Shown here: in pieces, positions 1 to 64,000 of the stretch
How positions within the stretch are numbered: position 1 is the stretch's first letter
Layout: the number at the start of each line of letters is the position of its first letter
Assembly: GCF_004122095.1 (NCBI RefSeq)
Contig: NZ_SAWZ01000012.1
Coordinates: 1-64,000 of the forward strand
Length of the DNA: 64,000 nt
Direction of reading: 5' to 3'
Source: Pseudoxanthomonas composti
GTDB taxonomy: Bacteria > Pseudomonadota > Gammaproteobacteria > Xanthomonadales > Xanthomonadaceae
Made by a program: the position numbers and the translations under genes
The notes under the pieces: model-generated
The model's database searches: none
Seen by the model: only the letters and a program-made list of their open reading frames with translations
What the model was told of the DNA's origin: nothing

Positions 1-136
1 TCTAACTGGCCGTGATCAAACCGTCAACACCGCGCTTTTCAGCTCGTCCCCGCCAGCGAAGCAATTCGCCGTCGGGAGCAGGAAATTATGCGAGGTCTTC
101 ACAACTTCGTCAACTTCTTTTCGAGGAAATTTTCGA
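1..136 (-). promoter_or_regulatory. Tandem strong sigma-70 promoters, probably for an rRNA operon left of the window
   Basis: On the minus strand there is a near-consensus promoter: -35 TTGACG (113-108), exactly 17 bp of spacer, and -10 CATAAT (90-85). An AT-rich, UP-element-like stretch lies just upstream (about 114-136). A second -35 TTGACG sits at 27-22. Seventeen bases on, the sequence reads TAGA and runs off the window edge, so a second -10 probably lies across position 1. Two stacked strong promoters with an UP element and no ORF behind them are typical of rrn operons. That an rRNA operon lies to the left is inference; no rRNA sequence is in the window. Confidence 0.6.
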
Positions 137-283
137 AGCGTCCTGCCCTGCAACACTCCCTCACCTTGCCCCGGTTCAACTTCGAATCAGGCCGCCGGTG
201 AAGCGGGGCGCGAAGTATGGGAGGTGATGACGATCTTGTGAAGGGGTTGGGACACTTTTTTTTCAGACCTACCCTGCCACGGC

Positions 284-314
284 GCCGAAACGCCCTCACA
301 TCAGGCGTTTCGGC
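284..314 (-). terminator. Hairpin downstream of tyrS, possible terminator
   Basis: An 11-bp perfect stem (GCCGAAACGCC / GGCGTTTCGGC, 9-nt loop) lies about 20 bp past the tyrS stop codon. No T-tract follows it on the minus strand, so it is a weak or atypical intrinsic terminator, or simply an mRNA 3'-end stabiliser. Confidence 0.4.
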
Positions 315-334
315 TTGGACCACTGCGAGTTCGA

Positions 335-1549
335 TCAGGCAGCGACAAGACGAATGCGACTGAAGTTGCGCTTGCCGACCTGAAGAATGCCTTCGAAGCC
401 CGGGACGAAGACGCGCTGTAGATCTTCGAAGACTTCGCCATCCACCCGCACCGCGCGCTCCTTGAGCTTGCGATTGGCCTCCGAGTTGCTGGGCGTCAGG
501 CCAGCGGCGGTGAGCAAGGCCGCCATGCGAACGCCTTCGGCCGGAATCACCACGTCCTGCAGTTCCAGCAGTTCTGCGTTGGCCTCACCGCGCACGACCG
601 CCTCCCATCCGGCCACGGCTTGGTCTGCGGCCGCCGCGTCGTGGAAGCGGGTGGCCAGCTCGCGCGCCAGGCGCAGCTTCACTTCGCGCGGATTCAACCG
701 ACCCGCTGCCACCTCGACCTTCAGCTGCTTGGCCTCTTCGATGGAGATATCGAAGCTCAGCAGATCGATCCAGCGCCAGGTGAGCTCGTCGCTGATCTTC
801 ATGGTCTTGGTGACGATGTCGATGGCCGGCTCGCTGATGCCGATGTAGTTGCCCAGCGACTTGGACATCTTGTTGACGCCGTCCAGGCCCTCCAGCAACG
901 GCATGGTCAGCACGATCTGCGGCTTCTGGCCGTAGTGTTCCTGCAGGCCGCGCCCCATCAGCAGGTTGAACTTCTGGTCGGTGCCGCCAAGTTCGACATC
1001 GGCCTCCAGCGCCACCGAGTCGTAGCCCTGCACCAGCGGATAGAGGAACTCATGCAGCGCGATGGACTGCTGGGCGGCGTAGCGCTTGGCGAAATCGTCG
1101 CGCTCCAGCATGCGGGCCACGGTGTGCTGGCCGGCAAGACGGATCATGTCGGCCGCCGCCATCTTGCCGAACCACTCACTATTGAAACGGACTTCGGTCT
1201 TGTCGCGGTCCAGCACCTTGAAGACCTGCTCCTCGTAGGTCCTGGCGTTGGCCAGCACGTCTTCGCGCGTGAGCGGCTTGCGGGTGACGTTCTTGCCGCT
1301 GGGGTCGCCGATCATTCCGGTGAAGTCGCCGATCAGGAAGATCACCTGATGCCCGAGCAGCTGGAACTGCCGCAGCTTGTTCAACAGCACCGTATGGCCC
1401 AGGTGCAGGTCCGGCGCGGTGGGATCGAAGCCCGCCTTGATCCGCAAGGGGCGCCCCAGCGCCAGCCGGGCCTGCAGTTCCTCGGATTTCAAAAGTTCAT
1501 CGGCACCGCGGCCGATAAGTTGGAGTGCTTCTGCGTGGGACGTGGTCAT
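335..1549 (-). CDS. tyrS: Tyrosyl-tRNA synthetase
   Basis: Cytoplasmic class I aminoacyl-tRNA synthetase that charges tRNA-Tyr with tyrosine, 404 residues. The Rossmann core carries the HIGH-type motif HLGHTV near residue 55 and the KMSKS loop ([10 protein letters not shown]) near residue 240. The C-terminus is an S4-type RNA-binding domain (about the last 60 residues, ending in FSRIRLVAA). The reading frame is open 32 codons further upstream. I place the start at ATG 1549 because MTTSHAEAL matches where synthetases of this bacterial TyrZ-like subgroup begin. It is transcribed toward the rrn-like promoters at the left edge, and away from the M23 peptidase gene. Confidence 0.96.
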
Positions 1550-1649
1550 CTTTTGATCTGAATACGCGTGAGGGAATGACAAAGGTGAACCTGCAGTTAA
1601 AGCTTCATTAAACCGTCCGGCAGCCGAAATTTCGAATCCACTCAATGGT

Positions 1650-1678
1650 TTGACGCAGGGTTTTCACGTGACTATGGT
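1650..1678 (+). promoter_or_regulatory. Sigma-70 promoter of the M23 peptidase gene
   Basis: TTGACG (1650-1655) and TATGGT (1673-1678) are separated by exactly 17 bp, in the intergenic space between divergent tyrS and the peptidase gene. The open reading frame extends back through this promoter, starting formally at the TTG inside the -35 box. This argues that translation starts downstream, at ATG 1722. Confidence 0.6.
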
Positions 1679-1721
1679 ACGACGATTGGGCTCGCTGCCT
1701 GGGCCCGGGGTGAACGACAGC

Positions 1722-3227
1722 ATGCAGACGAACGGGGACGGCAACCGCCGCAAGCAACGGTTCCGTGAACGCCTGGAGGTCCTCCGAGACTCCGAACTTC
1801 ATCGCCACGTGCGCCGCCACCTGCCTTCGGGCGGCTGGACGCGGCGGCAGTGGATCCACGCCAGCCTGTTCACCACCATCGGCATCATGGTGGCCACCAT
1901 CATCCCGGGTTTTTCCTCCGCCATCCCCGCGCCGAAGGCCACCCACGCCACGCTGGCGCTGGAGCTGCCCGAGCTGGAAGGCGATGCCGCGCAGGACCAT
2001 GCCGGCGATAGCTGGCAGACCTTGCGCATCAAGCCGGGGCAAACCTTGGGCGGCTTGTTCGAGGAGCTGGAAATCCCGGCCACGACGATGCACCAGTTCC
2101 TGGCCAACGACGACTTCAAGGCGCTGATGCGTCGCTTGAAGCCTGGCACCGAAATCAGTTTCGACATGCCCGTGGGCGGCACGCTGCGGGCCCTGCGTTA
2201 CGACCGCGACCTGTCCAGCCGGGTGGTGCTCTCGCTCAAGGGCGAGAAGGTGGTGGAGAAGGTGATCCCGCGCGAGACCACGACCCGTACCGTCGTGCTC
2301 AGCGGCAAGGTCGGCAGCTCGCTCAACCGCTCGGCGCGCAAGGCAGGGCTGACCGCCGCCAACATCAACGCGCTGACCGACGACATCTTCAAATACGACA
2401 TCGACTTCAATTCCGACCTGGACAGCGACGACCGCTTCAGCGTGGTGGTCCAGCAGACCTGGCGCGAGGGCGAGCTGGTGGCCACCGGGCCGATCGAGGC
2501 GGCGACCTTCACCGTCGACGGAAAGCTGCACTCCGGCTTCCGCTACGCGCGCCCGGGCAGCACGGCCGAATACTTCACCGCGCAGGGACGGCCGCTGAAG
2601 AAGAGCTTCATCCGCATGCCGATTCCCTATGCCCGCCTGAGTTCCAAGTTCGGCGCGCGCAAGCATCCGGTGTTGGGCACCATGCGCATGCACAAGGGTG
2701 TGGACTACGCCGCGGTGACCGGCACGCCGATCATGGCCGCGGGCGATGCCAAGGTGCAGTTCGCCGGCGTGCAGCGCGGCTACGGCAACGTGGTGATCCT
2801 GGACCACGGCCGCGGCTACACCACGCTGTACGGACACATGTCGCGCATCGGCAAGGTGCGTCCGGGCCAGCGCATCGCACAGGGCACGGTGATCGGCTAC
2901 GTCGGCTCGACCGGACTGGCGACCGGGCCGCATTTGCACTACGAATTCCGCGTCAACGGTGCGCACCGCAATCCGCTGTCGATCACCATGCCGCCGCCGG
3001 AGCCGCTGGGCGGGGCGCAGCTGGCCTCGTTCAAGACCCAGACCCGCGATGCCCTGGCGCGCATCCACACGGTGGAAAGCGCCATCTACGCGGACCTGGA
3101 GCCGGGAACGCCGGTGGAGAGCAAGGTCGATCGCGCCGCGGTCACCGAGGTCGCCGACGCCACCCCGGCCAAGGGCCAGAAGAAGGGCGGCAAGAAGAAA
3201 GCGGGCACGCGCAAGAAGCGCGGCTGA
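1722..3227 (+). CDS. M23 family metallopeptidase (MepM/YebA-like murein endopeptidase)
   Basis: Membrane-anchored periplasmic peptidoglycan hydrolase, about 501 residues from ATG 1722. A hydrophobic anchor (WIHASLFTTIGIMVATIIPG) lies around residues 40-60. It is followed by an OapA/LysM-like region (LRIKPGQTLGGLFEELEI) and a C-terminal LytM/M23 domain whose zinc-site signatures HKGVDYAA and GPHLHYEF are intact. The tail is lysine-rich (KKGGKKKAGTRKKRG). The family cleaves peptide cross-bridges in murein. Earlier in-frame starts at 1650, 1668 and 1674 exist but overlap the promoter. Neighbour anmK recycles cell-wall sugar, so the pair makes sense together. Confidence 0.9.
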   Translation: MQTNGDGNRRKQRFRERLEVLRDSELHRHVRRHLPSGGWTRRQWIHASLFTTIGIMVATIIPGFSSAIPAPKATHATLALELPELEGDAAQDHAGDSWQTLRIKPGQTLGGLFEELEIPATTMHQFLANDDFKALMRRLKPGTEISFDMPVGGTLRALRYDRDLSSRVVLSLKGEKVVEKVIPRETTTRTVVLSGKVGSSLNRSARKAGLTAANINALTDDIFKYDIDFNSDLDSDDRFSVVVQQTWREGELVATGPIEAATFTVDGKLHSGFRYARPGSTAEYFTAQGRPLKKSFIRMPIPYARLSSKFGARKHPVLGTMRMHKGVDYAAVTGTPIMAAGDAKVQFAGVQRGYGNVVILDHGRGYTTLYGHMSRIGKVRPGQRIAQGTVIGYVGSTGLATGPHLHYEFRVNGAHRNPLSITMPPPEPLGGAQLASFKTQTRDALARIHTVESAIYADLEPGTPVESKVDRAAVTEVADATPAKGQKKGGKKKAGTRKKRG

Positions 3228-3263
3228 GCACGGCGGGCCGCAGCGGCCCGCGTCGCAGATCCA

Positions 3264-3291
3264 GGGCGCAGCCATCCGGCGGCGCCCTTTT
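3264..3291 (+). terminator. Intrinsic terminator after the M23 peptidase
   Basis: A GC stem GGGCGC/GCGCCC followed directly by a T-run lies about 35 bp past the peptidase stop. A second compact stem (GCGGGCCG/CGGCCCGC) stands just before it. It also sits close to the anmK start, so it separates the two genes. Confidence 0.55.
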
Positions 3292-3321
3292 CATTGACGG
3301 CTTTGGGTGGAAGGAAAGCGC

Positions 3322-4422
3322 ATGTCCGAGTTGTTCCTTGGCCTGATGTCCGGCACCAGTGCCGACGGCATCGATGCGGCACTGGTGCGCTTCGAGGCGA
3401 CACCGCAGTTGGTGGCTGCACGCACCTACCCGTGGGTCCCGGAGCTGCGCGCGCAGCTGGTCGCGCTGGGCCAGGGCGGGGACGTGACTTCTTTGGATGC
3501 GCTGGGCGAGCTGGAGACGCGGATCGGCCTGGCCTTCGCCGAGGCGGCCAATGCCTTGATGCGCGAGGCGGAGGTCGCCCCGGCCTCGGTGCGGGCGATC
3601 GGGTCGCACGGCCAGACCGTGCGCCATCGGCCCGCTGCCCGGCACCCCTTCACCTGGCAGATGGGCGATGCCAGCGTGCTGGCCGAGCGGTGCGGCATCA
3701 CCACGGTGGCCGACTTCCGCCGCCGCGACGTCGCCGCCGGGGGCCAGGGCGCGCCGCTGATGCCGGCCTTCCATGCGGCCATGCTGCACGCGCAGACCGA
3801 GGACCGGGCGGTGCTAAACCTGGGTGGCATCGGCAACTTCACCCTGCTACCGACGAGCGGGCAGGTCCTGGGCTTCGACACCGGCCCGGCCAATGCCCTG
3901 ATGGACGCCTGGTGCGAGCGTCACACCGGGCAGGCCTTCGACGCGTCCGGCGCGTTTGCCGCCAGCGGCCAGGTGCACGCCGGTCTGCTGCAGCGGCTGC
4001 TGGACGATGCGTGGTTCGCGCTGCCTCCGCCGAAAAGCACCGGGCGCGAGCAGTTCCATCTGGACTGGGTCGAGGCGGCACTGCAGGCGCTGGCGGTGTC
4101 GCCCGCCGACGTCCAGGCCACGCTGCTGGAACTGAGTGCGCAAACAGTGACCGATGCGCTGAAGGCGACCCAGCCGGGCACACGGCGCGTGCTGGTCTGT
4201 GGCGGCGGGGTCCACAACCCGCGGCTGCTGGATCGCATCGCGGCGCACCTGCCCGAGGTGGTCGTCGAATCGACCGCGGTGCATGGGCTGGACCCGGATT
4301 ACGTGGAAGCCATGGGGTTCGCCTGGCTGGCGCGGGAAACCCTGGCCGGGCGGCCCGGCAACCTGCCCTCGGTCACCGGCGCGGCGGGTCCGCGGGTGCT
4401 GGGCGCCATCCATCCGGCGTGA
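3322..4422 (+). CDS. anmK: Anhydro-N-acetylmuramic acid kinase
   Basis: Cytoplasmic kinase of murein recycling that hydrates and phosphorylates 1,6-anhydro-MurNAc to MurNAc-6-phosphate; 366 residues from ATG 3322. The N-terminus has the family nucleotide-binding signature [17 protein letters not shown]. Further conserved stretches are [43 protein letters not shown] and the C-terminal [16 protein letters not shown] at 3307 is in frame, but a purine-rich ribosome site (GGAAGGAAAG) just before ATG 3322 favours the later start. It is tandem with the M23 peptidase gene and convergent with gloA. Confidence 0.95.
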
Positions 4423-4490
4423 CCCCGGCCGGGCGCTGATGCGCCAGCGCAGCGGGTCGGGCGCGGGACATTGCGCGACCCTTCAGGCGC

Positions 4491-5024
4491 TCAACGGCCG
4501 AGGTTGGCGTTGAGTTCCGGCTGCACGATCTCGATCCAGTAGCCGTCCGGGTCCTTCACGAAGGCCACGTCCTTCATTTTGCCCTGGTCCGGGCGCTTGA
4601 CGAAGGTCACCTCATTCGCATCGAACCAGGCCACGGCCTTGGCCAGGTCCGGGACGGCGAAGCAGATGTGGCCGAAACCCTGCGGCTGGGCGTTGCCATC
4701 GTGGTACTTGAAGTCGGCCTGTTCCTCGGTCCCCCAGTTGTGGGTCAGCTCCAGCAGGCCACGCTGGCCGAAGGTCCAGACCGTGCGCGCGCCAATGTCT
4801 TCCGGCACCTGCTCGTGCGTGTCCAGCTTGGCCAGGAAGAACAGCGAGAAGGCCATCTCGGGGAAGTCCAGCTTGCGCAGCAGCGACATGCCGAACACGC
4901 GCGTGTAGAAGGCCAGTGACACCGCCGGGTCCTTCACCCGCAGCATGGTGTGGTTGAGGACGAAGCCCTCGCTGTCGGCGGTGGGCGCGTGCACGCCGGG
5001 CTGCTGCTCGGTGGTGAATGCCAT
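4491..5024 (-). CDS. gloA: Lactoylglutathione lyase (glyoxalase I)
   Basis: Cytoplasmic detoxification enzyme that converts the methylglyoxal-glutathione hemithioacetal to S-lactoylglutathione; 177 residues. A vicinal-oxygen-chelate fold is recognisable from LNHTMLRVKDPAVSLAFYT near the N-terminus, ELTHNWG in the middle, and GFGHICFAVPDL followed by FVKDPDGYWIEIVQ at the end. These supply the expected His/Glu metal ligands. The length matches the longer gamma-proteobacterial/eukaryotic-type glyoxalase I rather than the ~135-residue form. It is convergent with anmK. Confidence 0.95.
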   Translation of the reverse strand: MAFTTEQQPGVHAPTADSEGFVLNHTMLRVKDPAVSLAFYTRVFGMSLLRKLDFPEMAFSLFFLAKLDTHEQVPEDIGARTVWTFGQRGLLELTHNWGTEEQADFKYHDGNAQPQGFGHICFAVPDLAKAVAWFDANEVTFVKRPDQGKMKDVAFVKDPDGYWIEIVQPELNANLGR

Positions 5025-5508
5025 GGGAGGTCTCGTTGGGGATGCGGGGCGCCGCGGGCCGTGGAGGGTAACGCAGGGCTGCGGATGCGCGTGCAGTCGT
5101 GCGGCCCTTGCGCGTCAACCCTGTGTATCACGCGTGCGTCTTCGGTCGTTGGACCGGCATGGCAGCGGAGCGCCTCGCGCGTGCTTCTTCAGATCTCGCG
5201 CGATGAGCGACATGCCGGACGACGCGCCGTGAACTGGGGTGACGGGTCGACGCGCTTGGCACCGGGCAACATCGCTTTCGACACGGCGTAGCAGAAGTTG
5301 TCGGTCCCTTGATGCGACGCGCTGCTTCGCAGGCATTGCGCGAGCCAGTGTCGGACGGACTCGCGGCACAAGACGCTGCACATCTTCACTGCAGGCCACG
5401 CCATGCCAGGCAAGCCCGCGCTGAAAAGGTCGCCACTCGCAGACAGCCCAGTGTCAGCGCTGTCCGGCGAGCAAGTGGCCCGGCGCGGCAGGGCGCCAGG
5501 CCCCTCCG
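5025..5508. other. Intergenic stretch without a supportable gene
   Basis: About 480 bp between gloA and the small RHH gene. Short open frames exist on both strands, for example 5115-5399 and 5189-5413 on the minus strand. They overlap one another and show no recognisable domain and no convincing ribosome site. It could be a decayed gene, but nothing identifies it. Confidence 0.5.
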
Positions 5509-5733
5509 TCAGAAACCCTGGCCCTGCGGCAGCTGCCTGAGCGCGGCGATGGCTTCGGACAGGGCGTGGACCTCCCCGCTCTCCAGGCCGCCGCGGACCT
5601 GGCTCTCCAGGACGAACAGGCCCTGCTCGATCACCGCGGTGAGCGTTTCCTCCATGGCCCAGCCACGGGCTTCGGCGATGCGCGCGATACGGTCCTTGAG
5701 CAGCGGGTCAAGCGTCTGGGCAACTGAAGTCAT
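5509..5733 (-). CDS. Small ribbon-helix-helix (CopG/Arc-like) protein
   Basis: A 74-residue protein with an N-terminal RHH-like pattern: TSVAQTLDPLLKDRIARIA as strand and first helix, then a turn and a second helix (MEETLTAVIEQGLFVLESQV). RHH proteins are dimeric DNA-binding regulators or antitoxins. Its ATG overlaps the TGA of the upstream transporter gene (ATGA), so it is translationally coupled as the last gene of the xth-ampG-RHH unit. No toxin gene follows; the next 480 bp have no supported ORF. The DNA-binding role is inferred from fold pattern only. Confidence 0.65.
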   Translation of the reverse strand: MTSVAQTLDPLLKDRIARIAEARGWAMEETLTAVIEQGLFVLESQVRGGLESGEVHALSEAIAALRQLPQGQGF

Positions 5734-7052
5734 GGCGTGTCCGTTGTGCTTGCGGGTTCGGCTTCCTTGATATGACGCCAAAGCCAGGCAAGCAAGGCCA
5801 GCGCCGGCACGATGGTCATCGCGCTGAGGAAGAAGAAGGTGCTGTAGGAGGTGGCTTCCACCAGGTAACCGGAGAAGCTGCCGCTGAACTTGCCCGGCAG
5901 ATTGGCCAAGGACACCAGCAGGGCGAACTGGGTAGCGGTGAAGTTGCGGTCGGTCAGGGACGACATGAAGGCGACGATGACCGTGCCGGCGAAGCCCTGG
6001 CACAGGTTGTCGGCGCTGATGGCCAGGTAGAACGCCCACAGCTGGCCGGGATTGTGCGCCATCAGCAGGAAGGCCAGGTTCGAGAAAGCCACGCCCAGCG
6101 CCGCCACCAACAGCATCTTGCGATAGCCGAAGTACGCCACCGCGCCACCGCCGAGGAACGCCCCGAGGATGCCCATCCAGATCCCGAAGACCTTGGCCAC
6201 CGTGGCGATCTCGGCCTTGGTGTAGCCGCTGTCCAGATAGAAGGGCCCGGCCATCACGCCGATGACCTGATCGGGGAACTTGTAGATACCGACGAACACG
6301 AGCACCACGATGGAAAAGGCCACACCATGGCTAGAGAAGAAGCTGCTGATCGGCTCCCAGAACGCCTGCGCGGCATCGACCCGGCGGATCTGCTCGCCCT
6401 CGGGCCGCGGCGGTTCACGGCACAGCAGCGTGGTCAGGATGGGCAGCAGCATCAGTCCGGCCATCGCGGCATATGCCCACTGCCAGTCGACGAAATCGGC
6501 CACGTACAGCGCCCCGGCCCCGCCCAGGATCAGCCCGATGCGATAGCCGAGGGTGTAGGTGGCGGCCAGCGCGGCCTGCGCGTTCTTCGGGGCGATCTCG
6601 ATGCGGTAGGCATCGACCACCGAGTCCTGGGTGGCGCCGGCAAACGAAGCGACCAGCACCCAGACCACCAGCCACCACACGCCTTGCTCAGGGTGCGTGG
6701 CGCCGATGGCGAACAGCCCGACCAGCACGGTGACCTGCGAGAACAGCAGCCAGGAACGGCGGCGGCCCATCGCGCCCAGTCCGGGAAAAGCGAAGCGGTC
6801 GATCAACGGCGCCCACACGAACTTCAGCAGGTAGAAGAAGCTCGCCAGGCTGATCAGCCCGATGCTGCCCAGGTCCAGGCCGACATCGCGCAAGCGCGTG
6901 GACAGCGTTTGCGATGCGATCAACAGGAACGGCAGGCCGCTGCCGAAGCCCAGCACCGCCATCGTCAGTGCCGCCGGCGTGGCGAAGGCGCGACGGATGC
7001 CTTGCCAGCCCTTGTAGGACGGCGCCTGCGTCGACGCGACCGGTGCACTCAC
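5730..7052 (-). CDS. ampG: AmpG-family muropeptide MFS transporter
   Basis: Inner-membrane major facilitator of about 440 residues. The N-terminus SYKGWQGIRRAFATPAAL, then GFGSGLPFLLI and the loop FVWAPLIDRFAFPGLG, is the AmpG/PAT signature. This family imports anhydro-muropeptides released during wall turnover. The start is taken as a GTG overlapping the xth stop (GTGA, 4 nt); the longer open frame upstream only shadows xth. The 3' end overlaps the RHH gene by 4 nt. AmpG is a logical partner of AnmK 1.3 kb away. Pairing with xth in one transcript is presumably historical rather than functional. Confidence 0.88.
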   Translation of the reverse strand: MSAPVASTQAPSYKGWQGIRRAFATPAALTMAVLGFGSGLPFLLIASQTLSTRLRDVGLDLGSIGLISLASFFYLLKFVWAPLIDRFAFPGLGAMGRRRSWLLFSQVTVLVGLFAIGATHPEQGVWWLVVWVLVASFAGATQDSVVDAYRIEIAPKNAQAALAATYTLGYRIGLILGGAGALYVADFVDWQWAYAAMAGLMLLPILTTLLCREPPRPEGEQIRRVDAAQAFWEPISSFFSSHGVAFSIVVLVFVGIYKFPDQVIGVMAGPFYLDSGYTKAEIATVAKVFGIWMGILGAFLGGGAVAYFGYRKMLLVAALGVAFSNLAFLLMAHNPGQLWAFYLAISADNLCQGFAGTVIVAFMSSLTDRNFTATQFALLVSLANLPGKFSGSFSGYLVEATSYSTFFFLSAMTIVPALALLAWLWRHIKEAEPASTTDTP

Positions 7053-7849
7053 TCGGCGTAGTCCACGGTGAACGGCGCGTGGTCGGAGAAGCGCTGCTCG
7101 CGGTAGATCGCGCAGCGTTGCAGGCGATCGCGCAGGCCCGGGGTGACGAACTGGTAGTCGATGCGCCACCCCACGTCGTTGGCGCGCGCCGCGCCGCGGT
7201 TGGACCACCAGGTGTAATCCTGGCCCTGCGGATGCAGCACGCGGTAGGCATCGACCCAGCCACGGCCACTGCCGGCATCGGCATCCTCAAGCACGTCGGC
7301 GCACAGGCCGTTGAGCCAGTCGCGCTCGGGGGGCAGGCAACCGGAGTTCTTCTGGTTGGATTTCCAGTTCTTGATGTCCAGCGCGCTGCGCACGATGTTC
7401 CAGTCGCCGCACAGCACGTACTCGCGGCCGCTGGCCAGCCACTGCTCCAGAATCGGCCGTAGCCAGGCCATGACCCTGAACTTGTACTCCTGCCGGATCT
7501 CGCCGGAAGAGCCGGAGGGGATGTAGAAGGACACCACACTCAGGTTGCCGTAGCGCGCCTCGATGTAGCGGCCTTCCTCGTCGAACTCGGCCCAGCCCAG
7601 CGCCGTGCGCACCTCGTCCGGCTCGCGCCTGCTGTAGATCGCCACGCCGCTGTAGCCCTTCTTCGTGGTGGCATCGCGGAACCAGGCCTTGTAGCCCTCG
7701 GGCAGGAAGGTCGGACCGGTGAGCTGGTGCTCCTGGGCCTTGGTCTCCTGGATGCACAGCACGTCGGCGTCCTGCTGGCTGAACCAGTCGAAGAAGCCCT
7801 TGGTGGCGGCGGAGCGAAGCCCGTTGGCGTTGAAGCTGATGATGCGCAT
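7049..7849 (-). CDS. xth: Exodeoxyribonuclease III (AP endonuclease)
   Basis: DNA-repair nuclease of the EEP superfamily, 266 residues. It starts MRIISFNANGLRSA, with the Mg-binding Glu in IQETKAQ, then GYSGVAIYSR, LCGDWNIVRSALDIKNW (Asp/Asn catalytic residues), RIDYQFVTPGL, and the terminal SDHAPFTVDYAE with the catalytic Asp-His pair. An in-frame ATG 12 codons upstream is open but lies outside the conserved start. It is transcribed divergently from pyrE across about 120 bp, an arrangement common in Xanthomonadaceae. It heads the overlapping operon with ampG and the RHH gene. Confidence 0.95.
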   Translation of the reverse strand: MRIISFNANGLRSAATKGFFDWFSQQDADVLCIQETKAQEHQLTGPTFLPEGYKAWFRDATTKKGYSGVAIYSRREPDEVRTALGWAEFDEEGRYIEARYGNLSVVSFYIPSGSSGEIRQEYKFRVMAWLRPILEQWLASGREYVLCGDWNIVRSALDIKNWKSNQKNSGCLPPERDWLNGLCADVLEDADAGSGRGWVDAYRVLHPQGQDYTWWSNRGAARANDVGWRIDYQFVTPGLRDRLQRCAIYREQRFSDHAPFTVDYAE

Positions 7850-7967
7850 TGCGTGCCGTGCGTGAGCGAAACCGGCGCCCAGCATACCGCCGCGGCCGAC
7901 GACAGGCCTGCCATCGGCCCCGCGGGTTGCTACGCTGTCCTCCCCTGCACGCCCCCACCCGAGCCCC

Positions 7968-8642
7968 GTGAACGACTACCGCTCCCGCTTCCTGCAGCTG
8001 GCCCTGCATGCCAACGCCCTGCGCTTTGGCGAATTCACCCTCAAATCCGGTCGCATCAGCCCGTACTTCTTCAATGCCGGGCGCTTCGACCGCGGCCAGG
8101 CGCTGGCGACGCTGGCGACCTGCTACGCCGATGCGATCGAGGCCTCCGGGGTCCAGTTCGACCTGCTGTTCGGCCCGGCCTACAAGGGCATTCCGCTGGC
8201 GTCGGCGCTGGGCGTGGAGTTCGCCCGCCGTGGCCGCGACCTGCCGATCGCCTTCAACCGCAAGGAGGCCAAGGACCACGGCGAGGGCGGCATGCTGATC
8301 GGCGCGCCGCTGGAAGAGCGCCGGGTGCTGATCGTGGATGACGTGATCACCGCCGGCACCGCCATCCGCGAGGCGCTGGGCCTGATCCGCGCTGGCGGCG
8401 GTGAGCCGGCGGGCATCGTGGTGGCCCTGGACCGCCAGGAGATGCTGGGCGATCCGGCCAGCGGCCAGGCGCGGCGCTCGGCGGCGCAGGCCGTGGCCGA
8501 GGAGACCAGCGTTCCCGTGACCGCGGTCGCGACCCTGTCCGACCTGCTTGCATTCGCCGGGGAAAACGCCGACCTTGTGCGCCACCGCGACCAGCTGCTC
8601 GCCTACCGGGCGCGCTACGGCAGCGGCCACTCGGACACATGA
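7968..8642 (+). CDS. pyrE: Orotate phosphoribosyltransferase
   Basis: Pyrimidine biosynthesis enzyme that transfers the PRPP ribose-phosphate to orotate to give OMP. It is 224 residues, beginning at a GTG with residues NDYRSRFLQLALHANAL. The PRPP-binding motif is VLIVDDVITAGTAIREA near residue 125. The orotate-site stretch FGEFTLKSGRISPYFFNAG lies near the N-terminus, and FNRKEAKDHGEGG carries the catalytic-loop lysine. The length fits the family. It is divergent from xth and followed after 16 bp by the secreted DUF4124 gene. Confidence 0.95.
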   Translation: MNDYRSRFLQLALHANALRFGEFTLKSGRISPYFFNAGRFDRGQALATLATCYADAIEASGVQFDLLFGPAYKGIPLASALGVEFARRGRDLPIAFNRKEAKDHGEGGMLIGAPLEERRVLIVDDVITAGTAIREALGLIRAGGGEPAGIVVALDRQEMLGDPASGQARRSAAQAVAEETSVPVTAVATLSDLLAFAGENADLVRHRDQLLAYRARYGSGHSDT

Positions 8643-8658
8643 CAGCAGGGGGCTGTTG

Positions 8659-9312
8659 ATGTTCAAGCCTCGCACCATCGCCCATTGCGCCCTGGCGGCC
8701 TTGCTGTGGCCCCTGGCCGTGGCCGCGCAGGACGCCCCGGCCCCGCAGAAGAAGCTGTATTGCTGGAACGACCGCGGCACCCGCGTGTGCAGTGATGCGC
8801 TGCCGCCGGAGCAGGTCAACAACGCGCGCCAGGAGTTCAGCGCCAACAGCGGCGCGCGGACCAGCTCGGTGGCGGCGGCGATGACCGACGAGGAGCGCGC
8901 CAACGCCGCCCTGGTAGCCGCGCAGGAACAAGCCGACGCGGCGGCCGCCGAGACCAAGCGCCGCACCGAGCAGGCGATGCTGACCTCCTACGCCAGCGAG
9001 GACGATCTCCGGCGCGTGTTCGGCGAGCGCACCGCGTTGCTGGACAACAACGTCAAGACCGCGCGCTACAACATCGCCAGCCTGCGCGAGGGCCTGGTCA
9101 TGCTCTTGCAGAGGGCCGGTGAGCGCGAGCTGGGCGGCAAGCCGGTGGACGCCAAGCTGGCGGGTGAAATTGCCGAGCGCCATCGGGTGCTGCTGGAGCA
9201 GCAGCGCATGGCCACGCGCTTCGAGACCCAACGCGCGTCGCTGGACGATGACATCACCGAGACCCTGGAGCGCTATCGGCAGATGAAACAGCCGGACGCG
9301 CCGGGCGCGTGA
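8659..9312 (+). CDS. Secreted DUF4124-domain protein
   Basis: A 217-residue exported protein from ATG 8659. The signal peptide is about residues 1-22 (ALAALLWPLAVAAQDA). A DUF4124-like segment follows (KKLYCWNDRGTRVCSDALPPE), a short domain common in periplasmic proteins of this group, with two cysteines that could form a disulfide. The rest is highly charged and helical (ANAALVAAQEQADAAAAETK onward), probably a coiled coil. The function is unknown. It follows pyrE closely and may share its transcript. Confidence 0.75.
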   Translation: MFKPRTIAHCALAALLWPLAVAAQDAPAPQKKLYCWNDRGTRVCSDALPPEQVNNARQEFSANSGARTSSVAAAMTDEERANAALVAAQEQADAAAAETKRRTEQAMLTSYASEDDLRRVFGERTALLDNNVKTARYNIASLREGLVMLLQRAGERELGGKPVDAKLAGEIAERHRVLLEQQRMATRFETQRASLDDDITETLERYRQMKQPDAPGA

Positions 9313-9322
9313 CCCGGGATCT

Positions 9323-9736
9323 ATGCAGATCTATTCGCACATCCTTTCCATTCGGATCTCACACTCCGCCCTGGATCCGGACCTCGTGACCCGCACGCTA
9401 GGGCTGACTCCAGAGGTCACCTGGAAAGCTGGCGAGCCTCGCAAAACGCCCAAGGGGACCTTGCTCAAGGGCACACGGTCTAGCGGCTACTGGACGACCG
9501 ATCCTTTCGGCTATGGCTGGAGAGAAAGTCCCGAAGCGACAGTCGAGGATGGCCTGGAAGAGTTGGTGTCGTTTCTGGAGCCGCATCGGGACTATTTGCG
9601 TGGGATCGCCCAGGATGGTCGGGTCGAGATCTGGGCCAGCACTCAGAGCGACCGGAATTTCGCCATTGAGCTTGCACCGCACATGCTGTTGCGCATTGGA
9701 ACGCTAGGCGCCAGCCTGGTGCACGACGTCTACTAG
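9323..9736 (+). CDS. DUF4279 domain-containing protein
   Basis: A 137-residue cytosolic protein. The pattern SIRISHSALDPDLVTRTLGL, then WKAGEPRKTP and SSGYWTTDPF, and later IEIWAS-type and IGTLGASLVHDVY segments match DUF4279. That family is widespread, uncharacterised and often sporadic. The gene is visibly less GC-rich than its neighbours and has no obvious operon partner. It sits between the DUF4124 gene and the convergent phosphomannomutase gene, which suggests a later insertion. The family call is fairly secure; the role is unknown. Confidence 0.7.
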   Translation: MQIYSHILSIRISHSALDPDLVTRTLGLTPEVTWKAGEPRKTPKGTLLKGTRSSGYWTTDPFGYGWRESPEATVEDGLEELVSFLEPHRDYLRGIAQDGRVEIWASTQSDRNFAIELAPHMLLRIGTLGASLVHDVY

Positions 9737-9796
9737 GCCCTATCGCCGTATGGCGGCGTAGATCAGTCACGCCGCAGTGTTCTCGACGCTCCGCGT

Positions 9797-12133
9797 TTAG
9801 AACGTCAGCGTCAGCTCCGGCGCCACCTGCTGCAGCGTGCCGCGGAAGGCGTCGCGGATGCGATCCAGTGCGGCCTGGTCGTCGGCCTCGAAGCGCAGCA
9901 CCAGCACCGGGGTGGTGTTGGAAGCCCGCAGCAGGCCCCAGCCATCGTCCCAGTCCGCGCGCAGGCCATCGATGGTCGACAGGCGCGCACCTTCGAACTG
10001 CGTCACCTCGACGAAGCGCTCGACGATCTCATGCGGCGAGGCCTCGCCCACGGCCACCTTCAGCTCCGGCGTGGACACGCCGTTGGGCAGGGCCGCCAGC
10101 GTATCGCTGGGGGCCTCCTCACTGGCGGCCAGGATCTCCAGCAGGCGCGCGGCGGCATACAGGCCGTCGTCGAAGCCGTACCAGCGCTCCTGGAAGAAGA
10201 AGTGGCCGCTCATCTCGCCGGCCAGCTCGGCGCCGGTCTCGCGCATGCGACCCTTGATCAGCGAATGCCCGGTCCGCCACATCATCGGCGTGCCACCGTG
10301 GCGCAGCACCCAGCCCTGCAGCTTGCCGGTGCACTTGACGTCGTAGATCACCATCGCGCCCGGGTTGCGCTCCAGCACGTCGCCGGCGAACAGCATCAGC
10401 AGGCGGTCGGCATAGATGATCTCGCCTTCGCGCGTGACCACGCCCAGGCGGTCGCCATCGCCGTCGAAAGCCAGGCCGATGTCGGCGTTGAAGCGCTGCA
10501 CCGTCTGGATCAGGTCCTGAAGGTTGTGCGGTTCGCTGGGGTCGGGGTGATGGTTGGGGAAGGTGCCATCGACGTCGCAGTACAGCGGGATGGCCTCGGC
10601 GCCAATGGCCTCCATCAGGGCGGGGGCGAACTCGCCGGCCACGCCGTTGCCTGCGTCGATCACCACCTTGAGCGGACGCGCCAGCTGCACGTCGCCGGCG
10701 ATGCGCTCCAGGTAATCCTGGGCCACGTCGCGGGCCTCCAGGCTGCCCTTGTCGGTGGAGATCAGCTGGCCTTCGGTGATGCGGGTGTACAGCGCGGTGA
10801 TGGCCTCGCCCGATAGCGTCTCGCCGCCGATGACGATCTTGAACCCGTTGTAGTCCGGCGGGTTGTGGCTGCCGGTGACCGCCACGCAGCTACCGGTCTG
10901 CAGGTGATAGGCGGCGAAGTAGCACACCGGCGTGGGCGCCAGGCCGATGTCGATGACGTCGATGCCGGCCCGGCGCAGTCCTTCGATCAGGCCCGCGGAC
11001 AGCTCAGGCCCGGACAGTCGGCCGTCGCGCCCCACCACCACGTTGTTGAAGCCGGCCTCGGACATCACCGAGCCGATGGCCTGGCCGATCAACTCGGCGG
11101 TGCGCACGGTGAGGCTGCCGCCCACCACGCCGCGGATGTCGTAGGCGCGGAAGATCCCCGGATCGACATGGCCGCCCGCAGCGCTGCCCACTGCTTTCTT
11201 CGCCGGTGCCTCGCTGGTCTCGGTTCGCGCCGGCACAGGGGGCGCTTCGCGCTTGATCGCCTCGCCGAAGGTGACATCGCTGCCGTGGGCGACCGCGCCC
11301 GGCTCGCGCTTGCGCGCCAGGGCCAGGGTCGGCACGCGCAGGCGCTGGAAGGCCAGCAGCACGCTCAGGGCGGCCACCAGCAGCAGCAGGCCGGCCACGA
11401 TCAGGCACTGCACCGCGCCCAGGCCCATCGGCCCTTCGCTGATCGCAGGCGTGGCCTCGACCACGCGCAGGCCGCTGGTGCCCACGGAGCGGCCACCGGA
11501 ATCGGCGCTGGCCGACAGGCTGGCATCGCCCGATTCGGCCACCGTGTGGCTGCCCTGACGCAAGGCCAGATACGCCCCTTCGGGCAGGGCGGCGTTACTG
11601 ACCGCCGCGGTCACCGCGGTGGCCGGCAACACGGCATAGACCACATGGCCCCCTGTTGCGGCGGCCACGCCCAGCACCGGCTGCTTGCGCTCAAGCACGA
11701 TGCCCGCCTGCGGCTGGCCCTGCTCGAGCGCGCGTTCCAGCAGTGCCAGCTTGGCGTAGCCGAAGGTGCCGGCATCGGCATAGCCGGCTTCCAGGGCGGC
11801 CTCCAGCACCTGGACATCCTTGACGTCCTGCCAGCCCGCACGCACGGCCTGCGCGGCCGCGGCGGTGTCGCCCGCGGCCAGCGCGGCGCCGACTTCGGGC
11901 TTGGCCACGCGTTGGGCCAGCTGGCTGCCCTGGGTGGCCAGCACCTGCTGCATCGCAGCCACGGCCTCCTCGCGCGCCGCCAGGGCCTGCTGCTCATGCC
12001 GCTCGGAACTCAGCAGGCTCCAGCCGCCCCAGCCGAACCAGGCCGCCAGCAGCACCAGCACCACGGCCAGCAGCGGCAGCGATTGCCGCCTGTCCTGCAG
12101 ATTCAACTCCAAGCCCTTCTTTTTCCCCGCCAT
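9797..12133 (-). CDS. Membrane-anchored phosphomannomutase/phosphoglucomutase
   Basis: A 778-residue protein in two parts. Residues ~1-320 hold one hydrophobic segment at about 20-40 (LLAVVLVLLAAWFGWGGW), a long alanine-rich helical stretch, and a second at about 240-262 (LIVAGLLLLVAALSVLLAF), so the middle is probably periplasmic. From about 323 a complete alpha-D-phosphohexomutase follows: FRAYDIRG, phosphoserine loop TGSHNPPDYNGFK, metal loop FDGDGDRLG, sugar loop GEMSGHFFF, and a C-terminal phosphate-binding domain. It interconverts mannose or glucose 1- and 6-phosphates for LPS and exopolysaccharide. Soluble AlgC/XanA are about 450 residues, so the extension is notable. It lies 16 bp past dut. 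Confidence 0.9.
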   Translation of the reverse strand: MAGKKKGLELNLQDRRQSLPLLAVVLVLLAAWFGWGGWSLLSSERHEQQALAAREEAVAAMQQVLATQGSQLAQRVAKPEVGAALAAGDTAAAAQAVRAGWQDVKDVQVLEAALEAGYADAGTFGYAKLALLERALEQGQPQAGIVLERKQPVLGVAAATGGHVVYAVLPATAVTAAVSNAALPEGAYLALRQGSHTVAESGDASLSASADSGGRSVGTSGLRVVEATPAISEGPMGLGAVQCLIVAGLLLLVAALSVLLAFQRLRVPTLALARKREPGAVAHGSDVTFGEAIKREAPPVPARTETSEAPAKKAVGSAAGGHVDPGIFRAYDIRGVVGGSLTVRTAELIGQAIGSVMSEAGFNNVVVGRDGRLSGPELSAGLIEGLRRAGIDVIDIGLAPTPVCYFAAYHLQTGSCVAVTGSHNPPDYNGFKIVIGGETLSGEAITALYTRITEGQLISTDKGSLEARDVAQDYLERIAGDVQLARPLKVVIDAGNGVAGEFAPALMEAIGAEAIPLYCDVDGTFPNHHPDPSEPHNLQDLIQTVQRFNADIGLAFDGDGDRLGVVTREGEIIYADRLLMLFAGDVLERNPGAMVIYDVKCTGKLQGWVLRHGGTPMMWRTGHSLIKGRMRETGAELAGEMSGHFFFQERWYGFDDGLYAAARLLEILAASEEAPSDTLAALPNGVSTPELKVAVGEASPHEIVERFVEVTQFEGARLSTIDGLRADWDDGWGLLRASNTTPVLVLRFEADDQAALDRIRDAFRGTLQQVAPELTLTF

Positions 12134-12149
12134 GCGTCACAGCCCCCTG

Positions 12150-12608
12150 TCAGCGCACACCCGTGTGGCCAAAGCCCCCCTCGCCACGCGTGCTTCCGGT
12201 AAATGAATCCACGACCTGCAAGCTTACGCGGGTGATGGGCTGGATCACCAACTGGGCGATGCGATCGCCGGGCTGAATCGTGAACGGCTCCCCGGAACGG
12301 TTCCAGGTGCTGATCAGCAGCGGCCCCTGGTAGTCGGCATCGATCAGGCCGGTGCCGTTGCCCAGCACGATGCCGTGGCGGTGGCCCAGACCCGAGCGCG
12401 GCAGGATGATGCCGCACAGCGCCGGGTCGCCGATGTGGATGGAGATGCCGCTGGGAATCAGCGCGCTCTCGCCGCCGGCCAGGGTCATCGGCGCCTCGAT
12501 CGCCGCGCGCAGGTCCAGCCCGGCGCTGGCCTCGGTGGCGTAGGCCGGCAGCGGCCATTCGTCGCCGTATCGGGGATCGAGCAGTTTCAGCTGCAGGGCG
12601 TGGCTCAT
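12150..12608 (-). CDS. dut: dUTP diphosphatase
   Basis: Trimeric dUTPase (dUTP to dUMP and PPi), 152 residues, which keeps uracil out of DNA and feeds dTMP synthesis. All five family motifs are visible: [40 protein letters not shown], and the C-terminal arm [11 protein letters not shown]. The arm has His where Ser is usual in the P-loop-like motif. The start ATG overlaps the coaBC stop by 4 nt (ATGA), so expression is coupled. The phosphomannomutase gene follows in the same direction. Confidence 0.96.
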
Positions 12609-13822
12609 GCGTTCAATCGCTCGACGATCAGATCGACCAGCCGGTCGGCCAGTTCGGTCTTGGGGGCGGAGGAGAAGTCGCGCTCGCCGTCCTTCCAGTA
12701 GGCGGTCATCGCATTGCGGTCGCTCTCGAAGCCGCCATCGGGGATGCCCACGCGATTGGCCACGATCATGTCCAGGCGCTTGGCCAGCAGCTTGCCGCGG
12801 GCGTACTCGGCCACGTTCTCGGTTTCGGCGGCGAATCCCACCACCAGCTTCAGGGCCTGCTCGGAGGCGGCCACCTCGGCCAGGATGTCCGGCGTGCGCA
12901 CCAGGTCCAGGTCCAGCCGCTCGCTGGATTTCTTGATCTTGTTGGCCATCTGCGTGCGTGGGGTGTAGTCGGCCACGGCGGCCGCGCCGATGTAGATGTC
13001 CGCCGGCAGCGCGCCCAGCACGGCCTGGCGCATCTGCACCGCTGAGCGCACGTCGATCCGGCTCACCCCGACCGGGGTGGGCAGGCTGACCGGGCCGGCC
13101 ACCAGCAGCACCTCGGCGCCGCGGCGCGCGGCGGCGGCGGCGATGGCAAACCCCATCTTGCCGCTGCTGCGATTGCCCAGGTAACGCACCGGGTCCAGGT
13201 CCTCGTAGGTGGGTCCGGCGCTGACCACCACGCGCTCGCCGGCCAGGGTCTGCGCCAGGGCCGGCGCGGCCTGCTCGGCCGTGCGGGACAGGGCCGCGAC
13301 GATCGCGGTCGGTTCGGTCAGGCGGCCCGGGCCGGACTCGCCCTCGGCCAGCGGGCCGTCTTCCGGGCCGATGACCTGCACCCCGCGCTGCCTGAGCAGC
13401 TGCACGTTGGCCTGGGTGGCCGGGTGCGCCCACATCACGTGGTTCATCGCCGGGCACACGGTGATCGGCGCGGTGGTGGCCAGGCACAGGGTGGTGACCA
13501 GATCGTCGGCCAGGCCCTGGGCCAGGTGCGCCAGCAGATCGGCGGTGGCCGGGGCGATCAGCACCCGGTCGGCCCAGCGGGCCAGCTCGATATGCCCCAT
13601 CGAGGCCTCGGCGTGGCTGTCCCACAGCGTGGTGCGGGTGGGATGGCCGGACAGGGCCTGGAAGGTCAGTGGGGTGACGAATTGCTGGGCACCGGCGGTC
13701 ATGGCGACCTGCACCTGCGCCCCGGCATCGCGCAGACGGCGCACCAGGTCCAGCGACTTGTAAGCGGCGATGCCGCCACCCACGCACAGCAACACACGTT
13801 GTCCCAGCAGCGCTTGGTTCAC
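12605..13822 (-). CDS. coaBC: Bifunctional phosphopantothenoylcysteine decarboxylase / phosphopantothenate-cysteine ligase
   Basis: Coenzyme A biosynthesis protein of 405 residues with two fused activities. The N-terminal flavin-dependent CoaC domain starts [20 protein letters not shown], carries the active-site His in [12 protein letters not shown], and has the PAMNHVMW clamp near residue 127. The C-terminal CoaB ligase domain begins near [20 protein letters not shown] and has the lysine-rich loop MANKIKK and later FAAETENV. It is divergent from radC and heads the coaBC-dut-phosphomannomutase cluster. Confidence 0.96.
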
Positions 13823-13975
13823 GTGGGAAAGTTCCGACTTGCCAACAGGCCGCTAGCTTACCCGATGCCCCGCGCGCCCCTGATGCCAGCGAAGCATGTG
13901 CCGATGCACATTCGTCACATGCGCCAGGGCCGCGCCATGTCGGCGCGCCGATGCGCCGACCCCGAGGACCCCTGC

Positions 13976-14650
13976 ATGCACATCCGCGACTGGCCCGCCG
14001 GCGAACGCCCCCGAGAAAAACTGCTGCTGCGCGGCGCCGCCGTGCTCTCCGACGCCGAACTGCTGGCGATCTTCCTCGGCTCGGGCCTGCCCGGTCGGGA
14101 TGCGGTGCAGACCGCGCGCGATCTGTTGCGGCAGCACGGCCCGCTGCGCCGGCTGCTGGACTGCTCCGCCAAGGCCCTGGCCAAGCTGCCGGGCCTGGGC
14201 CCGGCGCGCGCCAGCGCGCTGTGCGCCGCCCTTGAGCTGAGCCAGCGACATCTGGCCGCCGAGCTGGAGCGCGGCCAGGCCCTGGCCGACCCGCACGCGG
14301 CCGGCCGCTACTTCAGCCAGCGCCTGCGCGGGCGACCGCACGAGGTCTTCGCCGCGCTGTTTCTGGACAGCCGGCATCGCGCGCTGGGCTTCGAGGAGCT
14401 GTTCACCGGCACCGTGGACAGCGCCGAGGTCCATCCGCGCGAAGTGGTGCGGCGGGCGCTGTCGCACAATGCCGCCGCCGTGATCGTGGGCCATAACCAC
14501 CCTTCCGGCTGCAGCGAGCCTTCGGCGGCGGACCGCGCCATCACCGCGCGGCTCAAGCAGGCGCTGGCCCTGGTGGATGTGCGTCTGCTGGACCATGTGG
14601 TGATCGGCGACGGCATGCCCGTGTCCATGGCCGCACGGGGTGAGCTGTAG
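13976..14650 (+). CDS. radC: RadC family protein (JAMM/MPN-fold, DUF2466)
   Basis: A 224-residue protein from ATG 13976 ([17 protein letters not shown]), the conserved RadC start. Earlier in-frame ATGs only add a poor leader. A helix-hairpin-helix-like region ([20 protein letters not shown]) precedes the JAMM metal site, whose key residues are [14 protein letters not shown] (His-x-His...Asp) plus the Glu in LGFEELFTG. The historical link to DNA repair was withdrawn, and the in vivo function is unsettled; RadC is often linked to DNA processing. It is divergent from coaBC. Confidence 0.92.
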
Positions 14651-14743
14651 GCGGATGGGGCAGCGATCGGGCGCATTCGGGCGTGCAACGGGCGCGGTGG
14701 GCTAAAATCGCCGGTCCGCGTTGTCAGCCAGCGACCCATCCCT

Positions 14744-16435
14744 GTGAAATCCCCCCTACGCGCCTTGATCCTGCAAGGCATCGATGCCCTGCGCCAGAAC
14801 GGCACCCTGCCGGCCGATGCGGCCACGCCGGACTTCGTGGTCGAGCGGCCCAAGACCCGTGAACACGGCGATTTCGCCACCAATGCCGCCATGCTGCTGG
14901 CCAAGGCCGCGCGCAGCAATCCGCGCGCGGTGGCGCAGGCGCTGCTGGATGCGATGCCCGCCAATGCGGACATCGCCAAGGTCGAGATCGCAGGCCCGGG
15001 CTTCATCAATTTCCACTTCAGCGCCGCCGCCTACCAGCGCGAGGCCGCCAACGTGCTGGCGCAGGGCGCCGGCTACGGGCGCAACGACAGCGGCGCGGGC
15101 AAGACCGTGGGCGTGGAATACGTCTCGGCCAATCCCACCGGGCCGCTGCACGTGGGCCACGGTCGCGCCGCGGTGATCGGTGACTGCCTGGGCCGGGTGC
15201 TGGCCGCCAACGGCTGGGACGTCAAGCGCGAGTTTTACTACAACGACGCCGGCGTGCAGATCGAAAACCTGGCCAAGTCCACCTTCGCGCGCCTGCACGG
15301 GCTCAAGCCGGGCGATGCGCAATGGCCGGAGGCCGCCTACAACGGCGACTACATCGCCGATGTCGCCGCGGCCTACCTGCGCGGCGATGCCATCGAGCTC
15401 GAAGGCCAGACCGTGACCGGCAGCGGCGACATCGAGGATCTCGATGCGATCCGCCGCTTCGCCGTGGCCTACCTGCGTCGCGAGCAGAACGCCGACCTGG
15501 CCGCTTTCGGCGTCGGCTTCGATGTGTATTTCCTGGAGAGCTCGCTGTACCAGGACGGCAAGGTCGAGGAAACCGTGGCCAGGCTCAATGCCTCGGGCCA
15601 TACCTACGAGGAGGGCGGCGCGCTGTGGCTGCGTTCGACCGACTTCGGTGACGACAAGGACCGCGTCATGCGCAAGTCCGACGGCACCTACACCTACTTC
15701 CTGCCCGACGTGGCCTACCACCTGTCCAAGTGGCAGCGCGGCTACGAGCGCGCCATCACCGAGCTGGGCGCCGACCACCATGGCTCGCTGGCGCGCGTGC
15801 GCGCCGGGCTGCAGGCGCTGGACGTGGGCATCCCCCAGGGCTGGCCGGAGTACGTGCTGCACCAGATGGTCACGGTGATGCGCGGCGGCGAGGAAGTGAA
15901 GCTGTCCAAGCGCGCCGGCAGCTACCTGACCTTGCGCGACCTGATCGAGGAAGCCGGCGCCGATGCCACGCGTTGGTTCCTGATCGCGCGCAAGCCGGAC
16001 TCGCAGCTGACCTTCGACATCGACCTGGCCCGCCAGCAGAGCAACGACAATCCGGTGTTCTACGTGCAGTACGCGCACGCGCGCATCTGCAGCCTGCTGC
16101 GCCAGCTGGCCGAGAAGGGCCTGTCGGCCTACGACCAGGGCGCGGGCATCGAGGGACTTTCGGGTCTGGACGATGCCGCCTCGCTGGCGCTGATGGTGGA
16201 ACTGTCGCGCTATCCGGAAGTGGTGGAAGCGGCCGGCCAGTCGCTGGAGCCCCATGCCATCGCGCAATACCTGCGGGAACTGGCCTATGCTTTCCACACT
16301 TGGTACGGCGCCACGCCGGTGCTGGTGGAAGATGCCGCCGCGCGCAACGCGCGCCTGGCCCTGGCGATGGCCACCCGTCAGGCGCTGGCCAACGGCCTGG
16401 ACCTGCTGGGCGTCAGCGCGCCCGAGCGCATGTAA
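14744..16435 (+). CDS. argS: Arginyl-tRNA synthetase
   Basis: Class I synthetase that charges tRNA-Arg, 563 residues, starting at GTG 14744. An N-terminal Add-1 tRNA-elbow domain (to about residue 110) is followed by the catalytic core. The HIGH-type motif is HVGHGR ([18 protein letters not shown] region), and the KMSKS-equivalent is KLSKRAG near residue 388. A C-terminal anticodon-binding DALR helical domain ends in GVSAPERM. The length matches the family. It is followed after about 30 bp by the SPOR-domain gene. Confidence 0.96.
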
Positions 16436-16466
16436 TCGCAGACCCGATCAGAGAGCTCCCGAGAAG

Positions 16467-17282
16467 ATGGCGGCACGACGCAACAAGAAGCAGGCCACGC
16501 GCAACAGCGGCAACAGCACGCCCGGCTGGGTGTGGTTGTTGTCCGGGCTGGTACTGGGCGCGGCGCTGTTCTTCATCGTGCCCGGGCTGATGAAGAAGGA
16601 AGGCGACGGCTTCTTCCGTCCCAAGCCCAACCCGGACGCCAAACCCGCTCCGGTGGCCGAGGACGACAGCGCCGAATCGGCCGAAGCGCCGTCGCAGGCG
16701 CCGGCGGACGCCGCGGCCGAGAAGCACAAGGAAACGCAGTACGACTTCTACACGCTGCTGCCTGGCCGCGAAGTGCAGATGTCCGATGCCGAACTGGCCG
16801 CCAGCGCCGAAGCCGAGCAGAAAGCCCAGCAGAAGGCGCAGCAGCAGCTGGAAGCCGCGCGCGCGCAGGCCGCCCTGGAAGGCCGTACCCCGCCGCCGGC
16901 CAGCGCCAATCCCGACCCGACCCTGCTCGCCGCCGGCCCGCAGCCGCTGGACGAATCGGCCCGCCCCGCGGTGGCCGCCGCCACACCGGCAGCCACCCCC
17001 GCCGCTGTTGGGAGCGCCTCGGCAATGGCCGCGCCTGCCACTGGCGGCGATGCGCGCTACATCCTGCAGGCCGGCTCCTTCGGCGCCTCCGGCGATGCCG
17101 AGCAGACCAAGGCCAAGCTGGCGATGATGGGGCTGGGCGCGCGCGTGGAATCGGCCGACATCAACGGCAAGACGGTCTACCGCGTCCGCATGGGCCCCTA
17201 CGGAACCGCCAGCGAACTGGCCGAAGCCAAGCAGAAGCTGGCCGGCAGCGGCCTGCAGGCGATGGCCATCAAGGCACGATGA
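16467..17282 (+). CDS. SPOR-domain protein (FtsN-like, septal peptidoglycan binding)
   Basis: A 271-residue bitopic membrane protein. A short basic N-terminus (AARRNKKQATRN) precedes one membrane span (WVWLLSGLVLGAALFFIVPG). After that comes a proline/alanine-rich periplasmic linker with a helical Gln/Lys/Ala stretch (EQKAQQKAQQQLEAARAQ). A C-terminal SPOR domain (RYILQAGSFGASGDAEQTKA... VYRVRMGPYGT) closes the protein. SPOR domains bind denuded glycan strands at the septum. The argS-SPOR order parallels known argS-ftsN-type loci. The next gene's ATG overlaps its TGA. Confidence 0.88.
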   Translation: MAARRNKKQATRNSGNSTPGWVWLLSGLVLGAALFFIVPGLMKKEGDGFFRPKPNPDAKPAPVAEDDSAESAEAPSQAPADAAAEKHKETQYDFYTLLPGREVQMSDAELAASAEAEQKAQQKAQQQLEAARAQAALEGRTPPPASANPDPTLLAAGPQPLDESARPAVAAATPAATPAAVGSASAMAAPATGGDARYILQAGSFGASGDAEQTKAKLAMMGLGARVESADINGKTVYRVRMGPYGTASELAEAKQKLAGSGLQAMAIKAR

Positions 17283-17713
17283 AGGCACCGGAGACGGCCG
17301 CACAGCGCCTGATCCTGGCGGCCGCAGCCGCCATCGGCCTGCAGCTGGCCGCATCCGGGCTGCTGAGCCTGGCCCTGCCCGCCGGGCAGACCCTCCTGCT
17401 TCCGACCCGGATCGGCTTTATCGACCCGATCAGCGAACTGGTGACCGTCCTGGCAATGGCCGTAGGCGGCTGGCTGGGCGGGCGCGCCTTCGTGCCGTTG
17501 GCCGCAGCCCTGAGCCTGCTGATGTGGGCCGGCATCATCGCGATGCTCTCCTTCGCCGGATTGCCCGGCGCGATGCCTGGCCAAAGCGCCGCCCTGGGGC
17601 AGATTGTCCGCGACAACCTGGCAGGCATCGTGCTGACCCTGTTGGCCGCCGCGGCCGGCGCCTGGCTGGGCGCCTGGCTGCGACAGCGCACCCGTCCCTC
17701 CCCTTCCGCATGA
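17279..17713 (+). CDS. Small polytopic membrane protein, unknown function
   Basis: A 144-residue hydrophobic protein with about four predicted membrane segments: LILAAAAAIGLQLAASGLLS, ELVTVLAMAVGGWLGGRAF, AALSLLMWAGIIAMLSFAG and GIVLTLLAAAAGAWLGAWL. I do not recognise a family. It overlaps the SPOR gene by 4 nt (ATGA) and is 10 bp from ydfG. It is probably translated together with the division-type SPOR protein, which hints at an envelope role, but this is inference only. Confidence 0.7.
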   Translation: MKAPETAAQRLILAAAAAIGLQLAASGLLSLALPAGQTLLLPTRIGFIDPISELVTVLAMAVGGWLGGRAFVPLAAALSLLMWAGIIAMLSFAGLPGAMPGQSAALGQIVRDNLAGIVLTLLAAAAGAWLGAWLRQRTRPSPSA

Positions 17714-17723
17714 GTCCGCCCGC

Positions 17724-18479
17724 ATGACCCAGACTGCCCTCATCACCGGTGCCACTTCCGGCTTCGGCGCTGCCGCCGCGCGGCGTTTCCTCACCGCTGG
17801 CTGGAAGATCATCGCCACCGGCCGCCGGGCCGAGCGCCTGCAGCCGCTGGTCGATGAGTTCGGCAGCGGGCGCGTTCACGTGGCCGCCTTCGACATGCGC
17901 GACAGCGCCGCGCTCAATGCCGCCATCGACGCGCTGCCGGCCGCGTTTTCCGACATCGACCTGCTGGTGAACAACGCCGGCCTGGCCCTGGGCACCAAGC
18001 CGGCTCAGCAGTCGGACCTGGCGCAGTGGCAGCAGATGATCGACACCAACATCACCGCGCTGGCGACCCTGACCCACCGCGTGTTGCCGACGCTGATCGC
18101 GCGCAAGGGCGCGGTGATCAACATCAGCTCGGTGGCCGCCACCTACCCTTACCCGGGCGGCAACGTGTACGGCGGCACCAAGGCCTTCGTGGCGCAGTTC
18201 TCGCTGGGCCTGCGCAGCGATCTGCACGGTACCGGCGTGCGCGTGACCAGCATCGAGCCGGGCATGGCCGAGACCGAGTTCACCCTGGTGCGCACCAGCG
18301 GCGACCAGGCCGCATCGGACACGCTGTACAGCGGGGCCACGCCGATGACCGGCGAGGATATCGCCGAGACGATCTTCTACGTGGCCACGCTGCCCAGGCA
18401 CCTCAACATCAACCGTATCGAGCTGATGCCGGTCAGCCAGTCCTTCGCCGGGTTCCAGGTCGCACGCAACGCATCTTGA
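17724..18479 (+). CDS. ydfG: Short-chain dehydrogenase, YdfG-like 3-hydroxy acid dehydrogenase
   Basis: A 251-residue classical SDR. The NADP(H)-binding glycine motif is TGATSGFGAA near residue 8, with Arg/Arg (ATGRRAERL) after strand two favouring NADP. LVNNAGLALG follows, and the catalytic Ser and Tyr-x-x-x-Lys are in NISSVAATYPYPGGNVYGGTKAF. The C-terminal IEPGMAETEFTLVR and the overall pattern match YdfG, which oxidises serine, 3-hydroxyisobutyrate and similar 3-hydroxy acids and reduces malonic semialdehyde. It is 7 bp before cysM in the same direction. Confidence 0.9.
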   Translation: MTQTALITGATSGFGAAAARRFLTAGWKIIATGRRAERLQPLVDEFGSGRVHVAAFDMRDSAALNAAIDALPAAFSDIDLLVNNAGLALGTKPAQQSDLAQWQQMIDTNITALATLTHRVLPTLIARKGAVINISSVAATYPYPGGNVYGGTKAFVAQFSLGLRSDLHGTGVRVTSIEPGMAETEFTLVRTSGDQAASDTLYSGATPMTGEDIAETIFYVATLPRHLNINRIELMPVSQSFAGFQVARNAS

Positions 18480-18486
18480 TGCGCGC

Positions 18487-19416
18487 ATGAGACACCGCAA
18501 TGCGCTGGCGTTGATCGGCAACACGCCGCTGCTGGCGCTGACGCGGCTCAGCCCGCCGGGCAGCACGATCTGGGCCAAGGCCGAGTTCCTGAACCCCGGC
18601 GGCAGCATCAAGGACCGGCCGGCGCTGGCGATCCTGCGGGCGGCCCGGGCCAGCGGCCAGCTGCGGCCGGGGCAGGCGGTGGTGGAGATGAGCAGCGGCA
18701 ACATGGGCGCCGGACTGGCGGTGGTCTGCGCCGTGCTCGGGCATCGGCTGGTGGTGGCGATGTCGCGCGGCAACAGTGCCGAGCGCGTGCGGATGCTCCA
18801 GTCGCTGGGCGCGCAGGTGCTGCTGGTGGATCAGGTCGATGGCGCGCCCGGGCAGGTCACCGGCGCGGACATCGCCGCGGCCACCGCGCAGGCGATGGCC
18901 TTTGCCCGCGACCACGACGCTTACTACGTCGACCAGTTCAACAACCCTGGCAGCATCGCTGCCCACGAGCACGGCACCGGCCCTGAGATCCTGCGCGGCA
19001 CCGACGGGCGCATCGATGCGTTCGTGGCCACGGTGGGCAGCAGCGGCACCTTCGTCGGCACCGCACGCAGCCTCAAGCGGCATTCTGCCGCGATCCGCTG
19101 CGTGGCGGTCGAGCCGGCCGGTGCGCAGGTGCTGGCGGGCCAGGCCGTGGTCAAGCCGCGGCATCTGCTGCAGGGTACCGGCTACGGCAGCGTCCCGCCG
19201 CACTGGGAGCCGGCTCTAGCCGATGCCTTGCTGGCCGTGTCCGATGACGAGGCGCTCAGCTACAAGCGCCGGCTGGCGCACGAGGAAGGCCTGCATGTGG
19301 GCTATTCGGCGGCGGCCAACGTCTGCGCCTGCGTCCGGCTGATCGAGGCCGGCGGCCTGGGCCCGGCGCCCTCGGTGGTCACCGTGCTGTGCGACACCGG
19401 GCTCAAGTACGCCTAG
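18487..19416 (+). CDS. cysM: Cysteine synthase B
   Basis: PLP-dependent O-acetylserine (thiol)lyase family member, 309 residues. The start NALALIGNTPLLALTRL leads to the PLP lysine in NPGGSIKDRPALAIL (residue ~40). The substrate loop is EMSSGNMGAGLAVV, where most paralogs have SGNTG; the Met is seen in CysM-type proteins. VGSSGTFVGTARSLK binds the cofactor phosphate. It makes cysteine from O-acetylserine with sulfide or thiosulfate. CysM versus CysK is judged by the S-G-N-M-G loop and length. It is convergent with the acyltransferase genes. Confidence 0.88.
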   Translation: MRHRNALALIGNTPLLALTRLSPPGSTIWAKAEFLNPGGSIKDRPALAILRAARASGQLRPGQAVVEMSSGNMGAGLAVVCAVLGHRLVVAMSRGNSAERVRMLQSLGAQVLLVDQVDGAPGQVTGADIAAATAQAMAFARDHDAYYVDQFNNPGSIAAHEHGTGPEILRGTDGRIDAFVATVGSSGTFVGTARSLKRHSAAIRCVAVEPAGAQVLAGQAVVKPRHLLQGTGYGSVPPHWEPALADALLAVSDDEALSYKRRLAHEEGLHVGYSAAANVCACVRLIEAGGLGPAPSVVTVLCDTGLKYA

Positions 19417-19423
19417 CGCGCCT

Positions 19424-20560
19424 TCAGCCCGGCATCCCTTGCGCCTGCGTGGCAGGCGGCCTGTGCAACAGCCGTGCACGCAGGCGCAGGCCGGGCCGCT
19501 CCACCGCGTGGTGCAGCAGCACCGCCGCCAGCAGTGAGGCGCCGCCGTAGACCAGCACCTGGGCCAGGCCCCAGCCTGCGATGGCATCGCCCAGATGCAG
19601 CTGCACCAGCTTGTACACGGCCTTGTGGACCAGATAGAGGCTGTAGGAGATGGCGGCCAGCCACGTCGCGCCCGGAACCGCCCGGCGCCCGATCAGGCTG
19701 GCACGCCCGGCACCTGCGAACACCAGCAGCGCCAGGCCCATGGACAGCACCGGCCAGCCCACGGCATTGCCGAGCAGGCCGACCCGATCGCGGAACAGCC
19801 ACAGCGCCAGGGCCATCACCGCGATCCCCAGGACCAGCGCGAGATTGGCGTGCCGTTGCATGCGCGCCCATTGCGCCGGCCTGAAGGTCTTCACGGTCGC
19901 AAGCAGCACCCCGCACAGCAATCCGTCCAGGCGATTCCACGTGGGGTAATAGAGATCCTCCACGAACCAGTTGCGCTGCATTGCGCCGGCCGCTTCGAGG
20001 GCACTGCCGTGCAGCCAGATGCCTGCACGCAGCGCGATGCCACCCAGCATCACCACCGCGGCCAGCGTGACCACCTTCCAGGCCGCGGGCTTGCGCATCA
20101 GCCACCAGGCCATCAGCGGAAAGACCAGATAGAAGTGCTCTTCCACGCAGAGCGACCAGGCATGGGAGAACGCCGAGCGGCTGTAGTCGTTGCCCAGGTT
20201 GACCACCATCAGCAGGAACTTCCACAGCGGCTCCAGCAGCGGCGCTTCCCGCCAGACCGGCACACAGAAGTACAGCGCCAGCACCACCCAATATGCCGGG
20301 AGGATGCGGAACGCGCGGCGCAGGTAGAAATCGCCAAAGCGCAGGGGCTCGCCACGTGCCAGCGGCGCCAGCACCTGCCCGCCAATGAGGAAGCCGCTGA
20401 GCACGAAGAACAGGTCCACGCCCATCCAGCCATAGCGCGAGAGCCAGGTCCACTCCGGCGGCAGCCCGCCCACCACCCAGGCGTGAAAGAACATCACCCA
20501 CGCGATGGCGACGGCGCGCAGCAGGTCCAGGCCGGGATAACGCGATTCGGAGAGGATCAT
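19424..20560 (-). CDS. Acyltransferase 3 (OafA/YrhL-like) membrane protein, copy 1
   Basis: A 378-residue polytopic inner-membrane O-acyltransferase. The family start SRYPGLDLLRAVAIAWVMFFHAW carries the essential His. Then come VDLFFVLSGFLIGG, the arginine-rich FYLRRAFRILPAYW, and the conserved AFSHAWSLCVEEHFYLVFP, followed by repeated membrane spans. These proteins acetylate surface sugars or antibiotics; the substrate cannot be told from sequence. The adjacent gene is a clear paralog in the same orientation. No glycosyltransferase genes are nearby. Confidence 0.88.
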   Translation of the reverse strand: MILSESRYPGLDLLRAVAIAWVMFFHAWVVGGLPPEWTWLSRYGWMGVDLFFVLSGFLIGGQVLAPLARGEPLRFGDFYLRRAFRILPAYWVVLALYFCVPVWREAPLLEPLWKFLLMVVNLGNDYSRSAFSHAWSLCVEEHFYLVFPLMAWWLMRKPAAWKVVTLAAVVMLGGIALRAGIWLHGSALEAAGAMQRNWFVEDLYYPTWNRLDGLLCGVLLATVKTFRPAQWARMQRHANLALVLGIAVMALALWLFRDRVGLLGNAVGWPVLSMGLALLVFAGAGRASLIGRRAVPGATWLAAISYSLYLVHKAVYKLVQLHLGDAIAGWGLAQVLVYGGASLLAAVLLHHAVERPGLRLRARLLHRPPATQAQGMPG

Positions 20561-20714
20561 CGGGCCAGGCCGGGCATGCGGGAAAGTGGACAGGCGGAAA
20601 GTCTATGCGTGCGTGCAGCATTTGGGCCGGGCCGGGCCCAGGCGCCGCAGAATGCCAGCACGAAGCTGCATCTGACTCCGTTCATTGCTTGGTCGGGCAA
20701 TCCGTTACGCAGGC

Positions 20715-21869
20715 TCAGTCCCGCCCGGACACCGCAGGCGGGCCGCTGGCCGTTGGGGCTGCGCCGACCGGCGGCCGGTGCCTGGACAGCCAGCGCTCGC
20801 GCAGCCTCAGGCCCGGGCGCTCCACGGCGTAGTGCAGCACGGCGCCGGCTGCCAGGACGGTCAGGGCGTAGCCGGTGAAAGTGATCACCCCGTGCCCGTC
20901 CAGCCAGTGGCCCAGGTGCCGGTGCACCAGCGCGGCCACCGCCGTGTGCGTGAGATACAGGCTGTAGGACACGGCCGCCAGCCAGCCGACACCGGGCAGC
21001 GCGCGCGCGCCGATCCAGCTGTGCCGGGAGGCGGCGGCGAAGACCAGCAGCGCCATCGCGGCCGATAGCAGCGGCCAACCCACGGTGTTGCCCACCGGAC
21101 TGATCCGCGACCAGAAGCTGGCAATCGCCAGGCCCAGCAGCACCAGCCCCAGCATCAACATGAGGTTGGCGCGCTGCTGCCACCGCACCCAGTGATCGGG
21201 ACGGAAGACCCGCAGCATCGCCAGGCACAGCCCCGCAAGCAGGCCGTCCAGGCGGTTCCAGGTCGGGTAATACAGGGCGCGGCCGTACCAGGTCACCGCA
21301 TCGACCCCAGCGGCCACCTGCGCCCGCGCCTCATGCAGCCAGATGGCCCCACGCAGGATCACCCCCGCGCTGACCAGGAACACGCACAGGGCCACGAAGC
21401 CGCGCCGGTCGATGCGGCCCGCCAGCGCCGCGGCCAGCAGCGGCAGCACCAGGTAGAAGTGCTCCTCCACGCACAGCGACCAGGCCTGGGCGAAGGCGTC
21501 GCGTTGCAGCGTGTGGGTCAGGTTGAACAGGAAGAACACGAACTTCCACCAGGGCTCCATGTCCGGCCGTTCGCGGAAGCCAGGCCACAGCAGGTACAGA
21601 GCCAACACCACCCAGTACGCCGGCAGGATGCGCAGCGCGCGGCGCAGGTAGAACTCGCCGATGCGCAGCCGCGTCCCGCGCGCGATCGGCGCCAGCACCT
21701 GCTGCCCCACCAGGAATCCACTGAGCACGAAGAACAGGTCCACGCCCACCCAGCCATGCCGGGCCAGGGCATCGCCCCAGGGCCCCAGTCCACCGACCTG
21801 GTAGCTGTGGAACAGCATCACCCACACGATGGCCAGGGCACGCAGCAGATCCAGTCCGGGGTAGCGCAA
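20715..21869 (-). CDS. Acyltransferase 3 (OafA/YrhL-like) membrane protein, copy 2
   Basis: A 384-residue paralog of the gene downstream; both share RYPGLDLLRA at the start, VGVDLFFVLSGFL, FYLRRALRILPAYWVVLALY, WSLCVEEHFYLV and YYPTWNRLDGLL. It seems to start at TTG 21869, with AGGAG six bases upstream, which would give lower expression than ATG. The active-site His is in VMLFHSY. About 150 bp with no gene separates the two copies, so this is a tandem duplication that has diverged considerably. The target sugar is unknown. Confidence 0.87.
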   Translation of the reverse strand: MRYPGLDLLRALAIVWVMLFHSYQVGGLGPWGDALARHGWVGVDLFFVLSGFLVGQQVLAPIARGTRLRIGEFYLRRALRILPAYWVVLALYLLWPGFRERPDMEPWWKFVFFLFNLTHTLQRDAFAQAWSLCVEEHFYLVLPLLAAALAGRIDRRGFVALCVFLVSAGVILRGAIWLHEARAQVAAGVDAVTWYGRALYYPTWNRLDGLLAGLCLAMLRVFRPDHWVRWQQRANLMLMLGLVLLGLAIASFWSRISPVGNTVGWPLLSAAMALLVFAAASRHSWIGARALPGVGWLAAVSYSLYLTHTAVAALVHRHLGHWLDGHGVITFTGYALTVLAAGAVLHYAVERPGLRLRERWLSRHRPPVGAAPTASGPPAVSGRD

Positions 21870-21980
21870 CGCAGACTCCTCTCCTTGGACGCGCGATGCT
21901 ACCCGTGTTCTTGCCGATGCGCGCCCGGGAGACAGGCCATGGCAACCGGCGACAGCACCGCCCTGCGGCGGCCGATGCGT

Positions 21981-23870
21981 TTACTGCAGCGGCTCATCGC
22001 TCAGGTAGGTGTAGCCGGTCAGGCCGGCTTCCAGCGCCTGGGACAGCTCCTGGGCGCGCTCGGGCGACAGGTCGGCGGCGGCCACGCGCTGGGCGTAGGC
22101 GCTGCGCAGGTCGGCCAGGGCGTAACCGACGTAGTCCAGCATCACGTCGGTGGTGTCGCCCCGGCGCTGTTGGGTGAGCTGGTAGCCCTGGCCATCGCAG
22201 GCCACTTCCACCGCATCGGTGTCGCCGAACAGGTTGTGGATGTCGCCCAGGATCTCCTGGTAGGCACCGACCAGGAAGAACCCGATGCGGTAGGAATCGC
22301 CGTGCTTGAGCGCATGCAGCGGCAGCGAGCTGTCCAGGCTCTCGTTCTCGACATAGGTCTTGACCATGCCGTCCGAGTCGCAGGTCATGTCGGCGATGAT
22401 GCCGCGGCGCGAGGGCGCCTCATCCAGCCGCTCGATCGGCACGATCGGAAACACCTGGTCGATGGCCCACACGTCCGGGATGGATTCGAACACGCTGAAG
22501 TTGACGAAGTACTTGTCCACCAGACGGTCGTTGAGCTCGTCCAGGATCGGGCGGTGGCTCTTTTCCTCGTGGCTCAAACGCGCGCGCACGCCGTGGGCGA
22601 TGGCGTAGAACAAGTCGTCGATGCGCGCCCGCGAGGTCAGGTCGATCTGGCCCAGCGCATAGGCGCTCAGGCCCTCGGCGTGGAAATGCTGCGCTTCCTG
22701 GAACAGTTCCACCGCCGGACGCACGTCCAGCTCATCGTGGATCTCGCGCAGGTGGCGCACCGCCGCCGGCTCGTCCTCGTGCGCATCGGGCACGCGCCCT
22801 TCCGGCGCTTCCTCGACCTCGGACACGTTGGCGATCAGCACTGCGTGGTGGGCGGTCATCGCGCGGCCGCACTCGGTGACGATGCGCGGCGGCGTCAGGC
22901 CGTGCTCCTCGCAGGCCTCGGCCAGCGGCTGGACGATGTTGCCGGCGTAGGAACCCAGCCCGTAGTTGATCGAGTAGTAGCTGCGCGAGCGCGTGCCTTC
23001 GTAGTCGATGCCCAGGCCGCCGCCGACATCGACATGGCTGATCTTCGCGCCCAGGCGCGAGAGCTCGACGAAGTAGCGCACCGCCTCGCGCATGCCGTTG
23101 GCGATGTCGCGCACGTTGGAGATCTGCGAGCCCATGTGGAAATGCAGCAGGCTCAGGCACGGCGCGTACTCGGTGTCGCGCAGCGCCTTCCACAGGTCCA
23201 GCACCTGGCGCGGGGACAGGCCGAACTTGGCCTTGTCGCCACCGCTGTTCTGCCACTTGCCCGCGCCCAGCGAGGCCAGGCGCATGCGCACGCCCAGGCC
23301 CGGCATGACGTCCAGCGCCTTGGCTTCCTCCAGCACCAGCTTCAGCTCGGAGGGCTTCTCGATGACGATGAAGGTCTCAAGGCCCAGCTTGCGGCCGATC
23401 AGCGCCAGGCGGATGTACTCGCGGTCCTTGTAGCCGTTGCAGACGATCAGCCCGCCCGGGCGCGAGAGCGCCAGCACCGCCATCAGCTCGGGCTTGCTGC
23501 CGGCCTCCAGGCCGAAGCCTTCGCCGTGGTGCTGGGCCAGGGTGCCGGCCACGCCGCGGTGCTGGTTGACCTTGATCGGGTACACCGCGGTGTAGCCGCC
23601 GGCGTAGTTCCAGTCGGCCTGGGCCTGCTGGAAGGCGGCCTGCAGCTTGCCCAGGCGCTGGCCCAGGATGTCCGGGAAGCGCACCAGCATGGGCAGCTTG
23701 GCGCCATTGGCGCGCGCGGCGTCCACCACTTCGGGCAACACCACGGTCGGCCCGGCCTCGCCCTTGGGGCGCACGACGATGCGGCCGGCCGCGTCCACGT
23801 CGAAATACCCATCGGCCCAGTGCGGGATCGAATAGGTCTTGCGGGCCTGGTCGGTGGACCACTGCGTCAT
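21981..23870 (-). CDS. speA: Biosynthetic arginine decarboxylase
   Basis: PLP enzyme that decarboxylates arginine to agmatine, the first step of polyamine synthesis by the agmatine route; 629 residues from ATG 23870. The alanine-racemase-fold barrel holds the PLP lysine in AVYPIKVNQHRG near residue 100. HFHMGSQISN, VDVGGGLGIDYEG and TECGRAM follow, and the catalytic-loop Cys is in DMTCDSDGMV near residue 500. The length fits SpeA rather than DapF/LysA relatives. speE lies 2 kb away on the other strand, on the far side of the M48 gene. Confidence 0.95.
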   Translation of the reverse strand: MTQWSTDQARKTYSIPHWADGYFDVDAAGRIVVRPKGEAGPTVVLPEVVDAARANGAKLPMLVRFPDILGQRLGKLQAAFQQAQADWNYAGGYTAVYPIKVNQHRGVAGTLAQHHGEGFGLEAGSKPELMAVLALSRPGGLIVCNGYKDREYIRLALIGRKLGLETFIVIEKPSELKLVLEEAKALDVMPGLGVRMRLASLGAGKWQNSGGDKAKFGLSPRQVLDLWKALRDTEYAPCLSLLHFHMGSQISNVRDIANGMREAVRYFVELSRLGAKISHVDVGGGLGIDYEGTRSRSYYSINYGLGSYAGNIVQPLAEACEEHGLTPPRIVTECGRAMTAHHAVLIANVSEVEEAPEGRVPDAHEDEPAAVRHLREIHDELDVRPAVELFQEAQHFHAEGLSAYALGQIDLTSRARIDDLFYAIAHGVRARLSHEEKSHRPILDELNDRLVDKYFVNFSVFESIPDVWAIDQVFPIVPIERLDEAPSRRGIIADMTCDSDGMVKTYVENESLDSSLPLHALKHGDSYRIGFFLVGAYQEILGDIHNLFGDTDAVEVACDGQGYQLTQQRRGDTTDVMLDYVGYALADLRSAYAQRVAAADLSPERAQELSQALEAGLTGYTYLSDEPLQ

Positions 23871-23931
23871 CGGGGTGCCTGGCAACATGAGGGGGCGGGC
23901 ATTCTATCGCCCCCCTCCTTTCCGCGCCGTG

Positions 23932-25785
23932 TCAGCGGCCCCGGGTCCACACCGGCATGCCCGCCTGGCGGCGCAGAGCGCTGGCGTAGCGGCGGCGGTC
24001 GCCGCTGTCGAGGACCTGGAAAGATCCGGGCAGTTCGATGGCATCGACCAACCGCTGCAAGGCCCGGCTGCGGCTGAACACGAGGCCACGCCACTGTACA
24101 AGCATCAGGTAATGATCGCCCTGGGCTCCGGCACCGAGAACCTTGCGCACCAGCCACGCACGACGCACGTTGCCGACACTGGCCAGGGCGTGTCGCAGCG
24201 ACGCCAGCGCCTGATCGGACAAGCCATGCGGGAGGAAGCTGTCGTCGGAGGACAGCCTGAAGCGATGCGCGTCGAGCTCGCGTTGTGCGTCCTGCCAGGC
24301 AAGGAACTCGGCTTGCACCTGCTCGGCGGCCTGGTGCTCGCCTCGCGCCTGGTGAAAGCCGTACAGCCGCTCCAGCACCGCACCGGTGCATGCGGCCTCC
24401 AGCGCCATGGCCCGACGCAGGTGGGCCTCGCCTGCCGGATCGTCCCGGTCCAGCAGGCTCGCGCCCAGCCGCAGGTGTCCTTCCAGCAGCTGCGGGGCGC
24501 GCGCCACGGCGGCCTGGAGTTCGGGCAACTGGTCCTGGTCCCCAGGCTGGAAGTTCCCTGCCAGCAGCAGATACTCCAGCTCCTGTTCGGGCGATCGCTC
24601 AGCCTGCGCCAGCACGGCGATGCGATCGCGCTGCGCCTGGCGCTGCTGGTAGCGCGCCGTCCACTGCTCCTGCACGCCCGCCCGCCAGCGTTCGCTGAAG
24701 ACCTGCTCCAGCCGTGGCAGCAGCGGCCCCAGCAGGCGCTCGGCGGCCGACTGCGCCGGTTCGTCCAGCGGCATCGGCTGCGCCTTCAGCGCCTGCAAGC
24801 GGATGCGAAGCGGCGGATGGGTGTCCTCCAGCCCCAGGTCGCGGTCCAGCGCGCGGTCCAGCCACTGCGCGTCGTCGGTGTGGGCATGGCGCAGGGCCGC
24901 GCCGATGTCCCGATACAGCCGCTCGGGCGGCTGCGGCTGCTGCTCCGCGGCCTGGTCCAGGGCCGGAAAGAAGCCCTGGTGCAGACGCCCATCCAGCACG
25001 CAGGTCCGGGCCAGCGCATCGGCCAGCGCCTGCCCGCCGCCGGACACCCGTGCCGCGATGCGGTCCGCAGCCAGCTCGTTCTCGCGTGCCAGCACGAAGC
25101 TGTAGGCATTGAAGTACGGCGCGTACCAGCCGAAGAAGCGCTGGAACATGCCCGAGGCCCAGGCCTGACGCGCCTCCAGCGCCTGCAGCAGGCGGAACCA
25201 GCTGAGTCTGACCCGGTAGATCCAGGCGCCGAAGCGTCCGTGGCCGCCACCGAGGTGGCCGAACTCGTGGGCGATCACCGCCGCCAGCTGCTCGCAGCTC
25301 AGGGCCTGCATCAGCGGCAGGCCCAGCACCAGGAAATGGCGATGCCCCAGCAAGCCCAGCAGGCGCGGCACGCTGGCCGCGGCGGCGTTGAGCTCGGTGT
25401 CGATGACGATGCCCGCCAGCGGCGGCGCCCCCGCCGCGCGGCGAATGCGCTCGACCTCGGCCTGCAGTTCCGGTGCCTCGCCGGGCGCGAGCCGGTAGCC
25501 GTCCGGTGGCTCGATCCGCACCCACAGCGCGCGCAGCACCGAATACCCGAAGATCAGTGGAATCAGCACCAGCTTGAACAAATGGGCCAGCAGTGCCGGC
25601 TTGAGCGCAGCCAGCGCCACGATCAGTCCCACCGACATTCCGAATGCGCCGATCAGCGAGCCGGCAAGCACCGAAAACCCCAGCAAGGCCAAGGCGGCCA
25701 GTTGGATCCGATACCACACCGGCGCCTCCACAGCGCGGCGCTGCAGGCGCTCCACCAGCGCCCGACGTGCTTCCACAGACTGCAT
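23932..25785 (-). CDS. M48 family membrane metallopeptidase
   Basis: A 617-residue protein. Two or three hydrophobic segments at the N-terminus (LAALALLGFSVLAGSLIGAF, LFKLVLIPLIFGYSVLRAL) precede a zinc peptidase domain. That domain has HEFGH in AAVIAHEFGHLGGGH and the third ligand Glu in LARENELAADRIAAR. The long C-terminal part is helical and repeat-like, resembling TPR regions. M48 proteins such as HtpX and BepA act in membrane or outer-membrane protein quality control. It is divergent from speE, and its link to polyamines is only positional. Confidence 0.88.
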   Translation of the reverse strand: MQSVEARRALVERLQRRAVEAPVWYRIQLAALALLGFSVLAGSLIGAFGMSVGLIVALAALKPALLAHLFKLVLIPLIFGYSVLRALWVRIEPPDGYRLAPGEAPELQAEVERIRRAAGAPPLAGIVIDTELNAAAASVPRLLGLLGHRHFLVLGLPLMQALSCEQLAAVIAHEFGHLGGGHGRFGAWIYRVRLSWFRLLQALEARQAWASGMFQRFFGWYAPYFNAYSFVLARENELAADRIAARVSGGGQALADALARTCVLDGRLHQGFFPALDQAAEQQPQPPERLYRDIGAALRHAHTDDAQWLDRALDRDLGLEDTHPPLRIRLQALKAQPMPLDEPAQSAAERLLGPLLPRLEQVFSERWRAGVQEQWTARYQQRQAQRDRIAVLAQAERSPEQELEYLLLAGNFQPGDQDQLPELQAAVARAPQLLEGHLRLGASLLDRDDPAGEAHLRRAMALEAACTGAVLERLYGFHQARGEHQAAEQVQAEFLAWQDAQRELDAHRFRLSSDDSFLPHGLSDQALASLRHALASVGNVRRAWLVRKVLGAGAQGDHYLMLVQWRGLVFSRSRALQRLVDAIELPGSFQVLDSGDRRRYASALRRQAGMPVWTRGR

Positions 25786-25896
25786 CCTGCACCCCTGTCG
25801 TGAACCTCCCCGGCCGTGGATGCTAAGCCAATGCCCCAGGACCGCAACAGGGCGTGGGCTACAATTGCGCCCCCTTTTTCACCTGGACCGCCGCCG

Positions 25897-26757
25897 ATGA
25901 GCGCCCAAGACTCCTGGTTTATCGAACACTTCCAGCCCACCGGCTCGGCCATTGGCTTCCGGCTGAAGGGCAAGCTGGACCAGGTGCAGTCGCCGTTCCA
26001 GAAGATCGAGATCTACGACAGCACCGACTGGGGCAAGTTGATGGTGATCGACGGGGCGATGATGCTGACCACCAAGGACAACTTCTTCTACCACGAGATG
26101 ATCAGCCACCCGGTGCTGTTCACCCACCCGGACCCGAAGCGGGTGGTGATCATCGGCGGCGGCGACTGCGGCACGCTGCGCGAGGTGCTCAAGCACCCGG
26201 GCGTTGAGAGCGCGACCCAGTGCGACATCGACGAGCAGGTCACGCGCATGGCCGAGAAGTACTTCCCGGAGCTGTGCGAATCCAACGGCGATGCGCGCGC
26301 CGAGCTGCTGTTCGACGATGGCGTGGCCTATATGGCCAACCTGCCGGCCGGCAGCGTGGACGTGGTGATCGTCGATTCGACCGATCCGGTCGGCCCGGCC
26401 GAGGGCCTGTTCAACAAGGCCTTCTTCGAGAGCTGCTACAAGGCGCTCAAGCCCGATGGCCTGCTGGTGCAGCAGTCCGAGTCGCCGCTGGCGCTGCTGG
26501 ACCTGATCGGCGACATGCGCGCGGAGATGGGCAAGGCCGGCTTCCAGTCGTTCAAGACCCTGCCCTTCCCGCAGCCGTGCTATCCCACCGGCTGGTGGAG
26601 CGTGACCATCGCCTCCAAGGACGCCGGCGCGGATTTCGCCTTCCGCCAGGCCGATGCGGCGGCCAAGGGTTTTCAGACGCTGTACTACACCGCGCCGCTG
26701 CACACCGGCGTGCTGGTGTCCCCGCCGTTCATGGCCAAGGCGTTGGGCGAAGGCTGA
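25897..26757 (+). CDS. speE: Polyamine aminopropyltransferase (spermidine synthase)
   Basis: Transfers aminopropyl from decarboxylated S-adenosylmethionine to putrescine to give spermidine; 286 residues from ATG 25897. A small N-terminal beta domain (DSWFIEHFQPTGSAIGFRL) is followed by a Rossmann core with VVIIGGGDCGTLREVLKH (GGGDGG is more usual, so Cys replaces one Gly). The catalytic Asp motif is VIVDSTDPVGPAEGLF. Key acidic residues for the polyamine are kept (MMLTTKDNFFYHEM region). A strong terminator follows. No speD is visible here. Confidence 0.95.
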   Translation: MSAQDSWFIEHFQPTGSAIGFRLKGKLDQVQSPFQKIEIYDSTDWGKLMVIDGAMMLTTKDNFFYHEMISHPVLFTHPDPKRVVIIGGGDCGTLREVLKHPGVESATQCDIDEQVTRMAEKYFPELCESNGDARAELLFDDGVAYMANLPAGSVDVVIVDSTDPVGPAEGLFNKAFFESCYKALKPDGLLVQQSESPLALLDLIGDMRAEMGKAGFQSFKTLPFPQPCYPTGWWSVTIASKDAGADFAFRQADAAAKGFQTLYYTAPLHTGVLVSPPFMAKALGEG

Positions 26758-26787
26758 GTCCGGCCCGCTGCCTGGCTGCGATGAACC

Positions 26788-26820
26788 AAAGCCGCGCGGT
26801 GTGCACCGCGCGGCTTTATT
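26788..26820 (+). terminator. Strong intrinsic terminator after speE
   Basis: A perfect 14-bp stem, AAAGCCGCGCGGTG / CACCGCGCGGCTTT, with a 2-nt (functionally 4-nt) loop and the end TTTATT, lies about 30 bp past the speE stop. The A-run on the other side could make it work in both directions. Confidence 0.85.
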
Positions 26821-27307
26821 TGTGCGCCGTGGGAGCATGCGAAGGCCACGCGCTTGCACCGCTTCGCCACAATCAGCCGCGTGCATTGCGCTGTTGAAGC
26901 GGCTCGAGGTGGTGCTGGGGCCCTCAGCCGAGAAGATGCGTTCACGGGCTAGCCCCTTCGCGGCTGGAGCCGCTCCCACGGGATGCGTTCGAGGCGCATG
27001 GCGGCATTTCGGTGTCAGCTCAAAGCCGCCTTGGTGGACAAGCTTCGCGTTGTCCACCCTACATGGGGTGGACGGCGCTTCTTTCATCCAACGGATGTAG
27101 GGTGGATGACGCTCTTTCATCCACCATCTCCGCGAAGCGGATCACGCATGTTCGAGGTTCCATCAGGCCGCTCTCCCCTGCTGTTTGCATGTCTTCTCGG
27201 CAGGTGACCGCCATGCCTGTCATGCACTTGCCACCGGCCGGCGCGAAGCTGCAAGGTCATGACCCGCCCCGTCGGCGACGCGCGGGCGCCCGCTTCCGGA
27301 GTGCTGC
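26821..27307. other. Repeat-bearing intergenic region between speE and glpQ
   Basis: No gene is supported. It holds a degenerate palindromic element of the GGGAGCGGCT type around 26955-26981 (GCGGCTGGAGCCGC core). The REP cluster at 27033-27125 follows, and then about 180 bp leading to glpQ. Confidence 0.6.
27033..27125. repeat. REP/REPIN-like cluster 1 (GTAG-headed hairpins)
   Basis: Two opposed palindromic elements. 27033-27062 is minus-oriented: stem GGTGGACAA/TTGTCCACC followed by CTAC, which is GTAG on the other strand. 27097-27125 is plus-oriented: GTAG, then stem arms GGTGGATGA and TCATCCACC. A degenerate copy (GGTGGAC...CATCCAAC) lies between them, at 27066-27091. The GTAG-plus-hairpin design is that of REP elements mobilised by RAYT transposases; SMAG elements of Stenotrophomonas are the nearest described relatives. 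No RAYT gene is in the window. Confidence 0.8.
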
Positions 27308-28414
27308 ATGTTGCGATCGAGCCTGTTCCTGACGGCCTGCATGGCCCTGACCCTGTCCTTTTCCGCCATGGCCCAGTCCACCCCGCTGAAACCCTTGCCG
27401 ACCGACCGACCGCTGGTGATCGGCCACCGCGGCGCCAGCGCGCTGCGCCCGGAGCACACGCTGGCCGCCTACGCCAAGGCCATCGAGGATGGCGCCGACT
27501 TCATCGAGCCCGACCTGGTCTCGACCCGCGACGGCGTGCTGGTCTCGCGACACGAGAACGAGATCGGCGGCACCACCGATGTGGCCGACCACCCGGAATT
27601 CGCTTCGCGTCGCACCACCAAGACCATCGACGGCCATGCCATCACCGGCTGGTTCACCGAAGACTTCACGCTGGCCGAGCTGAAGACCCTGCGCGCACGC
27701 GAGCGGCTGCCGCAGCTGCGCGGCACCGCCTACGACGGCCAGTTCCAGATCGTGACGCTGGAGGAGCTCATCGACTTCACCGCGGCCGAAGCGGCTGCGC
27801 GCGGCCGGGTGATCGGGCTGATTCCCGAGATCAAGCACCCGACCTATTTCCAGCAGCAGGGCCTGGCGATGGAGGCCGAGGTGCTGGCCACGCTGCAGGC
27901 GCATGCGTACACGCGCAGCGCGCCGGTGGTGATCCAGTCCTTCGAGGTGGACAACCTCAAGCGCCTGCACGCGCTGCTGGGCAACGCGCATCCCAACATC
28001 CGCCTGCTGCAGCTGATCAGCGCGCCGGATGAGCGCCCCGGCGATGTCATGGCCGCGGGCGGCAAGACCACTTACGCCCAGATGCTCACGCCGGCTGGCC
28101 TGAAGACCATCGCCCAGTACGCGCAGATCCTGGGGCCGGCCACGCGCACGCTGCTGCCGCTGGATGCGCAGGGCAGACTGGGCCAGCCCAACGAGATCAT
28201 CGCAGCCGCCCATGCCGCCGGGCTGCAGGTGCAGCCGTATACGTTTCGTCCGGAGAACGCCTTCCTGCCCAAGGACCTGCAGCATGGCCAGGACCAGGCT
28301 GCGCGCAACGCAGACGGCTCGGTCAAGGAGATGCGCGCCTTTATCGACGCGGGCGTGGATGGCTTTTTCACCGATGACCCGGCGCTGGGGCGCAAGGCCG
28401 TCGACGGGCGTTAG
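27308..28414 (+). CDS. glpQ: Periplasmic glycerophosphodiester phosphodiesterase
   Basis: Hydrolyses deacylated phospholipid head groups to glycerol-3-phosphate and an alcohol; 368 residues. A signal peptide (LFLTACMALTLSFSAMAQ) is followed by the GDPD TIM barrel. Catalytic and metal residues are seen in VIGHRGASALRPEHTL, DFIEPDLVSTRDGVLVSRHE and IPEIKHPTYF. The long insert after SRHENE is typical of the periplasmic GlpQ type. A TonB-dependent receptor gene follows 130 bp downstream, suggesting joint scavenging of glycerophosphodiesters. That link is inference. Confidence 0.92.
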   Translation: MLRSSLFLTACMALTLSFSAMAQSTPLKPLPTDRPLVIGHRGASALRPEHTLAAYAKAIEDGADFIEPDLVSTRDGVLVSRHENEIGGTTDVADHPEFASRRTTKTIDGHAITGWFTEDFTLAELKTLRARERLPQLRGTAYDGQFQIVTLEELIDFTAAEAAARGRVIGLIPEIKHPTYFQQQGLAMEAEVLATLQAHAYTRSAPVVIQSFEVDNLKRLHALLGNAHPNIRLLQLISAPDERPGDVMAAGGKTTYAQMLTPAGLKTIAQYAQILGPATRTLLPLDAQGRLGQPNEIIAAAHAAGLQVQPYTFRPENAFLPKDLQHGQDQAARNADGSVKEMRAFIDAGVDGFFTDDPALGRKAVDGR

Positions 28415-28544
28415 CGGGCAGCCGCGCGGCAGATTGCGGCGCGGTGTCAAAAGCATTTCATATTCGGCCTGCATGGTGGGGGGGATCGCGAGCGCTGCGC
28501 TGTCGGCGCATCGCCACTTCCCCCCACTGCTCCTCCCCAACACC

Positions 28545-30833
28545 ATGCACATTCGCCCGCTGTCACTCGCCGTGGCGCTCGCCCTGAGCGCCGCCCACGC
28601 CCATGCGCAGGATGCATCCACCAATACGCCCGATGGCAGCGACAGCGCGCGCACGCTGGACGCGGTCTCGGTCATCGGCGCCGGCGAAACCCGCCAGGTC
28701 CAGCGCATCACCGAGGTGGACAAGCAGGTCCTGCCGCCCGGCACCAGCGGACAGAAGATCCTGGACCGCCTGCCCGGCGTGTCGGTGCAGTCCAACGACC
28801 CGTTCGGCGCCAATGAAGAGTCGCAGACCATCAGCCTGCGCGGCTTCGACAAGAGCCGCCTGGGCTATACGCTCGATGGCATCCCGCTGGGCGACAACGC
28901 CTACGGCAACTACAACGGCCTGAGCATCGCGCGTGCGTTGATTGCCGAGAACCTGGCCGGTGTAGAGCTGTCCGAGGGCATCGGCTCGCTGGGCGTGGCG
29001 TCCACCAGCAACCTTGGCGGCACCATCCAGTACTTCTCGCAGGACCCGGCCAGCACCTTCGGCGGACGCATCGCCCAGACCGTGGGCAGCGACAGCCAGA
29101 ACCGCAGCTTCCTGCGCGTGGACACCGGCGACCTCAATGGTTTTGCCGCCTACGTCTCCGGCGTGCATCAGGAGGCAGACATGTGGGCCGCGCCGCACCA
29201 GAACCAGACCACCAGGCAGTTCAACGCCAAGGCGGTGTGGAACGTGGGCGAGCATCGCTTCGGCGCCTTCGCCGCCACCTCGCGCGTGAGCCAGGCCAAC
29301 TACGCCTACCTGTCCAAGAGCATGCTGGCGCGCGGCCTGGGCTGGGACTGGAACATCTATGCGCCGGACTGGAACCGCGCCGTGGCCGCCGCCTACTGCG
29401 CGCCCGCCACCTACGACGCGACGCGCTGCGCCTTCAGCGGCGGCGTGAACAGCATCGACGATGCCTACTACCAGTCGCGCGCCCTGCGCGATGACAACCT
29501 GTACGCGCTGGATGCGGACATCGCCCTGGGCCAGACCAGCCACCTCAAGCTGCTCGGCTACCACCACGAGAACCGCGGCCAGGGCCACTGGTGGGCGCCG
29601 GGCCAGCGCTCCAACCCGGGCACGCCGCAGGAGCTGCCGATCTCCATCCGCTCCACCAACTATTCCATCAACCGCCAGGGCCTGACCGCGGCCTTGAACT
29701 GGCAGTGGGGCATCCACGAGCTGCAGGCCGGGCTGTGGTACGAGCGCAACGACCACAACGTCGAGCGCAACTTCTACTGGATCGATGGCCCGTTCCTGGA
29801 CGATGGCTATCTCAACCATCCCGACCGGCGCCTGTTCGACCAGGATTTCGACATCCGCACGCGGCAGTTCTTCGTGCAGGACCGCATGCGCTTCCTGGAC
29901 GAGCGCCTCACCGTCGATGTCGGCCTGAAGAGCCCGCGCACGGAGATGACCGCCTTCGCCAAGCCCGGTACCGAGACCCAATACGCCAGCGGCACCCTGA
30001 TCGCCAAGGAGAACGTGCTGCCGCAGGCCGGCGTGGGCTTCAAGCTTTCGCCGGGCCAGGAAGTGTTCGCCTCCTATGCGGAGAACATCGCGGCCTTCGT
30101 CGGCGGTGGCAGCGGCGGTCCGCTGCAGGTCTCCCCCGCGTCCTTCGCCGCCAGTGCCGGACTGCAGCCGGAGAAGTCGCGCACCTTCGAAGCCGGCTGG
30201 CGCGTGTTCGGCGATACCTACCAGGCCTCGCTGGCGGCCTACCACGTGCTGTTCGACAACCGCCTGCTCTCGCTCAATCCCTGCGCCAGCATCGAGGTCG
30301 GTACGCGTCCGGAGTGCGTCACCCGCTTCATCAACGTCGGCTCGGTCAAGAGCAATGGCGCGGAGCTGACCTTCATCCTCAAGCCGGTCCAGGGGCTGGA
30401 GTGGTACAACGCGCTGTCCTGGAACAGGACCACCTACGAGGACGACTACGTCTCCGGCGGCGAGGTGGTGCCGGTGGCCGGCAAGATCACCGTGGACACG
30501 CCGCAGCAGATGGCTTCCAGCGAGCTGAGCTGGCGCCAGGGCGGCTGGAACGTCAGCCTGCGCGGCAAGTACACCGGCAAGCGCTACTACACCTATACCA
30601 ACGACCAGTCGGTGCCGGGCGTGACCACCTTCGACTTCGGCACCGGCTACGACTTCGGCGCCGGCCTGGGCCTGCAGAACCTGCGCGTGGCCCTGAACGT
30701 GACCAACCTGACCGACAAGCGCTACGCCGGCCAGCTGAGCTCGTTCGCGCCGACCGACCCGGCCGGGACCCGCTACGCCATCCATGCCAGCGCGCCGCGG
30801 CAGGTGTTCTTGACCCTGTCGGCCGAGTTCTAG
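28545..30833 (+). CDS. TonB-dependent outer-membrane receptor
   Basis: A 762-residue outer-membrane transporter from ATG 28545. The signal peptide (SLAVALALSAAHAHAQ) is followed by a plug domain (GQKILDRLPGVSVQSNDPFG, ISLRGFDKSRLGYTLDGIPL) and a 22-strand-type barrel that ends in FLTLSAEF with the terminal Phe required for assembly. The plug resembles the FecA/iron-citrate branch, but the substrate is not evident. Following glpQ, it may import phosphodiester-derived or other phosphate compounds. The 130-bp upstream gap holds an AT-rich stretch near 28450-28470 but no operator I can name. Confidence 0.85.
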   Translation: MHIRPLSLAVALALSAAHAHAQDASTNTPDGSDSARTLDAVSVIGAGETRQVQRITEVDKQVLPPGTSGQKILDRLPGVSVQSNDPFGANEESQTISLRGFDKSRLGYTLDGIPLGDNAYGNYNGLSIARALIAENLAGVELSEGIGSLGVASTSNLGGTIQYFSQDPASTFGGRIAQTVGSDSQNRSFLRVDTGDLNGFAAYVSGVHQEADMWAAPHQNQTTRQFNAKAVWNVGEHRFGAFAATSRVSQANYAYLSKSMLARGLGWDWNIYAPDWNRAVAAAYCAPATYDATRCAFSGGVNSIDDAYYQSRALRDDNLYALDADIALGQTSHLKLLGYHHENRGQGHWWAPGQRSNPGTPQELPISIRSTNYSINRQGLTAALNWQWGIHELQAGLWYERNDHNVERNFYWIDGPFLDDGYLNHPDRRLFDQDFDIRTRQFFVQDRMRFLDERLTVDVGLKSPRTEMTAFAKPGTETQYASGTLIAKENVLPQAGVGFKLSPGQEVFASYAENIAAFVGGGSGGPLQVSPASFAASAGLQPEKSRTFEAGWRVFGDTYQASLAAYHVLFDNRLLSLNPCASIEVGTRPECVTRFINVGSVKSNGAELTFILKPVQGLEWYNALSWNRTTYEDDYVSGGEVVPVAGKITVDTPQQMASSELSWRQGGWNVSLRGKYTGKRYYTYTNDQSVPGVTTFDFGTGYDFGAGLGLQNLRVALNVTNLTDKRYAGQLSSFAPTDPAGTRYAIHASAPRQVFLTLSAEF

Positions 30834-30867
30834 GGCGGCAGGCGCCCGGTCTGAGGCGGCTTGCTTG

Positions 30868-30898
30868 AGCCGCGGTCCGGCAGGGCCGCGGCTTTTTT
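30868..30898 (+). terminator. Intrinsic terminator after the TonB receptor
   Basis: Stem AGCCGCGG / CCGCGGCT with a 10-nt loop and six Ts directly after, about 35 bp past the receptor stop. Confidence 0.8.
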
Positions 30899-30916
30899 GC
30901 GTTCGCTTGGGGCCAG

Positions 30917-31022
30917 GAACGAGTGGAGAGGAACGAGGAACGAGACAAGCGCGCGCCTGGCTGCTCTCACTCGTTCCTCGTTTCTCGTTCCTCGTTTCTC
31001 GTTCCTCGTTTCTCGTTTCTCG
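30917..31022. repeat. Heptamer tandem repeat (TTYCTCG)7 with inverted partner
   Basis: Seven perfect-period heptamers alternating TTCCTCG and TTTCTCG run from 30974 to 31022. The complementary motif (CGAGGAA, CGAGACA, GAGAGGAA) is upstream at about 30917-30946, so the transcript can fold into a long imperfect hairpin. The array lies between the receptor terminator and the kinase-like gene. Copy number of such arrays usually varies between strains. Confidence 0.8.
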
Positions 31023-31173
31023 TTTCTGCGGAGAGCTCAGCACCGACCCGCCCGATGAATGGAACGCTCCGTCCAGCCAACCGCTCGCCCGGACTGTCGG
31101 AAAAACGTTAAAATTAGTTGCCGAGACAAACGGTTTAGTAATTGGCCTGTCATCTTCAGGCCGGACAGCAGTG

Positions 31174-31830
31174 ATGAACGCCTCTTTGATCCCGACCCGC
31201 CAAGGGTCCTACCTTCCGATCTCCGCCCGCATGCTCAAGCGCGGCGAACGCGTCCTGGAACCGGACGTCTATGTCACCCCTTACCAGGGCCAGCCCGTGG
31301 TGGTGAAGGACTACCGCCGCTATCGCGGCACGCCGATGGCCTTGCCTGCCCGCCTGCTGGTCTGGCGCGAAGCCCGCATCCTGCGGCGCCTGCGCGGCTG
31401 GCGGCATGCGCCGGTGTTGCTGGGTTCGGCCGGCCTGCTGCTGGGCATGGAGTTCGTCGCCGGCAGCGCCCTCAGCGGCGAGGCCGAGATGCTCACCGAG
31501 TCCCTGTTCCGCCAGCTACGCGGGGTGGTCGCGCGGCTGCATGCCGACGGCATCCTGCACAACGATCTGCACACCTCCAACTTCATGCTCGCCGGCGGCA
31601 CCCTGGTGCTGCTGGACTACGCCTCGGCCCTGCGCCTGCCGCGCTGGATGCTGCGCCTGCCGTTGTTGCGCGAGTTCCGTCGCGCCGACCTGGCCAATGC
31701 CCTGCGCATCCAGAAGCGCCTGACCGGCCGCCACTTCGGCGGTGCGCGCGCCGAGCTGCTGGCCCCGCCCACCTGGGTCAGCGCCACGCGCGAGCGCTGG
31801 AAGCGGTTCTATCGCTGGGCCAAGGCCTGA
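31174..31830 (+). CDS. Lipopolysaccharide-kinase-like protein (InaA/Kdo-kinase fold)
   Basis: A 218-residue eukaryotic-type-kinase-fold protein. A short N-lobe (PYQGQPVVVKDYRRYRG; Lys in VVVKDY is the likely ATP lysine) is followed by the catalytic loop LHADGILHNDLHTSNFML (His-x-Asp...Asn) and the metal Asp in VLLDYASALRL. The C-terminus is basic (RERWKRFYRWAKA). Relatives phosphorylate LPS core sugars (KdkA, WaaP/InaA). No LPS core genes are adjacent, so the substrate is uncertain. ATG 31174 is preferred; the open frame further upstream runs through the heptamer repeats and is not coding. Confidence 0.75.
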   Translation: MNASLIPTRQGSYLPISARMLKRGERVLEPDVYVTPYQGQPVVVKDYRRYRGTPMALPARLLVWREARILRRLRGWRHAPVLLGSAGLLLGMEFVAGSALSGEAEMLTESLFRQLRGVVARLHADGILHNDLHTSNFMLAGGTLVLLDYASALRLPRWMLRLPLLREFRRADLANALRIQKRLTGRHFGGARAELLAPPTWVSATRERWKRFYRWAKA

Positions 31831-31899
31831 ACGCTGCCGGCGGCGCCCTGCGCCGCCCGTGTGTGCGCCGGCAACCGGCGCGGTCGGGTCCAGACGGCC

Positions 31900-32687
<788 letters not shown>

Positions 32688-32701
32688 GCGGAGCTTCCCC
32701 C

Positions 32702-34216
32702 ATGAGTCTTGCCCTGGTGCACAGCCGTGCACGGGCCGGCGTGCGCGCACCTGCGGTCCGGGTGGAAGTGCACCTGTCCGGTGGTCTGCCCTGCACGCAG
32801 ATCGTCGGCCTGCCCGAGGCGGCCGTGCGTGAGTCGCGCGACCGCGTGCGTGCGGCGATCCTGTGCGCGCAGTTCGAATTTCCCGCCCGCCGCATCACCG
32901 TCAATCTGGCGCCCGCCGACCTGCCCAAGGAAGGCGGCCGCTTCGACCTGCCCATCGCCCTGGGCATCCTGGCCGCCAGCGGGCAGATCGACCGGCAGGC
33001 GCTGGCCGAGTGGGAATTCATCGGCGAGCTGGGGCTGACCGGCCAGCTGCGCGCGGTCGATGGCGTGTTGCCTGCCGCCCTGGCAGCGGCGGCGGCCCAG
33101 CGACGGCTGATGGTGCCGGCCGAAAGCGGCGCCGAAGCGGCGCTGGCGCGGGAGGGCAACGCCTGCACCGCGCGCACCCTGCTGGAGGTCTGCGCCACGC
33201 TCAACGGCACCCGCGAGCCCGTGCCGGCCCAGCCGCAATCGGTCCAACCCGTGCCGCTGCCGGACATGGCCGATGTGCGCGGGCAGGCGCAGGCGCGCCG
33301 TGCGCTGGAAGTGGCCGCGGCCGGCGGGCACCACCTGCTGTTCGTCGGCAGCCCCGGCTGCGGCAAGACCCTGCTGGCCTCGCGCCTGCCCGGCATCCTG
33401 CCCGAAGCCAGCGAGGACGAAGCGCTGGAGTCGGCGGCCATCGCCTCGGTCAGCGGACAGGGGCTGGACCCGGCGCGCTGGCGACAGCGGCCCTACCGCG
33501 CGCCGCACCACACCGCCAGCGCGGTGTCCCTGGTGGGCGGGGGCGCGCAACCGCGTCCGGGCGAGATCTCGCTGGCCCACAACGGCGTGTTGTTCCTGGA
33601 TGAGCTCACCGAGTGGGATCGCCGCGCGCTGGAAGTGCTGCGCGAGCCGCTGGAGTCCGGCACGGTCACCGTCTCGCGCGCGGCACGCAGCGCGGAGTTT
33701 CCCGCGCGCTTCCAGCTGGTGGCCGCGATGAACCCCTGCCCCTGCGGCTGGGCCGGCGATGCCAACGGACGCTGCCGCTGCAGCCGCGATGCGATCAACC
33801 GCTACCGCAGCCGCATCTCCGGGCCACTGCTGGACCGCATCGACCTGCAGATCGAGGTCCCACGCCTGCCTTCGCAGGCGCTGCGGCCCGACGCGCCCGC
33901 CGGCGAGGACAGCGCAGCCATCCGCGCCCGCGTGGTCCTGGCGCGGCAACGCCAGCTGGCGCGCGCCGGCGCGCTCAATGCGCACCTGAGCCAATCCGAG
34001 ACCTTCGCCAGCTGCCGCCTGGCCCCGGGCGACCAGGAGTTGCTGGAACGCGCGATCGACCGCCTGCAGCTCTCCGCGCGCACCATGCAGCGCATCCTGC
34101 GGGTCTCGCGCACCATCGCCGACCTGGCCGGCGCAGCGCAGATCGACACATCACACCTGACCGAAGCCCTGGGCTATCGCCGCATCGACCAGCGCGGTGA
34201 GGCGCATGCGGCGTAG
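32702..34216 (+). CDS. comM: ComM/YifB family Mg-chelatase-like AAA+ ATPase (branch-migration helicase)
   Basis: A 504-residue protein. An N-terminal Lon-protease-like ChlI domain (LPCTQIVGLPEAAVRESRDR, ITVNLAPADLPKEGGRFDLP) is followed by an AAA+ core with Walker A GSPGCGKTLLASRLPG near residue 215 and Walker B FLDELTEW. A C-terminal Mg-chelatase extension ends with the sensor-2 region ARTMQRILRVSRTIADL. In naturally competent bacteria ComM drives branch migration during integration of transforming DNA. It follows ubiK. Two hairpins follow, and then the AT-rich island begins. Confidence 0.93.
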   Translation: MSLALVHSRARAGVRAPAVRVEVHLSGGLPCTQIVGLPEAAVRESRDRVRAAILCAQFEFPARRITVNLAPADLPKEGGRFDLPIALGILAASGQIDRQALAEWEFIGELGLTGQLRAVDGVLPAALAAAAAQRRLMVPAESGAEAALAREGNACTARTLLEVCATLNGTREPVPAQPQSVQPVPLPDMADVRGQAQARRALEVAAAGGHHLLFVGSPGCGKTLLASRLPGILPEASEDEALESAAIASVSGQGLDPARWRQRPYRAPHHTASAVSLVGGGAQPRPGEISLAHNGVLFLDELTEWDRRALEVLREPLESGTVTVSRAARSAEFPARFQLVAAMNPCPCGWAGDANGRCRCSRDAINRYRSRISGPLLDRIDLQIEVPRLPSQALRPDAPAGEDSAAIRARVVLARQRQLARAGALNAHLSQSETFASCRLAPGDQELLERAIDRLQLSARTMQRILRVSRTIADLAGAAQIDTSHLTEALGYRRIDQRGEAHAA

Positions 34217-34277
34217 CCGCAAATCACAGCGCGCGACGAACGTTTGATCCAAACTCTCTACTACTCGGCAACTTTCA

Positions 34278-34341
34278 TTCAGTGCATCGAAGGCACTGAA
34301 GGTAAGGAACGCAGAGGTGTGGCAATCGCCACACCTCTGCG
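34278..34341. terminator. Double hairpin between comM and the convergent amidase
   Basis: The first stem is TTCAGTGC/GCACTGAA (34278-34300). The second is a perfect 14-bp stem, CGCAGAGGTGTGGC / GCCACACCTCTGCG, with a 4-nt loop (34310-34341). No long T-tract follows on either side, but the position between convergent genes suggests a bidirectional transcription end. The rest of 34217-34432 shows no gene. Confidence 0.6.
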
Positions 34342-34432
34342 CCTAATAACACATCGAGCGGACAGCGACAGACCTACATAACGAGGCGTTTTCTTAGAAT
34401 CTTTACTGCCGACCAGACGTCAAGCAGCCACG

Positions 34433-36020
34433 CTACACAACCTTACATGTCACAGTTGATTCCACTGCCGGTGCGAAGACCCCGTCAGCGTCGTAGATCT
34501 TCGAACTCACCGTGTGCGTCGCGCTACTTGGGCCACCGGAACCACAACCGAACGTCCAGTACAGCTTGCCGTCGACGAGCGAAACCGTACGACCCTTTGT
34601 TCCACGGCAGGTATAACCGTCTGCACACTGCACGATTTCGACGTTCACCTTCAATGCCCCCCCGCGGTTCTCCTGTGTACGTGAAGTACACCGGAACTTT
34701 AGTTCCTTTAGGACCGGACGCTGGCCCTACGGATGCCACTGAAAACGGGGCACAGCTTTTCCCCTCCTTGTACATTCGATATCCCTTCTCAACCCCACGC
34801 ATCGCGGCCGCACGAAAGCTTGAGTTGCGAAGGAGAGCTGAATCCTCGCTATTGCTGTGGAAGCCCACCTCGACAAGTGCCGTTGCCATCGCAGCTTCGC
34901 GCACTTCGCCATAGCTATCACCCGATCTAACACCCACGCGAATGGGATAACTCGCGTAATCGGGGAGTTGCGTGATCTGTTCTTTGAGGTAGCAATGGAT
35001 GTTATTGGCTAGCTGGGTGGAAGCTGGATCGCTCAGATTTGTAACTACAGTCGCGCCGCGGGCCGTCGCACCAGCAGCATCCGTATGAAGGGAGATCATT
35101 GTTTCTGCATTGATGTAGTTGGCGTATTCCGGCCTGGAGCGAATGTCATCATCATATTCGCGCAGGTTTGAGCGCTCTGGCTGCTTACGCGAGGGGGAAC
35201 CATTAGGGAACTTGTTCCAGATCGTTGCGCCAAGCTCGGGATAAATTCGCTTTAAGTAATAGCGTGACCCAAGCGCCGCCCAACTCAATCCGCTTGCTGG
35301 ATCTTGCGTGGTATTGGTAATGTCACGGGTATGCTTGACGCTGGTGACCGTTGAGGCGCTGCGGTCAGCAAGGTAACTCGCCAAGCGAGAGGAGTAGCCT
35401 GGCGTTACCGTATCCTCGTAGACATTGGTGGTTCCCGCGTAAGGGGTTGGACGCTGGTACCGCCATGTTTCATCAGCATGATGCAGATACTTCCCGTGCC
35501 CCGGATTAAGCACAACGAGCCCGGCGACAGGGGCCGCGACAGCCTGGTTTTCAAGGGCCGCCGCCCTCTGCTTTTTCAGGTACGCAGGCGGATAGATTTC
35601 TCGAAGCTCCTTACCGCCAATCCTAACTTTGATGTAGTTGAACCTCACAACATTGCCAAGCAACTCGTAGCCCTCGTTCTCAACCTCTCTCACCAGCTCG
35701 CCGAAATCTTCTGTGAACTCACTTGCGCCTCTAGGAAGATAGCTCGCATCTAAGTCAATCCACACCACTCCTGTTTCAGCGTCTGGAGTAACTTTGACTA
35801 GGACCTGTTTGGCTTGCCCTGCAATGCGCTTCTGCCCGTCAACAAAAGCTTGCAACTCAGGCTCAATTTCCTGAGCTACAGCACCACGATTCTTGGCGGT
35901 GAGGTTGGGAAGATCAGGATTAGCGCCTGCTTGGGCGAGGGCTCCAAAACTGAGCACACCCCCCACCAAAAATATTAATGCGGCAACGACAAACGTTGAC
36001 TCTTTCCTTGCGTGCATCAT
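34433..36020 (-). pseudogene. Secreted N-acetylmuramoyl-L-alanine amidase (Amidase_3), frameshifted near the 3' end
   Basis: A signal peptide (TFVVAALIFLVGGVLSFGALAQ) is followed by a ~150-residue N-terminal region and an Amidase_3 zinc domain. Its residues are intact: NPGHG, NVYEDTV, ISLHTDAAG and ALVEVGFHSN. A C-terminal Ig-like module starts at SVGPASGPKGTKVPVYFTYTG. There the frame breaks: as read, the protein diverges after GEPRG and stops at 34524 (498 aa). The module continues in another frame (LKVNVEIVQCADGYTCRG to 34433). One G fewer in the minus-strand G7 run (34663-34657) restores a 528-residue protein. The catalytic domain would survive. The start is ATG 36020, with AAAGGA upstream. 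The gene is visibly AT-richer than its neighbours. Confidence 0.8.
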
Positions 36021-36310
36021 GCACCGTCCTTTGCTGTCATCATTGACCTCAGAAACGTGAGGCCGACGTCCCCTGCTCCTCCTTGCAACCACATGATCCG
36101 TCGTGGTGGTTGTATTAGTTCCCGTGGCGTGCCAAGAACTTGAGCTTGTCTCAAGTTGACCATCCCATTCCCCAATCAGCAAGTCAACGACCTCACTAGG
36201 GAACCCCTGAACAAGTCGGTCTTTTGAGCGACACGATCGGCATCTAACCCTGGCGCGATGCGATGACGCAGCTGAGCTTTTCCGATGCCGAGCATGAAAG
36301 GCGGCGGTCG
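36021..36310. other. AT-rich leader region upstream of the amidase gene
   Basis: About 240 bp of AT-richer DNA with no supported gene. On the minus strand it has a CTTGAG/CTCAAG palindrome (around 36150) and a CAACCAC/GTGGTTG pair (around 36090-36120), possibly a structured leader. Base composition returns to the local norm near 36265, marking the island edge. An inverted-repeat insertion-sequence end was looked for and not confirmed. Confidence 0.4.
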
Positions 36311-37189
36311 TTAGCCTTCGTGCTCCGCCAGGAACTGGCCGATCAAGGCGTTGCAGCGGCGCGGGTGGGTGAAGGTCATGCCGTGCGAGGCGCCGGCGAT
36401 GGTGTGGCGGCGCGCATCGGGCAGCCAGGCCGACAGGGCTGCGGCGTTGTCGCGGTATTGCGCAGGACTGAGCGCGCCGTCCAGCAGCAGCACCGGCAGC
36501 TCCAGCGCGCGCGCATCGGCCTGTCGGAATGGCGGCAGCGCGTCGGCCAGTTGCGGCGCCAGGGTGGCGGCGTTGTCGCGCACCATGTTGCGGAAGGCTT
36601 CGCTGCTGCGCTTCCACGCGCCGGGCTGACTGACCGAATCGACGAAGCACGCCAGTCCGGCGTCCCGCTCGCCAGCGTCCAGCAGCGCCAGCGCCTGGGC
36701 GCGCAGCGCCTCGGCTTCCGCCGGCAGCCCGGCCTCCTGGGGCGCACCCGGGTCCAGCAGGGTCAGGCTGCGCACCCGCTGCGGCTGGGCGATCGCGGCC
36801 TGCCAGGCCACCGCCGCGCCGCGCGAATGGCCAATCAGGTGCGCGCGGTCCAAGCCGCAGGCTTGGATGAAGTCCAGCACCTGCTGCGCGTGCTGGCGCC
36901 AGCCGAAGGCGGGCAGCTGTGTGTCCGGCAGCGGCGGGTGGTAGTGGGCAAGGCTGGGCGCCAGCACTTCATGGCGGTCGGCCAGGCCGCGCAGCTGCGG
37001 CTCCCAGTAACGGAAGTCGCACAGCGCGCCATGCACGCAGACCACGGGCGAACCGCTGCCCGCGCTTGCGTAGGCGATCAACGTGCCATCGCCCAGCCGC
37101 TTCAGCCTGGCCTTGTCCGTCACGTCCGCACCTGTGCTGCCACGCCCGCCATTCCGCATCGAAAGGAACAGGATGCTAAGCAGCGCCAT
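36311..37189 (-). CDS. Alpha/beta hydrolase
   Basis: An alpha/beta hydrolase fold protein of about 292 residues from ATG 37189, or 282 from ATG 37159. The latter begins MRNGGRGSTGADV and would lack the short hydrophobic start MALLSILFLS. The core shows the oxyanion strand VVCVHGALCDFRYW, the nucleophile elbow LIGHSRGAAVAW (Ser), the acid near LLLDGALSP, and the catalytic His in GASHGMTFTHP. The family covers esterases, haloperoxidase-like and lactone hydrolases; the substrate is unknown. It stands alone between the AT-rich island and the repeat-bearing gap before aceA. Confidence 0.82.
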   Translation of the reverse strand: MALLSILFLSMRNGGRGSTGADVTDKARLKRLGDGTLIAYASAGSGSPVVCVHGALCDFRYWEPQLRGLADRHEVLAPSLAHYHPPLPDTQLPAFGWRQHAQQVLDFIQACGLDRAHLIGHSRGAAVAWQAAIAQPQRVRSLTLLDPGAPQEAGLPAEAEALRAQALALLDAGERDAGLACFVDSVSQPGAWKRSSEAFRNMVRDNAATLAPQLADALPPFRQADARALELPVLLLDGALSPAQYRDNAAALSAWLPDARRHTIAGASHGMTFTHPRRCNALIGQFLAEHEG

Positions 37190-37721
37190 CGCGGCGTGCC
37201 AGCGCTGGCGCGTCACGGCTATGGCGGCAATCCCACGCCGTGGAATCGCAGCGAGGAAAGAAAGGGCGGCCAAGCAGCCAGCCCGGTTCACTCTGCAGCC
37301 CGAGGGATGCGGGCGGCGCGGGACCGGTCTGTGGGTGCAGATCGGGATACGCTTTCGTTGACTGTCCTGCACTACGGCCGCGCGGACCCGCGCTTCGGAG
37401 GGGCACCAAGGGGCCACAGACACCTGGCGGCTGCCTTCCTGATCAACGCCTGCTCACACAAGCAGGTCATCCCAGATGCGATGGGCATTCGCCACATCGA
37501 AACTGCTCACCCACTCCCTTCTCCCGCACGCAAGAACGTCTGGCACGCCGCCCTCGCGTGCCTTCAGCATCACGGGATTCGGGCTGTGCTTCGACAGCAG
37601 TGGCCTGGCCAGCCAGGCCACTGCTCCCGGCCATGCGCGGGCGTTTTCTCCCATCCCCGATCAGGCCCCCTCCCCCGCGCGCAGGAGAAGGGATCGCGCA
37701 TCGCCGCTTTCCGCACCAGCC
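37190..37721. other. Intergenic region with a perfect 14-bp hairpin
   Basis: About 530 bp without a supported gene. The main feature is an inverted repeat at 37596-37625, AGCAGTGGCCTGGC / GCCAGGCCACTGCT with a 2-nt loop and no T-tract. A minus-strand open frame (37454-37654) crosses it but has no recognisable family. The hairpin lies past the 3' ends of aceA and so may act as an mRNA end. Confidence 0.5.
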
Positions 37722-39029
37722 TCAGGCGGCCCGGCTCACCGCAGCGTTGGGGGCGAACTGCTCCTCCTCGGTGGACCCGGTCAGCGCCGTGGTCGAGGAC
37801 TGGCCCTGCTGGATGGCCTGGGTCACCTGGTCGAAGTAGCCCGTGCCCACCTCGCGCTGGTGCTTGACCGCGGTAAAGCCCTTGGACGCGGCGGCGAACT
37901 CGGCCTCCTGCAGCTCCACGAAGGCGCTCATCTGGTTGCGCGCATAGCCGTGGGCCAGGTTGAACATGGAGTAGTTCAGGCTGTGGAAGCCGGCCAGGGT
38001 GATGAACTGGAACTTGTAGCCGTAGCCGGCGATCTCGCGCTGGAAGCGGGCGATGGTGGCGTCGTCCAGGTTCTTCTTCCAGTTGAAGCTGGGCGAGCAG
38101 TTGTAGGCCAGCAGCTTGCCCGGGAACCTGGCGTGGATGGCCTCGGCGAAAGCGCGCGCGAACTCCAGGTCCGGCTTGCCGGTCTCGCACCAGATCAGGT
38201 CGGCATACGGCGCATAGGCCAGGCCGCGGCTGATGGCCTGCTCCAGGCCCTTGCGGGTCTTGTAGAAGCCCTCGACCGTGCGCTCGCCGGTGGTGAAGGG
38301 CTGATCGACCGGGTCGACATCGCTGGTCAGCAGGTCGGCGGCCTCGGCATCGGTGCGAGCGATCAGCAGGGTCGGCACGCCCATCACGTCGGCCGCCAGG
38401 CGCGCGGCGTTCAACTTCTCCACCGCCTCGCGGCTGGGCACCAGCACCTTGCCGCCCATGTGCCCGCACTTCTTGACCGAGGCCAGCTGGTCCTCGAAAT
38501 GCACGCCGGCCGCGCCGGCCTCGATCATCGCCTTCATCAGCTCGAAGGCGTTCAGCACGCCGCCGAAGCCCGCCTCGGCATCGGCCACGATGGGCTGCAG
38601 GAAGTCGATGCTGTCGTCGCCTTCGGCGTGGTACAGCTGGTCGGCGCGCAGCAGCGTGTTGTTGATGCGCCTGACCACGGCCGGCACCGAGTCGGCCGGG
38701 TACAGCGACTGGTCCGGATACATCTGCCCGGCCAGGTTGGCATCGGCGGCCACCTGCCAGCCGGACAGGTAGATCGCCTTCAGGCCGGCCTTGACCTGCT
38801 GCATGGCCTGGTTGCCGGTCAGCGCACCCAGGGCGTTGATGAAGTCCTCGTTCTGCAGATAGCCCCACAGCTTGTCGGCGCCGATCCTGGCCACCGAGTG
38901 CTCCACCGCCACGGTGCCACGCAGGCGCACCACATCGGCGGCGGTGTAGTTGCGGGTGATGCCCTTCCAGCGCGGGTTGGTGTCCCAGTCCTGCTGGATC
39001 TGTTCAGCGGTCGGCAGCGTGGTGCGCAT
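37722..39029 (-). CDS. aceA: Isocitrate lyase
   Basis: Glyoxylate-shunt enzyme that splits isocitrate into succinate and glyoxylate; 435 residues from ATG 39029 ([15 protein letters not shown]). The catalytic loop [13 protein letters not shown] has the active Cys near residue 193. Metal and substrate residues lie in [19 protein letters not shown] and [12 protein letters not shown]. It is 110 bp downstream of aceB in the same direction, so the two are probably co-transcribed from the aceB promoter. Confidence 0.97.
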
Positions 39030-39139
39030 GGTGGTTCTCCGTGGTGTCGGTGAGGGGTGGCGTGAGGCAAAGCGGTGCCGCGGCGCCTGCAACGCGGGCG
39101 CCTGAAGGCAGTTGCGAGTGAGGGCCCGGTGGCCGGCCC

Positions 39140-40786
39140 TCAGTCGATCAAGGCATAGGCCGGCAGGGTGAGGAACTCGGCCAGCGTGTCGCTGCGGCTC
39201 AGCCGGTCGAGCAGGGCGATGGCCGCATCGAGCTTGGCGCCACCGGGCAGCTTGCCGCGATCGCCCAGCGTGGCCGGCAGCTTGTGCAGGGCGGCCTCCA
39301 GCAGGCGCAGGTCGATTGCCGTGCCATCGTCCAGGTGCAGGCCGGGCGTGTGCAGCCACTGCCACAGCTGGGCGCGCGAGATTTCCGCGGTGGCCGCGTC
39401 CTCCATCAGCCAGTGGATCGGCACGCAGCCGTTGCCGTCCAGCCAGGCCGCCAGGTAACGCACGCAGACCTCGACGTTGCCTTCGAAGCCCGCCCGGGTG
39501 ATGGCGCCGGCCGGCGGGCGAATCAGCTCGTCGCGGCCGACCTGGACGTCCTCGCGCAGCACCTGGTGCTGGTTGGGCTGCGGCATGTGCGCATCGAACA
39601 AGGCCTGGGCCACCGGGATCAGCGCCGGATGCGCCACCCAGGTGCCATCGTGTCCGGCCGTGACCTCGCGCAACTTGTCCGCGCGCACGCGGGCCATGGC
39701 CTGTTCGTTGGCGGCCTCATCGTGATTGATCGGGATCTGCGCGGCCATGCCGCCCATGGCATGGGCGCCACGGCGGTGGCAGGTCTGGATCAGCAGCTCC
39801 GAGTAGGCCTTCAGGAACGGCTGGGTCATGGTCACCTGGCCGCGCTCGGGCAGCACCTTGTCCGGGTGCGCGCGGAAAGTCTTGATGTAGGAAAAGATGT
39901 AGTCCCAGCGCCCGCAGTTCAGCCCGACGATGCGGTTGCGCAGCGCGTGCAGGATCTCGTGCATCTCGAACACGGCCGGCAGCGTCTCGATCAGCACGGT
40001 GACCTTCATCTGTCCCAGCGGCAGGCCCAGGCTGGCCTCCAGGTGCGACAGCGCGGTCTCCCACAGCGCGGCCTCCTCCATCGACTGCAGCTTGGGCAGG
40101 TAGAGGTACGGGCCGCGATCCTTGGCCTGCAGGGTGCGGGCACTGTGGAAGGCGAACAGCGCCGCATCGAACAGCGCACCGGAGAGCGGCGCGCCGTCCA
40201 CCAGCACGTGCTTTTCGTCCAGGTGCCAGCCGCGCGGGCGCACGATCAGCACCGCCCGCTCGCCTTCGGGCTTGAGTGCGTAATGCTTGCCCGGTTTATC
40301 GCCGCTGGCGGGCGCGTCGAACTGCAGCGTGCCGGCCACCGCCTCGGCCAGCGCGCGCTGGCCGGCCAGCAGGTTGGCCCAGGTCGGGGACGTGGAATCC
40401 TCGAAGTCGGCCATGAACACCTTGGCGCCGGAGTTCAGGGCATTGATGACCATCTTCGGATCGGTCGGCCCGGTGATCTCCACCCGGCGATCCAGCAGCG
40501 CCGCCGGGATCGGCGCCACGCGCCAGTCGCCTTCGCGGATCTCGCGGGTGTCGGCGCGGAAGTCGGGCAGTCCGCCGCCGTCGAAGAACGCCTGACGCTG
40601 CACCCGGGCAGCCAGCCGCGCCTGCCGCAGCGGCTCGATGGCCCGGTGCAGCGTGGTCAACAGGGCCAGCGCCGCCGGTGGCAGCAGCGCATCCTGGCCG
40701 GGCGCGGCGGCGGTGAGGGCGATCCCGGGGGTGGGGCGCCCCGGCAGGGTTGCACGGGCGGGGACGGCGAAAGCGTGGGCGGACAT
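39140..40786 (-). CDS. aceB: Malate synthase A
   Basis: Condenses glyoxylate with acetyl-CoA to malate, the second step of the glyoxylate shunt; 548 residues from ATG 40786 ([14 protein letters not shown]). Form A is indicated by length and by [33 protein letters not shown], the catalytic Arg region [27 protein letters not shown] and the catalytic Asp in [20 protein letters not shown]. The open frame extends 20 codons further upstream into the divergent promoter region, which is not credible as coding. Confidence 0.96.
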
Positions 40787-40901
40787 GGGCGTGATCTCCT
40801 GCGATGGCAGGGTTTCAAGGTGCGCGCCAAGCGACTTATTTGACAAAGCAGTTTTATCAATGAAACGTATAAGCCAACCTCATAATTAGCTCCGCCCGAT
40901 C
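40787..40901. promoter_or_regulatory. aceB / LysR divergent control region with imperfect palindrome
   Basis: A 115-bp AT-richer gap between divergently transcribed aceB and a LysR-type gene. It contains an imperfect inverted repeat at 40840-40860 with arms TTGACAAA and TTTTATCAA (TTGA-Y-AAA half-sites) around GCAG. LysR proteins usually bind such dyads between themselves and their target. This is a candidate operator; no binding data. Confidence 0.5.
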
Positions 40902-41864
40902 TTGACAGACCCCGTAACCCCGCGATTTCCCTACAAATCCGACAGGCTCAAGCCACTTCGCGCGTTCTGCCAGACCGTGCGACTGGGCTCGGTCTCGCGT
41001 GCGGCCGAGGCGCTGTACGTCAGCCAGCCCGCCATCAGCCTGCAGCTGCAGGCACTGGAACGGGAGCTGGGCACGCCGCTGTTCGAGCGCAGCGGCCGCC
41101 GCCTGCTGCCCACCCGCGAGGGCGAGGTGCTCTACGAGCTGGCCCAGCCGCTGGTGGAGGGCCTGGACGCCCTGCCGGTGGCGTTTCGCGACAAGGTCAG
41201 CGGGCTGGATGCCGGCGAGCTCAACATCGCGGCCAACAGCTCGACCATCCTTTACCTGCTGCCGCCCATCGTCGACGCCTTCCGCCGGCACCACCCCGAC
41301 GTCCGCTTGACCCTGCACCCGGCCATCAGCGCCGACGGCACCGACCTGCTGCGTGCGGACACCGTGGACCTGGCGGTGGGCTCGATGCTGGATGTGCCCG
41401 GCGACCTGAGCTATGAGCCGGTCTACCAGTTCGAGCCGATGCTGATCACCCCGCGCGATCACCCACTGGCGGTGAAGAAGAAGCTGACGCTGCAGGACAT
41501 CTCCCCGCACGGCCTGATCCTGCCGCCACGCCGGCAGGTCACGTATCGGTTGGTGGACCTGGTGTTCCAGCAGGCGCGCGTGCCCTACACGGTGGTGCTG
41601 GAGGTCGGCGGCTGGGAGGTGATCAAGCAGTACGTGGCCATGGGCATGGGCGTGTCCATCGTCAGCTCGATCTGCCTGACCGAGGCCGACCAGGACAAGC
41701 TGGCCGCGCGCTCGCTGGCCGAGTACTTCCCCTCGCGCAGCTACGGGGTGGTGGTGCGGCGGGGCAAGTTCCTCTCACCGCAGGCGCGCGCCTTCATCGG
41801 GCTGATCCGGCCGGACCTGTTTCATCCGCGCGACCATGATGAGGGCGGGGATTCGGAGCGATGA
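40902..41864 (+). CDS. LysR-family transcriptional regulator (candidate glyoxylate-shunt regulator)
   Basis: A 320-residue regulator. An N-terminal winged HTH (LRAFCQTVRLGSVSRAAEAL, then YVSQPAISLQLQALERELG) is followed by a periplasmic-binding-protein-like effector domain (LNIAANSSTILYLLPPIVDA ... SIVSSICLTEADQDKLAARS). The only in-frame start near the conserved N-terminus is TTG 40904-40902 read forward from 40902, so translation is probably modest. It is divergent from aceB, which makes aceBA its likely target; the effector is unknown. The end of the CDS runs into a repeat-rich gap. Confidence 0.88.
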   Translation: MTDPVTPRFPYKSDRLKPLRAFCQTVRLGSVSRAAEALYVSQPAISLQLQALERELGTPLFERSGRRLLPTREGEVLYELAQPLVEGLDALPVAFRDKVSGLDAGELNIAANSSTILYLLPPIVDAFRRHHPDVRLTLHPAISADGTDLLRADTVDLAVGSMLDVPGDLSYEPVYQFEPMLITPRDHPLAVKKKLTLQDISPHGLILPPRRQVTYRLVDLVFQQARVPYTVVLEVGGWEVIKQYVAMGMGVSIVSSICLTEADQDKLAARSLAEYFPSRSYGVVVRRGKFLSPQARAFIGLIRPDLFHPRDHDEGGDSER

Positions 41865-42104
41865 GTAGAGCAGGAGTGAGCGCGGAGGAATGAGGAGTGA
41901 GTAAGGGCACAGCGCTTTCTTTGGCCGCTGGGTCCGAGAGCGTCACCTCAGACACCGCCTTGGCTAAGACTGCTTCTGTGGGAGCGGCTGAGCGCTTGAA
42001 AGCAGCCCGCGCAAGCCTGCTCTGCTTTTCGCTCACTCCTCACTCCTCGTTTTACCACTCACGCCTCGATCCAGCTCACTCCTCACTCCTCGCCCTACTC
42101 CTCA
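41865..42104. repeat. GAGTGAG / CTCACTC inverted-repeat array between LysR gene and rsgA
   Basis: Purine-rich GGAGTGAG-type motifs (41870-41905) face repeated CTCACTCCTC motifs (about 42031-42106), so the segment can fold into a long stem. A GTGGGAGCGGCT-type element lies in between at 41976-41995. The pyrimidine-rich array runs right up to and includes the rsgA stop codon (42104-42102). No gene is present. It belongs to the same motif class as the array at 54176-54490. Confidence 0.75.
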
Positions 42105-43172
42105 CCTCTTCCTAGGCCGGCGCCCCACCTTCCCCTGCTGCTCCGCCACGCGCTTGGCCAGCTTGGCCGCGGCAGTGGCGACTTCTTCCTGCAGCTTGAG
42201 GTAGTTGGCCAGCCGGCCCGGGTCGAGTTCATCGGCATCGATCGCGGCCTGCACCGCGCAGCCCGGGTCGCCCTGGTGGGAGCAGTCGCGGAAGCGGCAG
42301 TGGGTGGCCAGCTCCTCGATGTCGGCAAAGCCGCCTTCGGCCAGGTCCTCCTCGCCGGTGGGCTTGAGCTCGCGCATGCCGGGGGTGTCGATCAGACAGG
42401 CGCCGGACGGCAGCGGGATCAGCGCGCGGTGGGTGGTGGTGTGCCGGCCACGCGAGTCGGTCTGGCGCACCGCGCCGGTCTTCATGCGCTCGCTGCCCAG
42501 CAGGGTATTGGTCAGGGTGGACTTGCCGGCGCCAGAAGAGCCCACCAGCACCGCGGTGCGGCCCGGGCCGAGCCACGCGTGCAGCTGCGCCACGCTCTCG
42601 GCGTCCTTGGCGTTGACCGTGCGCAGCGGGATGCGCTGCGCGGCCAGGTCGGCCAGGACTTCCAGGGCATCGGCGGCGTACTCGGTCTGGTCAGCCTTGG
42701 TCAGCACCACCACCGGCTCGGCGCCACCGCCACCCACCAGCATCAGGTAGCGCTCGATCCGGCGCGGGTTGAAGTCCGCATCCAGCCCGCAGACGATGAA
42801 CACCACGTCGACATTGGCCGCGATCACCTGCTGGTGATAATGCTCGCCGGCCGCGGCACGCTTGATGGCGGTGTGCCGCGGCAGCAGCGCGACGATGCGC
42901 TTTGCCTCCTCCACCAGCACCCAGTCGCCCACCGCCGGGCGCTCGTGCGCCGGAAAGCGCGGGCGTTGCCATTCGGGCAGCGACTCCGGCCGCAGGGCGT
43001 CATCCGGTCCACGGCACACCACGTACCCGGAGCGATGCTGTTCGATCACCCGCGCCGGCACGGCCTGCGGGTGGGCCTGGCACAGCGCCTGCCACGCGGC
43101 ATCTTCCGCTGCGCCCGGCCAGGGCCAGCCAATCGCCCGCAGCGCGGCATCGTCGTCGAACGCTTCTGTCAT
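42102..43172 (-). CDS. rsgA: Small-subunit ribosome biogenesis GTPase RsgA
   Basis: Circularly permuted GTPase that checks 30S subunit maturation; 356 residues. An N-terminal OB-fold (VGDWVLVEEAKRIVALLP) comes first. GTPase motifs then appear in the permuted order: G4 LTKADQTE, G5 VNAKD, G1 GSSGAGKSTL, and G3 IDTPGMREL. A C-terminal zinc knuckle (CRFRDCSHQGDPGC) ends the domain. The last residues are basic (KVGRRPRKR). It is convergent with the LysR gene across the repeat array and divergent from the aminotransferase gene. Confidence 0.96.
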   Translation of the reverse strand: MTEAFDDDAALRAIGWPWPGAAEDAAWQALCQAHPQAVPARVIEQHRSGYVVCRGPDDALRPESLPEWQRPRFPAHERPAVGDWVLVEEAKRIVALLPRHTAIKRAAAGEHYHQQVIAANVDVVFIVCGLDADFNPRRIERYLMLVGGGGAEPVVVLTKADQTEYAADALEVLADLAAQRIPLRTVNAKDAESVAQLHAWLGPGRTAVLVGSSGAGKSTLTNTLLGSERMKTGAVRQTDSRGRHTTTHRALIPLPSGACLIDTPGMRELKPTGEEDLAEGGFADIEELATHCRFRDCSHQGDPGCAVQAAIDADELDPGRLANYLKLQEEVATAAAKLAKRVAEQQGKVGRRPRKR

Positions 43173-43335
43173 GGCCGCGATTCTACGGGGTGGCGGTCAA
43201 CGCCCGCGTTCGGCGCCAGGGTCCGCAGGGCTTCGCGGCGCCTGTCTGCCTCCTTGATGGTTTCGGCTGCAACGCCCGCAGGCCAGGGCTTTCCGGCGTA
43301 TGCTGGTGCCGTTTCCTCCCCTAGCCCCGCGTGCC

Positions 43336-44616
43336 ATGTCCTCCGTGCCCAGCAAGCCCCTCGCCACCCGCGAGCGCCTGTCAGAAGTCCGTTACGAGAT
43401 CCGTGGCGAGCTGGCCCGTCGAGCGCGTGAGCTGGAAGCGCAGGGCCGCAAGCTGATCAAGCTCAACATCGGCAACCCCGGGGCCTTCGGCTTCCGCGCG
43501 CCGGATCACCTGCAGCACGCGATCGCCGACGACATGGATCGCACCGACCCCTACACCCACCAGCAGGGCCTGCCGGCCGCGCGCGAGGCCGTGGCCGCCT
43601 ACTACGCCCGCCGCAACATGCCGCATGCGCACCCGGACCGGGTGTTCATCGGCAATGGCGTGTCCGAGCTGATCGACCTGTCGCTGCGCGCGCTGCTCAA
43701 TCCGGGCGACGAGGTGCTGGTGCCCTCGCCGGACTACCCGCTGTGGTCGGCGGCCACCATCCTCAACGATGGGCGCCCGGTGTATTACCAGTGCGATGCG
43801 TCCAACGGCTTCCAGCCCGATCCTTCCGAGATCGAGACGCTGGTGTCCAGCCGCACCCGCGCCATCGTGCTGATCAACCCGAACAACCCCACCGGCGCGA
43901 CCTACTCGCGCGAGCTGCTGCAGCGGATCGTGGTCATCGCCGCCAAGCACCGCCTGCTGCTGCTGGTGGACGAGATCTACGACCAGATCCTCTACGACGG
44001 CGCCAGGTTCGAGCCGCTGGCGCCGCTGGCCGGCGACGTGCCGTGCATCACCTTCTCCGGCCTGTCCAAGGTGCACCGCGCCTGCGGCTGGCGGGTGGGC
44101 TGGGCGCTGCTGTCCGGGGCCACCGAGCTGATCACCCCGCTGCACCAGGCCATGGACCTGCTGGGCGCCCTGCGCCTGTGCGCCAACGTGCCCGGCCAGT
44201 ACGCGGTGGACGCCGCGCTCAACGGCCCGGACACCATCACCGCGCTGTGCACGCCTGGCGGCCGCCTCTACGAGACCCGCCGGGCGGTGATCGAAGCCTG
44301 TCAGGCCAGCGAGCACCTGCAGCTGGTGGCGCCGGCTGGCGCGCTGTACGCCTTCCCGGCCATCGTGGGCGATGCGGCCAGGCAGTTCGACGACTACCGC
44401 TTCGCGCTGGACCTGATGGAGACCGAGGGCGTGCTGGTGGTGCCGGGCTCGAGCTTCAACGTGCCCTACCGCCACCACTTCCGGGTCACCCTGATGCCCG
44501 AGGCGGCCAGCATGCGCGAGGTCTTCAGCCGCATCGACCGGGCCCTGTCGCGGCATGCCGAGGCGGTGACCAAGGTCGTGCCGATCAAGCCGGCCGCGCG
44601 CAACGCCGCGGCCTGA
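43336..44616 (+). CDS. PLP-dependent aminotransferase (AlaA-like alanine transaminase)
   Basis: A 426-residue class I/II fold-type I aminotransferase from ATG 43336. Motifs: LIKLNIGNPGAFGF, YTHQQGLPAAREAVAAYY, the Asn/Asp/Tyr PLP contacts in INPNNPTGATYS and VDEIYDQILYDG, the PLP lysine in FSGLSKVHRACGWRVGW, and the carboxylate Arg near HHFRVTLMPEA. This pattern fits AlaA-type glutamate-pyruvate transaminases. Exact amino-acid specificity is not fixed by sequence. A GDSL hydrolase and a methyltransferase follow in the same direction. Confidence 0.88.
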   Translation: MSSVPSKPLATRERLSEVRYEIRGELARRARELEAQGRKLIKLNIGNPGAFGFRAPDHLQHAIADDMDRTDPYTHQQGLPAAREAVAAYYARRNMPHAHPDRVFIGNGVSELIDLSLRALLNPGDEVLVPSPDYPLWSAATILNDGRPVYYQCDASNGFQPDPSEIETLVSSRTRAIVLINPNNPTGATYSRELLQRIVVIAAKHRLLLLVDEIYDQILYDGARFEPLAPLAGDVPCITFSGLSKVHRACGWRVGWALLSGATELITPLHQAMDLLGALRLCANVPGQYAVDAALNGPDTITALCTPGGRLYETRRAVIEACQASEHLQLVAPAGALYAFPAIVGDAARQFDDYRFALDLMETEGVLVVPGSSFNVPYRHHFRVTLMPEAASMREVFSRIDRALSRHAEAVTKVVPIKPAARNAAA

Positions 44617-44635
44617 AGCTCCACGGCGAAGCGCG

Positions 44636-45259
44636 ATGGCCGCAGACGCACTCGGCGCCCGCTATCTGGCCCTGGGCGATTCCTACACCATCGGCGAGGG
44701 CGTGCAGGCGGCCGACCGCTGGCCGGTGCAGCTGGCCCATGCGCTGCGCGCGCAGGGGCTGGCGCTGGAAGACCCGCAGCTGATCGCCACCACCGGCTGG
44801 ACCACCGACGAGCTGGCCGCCGGCATCGCCGAGGCCGCACCACAGGGCCCGTTCGCGTTGGTGAGCCTGCTGATCGGCGTCAACAACCAGTACCGCGGCC
44901 GCCCGCTGGACGAGTACCGCGTGCAGTTCGGCCAGCTGCTGGAACAGGCGATCGGCTTTGCCGGTGGCGCTGCCGGCCACGTCTTGGTGCTGTCCATCCC
45001 CGACTGGGGCGTGACGCCCTTCGCCACCAGCCAGCGGCGCGATGCGGAGCGGATCGCCGATGAGATCGACCGCTTCAATGCGGTGGCCCGGGAAGCCTGC
45101 CAGGCACGCGGCGTGGCCTTCATCGACATCACCCCGGTCAGCCGCGAACACGGCGCCGATGCGCGCATGCTGGTCGAGGACGGCCTGCATCCGTCGGCGG
45201 CCATGTATGCGCACTGGACCGCGCGCGCCCTGCCGGCCGCGCGCCAGGCGCTGGGCTGA
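44636..45259 (+). CDS. GDSL/SGNH family hydrolase
   Basis: A 207-residue SGNH esterase/lipase-fold protein without a signal peptide, hence cytosolic. Block I is YLALGDSYTIGEG (Ser nucleophile). The Gly and Asn blocks are LIGVNNQYRGR. The catalytic Asp and His lie in VEDGLHPSAAMYA. Relatives are esterases, thioesterases or acetylhydrolases; the substrate is unknown. It lies 19 bp after the aminotransferase gene, so it is likely co-transcribed. Confidence 0.85.
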   Translation: MAADALGARYLALGDSYTIGEGVQAADRWPVQLAHALRAQGLALEDPQLIATTGWTTDELAAGIAEAAPQGPFALVSLLIGVNNQYRGRPLDEYRVQFGQLLEQAIGFAGGAAGHVLVLSIPDWGVTPFATSQRRDAERIADEIDRFNAVAREACQARGVAFIDITPVSREHGADARMLVEDGLHPSAAMYAHWTARALPAARQALG

Positions 45260-45341
45260 CAGCACGGCAAGCACGCGCAGCGGGCGCAACCCGCGCCGCA
45301 CGGCCTATCATGCGCACTCGCAGTTTCGCCAAGGACCGACG

Positions 45342-46034
45342 TTGAGCGACGCCACCCGCCCCATGCCGCGCGAACAGGCCCTGTCCATCGCGCGCGCCTT
45401 CCTGCCCAAGCGGCCCTGGGGCAACCGCTACGACTACTACTACACCCAGACCAAGCTGCGCACCGACCCGCTGTATCCGGGCGTGCTGGCCGCGCTGCGC
45501 GGCACCACCGCGCCGGTGCTGGACCTGGGCTGCGGGCTGGGGCTGCTGGCCCACGCGCTGCACGCCGATGGCCAGACGCTGGCCTACTACGGGGTGGACA
45601 TCGATGCGGACAAGATCCGCCGCGGGCAGCAGATCGCCGCGCGCAGCGGGATTGCCGGCGCCCGTTTCGAGGTGGTGGACCTGGGCGCGCGCTGGCCCAC
45701 ACACCAGGGCAGCGTGGCCATCCTCGATGTGCTGCAGTACCTCTCGCACGAGGTGCAGGCCGGCATGCTCCAGCACGTGGCCGGGATACTCACGCCCGGC
45801 GCCCGGCTGGTGATCCGCAGCGGCCTGGGCGATGACAGCCGCCGTGGCCGCACCACCAAGGTCACCGACCTGCTGGCGCATTTGGCCGGCTGGATGCAGG
45901 AAGTGCCCAAGACCTATCCCACGCGCGAGGGCCTGGAGACGATGCTGGCCGATGCCGGCCTGCGCGCGGAGTTCTCGCCGCTGTATGGCAACACGCCCTT
46001 CAACAACTGGCTGATCGTGGCCGAGCGCGGCTGA
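45342..46034 (+). CDS. Class I SAM-dependent methyltransferase
   Basis: About 230 residues from TTG 45342, which has AAGGA six bases upstream. ATG 45363 is an alternative that shortens it by seven residues. The SAM-binding motif I is VLDLGCGLGLLAHAL, followed by the acidic loop YYGVDIDADKIRRG and motif ARFEVVDLGARWP. The C-terminal part includes VPKTYPTREGLETML. The substrate is unknown; the N-terminal ARAFLPKRPWGNRYDYYYTQ is distinctive for this subgroup. It is convergent with the siderophore-type receptor. Confidence 0.82.
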   Translation: MSDATRPMPREQALSIARAFLPKRPWGNRYDYYYTQTKLRTDPLYPGVLAALRGTTAPVLDLGCGLGLLAHALHADGQTLAYYGVDIDADKIRRGQQIAARSGIAGARFEVVDLGARWPTHQGSVAILDVLQYLSHEVQAGMLQHVAGILTPGARLVIRSGLGDDSRRGRTTKVTDLLAHLAGWMQEVPKTYPTREGLETMLADAGLRAEFSPLYGNTPFNNWLIVAERG

Positions 46035-46086
46035 TGCACTCACGGCCAGACGGCGACGCCCTGCGCGCCGCCGCTGGGTCCCCTGC

Positions 46087-48270
46087 CTAGAATCGCCAGG
46101 ACAGCGTCAGCTCCACATCGCGCGGATCGCCGTAGATCCACTGGGTCTGGTAGGTGACGTTGGCGTAGTAGCGGCGGTCGAACAGGTTGCGCACGTTGAG
46201 CTGTGCGGAAAGCGCCTGGCTGATGTCGTAGCGCGCCATCAGGTTGCCCAGCAGCACGCTGCCCTGCTCCAGCCGCGCGGTGTTGCCATCGGGGGCCACG
46301 CCGCGCTCGTAGAAGGAGGATTGCCAGCTCACGCCGCCGCCCAGGCGCAGCGGCCCGGTCTGCCAGGTGGTGAATAGCGTGCCCTCCCGGCGCGGACTGG
46401 TGGGATTGACGTCCGCCCCGTCGGCATCGTTGGCATCGAACTGCGCCCAGCCCAAGCTGATGCGCCACTGCTCGGACAGTTCGCCGTCCAGCTGGAATTC
46501 CACGCCCTGGCTGACCGTGCCCCTGGCTGCGCGATAGGCCTGGTCGGTGGTGCCCGGCACGACCTGTCCGGGGTCGGCCACGGCCACGTTGTCCTGCTCG
46601 ATGCGAAACAGCGTCAGCCCCGCGTTGAGCGCGCCGCCGAAATACTCGCCCTTGGCGCCGATCTCGTAGTTGTTGCCTTCGCGCGGGGCCAGATAGCGGC
46701 CGTTGCGGTCGCGATTGGCCTGCGGGCTGAAGATGCTGGTGTAGCTGGCATACAGCGCGTGGTGCTCATCCAGGTCAAAGATCAGGCCGGCATAGGGCGT
46801 GGTGCGGCCATGCTTGCCATAAGAGCTGCTCGGAGTGATGCGGTCGCTGTTCTTCCAGTCGCTGACGCGGGCGCCGAGGATCGCCTTCAGGTCATCGCGC
46901 AGATTGAAGCGGCCAGCGGCGTAGACGGCCACCTGGCGGATGTCGTTCTCGCTGCCCTTCACCAGCGGCGTCCAGGCCGGCTGCGGCATGGTGCCGGTCC
47001 AGTCGTAGACGCTTTCGGGCGTCAACGGCTCAGAGGTGCCGTTGTACCAACTGCGGACGTTGCGATCCATCCAGGTCGCACCCACCACCACTTCGTGCTC
47101 GTGCCCCCAGAACGACATAGGAATGCTGGCATAAGCATCCAGGCTGTCCTGCAGGGTGTAGGTGGGATAGTCGCCGCCGTAGTTGTTGTCCAGGCCCAGG
47201 CCGGTGGTCCTGTCCGGATAGCTGAAATAGCCGTACAGCACCGACTTCCAGTCGGTCTCGAAACGCTGGCGCGCATACTCGACATGTAGCTGCGCACCGC
47301 TGTCGAAACGGTGGGTCAGGCCCGCGAAGGCATTGGTGGTGTCGGCCACGCCGCGGGCCCAGCGTGGGGCGAAGGAGTCCGAGCGCGAAAAACGCGTGCG
47401 CGTGCCATCGCTGAACCACGCCGGCACGCCGCCCCAGGTGGTGCCGCGGCCATCGTTGCGCTGCTTGCTGACGCCGGCGTAGCCGCTGGTCGCAGCGCCG
47501 AAGTCGGCATCGACGATGCCGTAGAGCAGGCCCGAGCTCCTGCTGTAGTAGTCGCGGAACGAATCCTTGTCCTCGTAGCTGGCAACCACGCGCCCGCGCA
47601 CGTTGCCGGCGGCATTGAGCGGCGACTGCACGTCCGCCGTGCCGCGGTAGCGGTCCCAGCTGCCGGCGGACAGGCTGAGCGAGCCGGTGAATCCATCGCG
47701 GTTGGCGTGCTTGCGGATCAGATCGACCGACGCGGCCGGGCTGCCGGCGCCAGTGGTCAGGCCGTTGGCGCCGCGCACGATCTCGACCCGATCGTAGATG
47801 GCCAGATTCTGCTGCACGTCACCGGTGTACTCGGTGGGGATCCCGTCGACGCGGTAGTAGTCGATTTCAAAGCCGCGTGCGCTGATGTAGGTGCGCTCGG
47901 TATCCCAGGTCGGCGAGTTGAAGCCGGCTACCGTGTCGGTCACGTCCTGGAAGGACTGGAGGTTGCGGTCGACGATCTGCTGGCGGCTGATCACCACCAC
48001 CGATTGCGGCGTATCGCGCAGCGACAGGTCCAGCTTGGCCGAGCTGCGGGCCACACCGGCAGTGTAGGAGTCGCTGCCCTCGGTGCTGGCATCGCGATGG
48101 CCTTCCACGCGCAGATGGTCCAGCTCGACCGGCGCGTTGCCGCTGGTCTGGGCAAGCACCGCGCCCGGCGCCACGCACGCCAGTGCCAGCAGCGAACGGC
48201 GCAACGTCGGAGGACAACGCAGCGGACGTGCTGCAACGCGCGCTTGCGCGTCGACGGAACGGGTAGACAT
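46087..48270 (-). CDS. TonB-dependent siderophore receptor
   Basis: A 727-residue outer-membrane receptor from ATG 48270. The signal peptide (RRSLLALACVAPGAVLAQ) is followed by a plug with the siderophore-receptor signature (LRDTPQSVVVISRQQIVDR, YISARGFEIDYYRVDGIPTE, VEIVRGANGLTTGAGSPAAS) and a barrel ending VELTLSWRF with terminal Phe. The plug pattern resembles FpvA/FoxA/FhuE-type ferric-siderophore receptors. An in-frame ATG at 48309 would add 13 residues. No Fur-box-like palindrome is clear upstream, and no siderophore synthesis genes are nearby, so it probably takes up siderophores made by others. Confidence 0.88.
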   Translation of the reverse strand: MSTRSVDAQARVAARPLRCPPTLRRSLLALACVAPGAVLAQTSGNAPVELDHLRVEGHRDASTEGSDSYTAGVARSSAKLDLSLRDTPQSVVVISRQQIVDRNLQSFQDVTDTVAGFNSPTWDTERTYISARGFEIDYYRVDGIPTEYTGDVQQNLAIYDRVEIVRGANGLTTGAGSPAASVDLIRKHANRDGFTGSLSLSAGSWDRYRGTADVQSPLNAAGNVRGRVVASYEDKDSFRDYYSRSSGLLYGIVDADFGAATSGYAGVSKQRNDGRGTTWGGVPAWFSDGTRTRFSRSDSFAPRWARGVADTTNAFAGLTHRFDSGAQLHVEYARQRFETDWKSVLYGYFSYPDRTTGLGLDNNYGGDYPTYTLQDSLDAYASIPMSFWGHEHEVVVGATWMDRNVRSWYNGTSEPLTPESVYDWTGTMPQPAWTPLVKGSENDIRQVAVYAAGRFNLRDDLKAILGARVSDWKNSDRITPSSSYGKHGRTTPYAGLIFDLDEHHALYASYTSIFSPQANRDRNGRYLAPREGNNYEIGAKGEYFGGALNAGLTLFRIEQDNVAVADPGQVVPGTTDQAYRAARGTVSQGVEFQLDGELSEQWRISLGWAQFDANDADGADVNPTSPRREGTLFTTWQTGPLRLGGGVSWQSSFYERGVAPDGNTARLEQGSVLLGNLMARYDISQALSAQLNVRNLFDRRYYANVTYQTQWIYGDPRDVELTLSWRF

Positions 48271-48440
48271 CGAAAGCGCCTCATGAGCCGAAGGGTCGAG
48301 TGCCGTCATCGACGGCCGGCTGGCGCTGGGGTGCGGTAGGCACGCGGGCTTGCTGGGCGCGCATGTTGGTGGCACCGCAACACGCTGTCAACAATGTCAG
48401 GCGCAACGACCTGGGGGGTCGCAGGGACCGGGCTTGCCGC

Positions 48441-49220
48441 TCAACCGCCCGGCAGACGCGCGGCCAGGCCGCGGGCGGCGAGCAGCGCCATGACGCGCCG
48501 CAGGATCTCGACATTGTGGCCGTGGCGCGCGCCCTCGTGCAGCAGCACGATGGCGCCGGGGCGCAGGTCGCGCTCGATCCGCGCCAGCACCTGCTCCGGG
48601 GTGCAGTCCACGCCATCGAAGCCGCGCGCGCTCCAGGCCACCCGGGTCAGCCGGTGGCGCGCCAGCACCGGGGCGATGAAGGGGTTGGTGTGGCCCACCA
48701 CCGAGCGGAACCAGCGCGGCGGGCGGCCGGCCAGCTCGGTCAGGGTGCGCTGGTTGGCGGCTATCTCGTGTTCCAGCTGGCCCGGGCCCAGCCGCCAGAA
48801 GGCGGTCTGTGGATGGCTGTCGCTGTGGTTGCCCAGCTCATGCCCGCGCCGCAGGATTTCCCGCACCAGCTCAGGGTGCGCGCGGGCGCGCTGCCCCACC
48901 ACGAAGAAGGTCGCCTTGGCCTGGTGCGCGTCCAGCAGGTCCAGGATCGCCGGGGTGTCCTGCGAGGGGCCGTCGTCGATGGTCAGCCACACCGCCTGGC
49001 CGGCCGGGTCCAGCCGCGACAGCGCCGGACAGAACAGCTGCGAGCGCGGATTGAGTGTGGACCACACCACCGCCAGGTGAGAGGCCAGCAGGGCGGGCAG
49101 GCCCACCTCCCAGCCGGCCTGCCACCACAGCAGCAGCACCCCCACTTGCGATGCGGCCAGCAGCCCCAACCTCAGATGGGGTCGGCGTGGCACACGATTC
49201 AGCGTTGCGTCCGGCGACAT
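48441..49220 (-). CDS. Polysaccharide deacetylase (NodB domain), membrane-anchored
   Basis: A 259-residue protein from ATG 49220 (an ATG three codons upstream is equally open). Two hydrophobic segments (LGLLAASQVGVLLLWWQAGW, GLPALLASHLAVVW) come first, then a NodB fold. The metal Asp pair is in WLTIDDGPSQDTP, and the His pair in LGNHSDSHPQT. WFRSVVGHTNPF and VLLHEGARHGHN hold later catalytic residues. It presumably removes N- or O-acetyl groups from a cell-surface or periplasmic glycan. It is divergent from the Grx fusion gene by about 50 bp. Confidence 0.85.
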   Translation of the reverse strand: MSPDATLNRVPRRPHLRLGLLAASQVGVLLLWWQAGWEVGLPALLASHLAVVWSTLNPRSQLFCPALSRLDPAGQAVWLTIDDGPSQDTPAILDLLDAHQAKATFFVVGQRARAHPELVREILRRGHELGNHSDSHPQTAFWRLGPGQLEHEIAANQRTLTELAGRPPRWFRSVVGHTNPFIAPVLARHRLTRVAWSARGFDGVDCTPEQVLARIERDLRPGAIVLLHEGARHGHNVEILRRVMALLAARGLAARLPGG

Positions 49221-49276
49221 GCCGCGCATGATGCCACGCGCGTAGAATTTCCTTTCTTATTGAGCTGGTGAGCCCG

Positions 49277-50206
49277 ATGTCCCTCGACCCCGCCCTGCGT
49301 TCGCGTATCGAATCCCTGCTGCAGTCCAACCGCGTCGTGCTGTTCATGAAAGGCCAGCCGAGCATGCCGCAGTGCGGGTTCTCGGCCAAGGCGGTCGGCG
49401 CGCTGTCGACGCTGGGCGTTGACTTCGCCCACGTCAACGTGCTGGCCGACCAGGAGATCCGCGAGGGCATCAAAGTCTATGGCGACTGGCCGACCATCCC
49501 GCAGCTGTACATCGACGGGGAACTGGTTGGCGGCAGCGACATCATCGAGCAGATGACCAACTCCGGTGAGCTGGCCGGCCTGCTGGGCGTGCAGATGCCC
49601 GACCGCAGCCCGCCGCAGATCACCGTGACCCCGGCGGCGGCGGAGATGCTGCTCAACGCTGTGGAGGACGCCGGCCGCGGCGCGGCCCTGGTGCTGGCGG
49701 TCAGCCCGCAGTTCCAGCCGAACTTCCAGATCGGGGCCCACGACCCCAACGCGATCGCTGCCGAATCCAACGGCGTGCGCATCCAGTTTGACCTGGCCAG
49801 CGCGCGCCGGGCCGAAGGCGCGGTGATCGACTGGGTGGACGACATCCGCGGCAAGGGCCTGGCGATCGACCTGCCGCTGGCGCCCAAGCCGGTGCAGGCC
49901 CTGAGCGTGACCGACGCCGACGCCCACGTGCGCGCGGACAAGCTGCTGCTGGTGGACGTGCGCCCGGCCGAGGAGCGCGCCATTGCCTCGGTCAACGTGC
50001 CGTTCAAGACCTTCGACGGCAACGGCCGCGCCGAACTGGAAGCCCTGCCCAAGGACACCTCGCTGGCCTTCCTGTGCCACCACGGGGGTCGCAGCCAGCA
50101 GGCGGCCGAGGAGTTCCTGGCCCTGGGCTTCACCAAGGTGTTCAACGTCACCGGCGGCATCGACGCCTGGTCCACCGATGTGGATCCGAACGTGGCGCGT
50201 TATTGA
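49277..50206 (+). CDS. Monothiol glutaredoxin fused to a HesB-like and a rhodanese domain
   Basis: A 309-residue three-part protein. Residues ~1-105 are a Grx4-type monothiol glutaredoxin (MKGQPSMPQCGFSAKA, active CGFS; WPTIPQLYIDGELVGGSDI). Residues ~112-210 resemble an A-type iron-sulfur carrier (ITVTPAAAEMLLNAVE, RIQFDLASARRAEGAVIDWV) but lack its cysteines. Residues ~215-309 are rhodanese-like (LLVDVRPAEERAIAS, active loop AFLCHHGGRSQQAA, VFNVTGGIDAW). CGFS glutaredoxins hold and pass [2Fe-2S] clusters. The rhodanese may supply sulfur. A GTG at 49268 could add three residues. A strong terminator follows. Confidence 0.88.
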   Translation: MSLDPALRSRIESLLQSNRVVLFMKGQPSMPQCGFSAKAVGALSTLGVDFAHVNVLADQEIREGIKVYGDWPTIPQLYIDGELVGGSDIIEQMTNSGELAGLLGVQMPDRSPPQITVTPAAAEMLLNAVEDAGRGAALVLAVSPQFQPNFQIGAHDPNAIAAESNGVRIQFDLASARRAEGAVIDWVDDIRGKGLAIDLPLAPKPVQALSVTDADAHVRADKLLLVDVRPAEERAIASVNVPFKTFDGNGRAELEALPKDTSLAFLCHHGGRSQQAAEEFLALGFTKVFNVTGGIDAWSTDVDPNVARY

Positions 50207-50225
50207 TCCGCCCGCGCCCACGCAT

Positions 50226-50262
50226 CACGAAAAAGCCGGCCCACGTGGCCGGCTTTTTCGTG
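50226..50262 (+). terminator. Strong intrinsic terminator after the Grx fusion gene
   Basis: A perfect 16-bp stem, CACGAAAAAGCCGGCC / GGCCGGCTTTTTCGTG with a 5-nt loop, lies 20 bp past the stop. T5 in one arm and A5 in the other make it bidirectional in principle. Confidence 0.88.
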
Positions 50263-50300
50263 GGACATCGCCTTCAAACCCCAGCCGGCATGCACGCGCA

Positions 50301-50721
50301 CCGTAGGGTGGATGCCGCTCTTTCATCCACCACCTCGGTAAAGCGTCGGCGCGCGCATGTCGGTGTATCAAGCGCCATCGCAACCGGCCCCTCGGTGGAC
50401 AAGCTTCGCGTTGTCCACCCTACGTGGGTGGGTGAGGACCCTTCATCCACCAGCTCCGTGAACTCGGACCGTGAGCACGCGGTAGATCAAGCCAGCCGTA
50501 GGGTGGATGACGCTTTTTCATCCACCACCTCGGTAAAGCGTCGGCGCGGGTATGTCGGTGTATCAAGCGCCATCGCAACCGGCGGCATGGTGGACAAGCT
50601 TCGCGTTGTCCCCCCTACGTGGGCGGGTGAGGAGCCTTCATCCACCAGCTCCGTGAAATCGGACCGTGAGCACGCGGTAGATCAAGCCAGCCGTAGGGTG
50701 GATGACGCTTTTTCATCCACC
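50301..50721. repeat. 195-bp tandem repeat built from REP-like hairpins (cluster 2)
   Basis: CCGTAGGGTG occurs at 50301, 50496 and 50691, an exact 195-bp period with two full units and the start of a third. Each unit holds a plus-oriented GTAG hairpin (50303-50331, 50498-50526, 50693-50721; arms GGTGGAT../..ATCCACC) and a minus-oriented one (50394-50423, 50589-50618; GGTGGACAA/TTGTCCACC then CTAC). The second minus element has one arm mutated (CCCCC for CCACC). Spacer sequence is also conserved between units, so this is a recent duplication of a whole REP doublet. No gene lies between 50263 and 50794. Confidence 0.88.
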
Positions 50722-50794
50722 ATCGCGGTGAGATGGATGGCGGCCTTGGCCGCCGCGGGCTGCGCGAGCTGGCAGGCCTAGTCACGAGGGGCGC

Positions 50795-51352
50795 TCAAAA
50801 GCCGCCACCGGCCTCGAGCCACGCCTGCTCTTCGGCCGTGTTCTCGCGGCCCAGCGCACGGTTGCGGTGCGGGAAGCGACCGAACCGGACGATGACCTGC
50901 TGGTGTGCGAGGGCGTACTCGAGCACCTCGGCCTCGCCCAGGGCGGTGAACAGTTCGACCGAGCGCGCCTGCATCGTCGGGTCTTCCGAGTGCTCGAACG
51001 GCAGGTACAGGAAGGCCCGCAGCGCCGGCACGATCTGCACGTCGTGGCCGGCCGTCACGGCGCGCTGCGCATAGTGCAGCGCCAGGGGATCGGTGGCGTA
51101 GCTGTGCGCGCTGTCGCGGAAGGCGTTACGCGGCAGCTGGTCCAGCAGGATCATCAGCGCCAGCGCGCCTTCCGGCGTGTCCAGCCAGTGCTCCAGCTCG
51201 CGCCGCGCCGCGGCGTGGTGGGCGGGCAGGAAGCGCTGGGCGAAAGCGGTATCGAAGGCGCGGTTCTTCTCGAACCAGGCCTGCGGGCCGGCGTCCTGCC
51301 AGAACTGCACCACCTCGTGCGCGCTGGGCAAGCTGGATTCGGATGAGCTCAT
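50795..51352 (-). CDS. DUF924 family protein
   Basis: A 185-residue, mostly helical soluble protein. The start has HEVVQFWQDAGPQAWFEKNR. The conserved core is LDQLPRNAFRDSAHSYATDP, then FLYLPFEHSEDPTMQ and VIVRFGRFPHRNRALGRENT. This matches DUF924 (YPL/TPR-like alpha-helical family) over its whole length. The biochemical role is not established. It is divergent from the amidohydrolase pair and bounded on the other side by the 195-bp repeats. Confidence 0.88.
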   Translation of the reverse strand: MSSSESSLPSAHEVVQFWQDAGPQAWFEKNRAFDTAFAQRFLPAHHAAARRELEHWLDTPEGALALMILLDQLPRNAFRDSAHSYATDPLALHYAQRAVTAGHDVQIVPALRAFLYLPFEHSEDPTMQARSVELFTALGEAEVLEYALAHQQVIVRFGRFPHRNRALGRENTAEEQAWLEAGGGF

Positions 51353-51491
51353 GGGTGCAGTCCTTCAAGTAGAAAGTCCGTGCAGGGTAGTCAGGCGCGC
51401 GCATCGGCGCTGTCAGCCTGTGCGATCCGGCGCTTGTTAACCGGCATGCGCAGCGGTTAGCTTGAAACGATTCAGACCGGGGAGACACCTG

Positions 51492-52897
<1,406 letters not shown>

Positions 52898-52901
<4 letters not shown>

Positions 52902-54175
52902 TCCGCGCCCGCCTGCTGCGCAGGAAGCTGCTGCTGGCCGCCGTGCTGGGCGTGGCCGCCTCGCCTGCGGCTGCCCAGGATGTGCTGATCCGCCAGGCCA
53001 CCGTGCACACGGCCGGCAGCCGCGGCACCCTGCAGGACACCGACGTGCTGGTGCAGGGCGGCATCATCCGCGCCATCGGCCAAGGCCTGGCCGCACCGGC
53101 CGGGGCCACGGTGGTGGAAGCCGCCGGCAAGCCGCTGACGCCGGCCTTGTTCGGCGGCATCAGCGAGATCGGCGTGGAGGAAGTCTCCGGCGAGGAGTCC
53201 ACCGTGGACAGCGCGGTGAGCCTGGAACACGACCAGCCGATCCGTCCGGAGTTCGACGTCACCCTGGCCTTCAACCCCGACTCGGTGGTGATCCCGGTGG
53301 CGCGCGTGGAAGGCATCGGCTTCACCCTGGTGGCCGCCACCACCGGTGCGTCCTTCATCGCCGGCCAGGGCGGGGTGATGCGGCTGGACGGCAGCGCCGA
53401 TCCGCTCGGCCCGCACGCGCTGTTCGTGCGCCTGGGCACCGATGCCACCAAGTTCAGCGGCACCTCGCGCGCGGCGCAGTGGATGCTGCTGGACCAGCTG
53501 GTGGCCGAGGCGCGCGGCCGCGTCCCGGCCGACTCCCCGCATGCGCTGCTCACGCCCACGGGCCGTGCGGTGCTGGCGCGCTACCTGGGCGGACAGGGCC
53601 GCATCGTGGTGCTGGTGAATCGCGCGGCCGACATCCGCCGCCTGCTGCGCTGGGCGGCCAGGGAGAAGGTGCGCATCGCCATCGCCGGGGCGGCCGAAGG
53701 CTGGCGCGTCGGGCCCGAGCTGGCCAGCGCCAAGGTGCCGGTGTTCGTCGATGCCTTCGCCGACCTGCCGGCGGACTTCGACCAGATCGGCGCCACCCTG
53801 GAGAACGCGGCGCGCCTGCGCCAGGCCGGGGTGGAGGTCAGCTTCATGCTCGGCGGCGATTCCACGCCCAACGCGCGCAAGCTGCGCCAAGGCGCCGGCA
53901 TCGCGGTGGCCAACGGCCTGCCCTGGGAAGACGCCCTGGCCGGCCTGACCCGGGTGCCGGCGCAGGTGCTGGGCGTGGCCGACCGCATCGGCACCCTGGA
54001 GGTGGGCAAGACCGCGGACATGACATTGTGGTCAGGCGATCCGCTGGACGTGATCAACACCGCCCAGCAGCTGTGGCTGGGCGGACGCGCCATTCCGATG
54101 CGCTCGCGCCAGACCGAGCTGCGCGACCGCTACCTGCGCGCGGCCGGCCCGCTGCCGCGCGCTTACGCGCCTTAG
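52898..54175 (+). CDS. Amidohydrolase-like protein lacking metal ligands, pair member 2
   Basis: A 425-residue secreted paralog (signal peptide KLLLAAVLGVAASPAAAQ) that overlaps member 1 by 4 nt. The amidohydrolase framework is clear (VLIRQATVHTAGSRGTLQDT, IGTLEVGKTADMTLWSGDPL). However, the position of His-x-His reads PALFGGISEIGVEE, and the two later His sites read VVLVNRAADIRR and IAIAGAAEGWR. Only the Asp region (FMLGGDSTPNARKL) remains. It is therefore probably non-catalytic, perhaps a structural or regulatory partner of member 1. Its last codons merge into the downstream tandem repeat. Confidence 0.82.
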
Positions 54176-54490
54176 GGCGAGGAGTGAGTGGTGGGGCGAG
54201 GAGTGAGGAGTGGAGCGAAAGCGGGGCCACTTCTCGCCTTGCTCGCTCTTTTCTCCTCCTTTCATCACTCACATGCGCGCCTTGGGGTGAGGAGTGAGTG
54301 GTGGGGCGAGGAGTGAGGAGTGAGCGAAAGCGGGGCCACTTCTCGCCTTGCTCGCTCTTTTCTCCTCCTTTCATCACTCACGTGCGCGCCTTGGGGTGAG
54401 GAGTGAGTGGTGGGGCGAGGAGTGAGGAGTGAGCGAAAGCGGGGCTACGCTTTTTTGCTCACTTCTCACTTCTCGCTTCAACACTCACTC
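54162..54490. repeat. ~110-bp tandem repeat (three units) of GAGGAGTGAG / CTCACTC hairpins
   Basis: GGAGTGAGTGGTGGGGCGAG recurs at 54181, 54291 and 54400, periods of 110 and 109 bp. Each unit pairs a purine-rich left arm with a pyrimidine-rich right arm ending CATCACTCAC; the third unit has a changed right arm (GCTTTTTTGCTCAC). The unit boundary GCGCGCCTTGGGG resembles the very end of the upstream gene, ACGCGCCTTAGGG, where TAG is its stop, so the array appears to have expanded from the gene's 3' end. No gene lies between 54176 and 54587. Confidence 0.85.
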
Positions 54491-54587
54491 CTGCATAAGC
54501 CTTGGCGCGGGCGCGCCGATGCGCTAGCGTCCGCGCACATTCGCGACAGAAGCGGCCGCCAAGTCCGGCCGCGCCAGGGGGGACACC

Positions 54588-55529
54588 ATGCGTATCGGTA
54601 TCGTTGTCGACTCGGCCTGCGATCTGCCGGCCGATTTCATCGAGCGGAACAACATCGTCGTGCTGCCGATCACCGTGCGGATCGGCGAGGCCGTGCTGGC
54701 CGACCACCGCGACGAGGAGGCCACGCTGAGCTTCCTGCAGGCGCATGTGGCCGAGCGCGGCCACGAGGCCGAGACCACGCCGTTCACCGTCAACCAGATC
54801 CGCGACCTGTTCCTGCAGCGCCTGGTGATCGACTACGACCACGTGTTCTGCCTGACCATTTCCAAGCTGCGCAGCCAGATCCACGACAACGCGATGCAGG
54901 CCAGCTTCGCGATCCTCAACGACTACAAGCCGGTGCGCCAGGCCGCGGGCCACACCTCGCCGTTCGCACTGCGGGTGATCGACACGCTGAACCTGTTCGC
55001 CGGCCAGGCCATCACCGCGGTGGAGGCGGTGCGCATGCGCGCGGCCGATGCCTCGGTGGCGCAGATCCGTGCGCGCCTGGAAGCGCTGGCCGAGCAGACC
55101 TATGGGTACATGATCCCGCGCGACCTGTACTACCTGCGCGCCCGCGCCCGCACCAAGGGCGACCGCAGCGTGGGCCTGCTGAGCGCCGCGCTGGGCAGCG
55201 CGCTGGACATCAAGCCGGTGCTGCGCGCCCATCGCGGGGTGACCGAGCCGGTGGCCAAGCTCAAGGGCTTCGAGCCGTCGGCGCAGAAGCTGTTCGAGTT
55301 CGCCGGCAAGCAGGTGCGCAAGGGCTTGCTGACCCCCACCCTGAGCGTGGGCTATGGCGGGGAACTGGAAGAGCTGCGCAAGCTTCCCGGTTACGCGCGC
55401 CTGCGCGAGATCTGCGCCGAGCAGCAGGTGGAGGTGTTCGAGTCGGTGATGAGCCTGACCGGCATGGTCAACGTCGGCAAGGGCGCACTGGCGGTGGCCT
55501 TCGCCGCCGAGCCGCATAACTTCGCCTGA
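54588..55529 (+). CDS. DegV family fatty-acid-binding protein
   Basis: A 313-residue cytosolic protein starting MRIGIVVDSACDLPADFIE, the DegV signature. LPITVRIGEAVL, TTPFTVNQIRDLFLQRL, ISKLRSQIHDNA and IDTLNLFAGQA follow, and the C-terminal domain has LDIKPVLRAHRG. DegV/FakB proteins bind a fatty acid between two domains; in Gram-positives FakB presents it to the FakA kinase. No FakA/DhaL-like gene is seen here. It lies between two repeat-rich gaps, followed by a small conserved gene. Confidence 0.9.
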   Translation: MRIGIVVDSACDLPADFIERNNIVVLPITVRIGEAVLADHRDEEATLSFLQAHVAERGHEAETTPFTVNQIRDLFLQRLVIDYDHVFCLTISKLRSQIHDNAMQASFAILNDYKPVRQAAGHTSPFALRVIDTLNLFAGQAITAVEAVRMRAADASVAQIRARLEALAEQTYGYMIPRDLYYLRARARTKGDRSVGLLSAALGSALDIKPVLRAHRGVTEPVAKLKGFEPSAQKLFEFAGKQVRKGLLTPTLSVGYGGELEELRKLPGYARLREICAEQQVEVFESVMSLTGMVNVGKGALAVAFAAEPHNFA

Positions 55530-55606
55530 ATCCCGCGACAGGTTTCGACGACGCAATCACCCGCTCCTGGCTAGGCTGCGCCGCATCCAACGCGAGGAAA
55601 CACCCG

Positions 55607-55945
55607 ATGGCCGTGCGTTACTTCATCAGCCTGCCCGACCCCGCCAAGGCCCGCGGTAGCGACAGCGCGCTGAGCTTCAGCGCACACGGAGCGGAAGGCT
55701 TCGCCGAGCAGTTGCAGGATGCCCTGCGGACCCCGACGCTGTTCGAGCGCTGGCGCGGGCAGCAGGCCGACCCCGACGAGGTGGACCCTGCCCTGGGCGC
55801 CACCGACCCTGGCGCCAGCGTCACCGGCCAGCAGGACGACCTGCACGTGGACCTGGTGGTCAGCACCAGCCTGCCCAGCGAGATCCTCAAGCAGCGCCTG
55901 CGCTGGCTGGCCGGCAGCGGCTGGCAGCTGCGCGACGTGCGCTGA
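55607..55945 (+). CDS. Conserved small hypothetical protein
   Basis: A 112-residue acidic soluble protein (MAVRYFISLPDPAKARGSDS ... WLAGSGWQLRDVR), with GAGGAAA at good spacing before ATG 55607. There are no membrane segments or signal peptide. I recognise no named domain. It is 77 bp after the DegV gene. A REP element begins only 16 bp past its stop. The coding call rests on frame, ribosome site, codon pattern and a plausible protein composition. Confidence 0.65.
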   Translation: MAVRYFISLPDPAKARGSDSALSFSAHGAEGFAEQLQDALRTPTLFERWRGQQADPDEVDPALGATDPGASVTGQQDDLHVDLVVSTSLPSEILKQRLRWLAGSGWQLRDVR

Positions 55946-56440
55946 GGGCCCACGTGCGCTGGTGGACAAGCTTCGCCTTGTCCACCCTACGTGATCGGGA
56001 AGAGGCTCGCCCTCCTCCGTCAGCGACAGCACACTCGCGCCGTAGGGTGGATGACGCTCCTCCATCCACCTCCCTGCAGACCGAACAAGCACCGACGCAC
56101 GTCATTTCGGTGTTGCGTCCAGCTGCAAAAAGGCGAGCTCTCAGCCCGCTGATGCTTGACTCGTCGTCATGCCGCAGCGCGGCGCTGGTGGACAAGCTTC
56201 GCGTTGTCCACCCTACCTTACCCGGACGATGGCACCTCCTCTTCCATCAACGTCCCCGCGCGAACCGTAGGGTGGATGACGCTCCTCCATCCACCATCGC
56301 TGCAAATCAACCAAACTGGAGCGTGGCTCCAAGGTGACATTTCCCCTCCTCCACTCCACGCCTGTCTGCTGTAGGTCGTGAGCGCTTGGGCGAAGAGCGA
56401 CACGCGCCTCCGCGGCCATCCGTGCCTCGGCGCGCCACGC
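55946..56440. other. Intergenic region with REP-like cluster 3
   Basis: No gene is supported. Four GTAG-headed hairpins alternate in orientation: minus 55961-55990, plus 56042-56070, minus 56187-56216, plus 56267-56295. They use the same arms as clusters 1 and 2 (GGTGGACAA/TTGTCCACC and GGTGGATG/CATCCACC, the plus ones with TCC in the loop). Spacing between the two doublets is about 225 bp, not an exact tandem repeat. The open frames that cross this region are artefacts of the hairpins. Confidence 0.8.
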
Positions 56441-57355
56441 TCAGCCAGCGGCGTCCAGTGCACTTGCCCTGCGCATGGGCAGGCGCCATTTCAGGTTCAC
56501 GCCCAGCGTGCCCAGCACGATCAACGCCAGGCCCAGCAGCTGCACGGCATGCAGCCGATGGCCATAGAGCGCGTAATCCAGTAGCAGCGTCACCAGCGGA
56601 TAAACGAAGGCGACCACCGCGATCGTGGCCACCGACAGGTGGCGGTAGGACGAATAGAACAGCACGTAGACGATGCCGCTGTGGATCACGCCCAGGCCGA
56701 TCAGCCACCCCCAGTGCGCGCCCAGGTGCAGCGTGGCGCTGGAGGAAAACCCCGCCAACATCGCCGCGCCGACGCAGCACTGCACGGTGACCACCGCGAA
56801 CGGTCGCTGGCGCCCGACGCTGCGCGACATCAGCAGCGAGGCCCCGCACAGTACCGCCGCCAGCAGCGTCAGGCCGATGCCGGACAGGTAGGTGGCATCG
56901 ACCTGCCCCAGCAGCCGCAGCGGGTCGGCCGAGCACGCCACGCCGAGGAAGGCCAGCGCGGTCCAGGCCCAGTCCGCCGGCCGCGTGCGTTCGCCAAGGA
57001 CCAGCGCGGCCAGGATCAGCATCACGAACGGGAAGCAGTGGTAGACCATGGTCGCCACGCCGATCGAGGAGCGCGCCATGCCGGCAAACAGCGCAACCCA
57101 GTTGAGCACCAGCAGCACCCCGGAGATCACCGCCCCGCGCAGCAGCACGCGATCGCCCAGCACGCCGCGCAGGTGTCCGCGCGCCAGGCCCCAGGCCAAC
57201 AGGAACAACGCGCCAAACAGGCAACGGTAGAACACCGCGGTGACCGGGTCCTGGCCGCTCTCTCGCACGAACACGCCGACCGAGCCGATCAGCACCTCGG
57301 CGACCAGCAGTTGCCACAGCGCACGGCGCGCGGCGCCGTGTTCGTAAGTCTCCAT
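56441..57355 (-). CDS. DMT-superfamily (EamA) transporter
   Basis: A 304-residue inner-membrane protein with about ten membrane segments in two EamA repeats (LLVAEVLIGSVGVFVRESG, AVFYRCLFGALFLLAWGLA, SGVLLVLNWVALFAGMA; second repeat from SGIGLTLLAAVLCGASLLMS). The start METYEHGAARRA at 57355 is chosen because AGGAG lies seven bases upstream; an ATG at 57370 overlaps that site. Such carriers export amino acids or metabolites. It is 16 bp after phzF and probably in one transcript, divergent from the MocR gene. Confidence 0.88.
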   Translation of the reverse strand: METYEHGAARRALWQLLVAEVLIGSVGVFVRESGQDPVTAVFYRCLFGALFLLAWGLARGHLRGVLGDRVLLRGAVISGVLLVLNWVALFAGMARSSIGVATMVYHCFPFVMLILAALVLGERTRPADWAWTALAFLGVACSADPLRLLGQVDATYLSGIGLTLLAAVLCGASLLMSRSVGRQRPFAVVTVQCCVGAAMLAGFSSSATLHLGAHWGWLIGLGVIHSGIVYVLFYSSYRHLSVATIAVVAFVYPLVTLLLDYALYGHRLHAVQLLGLALIVLGTLGVNLKWRLPMRRASALDAAG

Positions 57356-57386
57356 CGTGAAACTCCTCATGTGCGAGCCAGTGCGC

Positions 57387-58178
57387 TCAGATCTCGATGT
57401 GGCCGTCCAGGTACTGCACGGTGTCGCCGGCGATGTGGACGCGCTCGCCGGCCACCCGACAGCGCAGTTCGCCCGAGCGCCAGGAGGCTTGCAGGGCGCG
57501 CAGGTCGCTGCGTCCCAGGCGCTCGGCCCAGTACGGCGCCAGCGCGGTGTGAATCGAGCCGGTGACCGGGTCCTCGGTACCACCGTTGGCCGGCCAGAAA
57601 TAGCGCGAGACGAAGTCATGGCGATCGCCCGGCGCGGTCACCGCCACGTCCAACGGCCCCAGCGTCTTGAGCCGTTCCAGGTCGGGCATCACCTCACGCA
57701 CTTCACGCTCCTGGGCATAGACCGCGATCCAGGCCTGGACGTTGCGCAGCACCTGCCGCGGCGCGATCGACAGGCCGGCCAGCAGCGCCGCCGGCGCCTC
57801 GACGGGCTGCGCGCGCCGCAGCGGAAAGTCCATTTCGAAGCCGTGCCCGTCGGCGCTGCGCGCGATCTGCATCTGGCCCACCGCTGGCGCGCGCACCACG
57901 ATCGGGAACGGTGCCAGCGCCCGCTGCGCAATGACATGGGCACTGGCCAGCGTGGCATGGCCGCAGAAGGCGATCTCGGTCGCCGGCGAGAACCAGCGGA
58001 TCGCGAACGCGCCATCCGGCTCGCGCAGCACGAAGGCGGTCTCGGACAGGTTGTTCTCCGCGGCGATCGCCTGCATCTGCGCCGGGGCCAGCCAGTGCGA
58101 CAGCACCACCACGGCCGCGGGATTGCCACCGAAACGCGTGCGGGTGAAGGCATCGACGATGCTGATCGGCAGTCTCAT
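57387..58178 (-). CDS. PhzF family isomerase/epimerase-like protein
   Basis: A 263-residue diaminopimelate-epimerase-fold protein from ATG 58178 (MRLPISIVDAFTRTRFGGNP). The catalytic Glu is in ENNLSETAFVL. FCGHATLASAHV and GGTEDPVTGSIHTALAPYW are family hallmarks. PhzF itself isomerises a phenazine precursor, but most relatives act in unknown small-molecule metabolism; no phenazine genes are here. It is the first gene of a short unit with the EamA transporter, transcribed away from the MocR regulator, its probable controller. Confidence 0.9.
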   Translation of the reverse strand: MRLPISIVDAFTRTRFGGNPAAVVVLSHWLAPAQMQAIAAENNLSETAFVLREPDGAFAIRWFSPATEIAFCGHATLASAHVIAQRALAPFPIVVRAPAVGQMQIARSADGHGFEMDFPLRRAQPVEAPAALLAGLSIAPRQVLRNVQAWIAVYAQEREVREVMPDLERLKTLGPLDVAVTAPGDRHDFVSRYFWPANGGTEDPVTGSIHTALAPYWAERLGRSDLRALQASWRSGELRCRVAGERVHIAGDTVQYLDGHIEI

Positions 58179-58485
58179 GTCCAGGTCCTGTCGGCCAAGC
58201 CGGCGTGATGCCGGGCAAGCCAGCCTAAGCGGCCACGGCATGACCGGTACAGGATCAGATCCGGGCCAGTTCGACCAATACAGATCCGGGGAGGCGCTGC
58301 GGTGCATGCATACTGCACGGGCAGATGTCAGGCGATCACGCGGCGTGGACCGCGCTCATCTTTGGCATGGCGCCAGCGTAGCGGTGCCGGTCTGCCGAGG
58401 CCGACCACGAATGGAGCAGCATCGAGGCATGCGGGCGATACAGACTCGGCTATCCTGAAACCAGGCCAATACAGATCCAGCGCGC
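58179..58485. promoter_or_regulatory. phzF / MocR divergent control region with direct repeats
   Basis: About 300 bp with three related sites: GGTACAGGATC (58246-58256) and two copies of CCAATACAGATCC (58275-58287 and 58466-58478). The last lies within 10 bp of the MocR start, where bound protein would block its own transcription. Read on the other strand they are GATCTGTATTGG-type boxes, resembling the direct repeats bound by other MocR regulators. Function is inferred. Confidence 0.55.
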
Positions 58486-59901
58486 ATGCTGCTCTACGAA
58501 TCCATCGCCACCGGCCTGCGCCGGCAGATCGCCCAAGGCACGCTTCGCGGCGGCGAACGGCTGCCCTCGGTGCGGCAGCTGGCACTGGCGCACCAGATCA
58601 GTCCCGCCACGGCGGTGCAGGCCTGCCTGCAGCTGGAACGCGAGGGCCTGGTGGAGGCGCGTCCACGCTCGGGCTACTTCGTGCGTGCCGCGCCCTCGGG
58701 CCTTCCGTCCACGCCGATCGCGCGACGGCGCGCGCCCGGGCAGGTCGCCAACCCGGCGCTGCAGGGGCTGCTGGAGCTTCCGCAACGCCCCGGCTTGCTG
58801 ATGCTGCACGCGGCGGTGCCCGACGCCTCGCTGTTGCCGCATGCGCCCCTGGGCGCGGCGCTCTCGCGCACGACGCGGCGACGGGCGACGGCGGCGATGG
58901 ACTATGCCCCCTCCCAGGGCGATCCGGCGCTGCGTCGGCAGATCGCGCAGCGCTACGAACACACCGGCACGGCGATGACCGCCGAGGAGATCGTCATTAC
59001 CGCCGGGGCGACCGAAGCGCTGACCCTGGCCTTGCGTGTGGTCACCGCGCCCGGCGACGTGGTGCTGGTGGAAACCCCGACCTACTACGGCATCCTGCAG
59101 GCGGTGGCGGCGCTGGGATTGAAGGTGCTGGAAGTCCCCAACCGGCTGGAGCACGGCATCGACGTGGCGCGGCTGGATCGCCTGCTGCAGCACACGCCGG
59201 TGCGCGCGGCGATCCTGGTGCCCAACTTCAACAACCCCACCGGCAGCTTGACCTGCGATGCGGACAAGCAGGCGCTGCTAGCCAGCTGCGCGCGCCACGG
59301 CACGGTGGTGATCGAGGACGACATCTACGGCGAGCTGGCCTGGTCGGGCCAGCGGCCGCTGCCGCTGCGGCACTGGGACACCGGCGGCAACGTCATCACC
59401 TGTGGCTCGTTCTCCAAGACACTGGCGCCGGGCCTGCGCGTGGGCTGGCTGGCCGGCGCGGCCTGGACCGAGGCGCTGGCGCGCGCCAAGTACTTTTCCA
59501 GTTCGAGCAACGCCAGCCTGCCGCAGCTGGCGGTGGGCGATTACCTGGCGCGCCACGGCCTGGGGCGCCACCTGCGCCGGCTGCGCCGCGCCGTGGCCGA
59601 CAACGGCCAGCGCATGCGCGATGCCATCGCGCGCCACTGGCCCGCCGGCACCCGCTGCAGCGCGCCTGCCGGCGGACTGTCGCTGTGGCTGCAGCTGCCG
59701 CCAGGAGGCGATGGCCTGGCGCTGTTCGATGCCGCACGAGCCGCGGGGATCGGCATCTCGCCCGGGGTGCTGTTCTCCAGCCGCGGCGACTATGGCGACT
59801 GCGTGCGCCTGAGCTGCGGCCTGCCCTGGGACGCGCGCCTGGACAAGGCCATGCGCCACCTCGGCAGGCTGGCGGCCCGGCAGCCAGGGGCCCGGCAGTG
59901 A
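58486..59901 (+). CDS. MocR-type GntR regulator with aminotransferase domain
   Basis: A 471-residue fusion regulator. Residues ~1-70 are a GntR winged helix (YESIATGLRRQIAQGTLRGG, ERLPSVRQLALAHQISPATA). After a linker, an aminotransferase fold binds PLP: NNPTGSLTCD, VVIEDDIYGELAW, the PLP lysine in CGSFSKTLAPGLRVGW, and VRLSCGLPW with the carboxylate Arg region. MocR proteins sense PLP or an amino compound and control nearby genes. Candidate operators lie just upstream. The downstream ATP-PPase gene overlaps its stop (TGATG). Confidence 0.92.
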   Translation: MLLYESIATGLRRQIAQGTLRGGERLPSVRQLALAHQISPATAVQACLQLEREGLVEARPRSGYFVRAAPSGLPSTPIARRRAPGQVANPALQGLLELPQRPGLLMLHAAVPDASLLPHAPLGAALSRTTRRRATAAMDYAPSQGDPALRRQIAQRYEHTGTAMTAEEIVITAGATEALTLALRVVTAPGDVVLVETPTYYGILQAVAALGLKVLEVPNRLEHGIDVARLDRLLQHTPVRAAILVPNFNNPTGSLTCDADKQALLASCARHGTVVIEDDIYGELAWSGQRPLPLRHWDTGGNVITCGSFSKTLAPGLRVGWLAGAAWTEALARAKYFSSSSNASLPQLAVGDYLARHGLGRHLRRLRRAVADNGQRMRDAIARHWPAGTRCSAPAGGLSLWLQLPPGGDGLALFDAARAAGIGISPGVLFSSRGDYGDCVRLSCGLPWDARLDKAMRHLGRLAARQPGARQ

Positions 59902-60596
59902 TGCCCACGCACACGCCGCCCGCGCGCCGCCAGGCCCTGCTGGCCTGGAGCGGCGGCAAGGATTCGGCCTGGGCGCTGCATGTCCTGCGCCAGCGCGCGG
60001 ACGTGGAGGTGGTCGCGCTGCTGACCACCTTCACCGCCGAGTACGAGCGGTCCTCGATGCAGGGCGTGCGCCGCCGGGTAGTCCGCGCGCAGGCGCAGGC
60101 CGCTGGCCTGCCGTTGATCGAACAGGAGATTCGCGCCGGTGGCGACAACGCCGGCTACGACGCGGCCATGGCCGATGCGCTGCAGCGCGCACAGGCGTGC
60201 TGGCCGGCGTTGCGCACGGCCGCCTTCGGCGACCTGTTCCTGCAGGACATCCGCGACTACCGGGTGCAGCGGCTCTCGGCGCTGGGCTGGGAGGTGGAGA
60301 CGCCGCTGTTCGGCACGGACACCGCTGCGCTGGCGCGCACGATGCTGCAGGGCGGGCTGCGCGCGGCGCTGTGCTGCGTGGATACGACCCAGCTGGATGC
60401 TGGCTTCGCCGGGCGCGAGTTCGACCACGCCCTGCTCAACGACCTGCCCGCGCAGGTCGATCCCTGCGGCGAGCGTGGCGAGTTCCACACCTGCGTGCGG
60501 GAGGGGCCGATGTTCGATCGACCGCTGGCATTGGCGCGTGGCCAGACCCTGCTGCGTCAGGCGCGCTTTGCCTACACCGATTACGCGCTGTCCTGA
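59901..60596 (+). CDS. ATP-PPase, diphthine-ammonia-ligase-like (ATP_bind_4/DUF71)
   Basis: A 231-residue N-type ATP pyrophosphatase-fold protein. The PP-loop is LLAWSGGKDSAWALHVLRQ, at residues 12-30. AFGDLFLQDIRDYRVQRL and PCGERGEFHTCVREGPMF are the family's downstream conserved blocks. The eukaryotic/archaeal member (Dph6) amidates diphthine on EF2; bacteria lack diphthamide, so the bacterial role is unknown. Its ATG shares a base with the MocR stop (TGATG), so translation is coupled. It overlaps the convergent lipoprotein gene by 16 bp. Confidence 0.85.
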   Translation: MPTHTPPARRQALLAWSGGKDSAWALHVLRQRADVEVVALLTTFTAEYERSSMQGVRRRVVRAQAQAAGLPLIEQEIRAGGDNAGYDAAMADALQRAQACWPALRTAAFGDLFLQDIRDYRVQRLSALGWEVETPLFGTDTAALARTMLQGGLRAALCCVDTTQLDAGFAGREFDHALLNDLPAQVDPCGERGEFHTCVREGPMFDRPLALARGQTLLRQARFAYTDYALS

Positions 60597-60904
60597 TCCG
60601 CCTCGCCCTGCCCGGCGCTGGCCTGGTCCGGCTGGCTGACGCAACGGAACTGCAGGTGGGCGGCGCGGCTGCCCCAGTGCGTCGCGTCCTGCGCGTTTGC
60701 ATCGCCGGGTTGCAGCGAGACCGGCCTTGCGACCCACTGCGCGCCGCGTTTTGCGCAGTAGTCCTCTGCCGCATGCAGCAATTGCATCCCCTCGGCGCGC
60801 GAGACATCCAGCACGCCCCCACCCACCTGCCGGATCTGCGGACCGTCGGCATTGCAGGCCGACAGCGCCAGCAACAGGCCGGCGCCGCCCAGCCAGATCC
60901 TCAT
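60581..60904 (-). CDS. Small putative lipoprotein
   Basis: A 107-residue protein with a lipobox: [17 protein letters not shown], cleavage before Cys-17. The mature part is short ([33 protein letters not shown]), with two further cysteines that could pair. No domain is recognised. Its ATG overlaps the fghA stop (ATGA), making it the last gene of the formaldehyde operon by position. Its 3' end overlaps the convergent ATP-PPase gene by 16 bp. Confidence 0.72.
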
Positions 60905-61737
60905 GCCTTCAGTGCCCGCGCGTGGTGGGCGATGTGCTCGCCGATGAAGCTGGCCATGAAGTAGTAGCTGTGGTCGTAGCCCGGCTGCATGCGCAGGGTG
61001 ATCGGATAGCCGGCCTGTTCGGCGGCCTGTGCGAACAGCTGCGGCCTGAGCTGCGCGTCCAGGAACTCATCGGCATCGCCCTGGTCGATCAGCAACGGCA
61101 GCGGCGGTGCGGAGGTCTGCACCAGTTCGGTCGCGTCGTAGGCCTTCCAGGCATCACGGTCCGGCCCCAGGTAGGCACTGAAGGCTTTGTCGCCCCACGG
61201 CACCTGCGTGGGCGCCACGATCGGCGAGAACGCCGAGACGCTGCGATAGCGCTGCGGGTTGCGCAGCGCGATCACCAGCGCACCGTGCCCGCCCATCGAG
61301 TGCCCGGAGATTGCGCGAGCATCGGTCACCGGGAACTTCGCCTCGATCAGCGCCGGCAGCTCCTGGACGATGTAGTCGTACATGCGGTAGTGCGCCGCCC
61401 ATGGCTGCCGGGTGGCGTTGACGTAGAAGCCCGCGCCCTTGCCCAGGTCGTAACCCTCCGCGTCGGCCACTGCATCGCCGCGCGGACTGGTGTCCGGGGC
61501 GACCAGGATCACCCCATGCTCGGCCGCATAGCGCTGCGCACCGGCCTTGGTGATGAAGTTCTGCTCGGTGCAGGTCAGGCCGCTCAGCCAGTACAGCACC
61601 GGCAGCCGTTGCGTGGCCGCCTGCGGCGGCAGGTAGATCGCGAAGTTCATCTCGCAGCCCAGCGCTGTGGAGGTATGGCGGTAGACGTCCTGCCAGCCGC
61701 CGCTGACGGCGCGGTGTTCGATACGCTCGATGCTCAT
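60901..61737 (-). CDS. fghA: S-formylglutathione hydrolase
   Basis: Second enzyme of glutathione-dependent formaldehyde oxidation, hydrolysing S-formylglutathione to formate and glutathione; 278 residues from ATG 61737 ([16 protein letters not shown]). Esterase D fold with [13 protein letters not shown], nucleophile [11 protein letters not shown] (Ser near 147), the acid in [10 protein letters not shown], and the catalytic His in [12 protein letters not shown]. It is 13 bp after the DUF3658 gene and overlaps the lipoprotein gene by 4 nt. Confidence 0.96.
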
Positions 61738-61750
61738 GTGCTGGCCTCCT

Positions 61751-62074
61751 TCAGGCGGCAAGGCGGATCTCGCTGGTCTTCAATGCATCCAGGTCGCCCT
61801 TGACCTCGATGCGCGCGGCCTGCGCCAGCGCGCGGATGCGGGTGACATAGAACGCTTCGGGCAGGTCTTCGTGCTCATCGGGCGCGGCGATCATCACCCC
61901 GGCGGCAATGAAGCCGGTCTTCTTCCAGCTGCGATCCAGCGCGGCCAGGATTGCCTGGTCGATCTGCGCCAGGTCCTGTTCGTCCAAGCGCGCGATCGCC
62001 TCGCGCGCCTCATCTCCCAGGTCCACGTTTTCCAGCGCCGCCTGCAGGGCGGATTTGTTCGACATCGTGCTCAT
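61751..62074 (-). CDS. DUF3658-domain protein within the formaldehyde operon
   Basis: A 107-residue acidic helical protein (start at 62074, or at 62065 which drops the first three residues). The pattern [20 protein letters not shown], then [20 protein letters not shown] and TSEIRLA, is that of DUF3658. It lies between frmA and fghA with 1 bp and 13 bp gaps, so it is certainly co-transcribed. No activity is known for such a small stand-alone member; a link to formaldehyde metabolism is inferred only from position. Confidence 0.75.
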
Positions 62075-62075
62075 C

Positions 62076-63826
<1,751 letters not shown>

Positions 63827-64000
63827 TCACCCCTGCTGTTCGAGAAAGCGCGGCGCCAGCCCTGCGTGGCCCGGGAAGTACCTGAAGAAAGGCGCGGCAT
63901 TGCGGATGACGCCTGCGATGGCCGGGTGCTCCATCAATCGCTCGAAGTAAGCGGCGATGCGCGGATGCCCGGTTCCGAACGGCACGTAGGCGTTGGCATA
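63827..64000 (-). CDS. Glutathione S-transferase, C-terminal fragment (gene continues beyond window)
   Basis: The last 57 residues of a GST-fold protein read leftward from the window edge: PRIAAYFERLMEHPAIAGVI, then AAPFFRYFPGHAGLAPRFLE, and a TGA at 63829-63827. The motif RIAAYFERLMEHPAI is the typical last helix of bacterial GSTs (LxAWxxRxxxRPA-type). The thioredoxin-fold N-terminal half and the start lie outside the window. Proximity to the glutathione-dependent frm operon may be coincidental. Confidence 0.8.
   Translation of the reverse strand, partial: YANAYVPFGTGHPRIAAYFERLMEHPAIAGVIRNAAPFFRYFPGHAGLAPRFLEQQG

Follow-up and report, generated by a model that had tools for sequence, protein, structure and literature searches.

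An amidase gene of Pseudoxanthomonas composti changes frame at a run of seven Gs, and this change is best read, with moderate confidence, as a recent one-base frameshift at a G run in a gene that encodes a secreted peptidoglycan amidase and was probably gained by lateral transfer. The frame break is real in the sequence as given. The window referred to below is the whole stretch of DNA analysed, which is 64,000 nucleotides long.

The amidase gene and its two frames

The features of the gene, all on the minus strand, are as follows.

34524..36020, minus: amidase ORF as it stands, 498 residues, with ATG at 36020 and the zero-frame stop at 34526-34524
34665..36020, minus: shared frame of 452 residues, ending at 34665, defined by alignments to relatives and the PF01520 match
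34657..34663, minus: G7 tract at which the homologous frame changes, defined by the sequence and frame comparison
34433..34663, minus: frame B, which encodes the remaining part of the C-terminal module in 76 codons and ends with a stop at 34435-34433, defined by the open frame and homology
34524..34664, minus: Arg-rich out-of-frame tail of the 498-residue ORF, 46 residues

A single C directly precedes the G7 tract on the minus strand, after residue 452. A first-pass annotation of this DNA had placed the frame switch exactly at seven Gs (minus strand, 34663-34657) and had predicted a continuous protein of 528 residues without the break; these coordinates hold, and the length agrees with that of the shared frame and frame B together (452 + 76 residues). 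The shared frame contains a signal-peptide-like start (judged by eye), an N-domain (approximately residues 31-150), a linker, an amidase domain (approximately residues 167-420) and the start of a C-terminal module, the domain borders being drawn by eye from alignments. Residues 292-410 match Amidase_3 (PF01520) with an E value of 6.5e-17 and 62.6 bits, as compared with the gathering cut-off of 27, and the zinc amidase domain proposed earlier is thereby recognized upstream of the break. H175, E202, H312 and E384 are invariant in all five aligned sequences, and are taken to be the zinc-ligand and catalytic residues of Amidase_3. The break lies after the amidase domain, approximately 30 residues into the C-terminal module of approximately 100 residues, so that the two possible proteins differ in this module only, as had been suggested. 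The designation of the module as Ig-like is not established, because the structure predicted for an intact relative from five alignment rows contains only beta strands in the module, at very low confidence (mean pLDDT of 40). The AT-rich setting is confirmed: the GC content is 58% and 54% in the region from 34 to 36 kb, as compared with 68-75% in the two neighbouring kilobases. The window has few G7 tracts, two as against 20.8 expected in shuffles.

Four Xanthomonas relatives (L009-L012) share 67-69% identity with the window's protein over the shared 452 residues and stay in a single frame (527, 531, 527 and 531 residues). Orthologues that end naturally at the 34524 stop, which the earlier annotation had considered, are therefore not seen among these four. 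Relative to these intact homologues the window's gene has a frame break, as a pseudogene would have. When frame B is compared with L009, L010 and L012, the identity is 22-25%, and the cysteines and the DADGV motif are shared at the same place. L011 was left out of this alignment because its last part differs, near the contig end; in this X. dyei copy (L011:4950-5034), other sequence stands in for the end of the module, as it would after an insertion. The best single match to frame B among the loci compared is L027, with 53% identity over 73 residues (tblastn, E 5.8e-23), and the differences between them at the first, second and third codon positions are 24, 21 and 47 over 75 codons. The homology of frame B to the C-termini of its relatives, its same place in the alignment and the third-position excess against L027 indicate that this frame was translated, and is to be regarded as coding, until recently. 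None of the ORFs of L009-L012 (0/4) contains six or more consecutive Gs or Cs at any point, and L027 has no G tract at the position corresponding to the G7 of the window.

For a check on assembly error, homopolymers of six or more were collected from 1.264 Mb (1.2 Mb of the genome in stretches, and the window), and the coding frame on either side of each was called by a codon model. Among the 192 G/C tracts of this length, 50 have a clear call on the same strand at both sides, 3 lie between different strands and 139 are without a clear call. The frame is kept at 48 of the 50 judged tracts (45 of six bases and 3 of seven) and changes at the other two. These two and a T7 run, which are the three apparent frame shifts at homopolymers elsewhere, were rejected, because all are junctions of adjacent genes (operon). 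Thus, no frameshift at a G/C tract is found elsewhere in the 1.264 Mb (0/50 judged), a result that bounds the error rate only at approximately 6% and is based on three in-frame tracts as long as seven. The codon model gives no clear call at the window's own G7, because the AT-rich stretch does not fit this model. The completeness of the assembly is 100 and its contamination is 0.34.

The locus, the amidase family and the C-terminal module

The gene is flanked by the following features.

32702..34216, plus: comM-like gene, at one edge of the insertion
34310..34341: perfect 14-bp inverted repeat with a 4-nt loop, located where the comM and amidase genes converge; judged by eye, it resembles a terminator
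36311..37423, minus: alpha/beta hydrolase gene upstream of the amidase gene (PF00561, E 6.3e-16)

The inverted repeat is not among the matches of a terminator scan, and the GC content of the hydrolase gene is like that of its surroundings. In the genus, the amidase gene beyond its N-domain is found in one of 38 genomes, the window's own, and four others match with the N-domain alone. N-domains without the rest are seen at five places in four genomes of the genus (L004, L005, L006, L007 and L008), in open frames of 180-215 residues, and possibly represent either a propeptide- or inhibitor-like partner or remnants. One of the N-domain-only matches, in G032, is followed in another frame by a 19-residue piece like the amidase start (26 bits). 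Neither a hydrolase nor an amidase gene is found within approximately 1.5 kb behind comM in 29 other loci of the genus. In G010 (L051), the isocitrate lyase gene directly follows comM, and this locus represents the site without the hydrolase-amidase segment. At the loci of the Xanthomonas orthologue, radC is nearby in 3/3 and a phage-type integrase in 2/3. The gene looks like cargo of mobile regions and was probably acquired laterally. The 498-residue protein has no match in the plasmid and phage records searched.

The amidase family was surveyed with a profile made from five sequences. Scoring was limited to three candidates in each genome, and the counts are consequently lower bounds. The profile matches at least 53 of the 395 genomes of the bacterial family, in at least 10 of 54 genera. 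For comM, taken as a core control, matches are found in 391 of the 395 genomes, with two or three matches in many among those listed. Copies with some part of the amidase domain were counted, those with the N-domain or the C-terminal module alone were left out, and a weak, partial match in G402 (E 6.9e-4) was dropped. At least 43 copies were counted: 21 run in one frame, 19 have a broken frame or an interruption, and three (G362, G374 and G394) are truncated or cut by a contig end. The 21 one-frame copies carry the N-domain, the amidase domain and the module, and the pattern of the first zinc-ligand motif is unmatched in five of them. They include the copy of G270, which has an altered end at a contig edge, and that of G235, which is counted as intact because a closer look shows one frame where a frame-tolerant alignment had proposed two shifts.

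The damage in the 19 broken copies is a shift of frame, a stop within the frame, an insertion or a large deletion. They are those of G000, G079, G139, G181 (second copy), G187, G250, G281, G304, G314, G321 (second copy), G353, G370, G381, G384 (second copy), G401 (two copies), G409, G413 and G419; the reference proteins are often only 35-50% identical, and single calls are uncertain, above all those for G187 and G139. The break sites are scattered. In four of the 19, the break coincides with a homopolymer of at least seven bases, namely the G7 of the window, A10 in G413 and G321, and A9 in G353, and the second copy of G401, a remnant, has T7 near one of its six breaks. No run of seven or more is seen near a break in the other 14, which include two insertions (G384 and the other copy of G401) with unaligned break points. 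The plain reading of this survey is that such amidase genes are gained and lost often.

The catalytic domain is similar to those of the Amidase_3 proteins (CwlV, CwlD and AmiA/B/C), in that it matches PF01520 and the family profile A1 matches amidases of solved structure, such as CwlV (1jwq), with an E value of 8.4e-6. The window's protein differs from them by its extra N-domain and C-terminal module. No NCBIfam model scores above its cut-off: the scores are far below it for CwlD (41.2 of 221.55 bits), AmiB (17.5 of 532) and AmiA (11.2 of 400), and AmiC is matched by the Xanthomonas relative only (13.1 of 700). Ami/CwhA of Lysobacter, which is considered here from its description alone (PMC12219114), is likewise a secreted zinc amidase from the same bacterial family for which a C-terminal stretch of 93 residues is at issue. 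According to that report, CwhA as described is without a 93-residue C-terminal fragment encoded in the genome, and its authors suspect an error. The mature Ami is given as 30 kDa (PMC12219114), a mass that the part of the window's protein between the start of its amidase domain and the last codon of frame B would exceed. No earlier report on the window's gene was found among the open-licence papers listed on Lysobacter amidases, lysoamidase, secreted amidases, phase variation in Xanthomonas, slippage and frameshifting.

The C-terminal module, with its conserved cysteines and DADGV motif, also ends serine proteases (L088, L091, L092 and L093) and HExxH proteins (L089 and L090) of related genera. 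L092 matches trypsin (PF00089) and aligns with L088 at 57% and with L093 at 39%, and L091, which is the match in G232, fits the serine-protease profile with an E value of 5.1e-114. The HExxH motifs of L089 and L090 were recognized by eye, and PF00413 is matched by L090 only at an E value of 0.14. No Pfam family is found for the module in frame B or in the six proteins scanned, and no second copy of the module is found in the window's genome, where the other match has an E value of 0.97. The module likely serves secretion or substrate binding, because it is common to secreted enzymes of different chemistry. When the proteases with this module are used as a yardstick, 3 of 12 are broken: in nine, a single frame spans the greater part of the 506-position model, including that of G181 with a stop at the far end of its 494-residue frame, G233 is split in two pieces, and G291 and G076 match only to positions 197 and 195, with a stop. 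Amidases are not shown to decay faster than proteases, because 12 proteases are too few for comparison with 19 of 43.

An A10 tract in two Xanthomonas copies

An A10 tract in the linker is common to the copies L031 (G413; tract at L031:1456-1465) and L154 (G321; minus strand). Both are assigned to Xanthomonas, the genus of L009-L012, because genomes G077, G259, G270 and G339 carry the same contigs as those of L009-L012. The A10 locus is present in 2 of 35 Xanthomonas genomes, the query's own included. At the tract, the N-domain frame continues for two codons and then stops, and the amidase lies in another frame, which is open for 387 and 386 residues in L031 and L154 respectively. The two copies share 76% DNA identity. 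For the amidase part, dN is 0.18 and dS is 2.4 (saturated), with a ratio of approximately 0.08, and the differences by codon position are 78, 55 and 200; for the N-part, dN/dS is 0.12. Thus, the frame change is conserved and both frames are under selection, as at a programmed frameshift. A normal split into two genes at the linker was considered for L154, L031 and L035 but not adopted, because the amidase frames of L154 and L035 have no ATG, GTG or TTG ahead of the first zinc-ligand motif, and the sole such codon in L031 is a TTG directly adjoining this motif on its upstream side; a start at CTG is conceivable.

Recoding at the A run is suggested by the age of the frame change and by the selection that continues to act on both parts, and A10 is, on this comparison of sequences, a candidate site of slippage or frameshifting. 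Poly-A slippage is a known mechanism in bacteria (PMC1088944). L031 and L154 are similar to the genes described there (dnaX of Thermus and IS elements) in the run of A, the frame change and the nearby stop; the window differs from them in that its tract is G7 and is not conserved. The words 'amidase' and 'Xanthomonas' are absent from the main text of a survey of frame transitions (PMC3711429), and the titles and abstract openings of the papers found on programmed frameshifting in Xanthomonas contain nothing on an amidase. The ORF before the A10 copy (L031:2-886) is, by eye, like a P2-type phage tail protein. The A10 copy of L031 may be prophage cargo. That the family uses homopolymers as part switches, with the A10 of the linker deciding whether the amidase is made and the G7 of the window's lineage deciding whether the module is attached, is quite improbable.

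Origin of the frame change in the window

Recent decay, which was absent from the options of the first-pass annotation, fits best, because 19 of the 43 family copies counted are broken or interrupted, at scattered sites, and in 14 of these the breaks have no homopolymer of at least seven bases close by. That the frameshift is recent and the gene acquired is also consistent with the single frame of L009, L010 and L012 through the module, with the third-position excess and lack of further damage in frame B, with the AT-rich stretch, with the patchy distribution of the gene (1/38 in the genus beyond the N-domain, and none behind comM in 29 loci), with radC (3/3) and the phage-type integrase (2/3) near the Xanthomonas orthologue, and with the absence of frameshifts among the 50 judged G/C tracts. 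It is weakened by the facts that one consensus base in one genome decides, that no damage is seen in the catalytic domain, and that the module proteases are also broken (3/12), so that this comparison does not single out the amidase as prone to decay. Seven consecutive Gs are, moreover, a plausible place for an error or for reversible slippage as well. An assembly or sequencing error in the tract, the real gene being intact like its relatives, would account for an undamaged frame B that was coding until recently and for the four Xanthomonas orthologues that are in frame here, and a single base in a homopolymer is a common type of sequencing error. We consider this explanation rather unlikely, given that 0/50 judged tracts are frameshifted and that the completeness and contamination of the assembly are 100 and 0.34, but the tract check bounds error only at approximately 6%, with three tracts of seven and 139 of 192 unjudged.

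Of the earlier interpretation, the zinc-amidase match, the switch at G7, the restriction of the effect to the module and the relatives without an end at 34524 are supported. Slipped-strand phase variation, by which the C-terminal module would be turned on and off, is not. It would explain why a homopolymer, otherwise scarce in the window as G7, lies exactly at the break in a secreted protein whose two end products differ at the C-terminus only. A repeat tract kept in relatives with varying length, as in contingency genes, is however not seen in L009-L012 or L027, where the G tract is not conserved, and seven Gs are short for a contingency tract. MutS looks intact (TIGR01070, 1095.6 bits, no stop), so that nothing points to a mutator, and the 14 of 19 broken copies whose breaks have no homopolymer of at least seven bases close by also speak against such switching, which we regard as improbable. 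Programmed recoding at the tract, yielding a minor full-length product beside the short one, is made plausible within the family by L031 and L154, in which an out-of-frame A10 is kept with purifying selection downstream. We give it very little credence for the window, where a conserved frame change with selection on both frames is not found and the four relatives are in one frame. A transcriptome study of E. coli and Buchnera reports that the runs with insertions were of A or T only, and describes G/C runs as not slippage-prone (PMC5574713). As the tract is not conserved, neither recoding nor phase variation, though conceivable, has support in the window. It is also very unlikely that the short form is the working form, with an enzyme that tolerates the 46-residue tail and does not need the module: the catalytic domain is matched and CwhA, as described (PMC12219114), is without its 93-residue C-terminal fragment, but the break lies inside the module and not at its border, so that a partial domain is left.

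According to the favoured reading, recent decay of an acquired gene, the gene would have arrived with a signal peptide, the N-domain, the Amidase_3 catalytic domain and the C-terminal module of approximately 100 residues. A recent and presumably real and heritable change of one base in the length of the G run inside the module would then have left a product that keeps the catalytic domain but has a scrambled and probably unfolded end. Because of this end, the product would be poorly secreted, unstable or untargeted, and the gene would be heading for loss, like many others of the family.

A probable recent frameshift in an accessory gene is ordinary by itself. Nearly half of the secreted-amidase copies found are broken, and this might be as expected of weapons or cargo under changing selection. 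The analysis also draws attention to a module without a Pfam match in secreted enzymes of Xanthomonadaceae (amidases, trypsin-like proteases and HExxH proteins), and to a conserved A10 tract in Xanthomonas that is a candidate for recoding.
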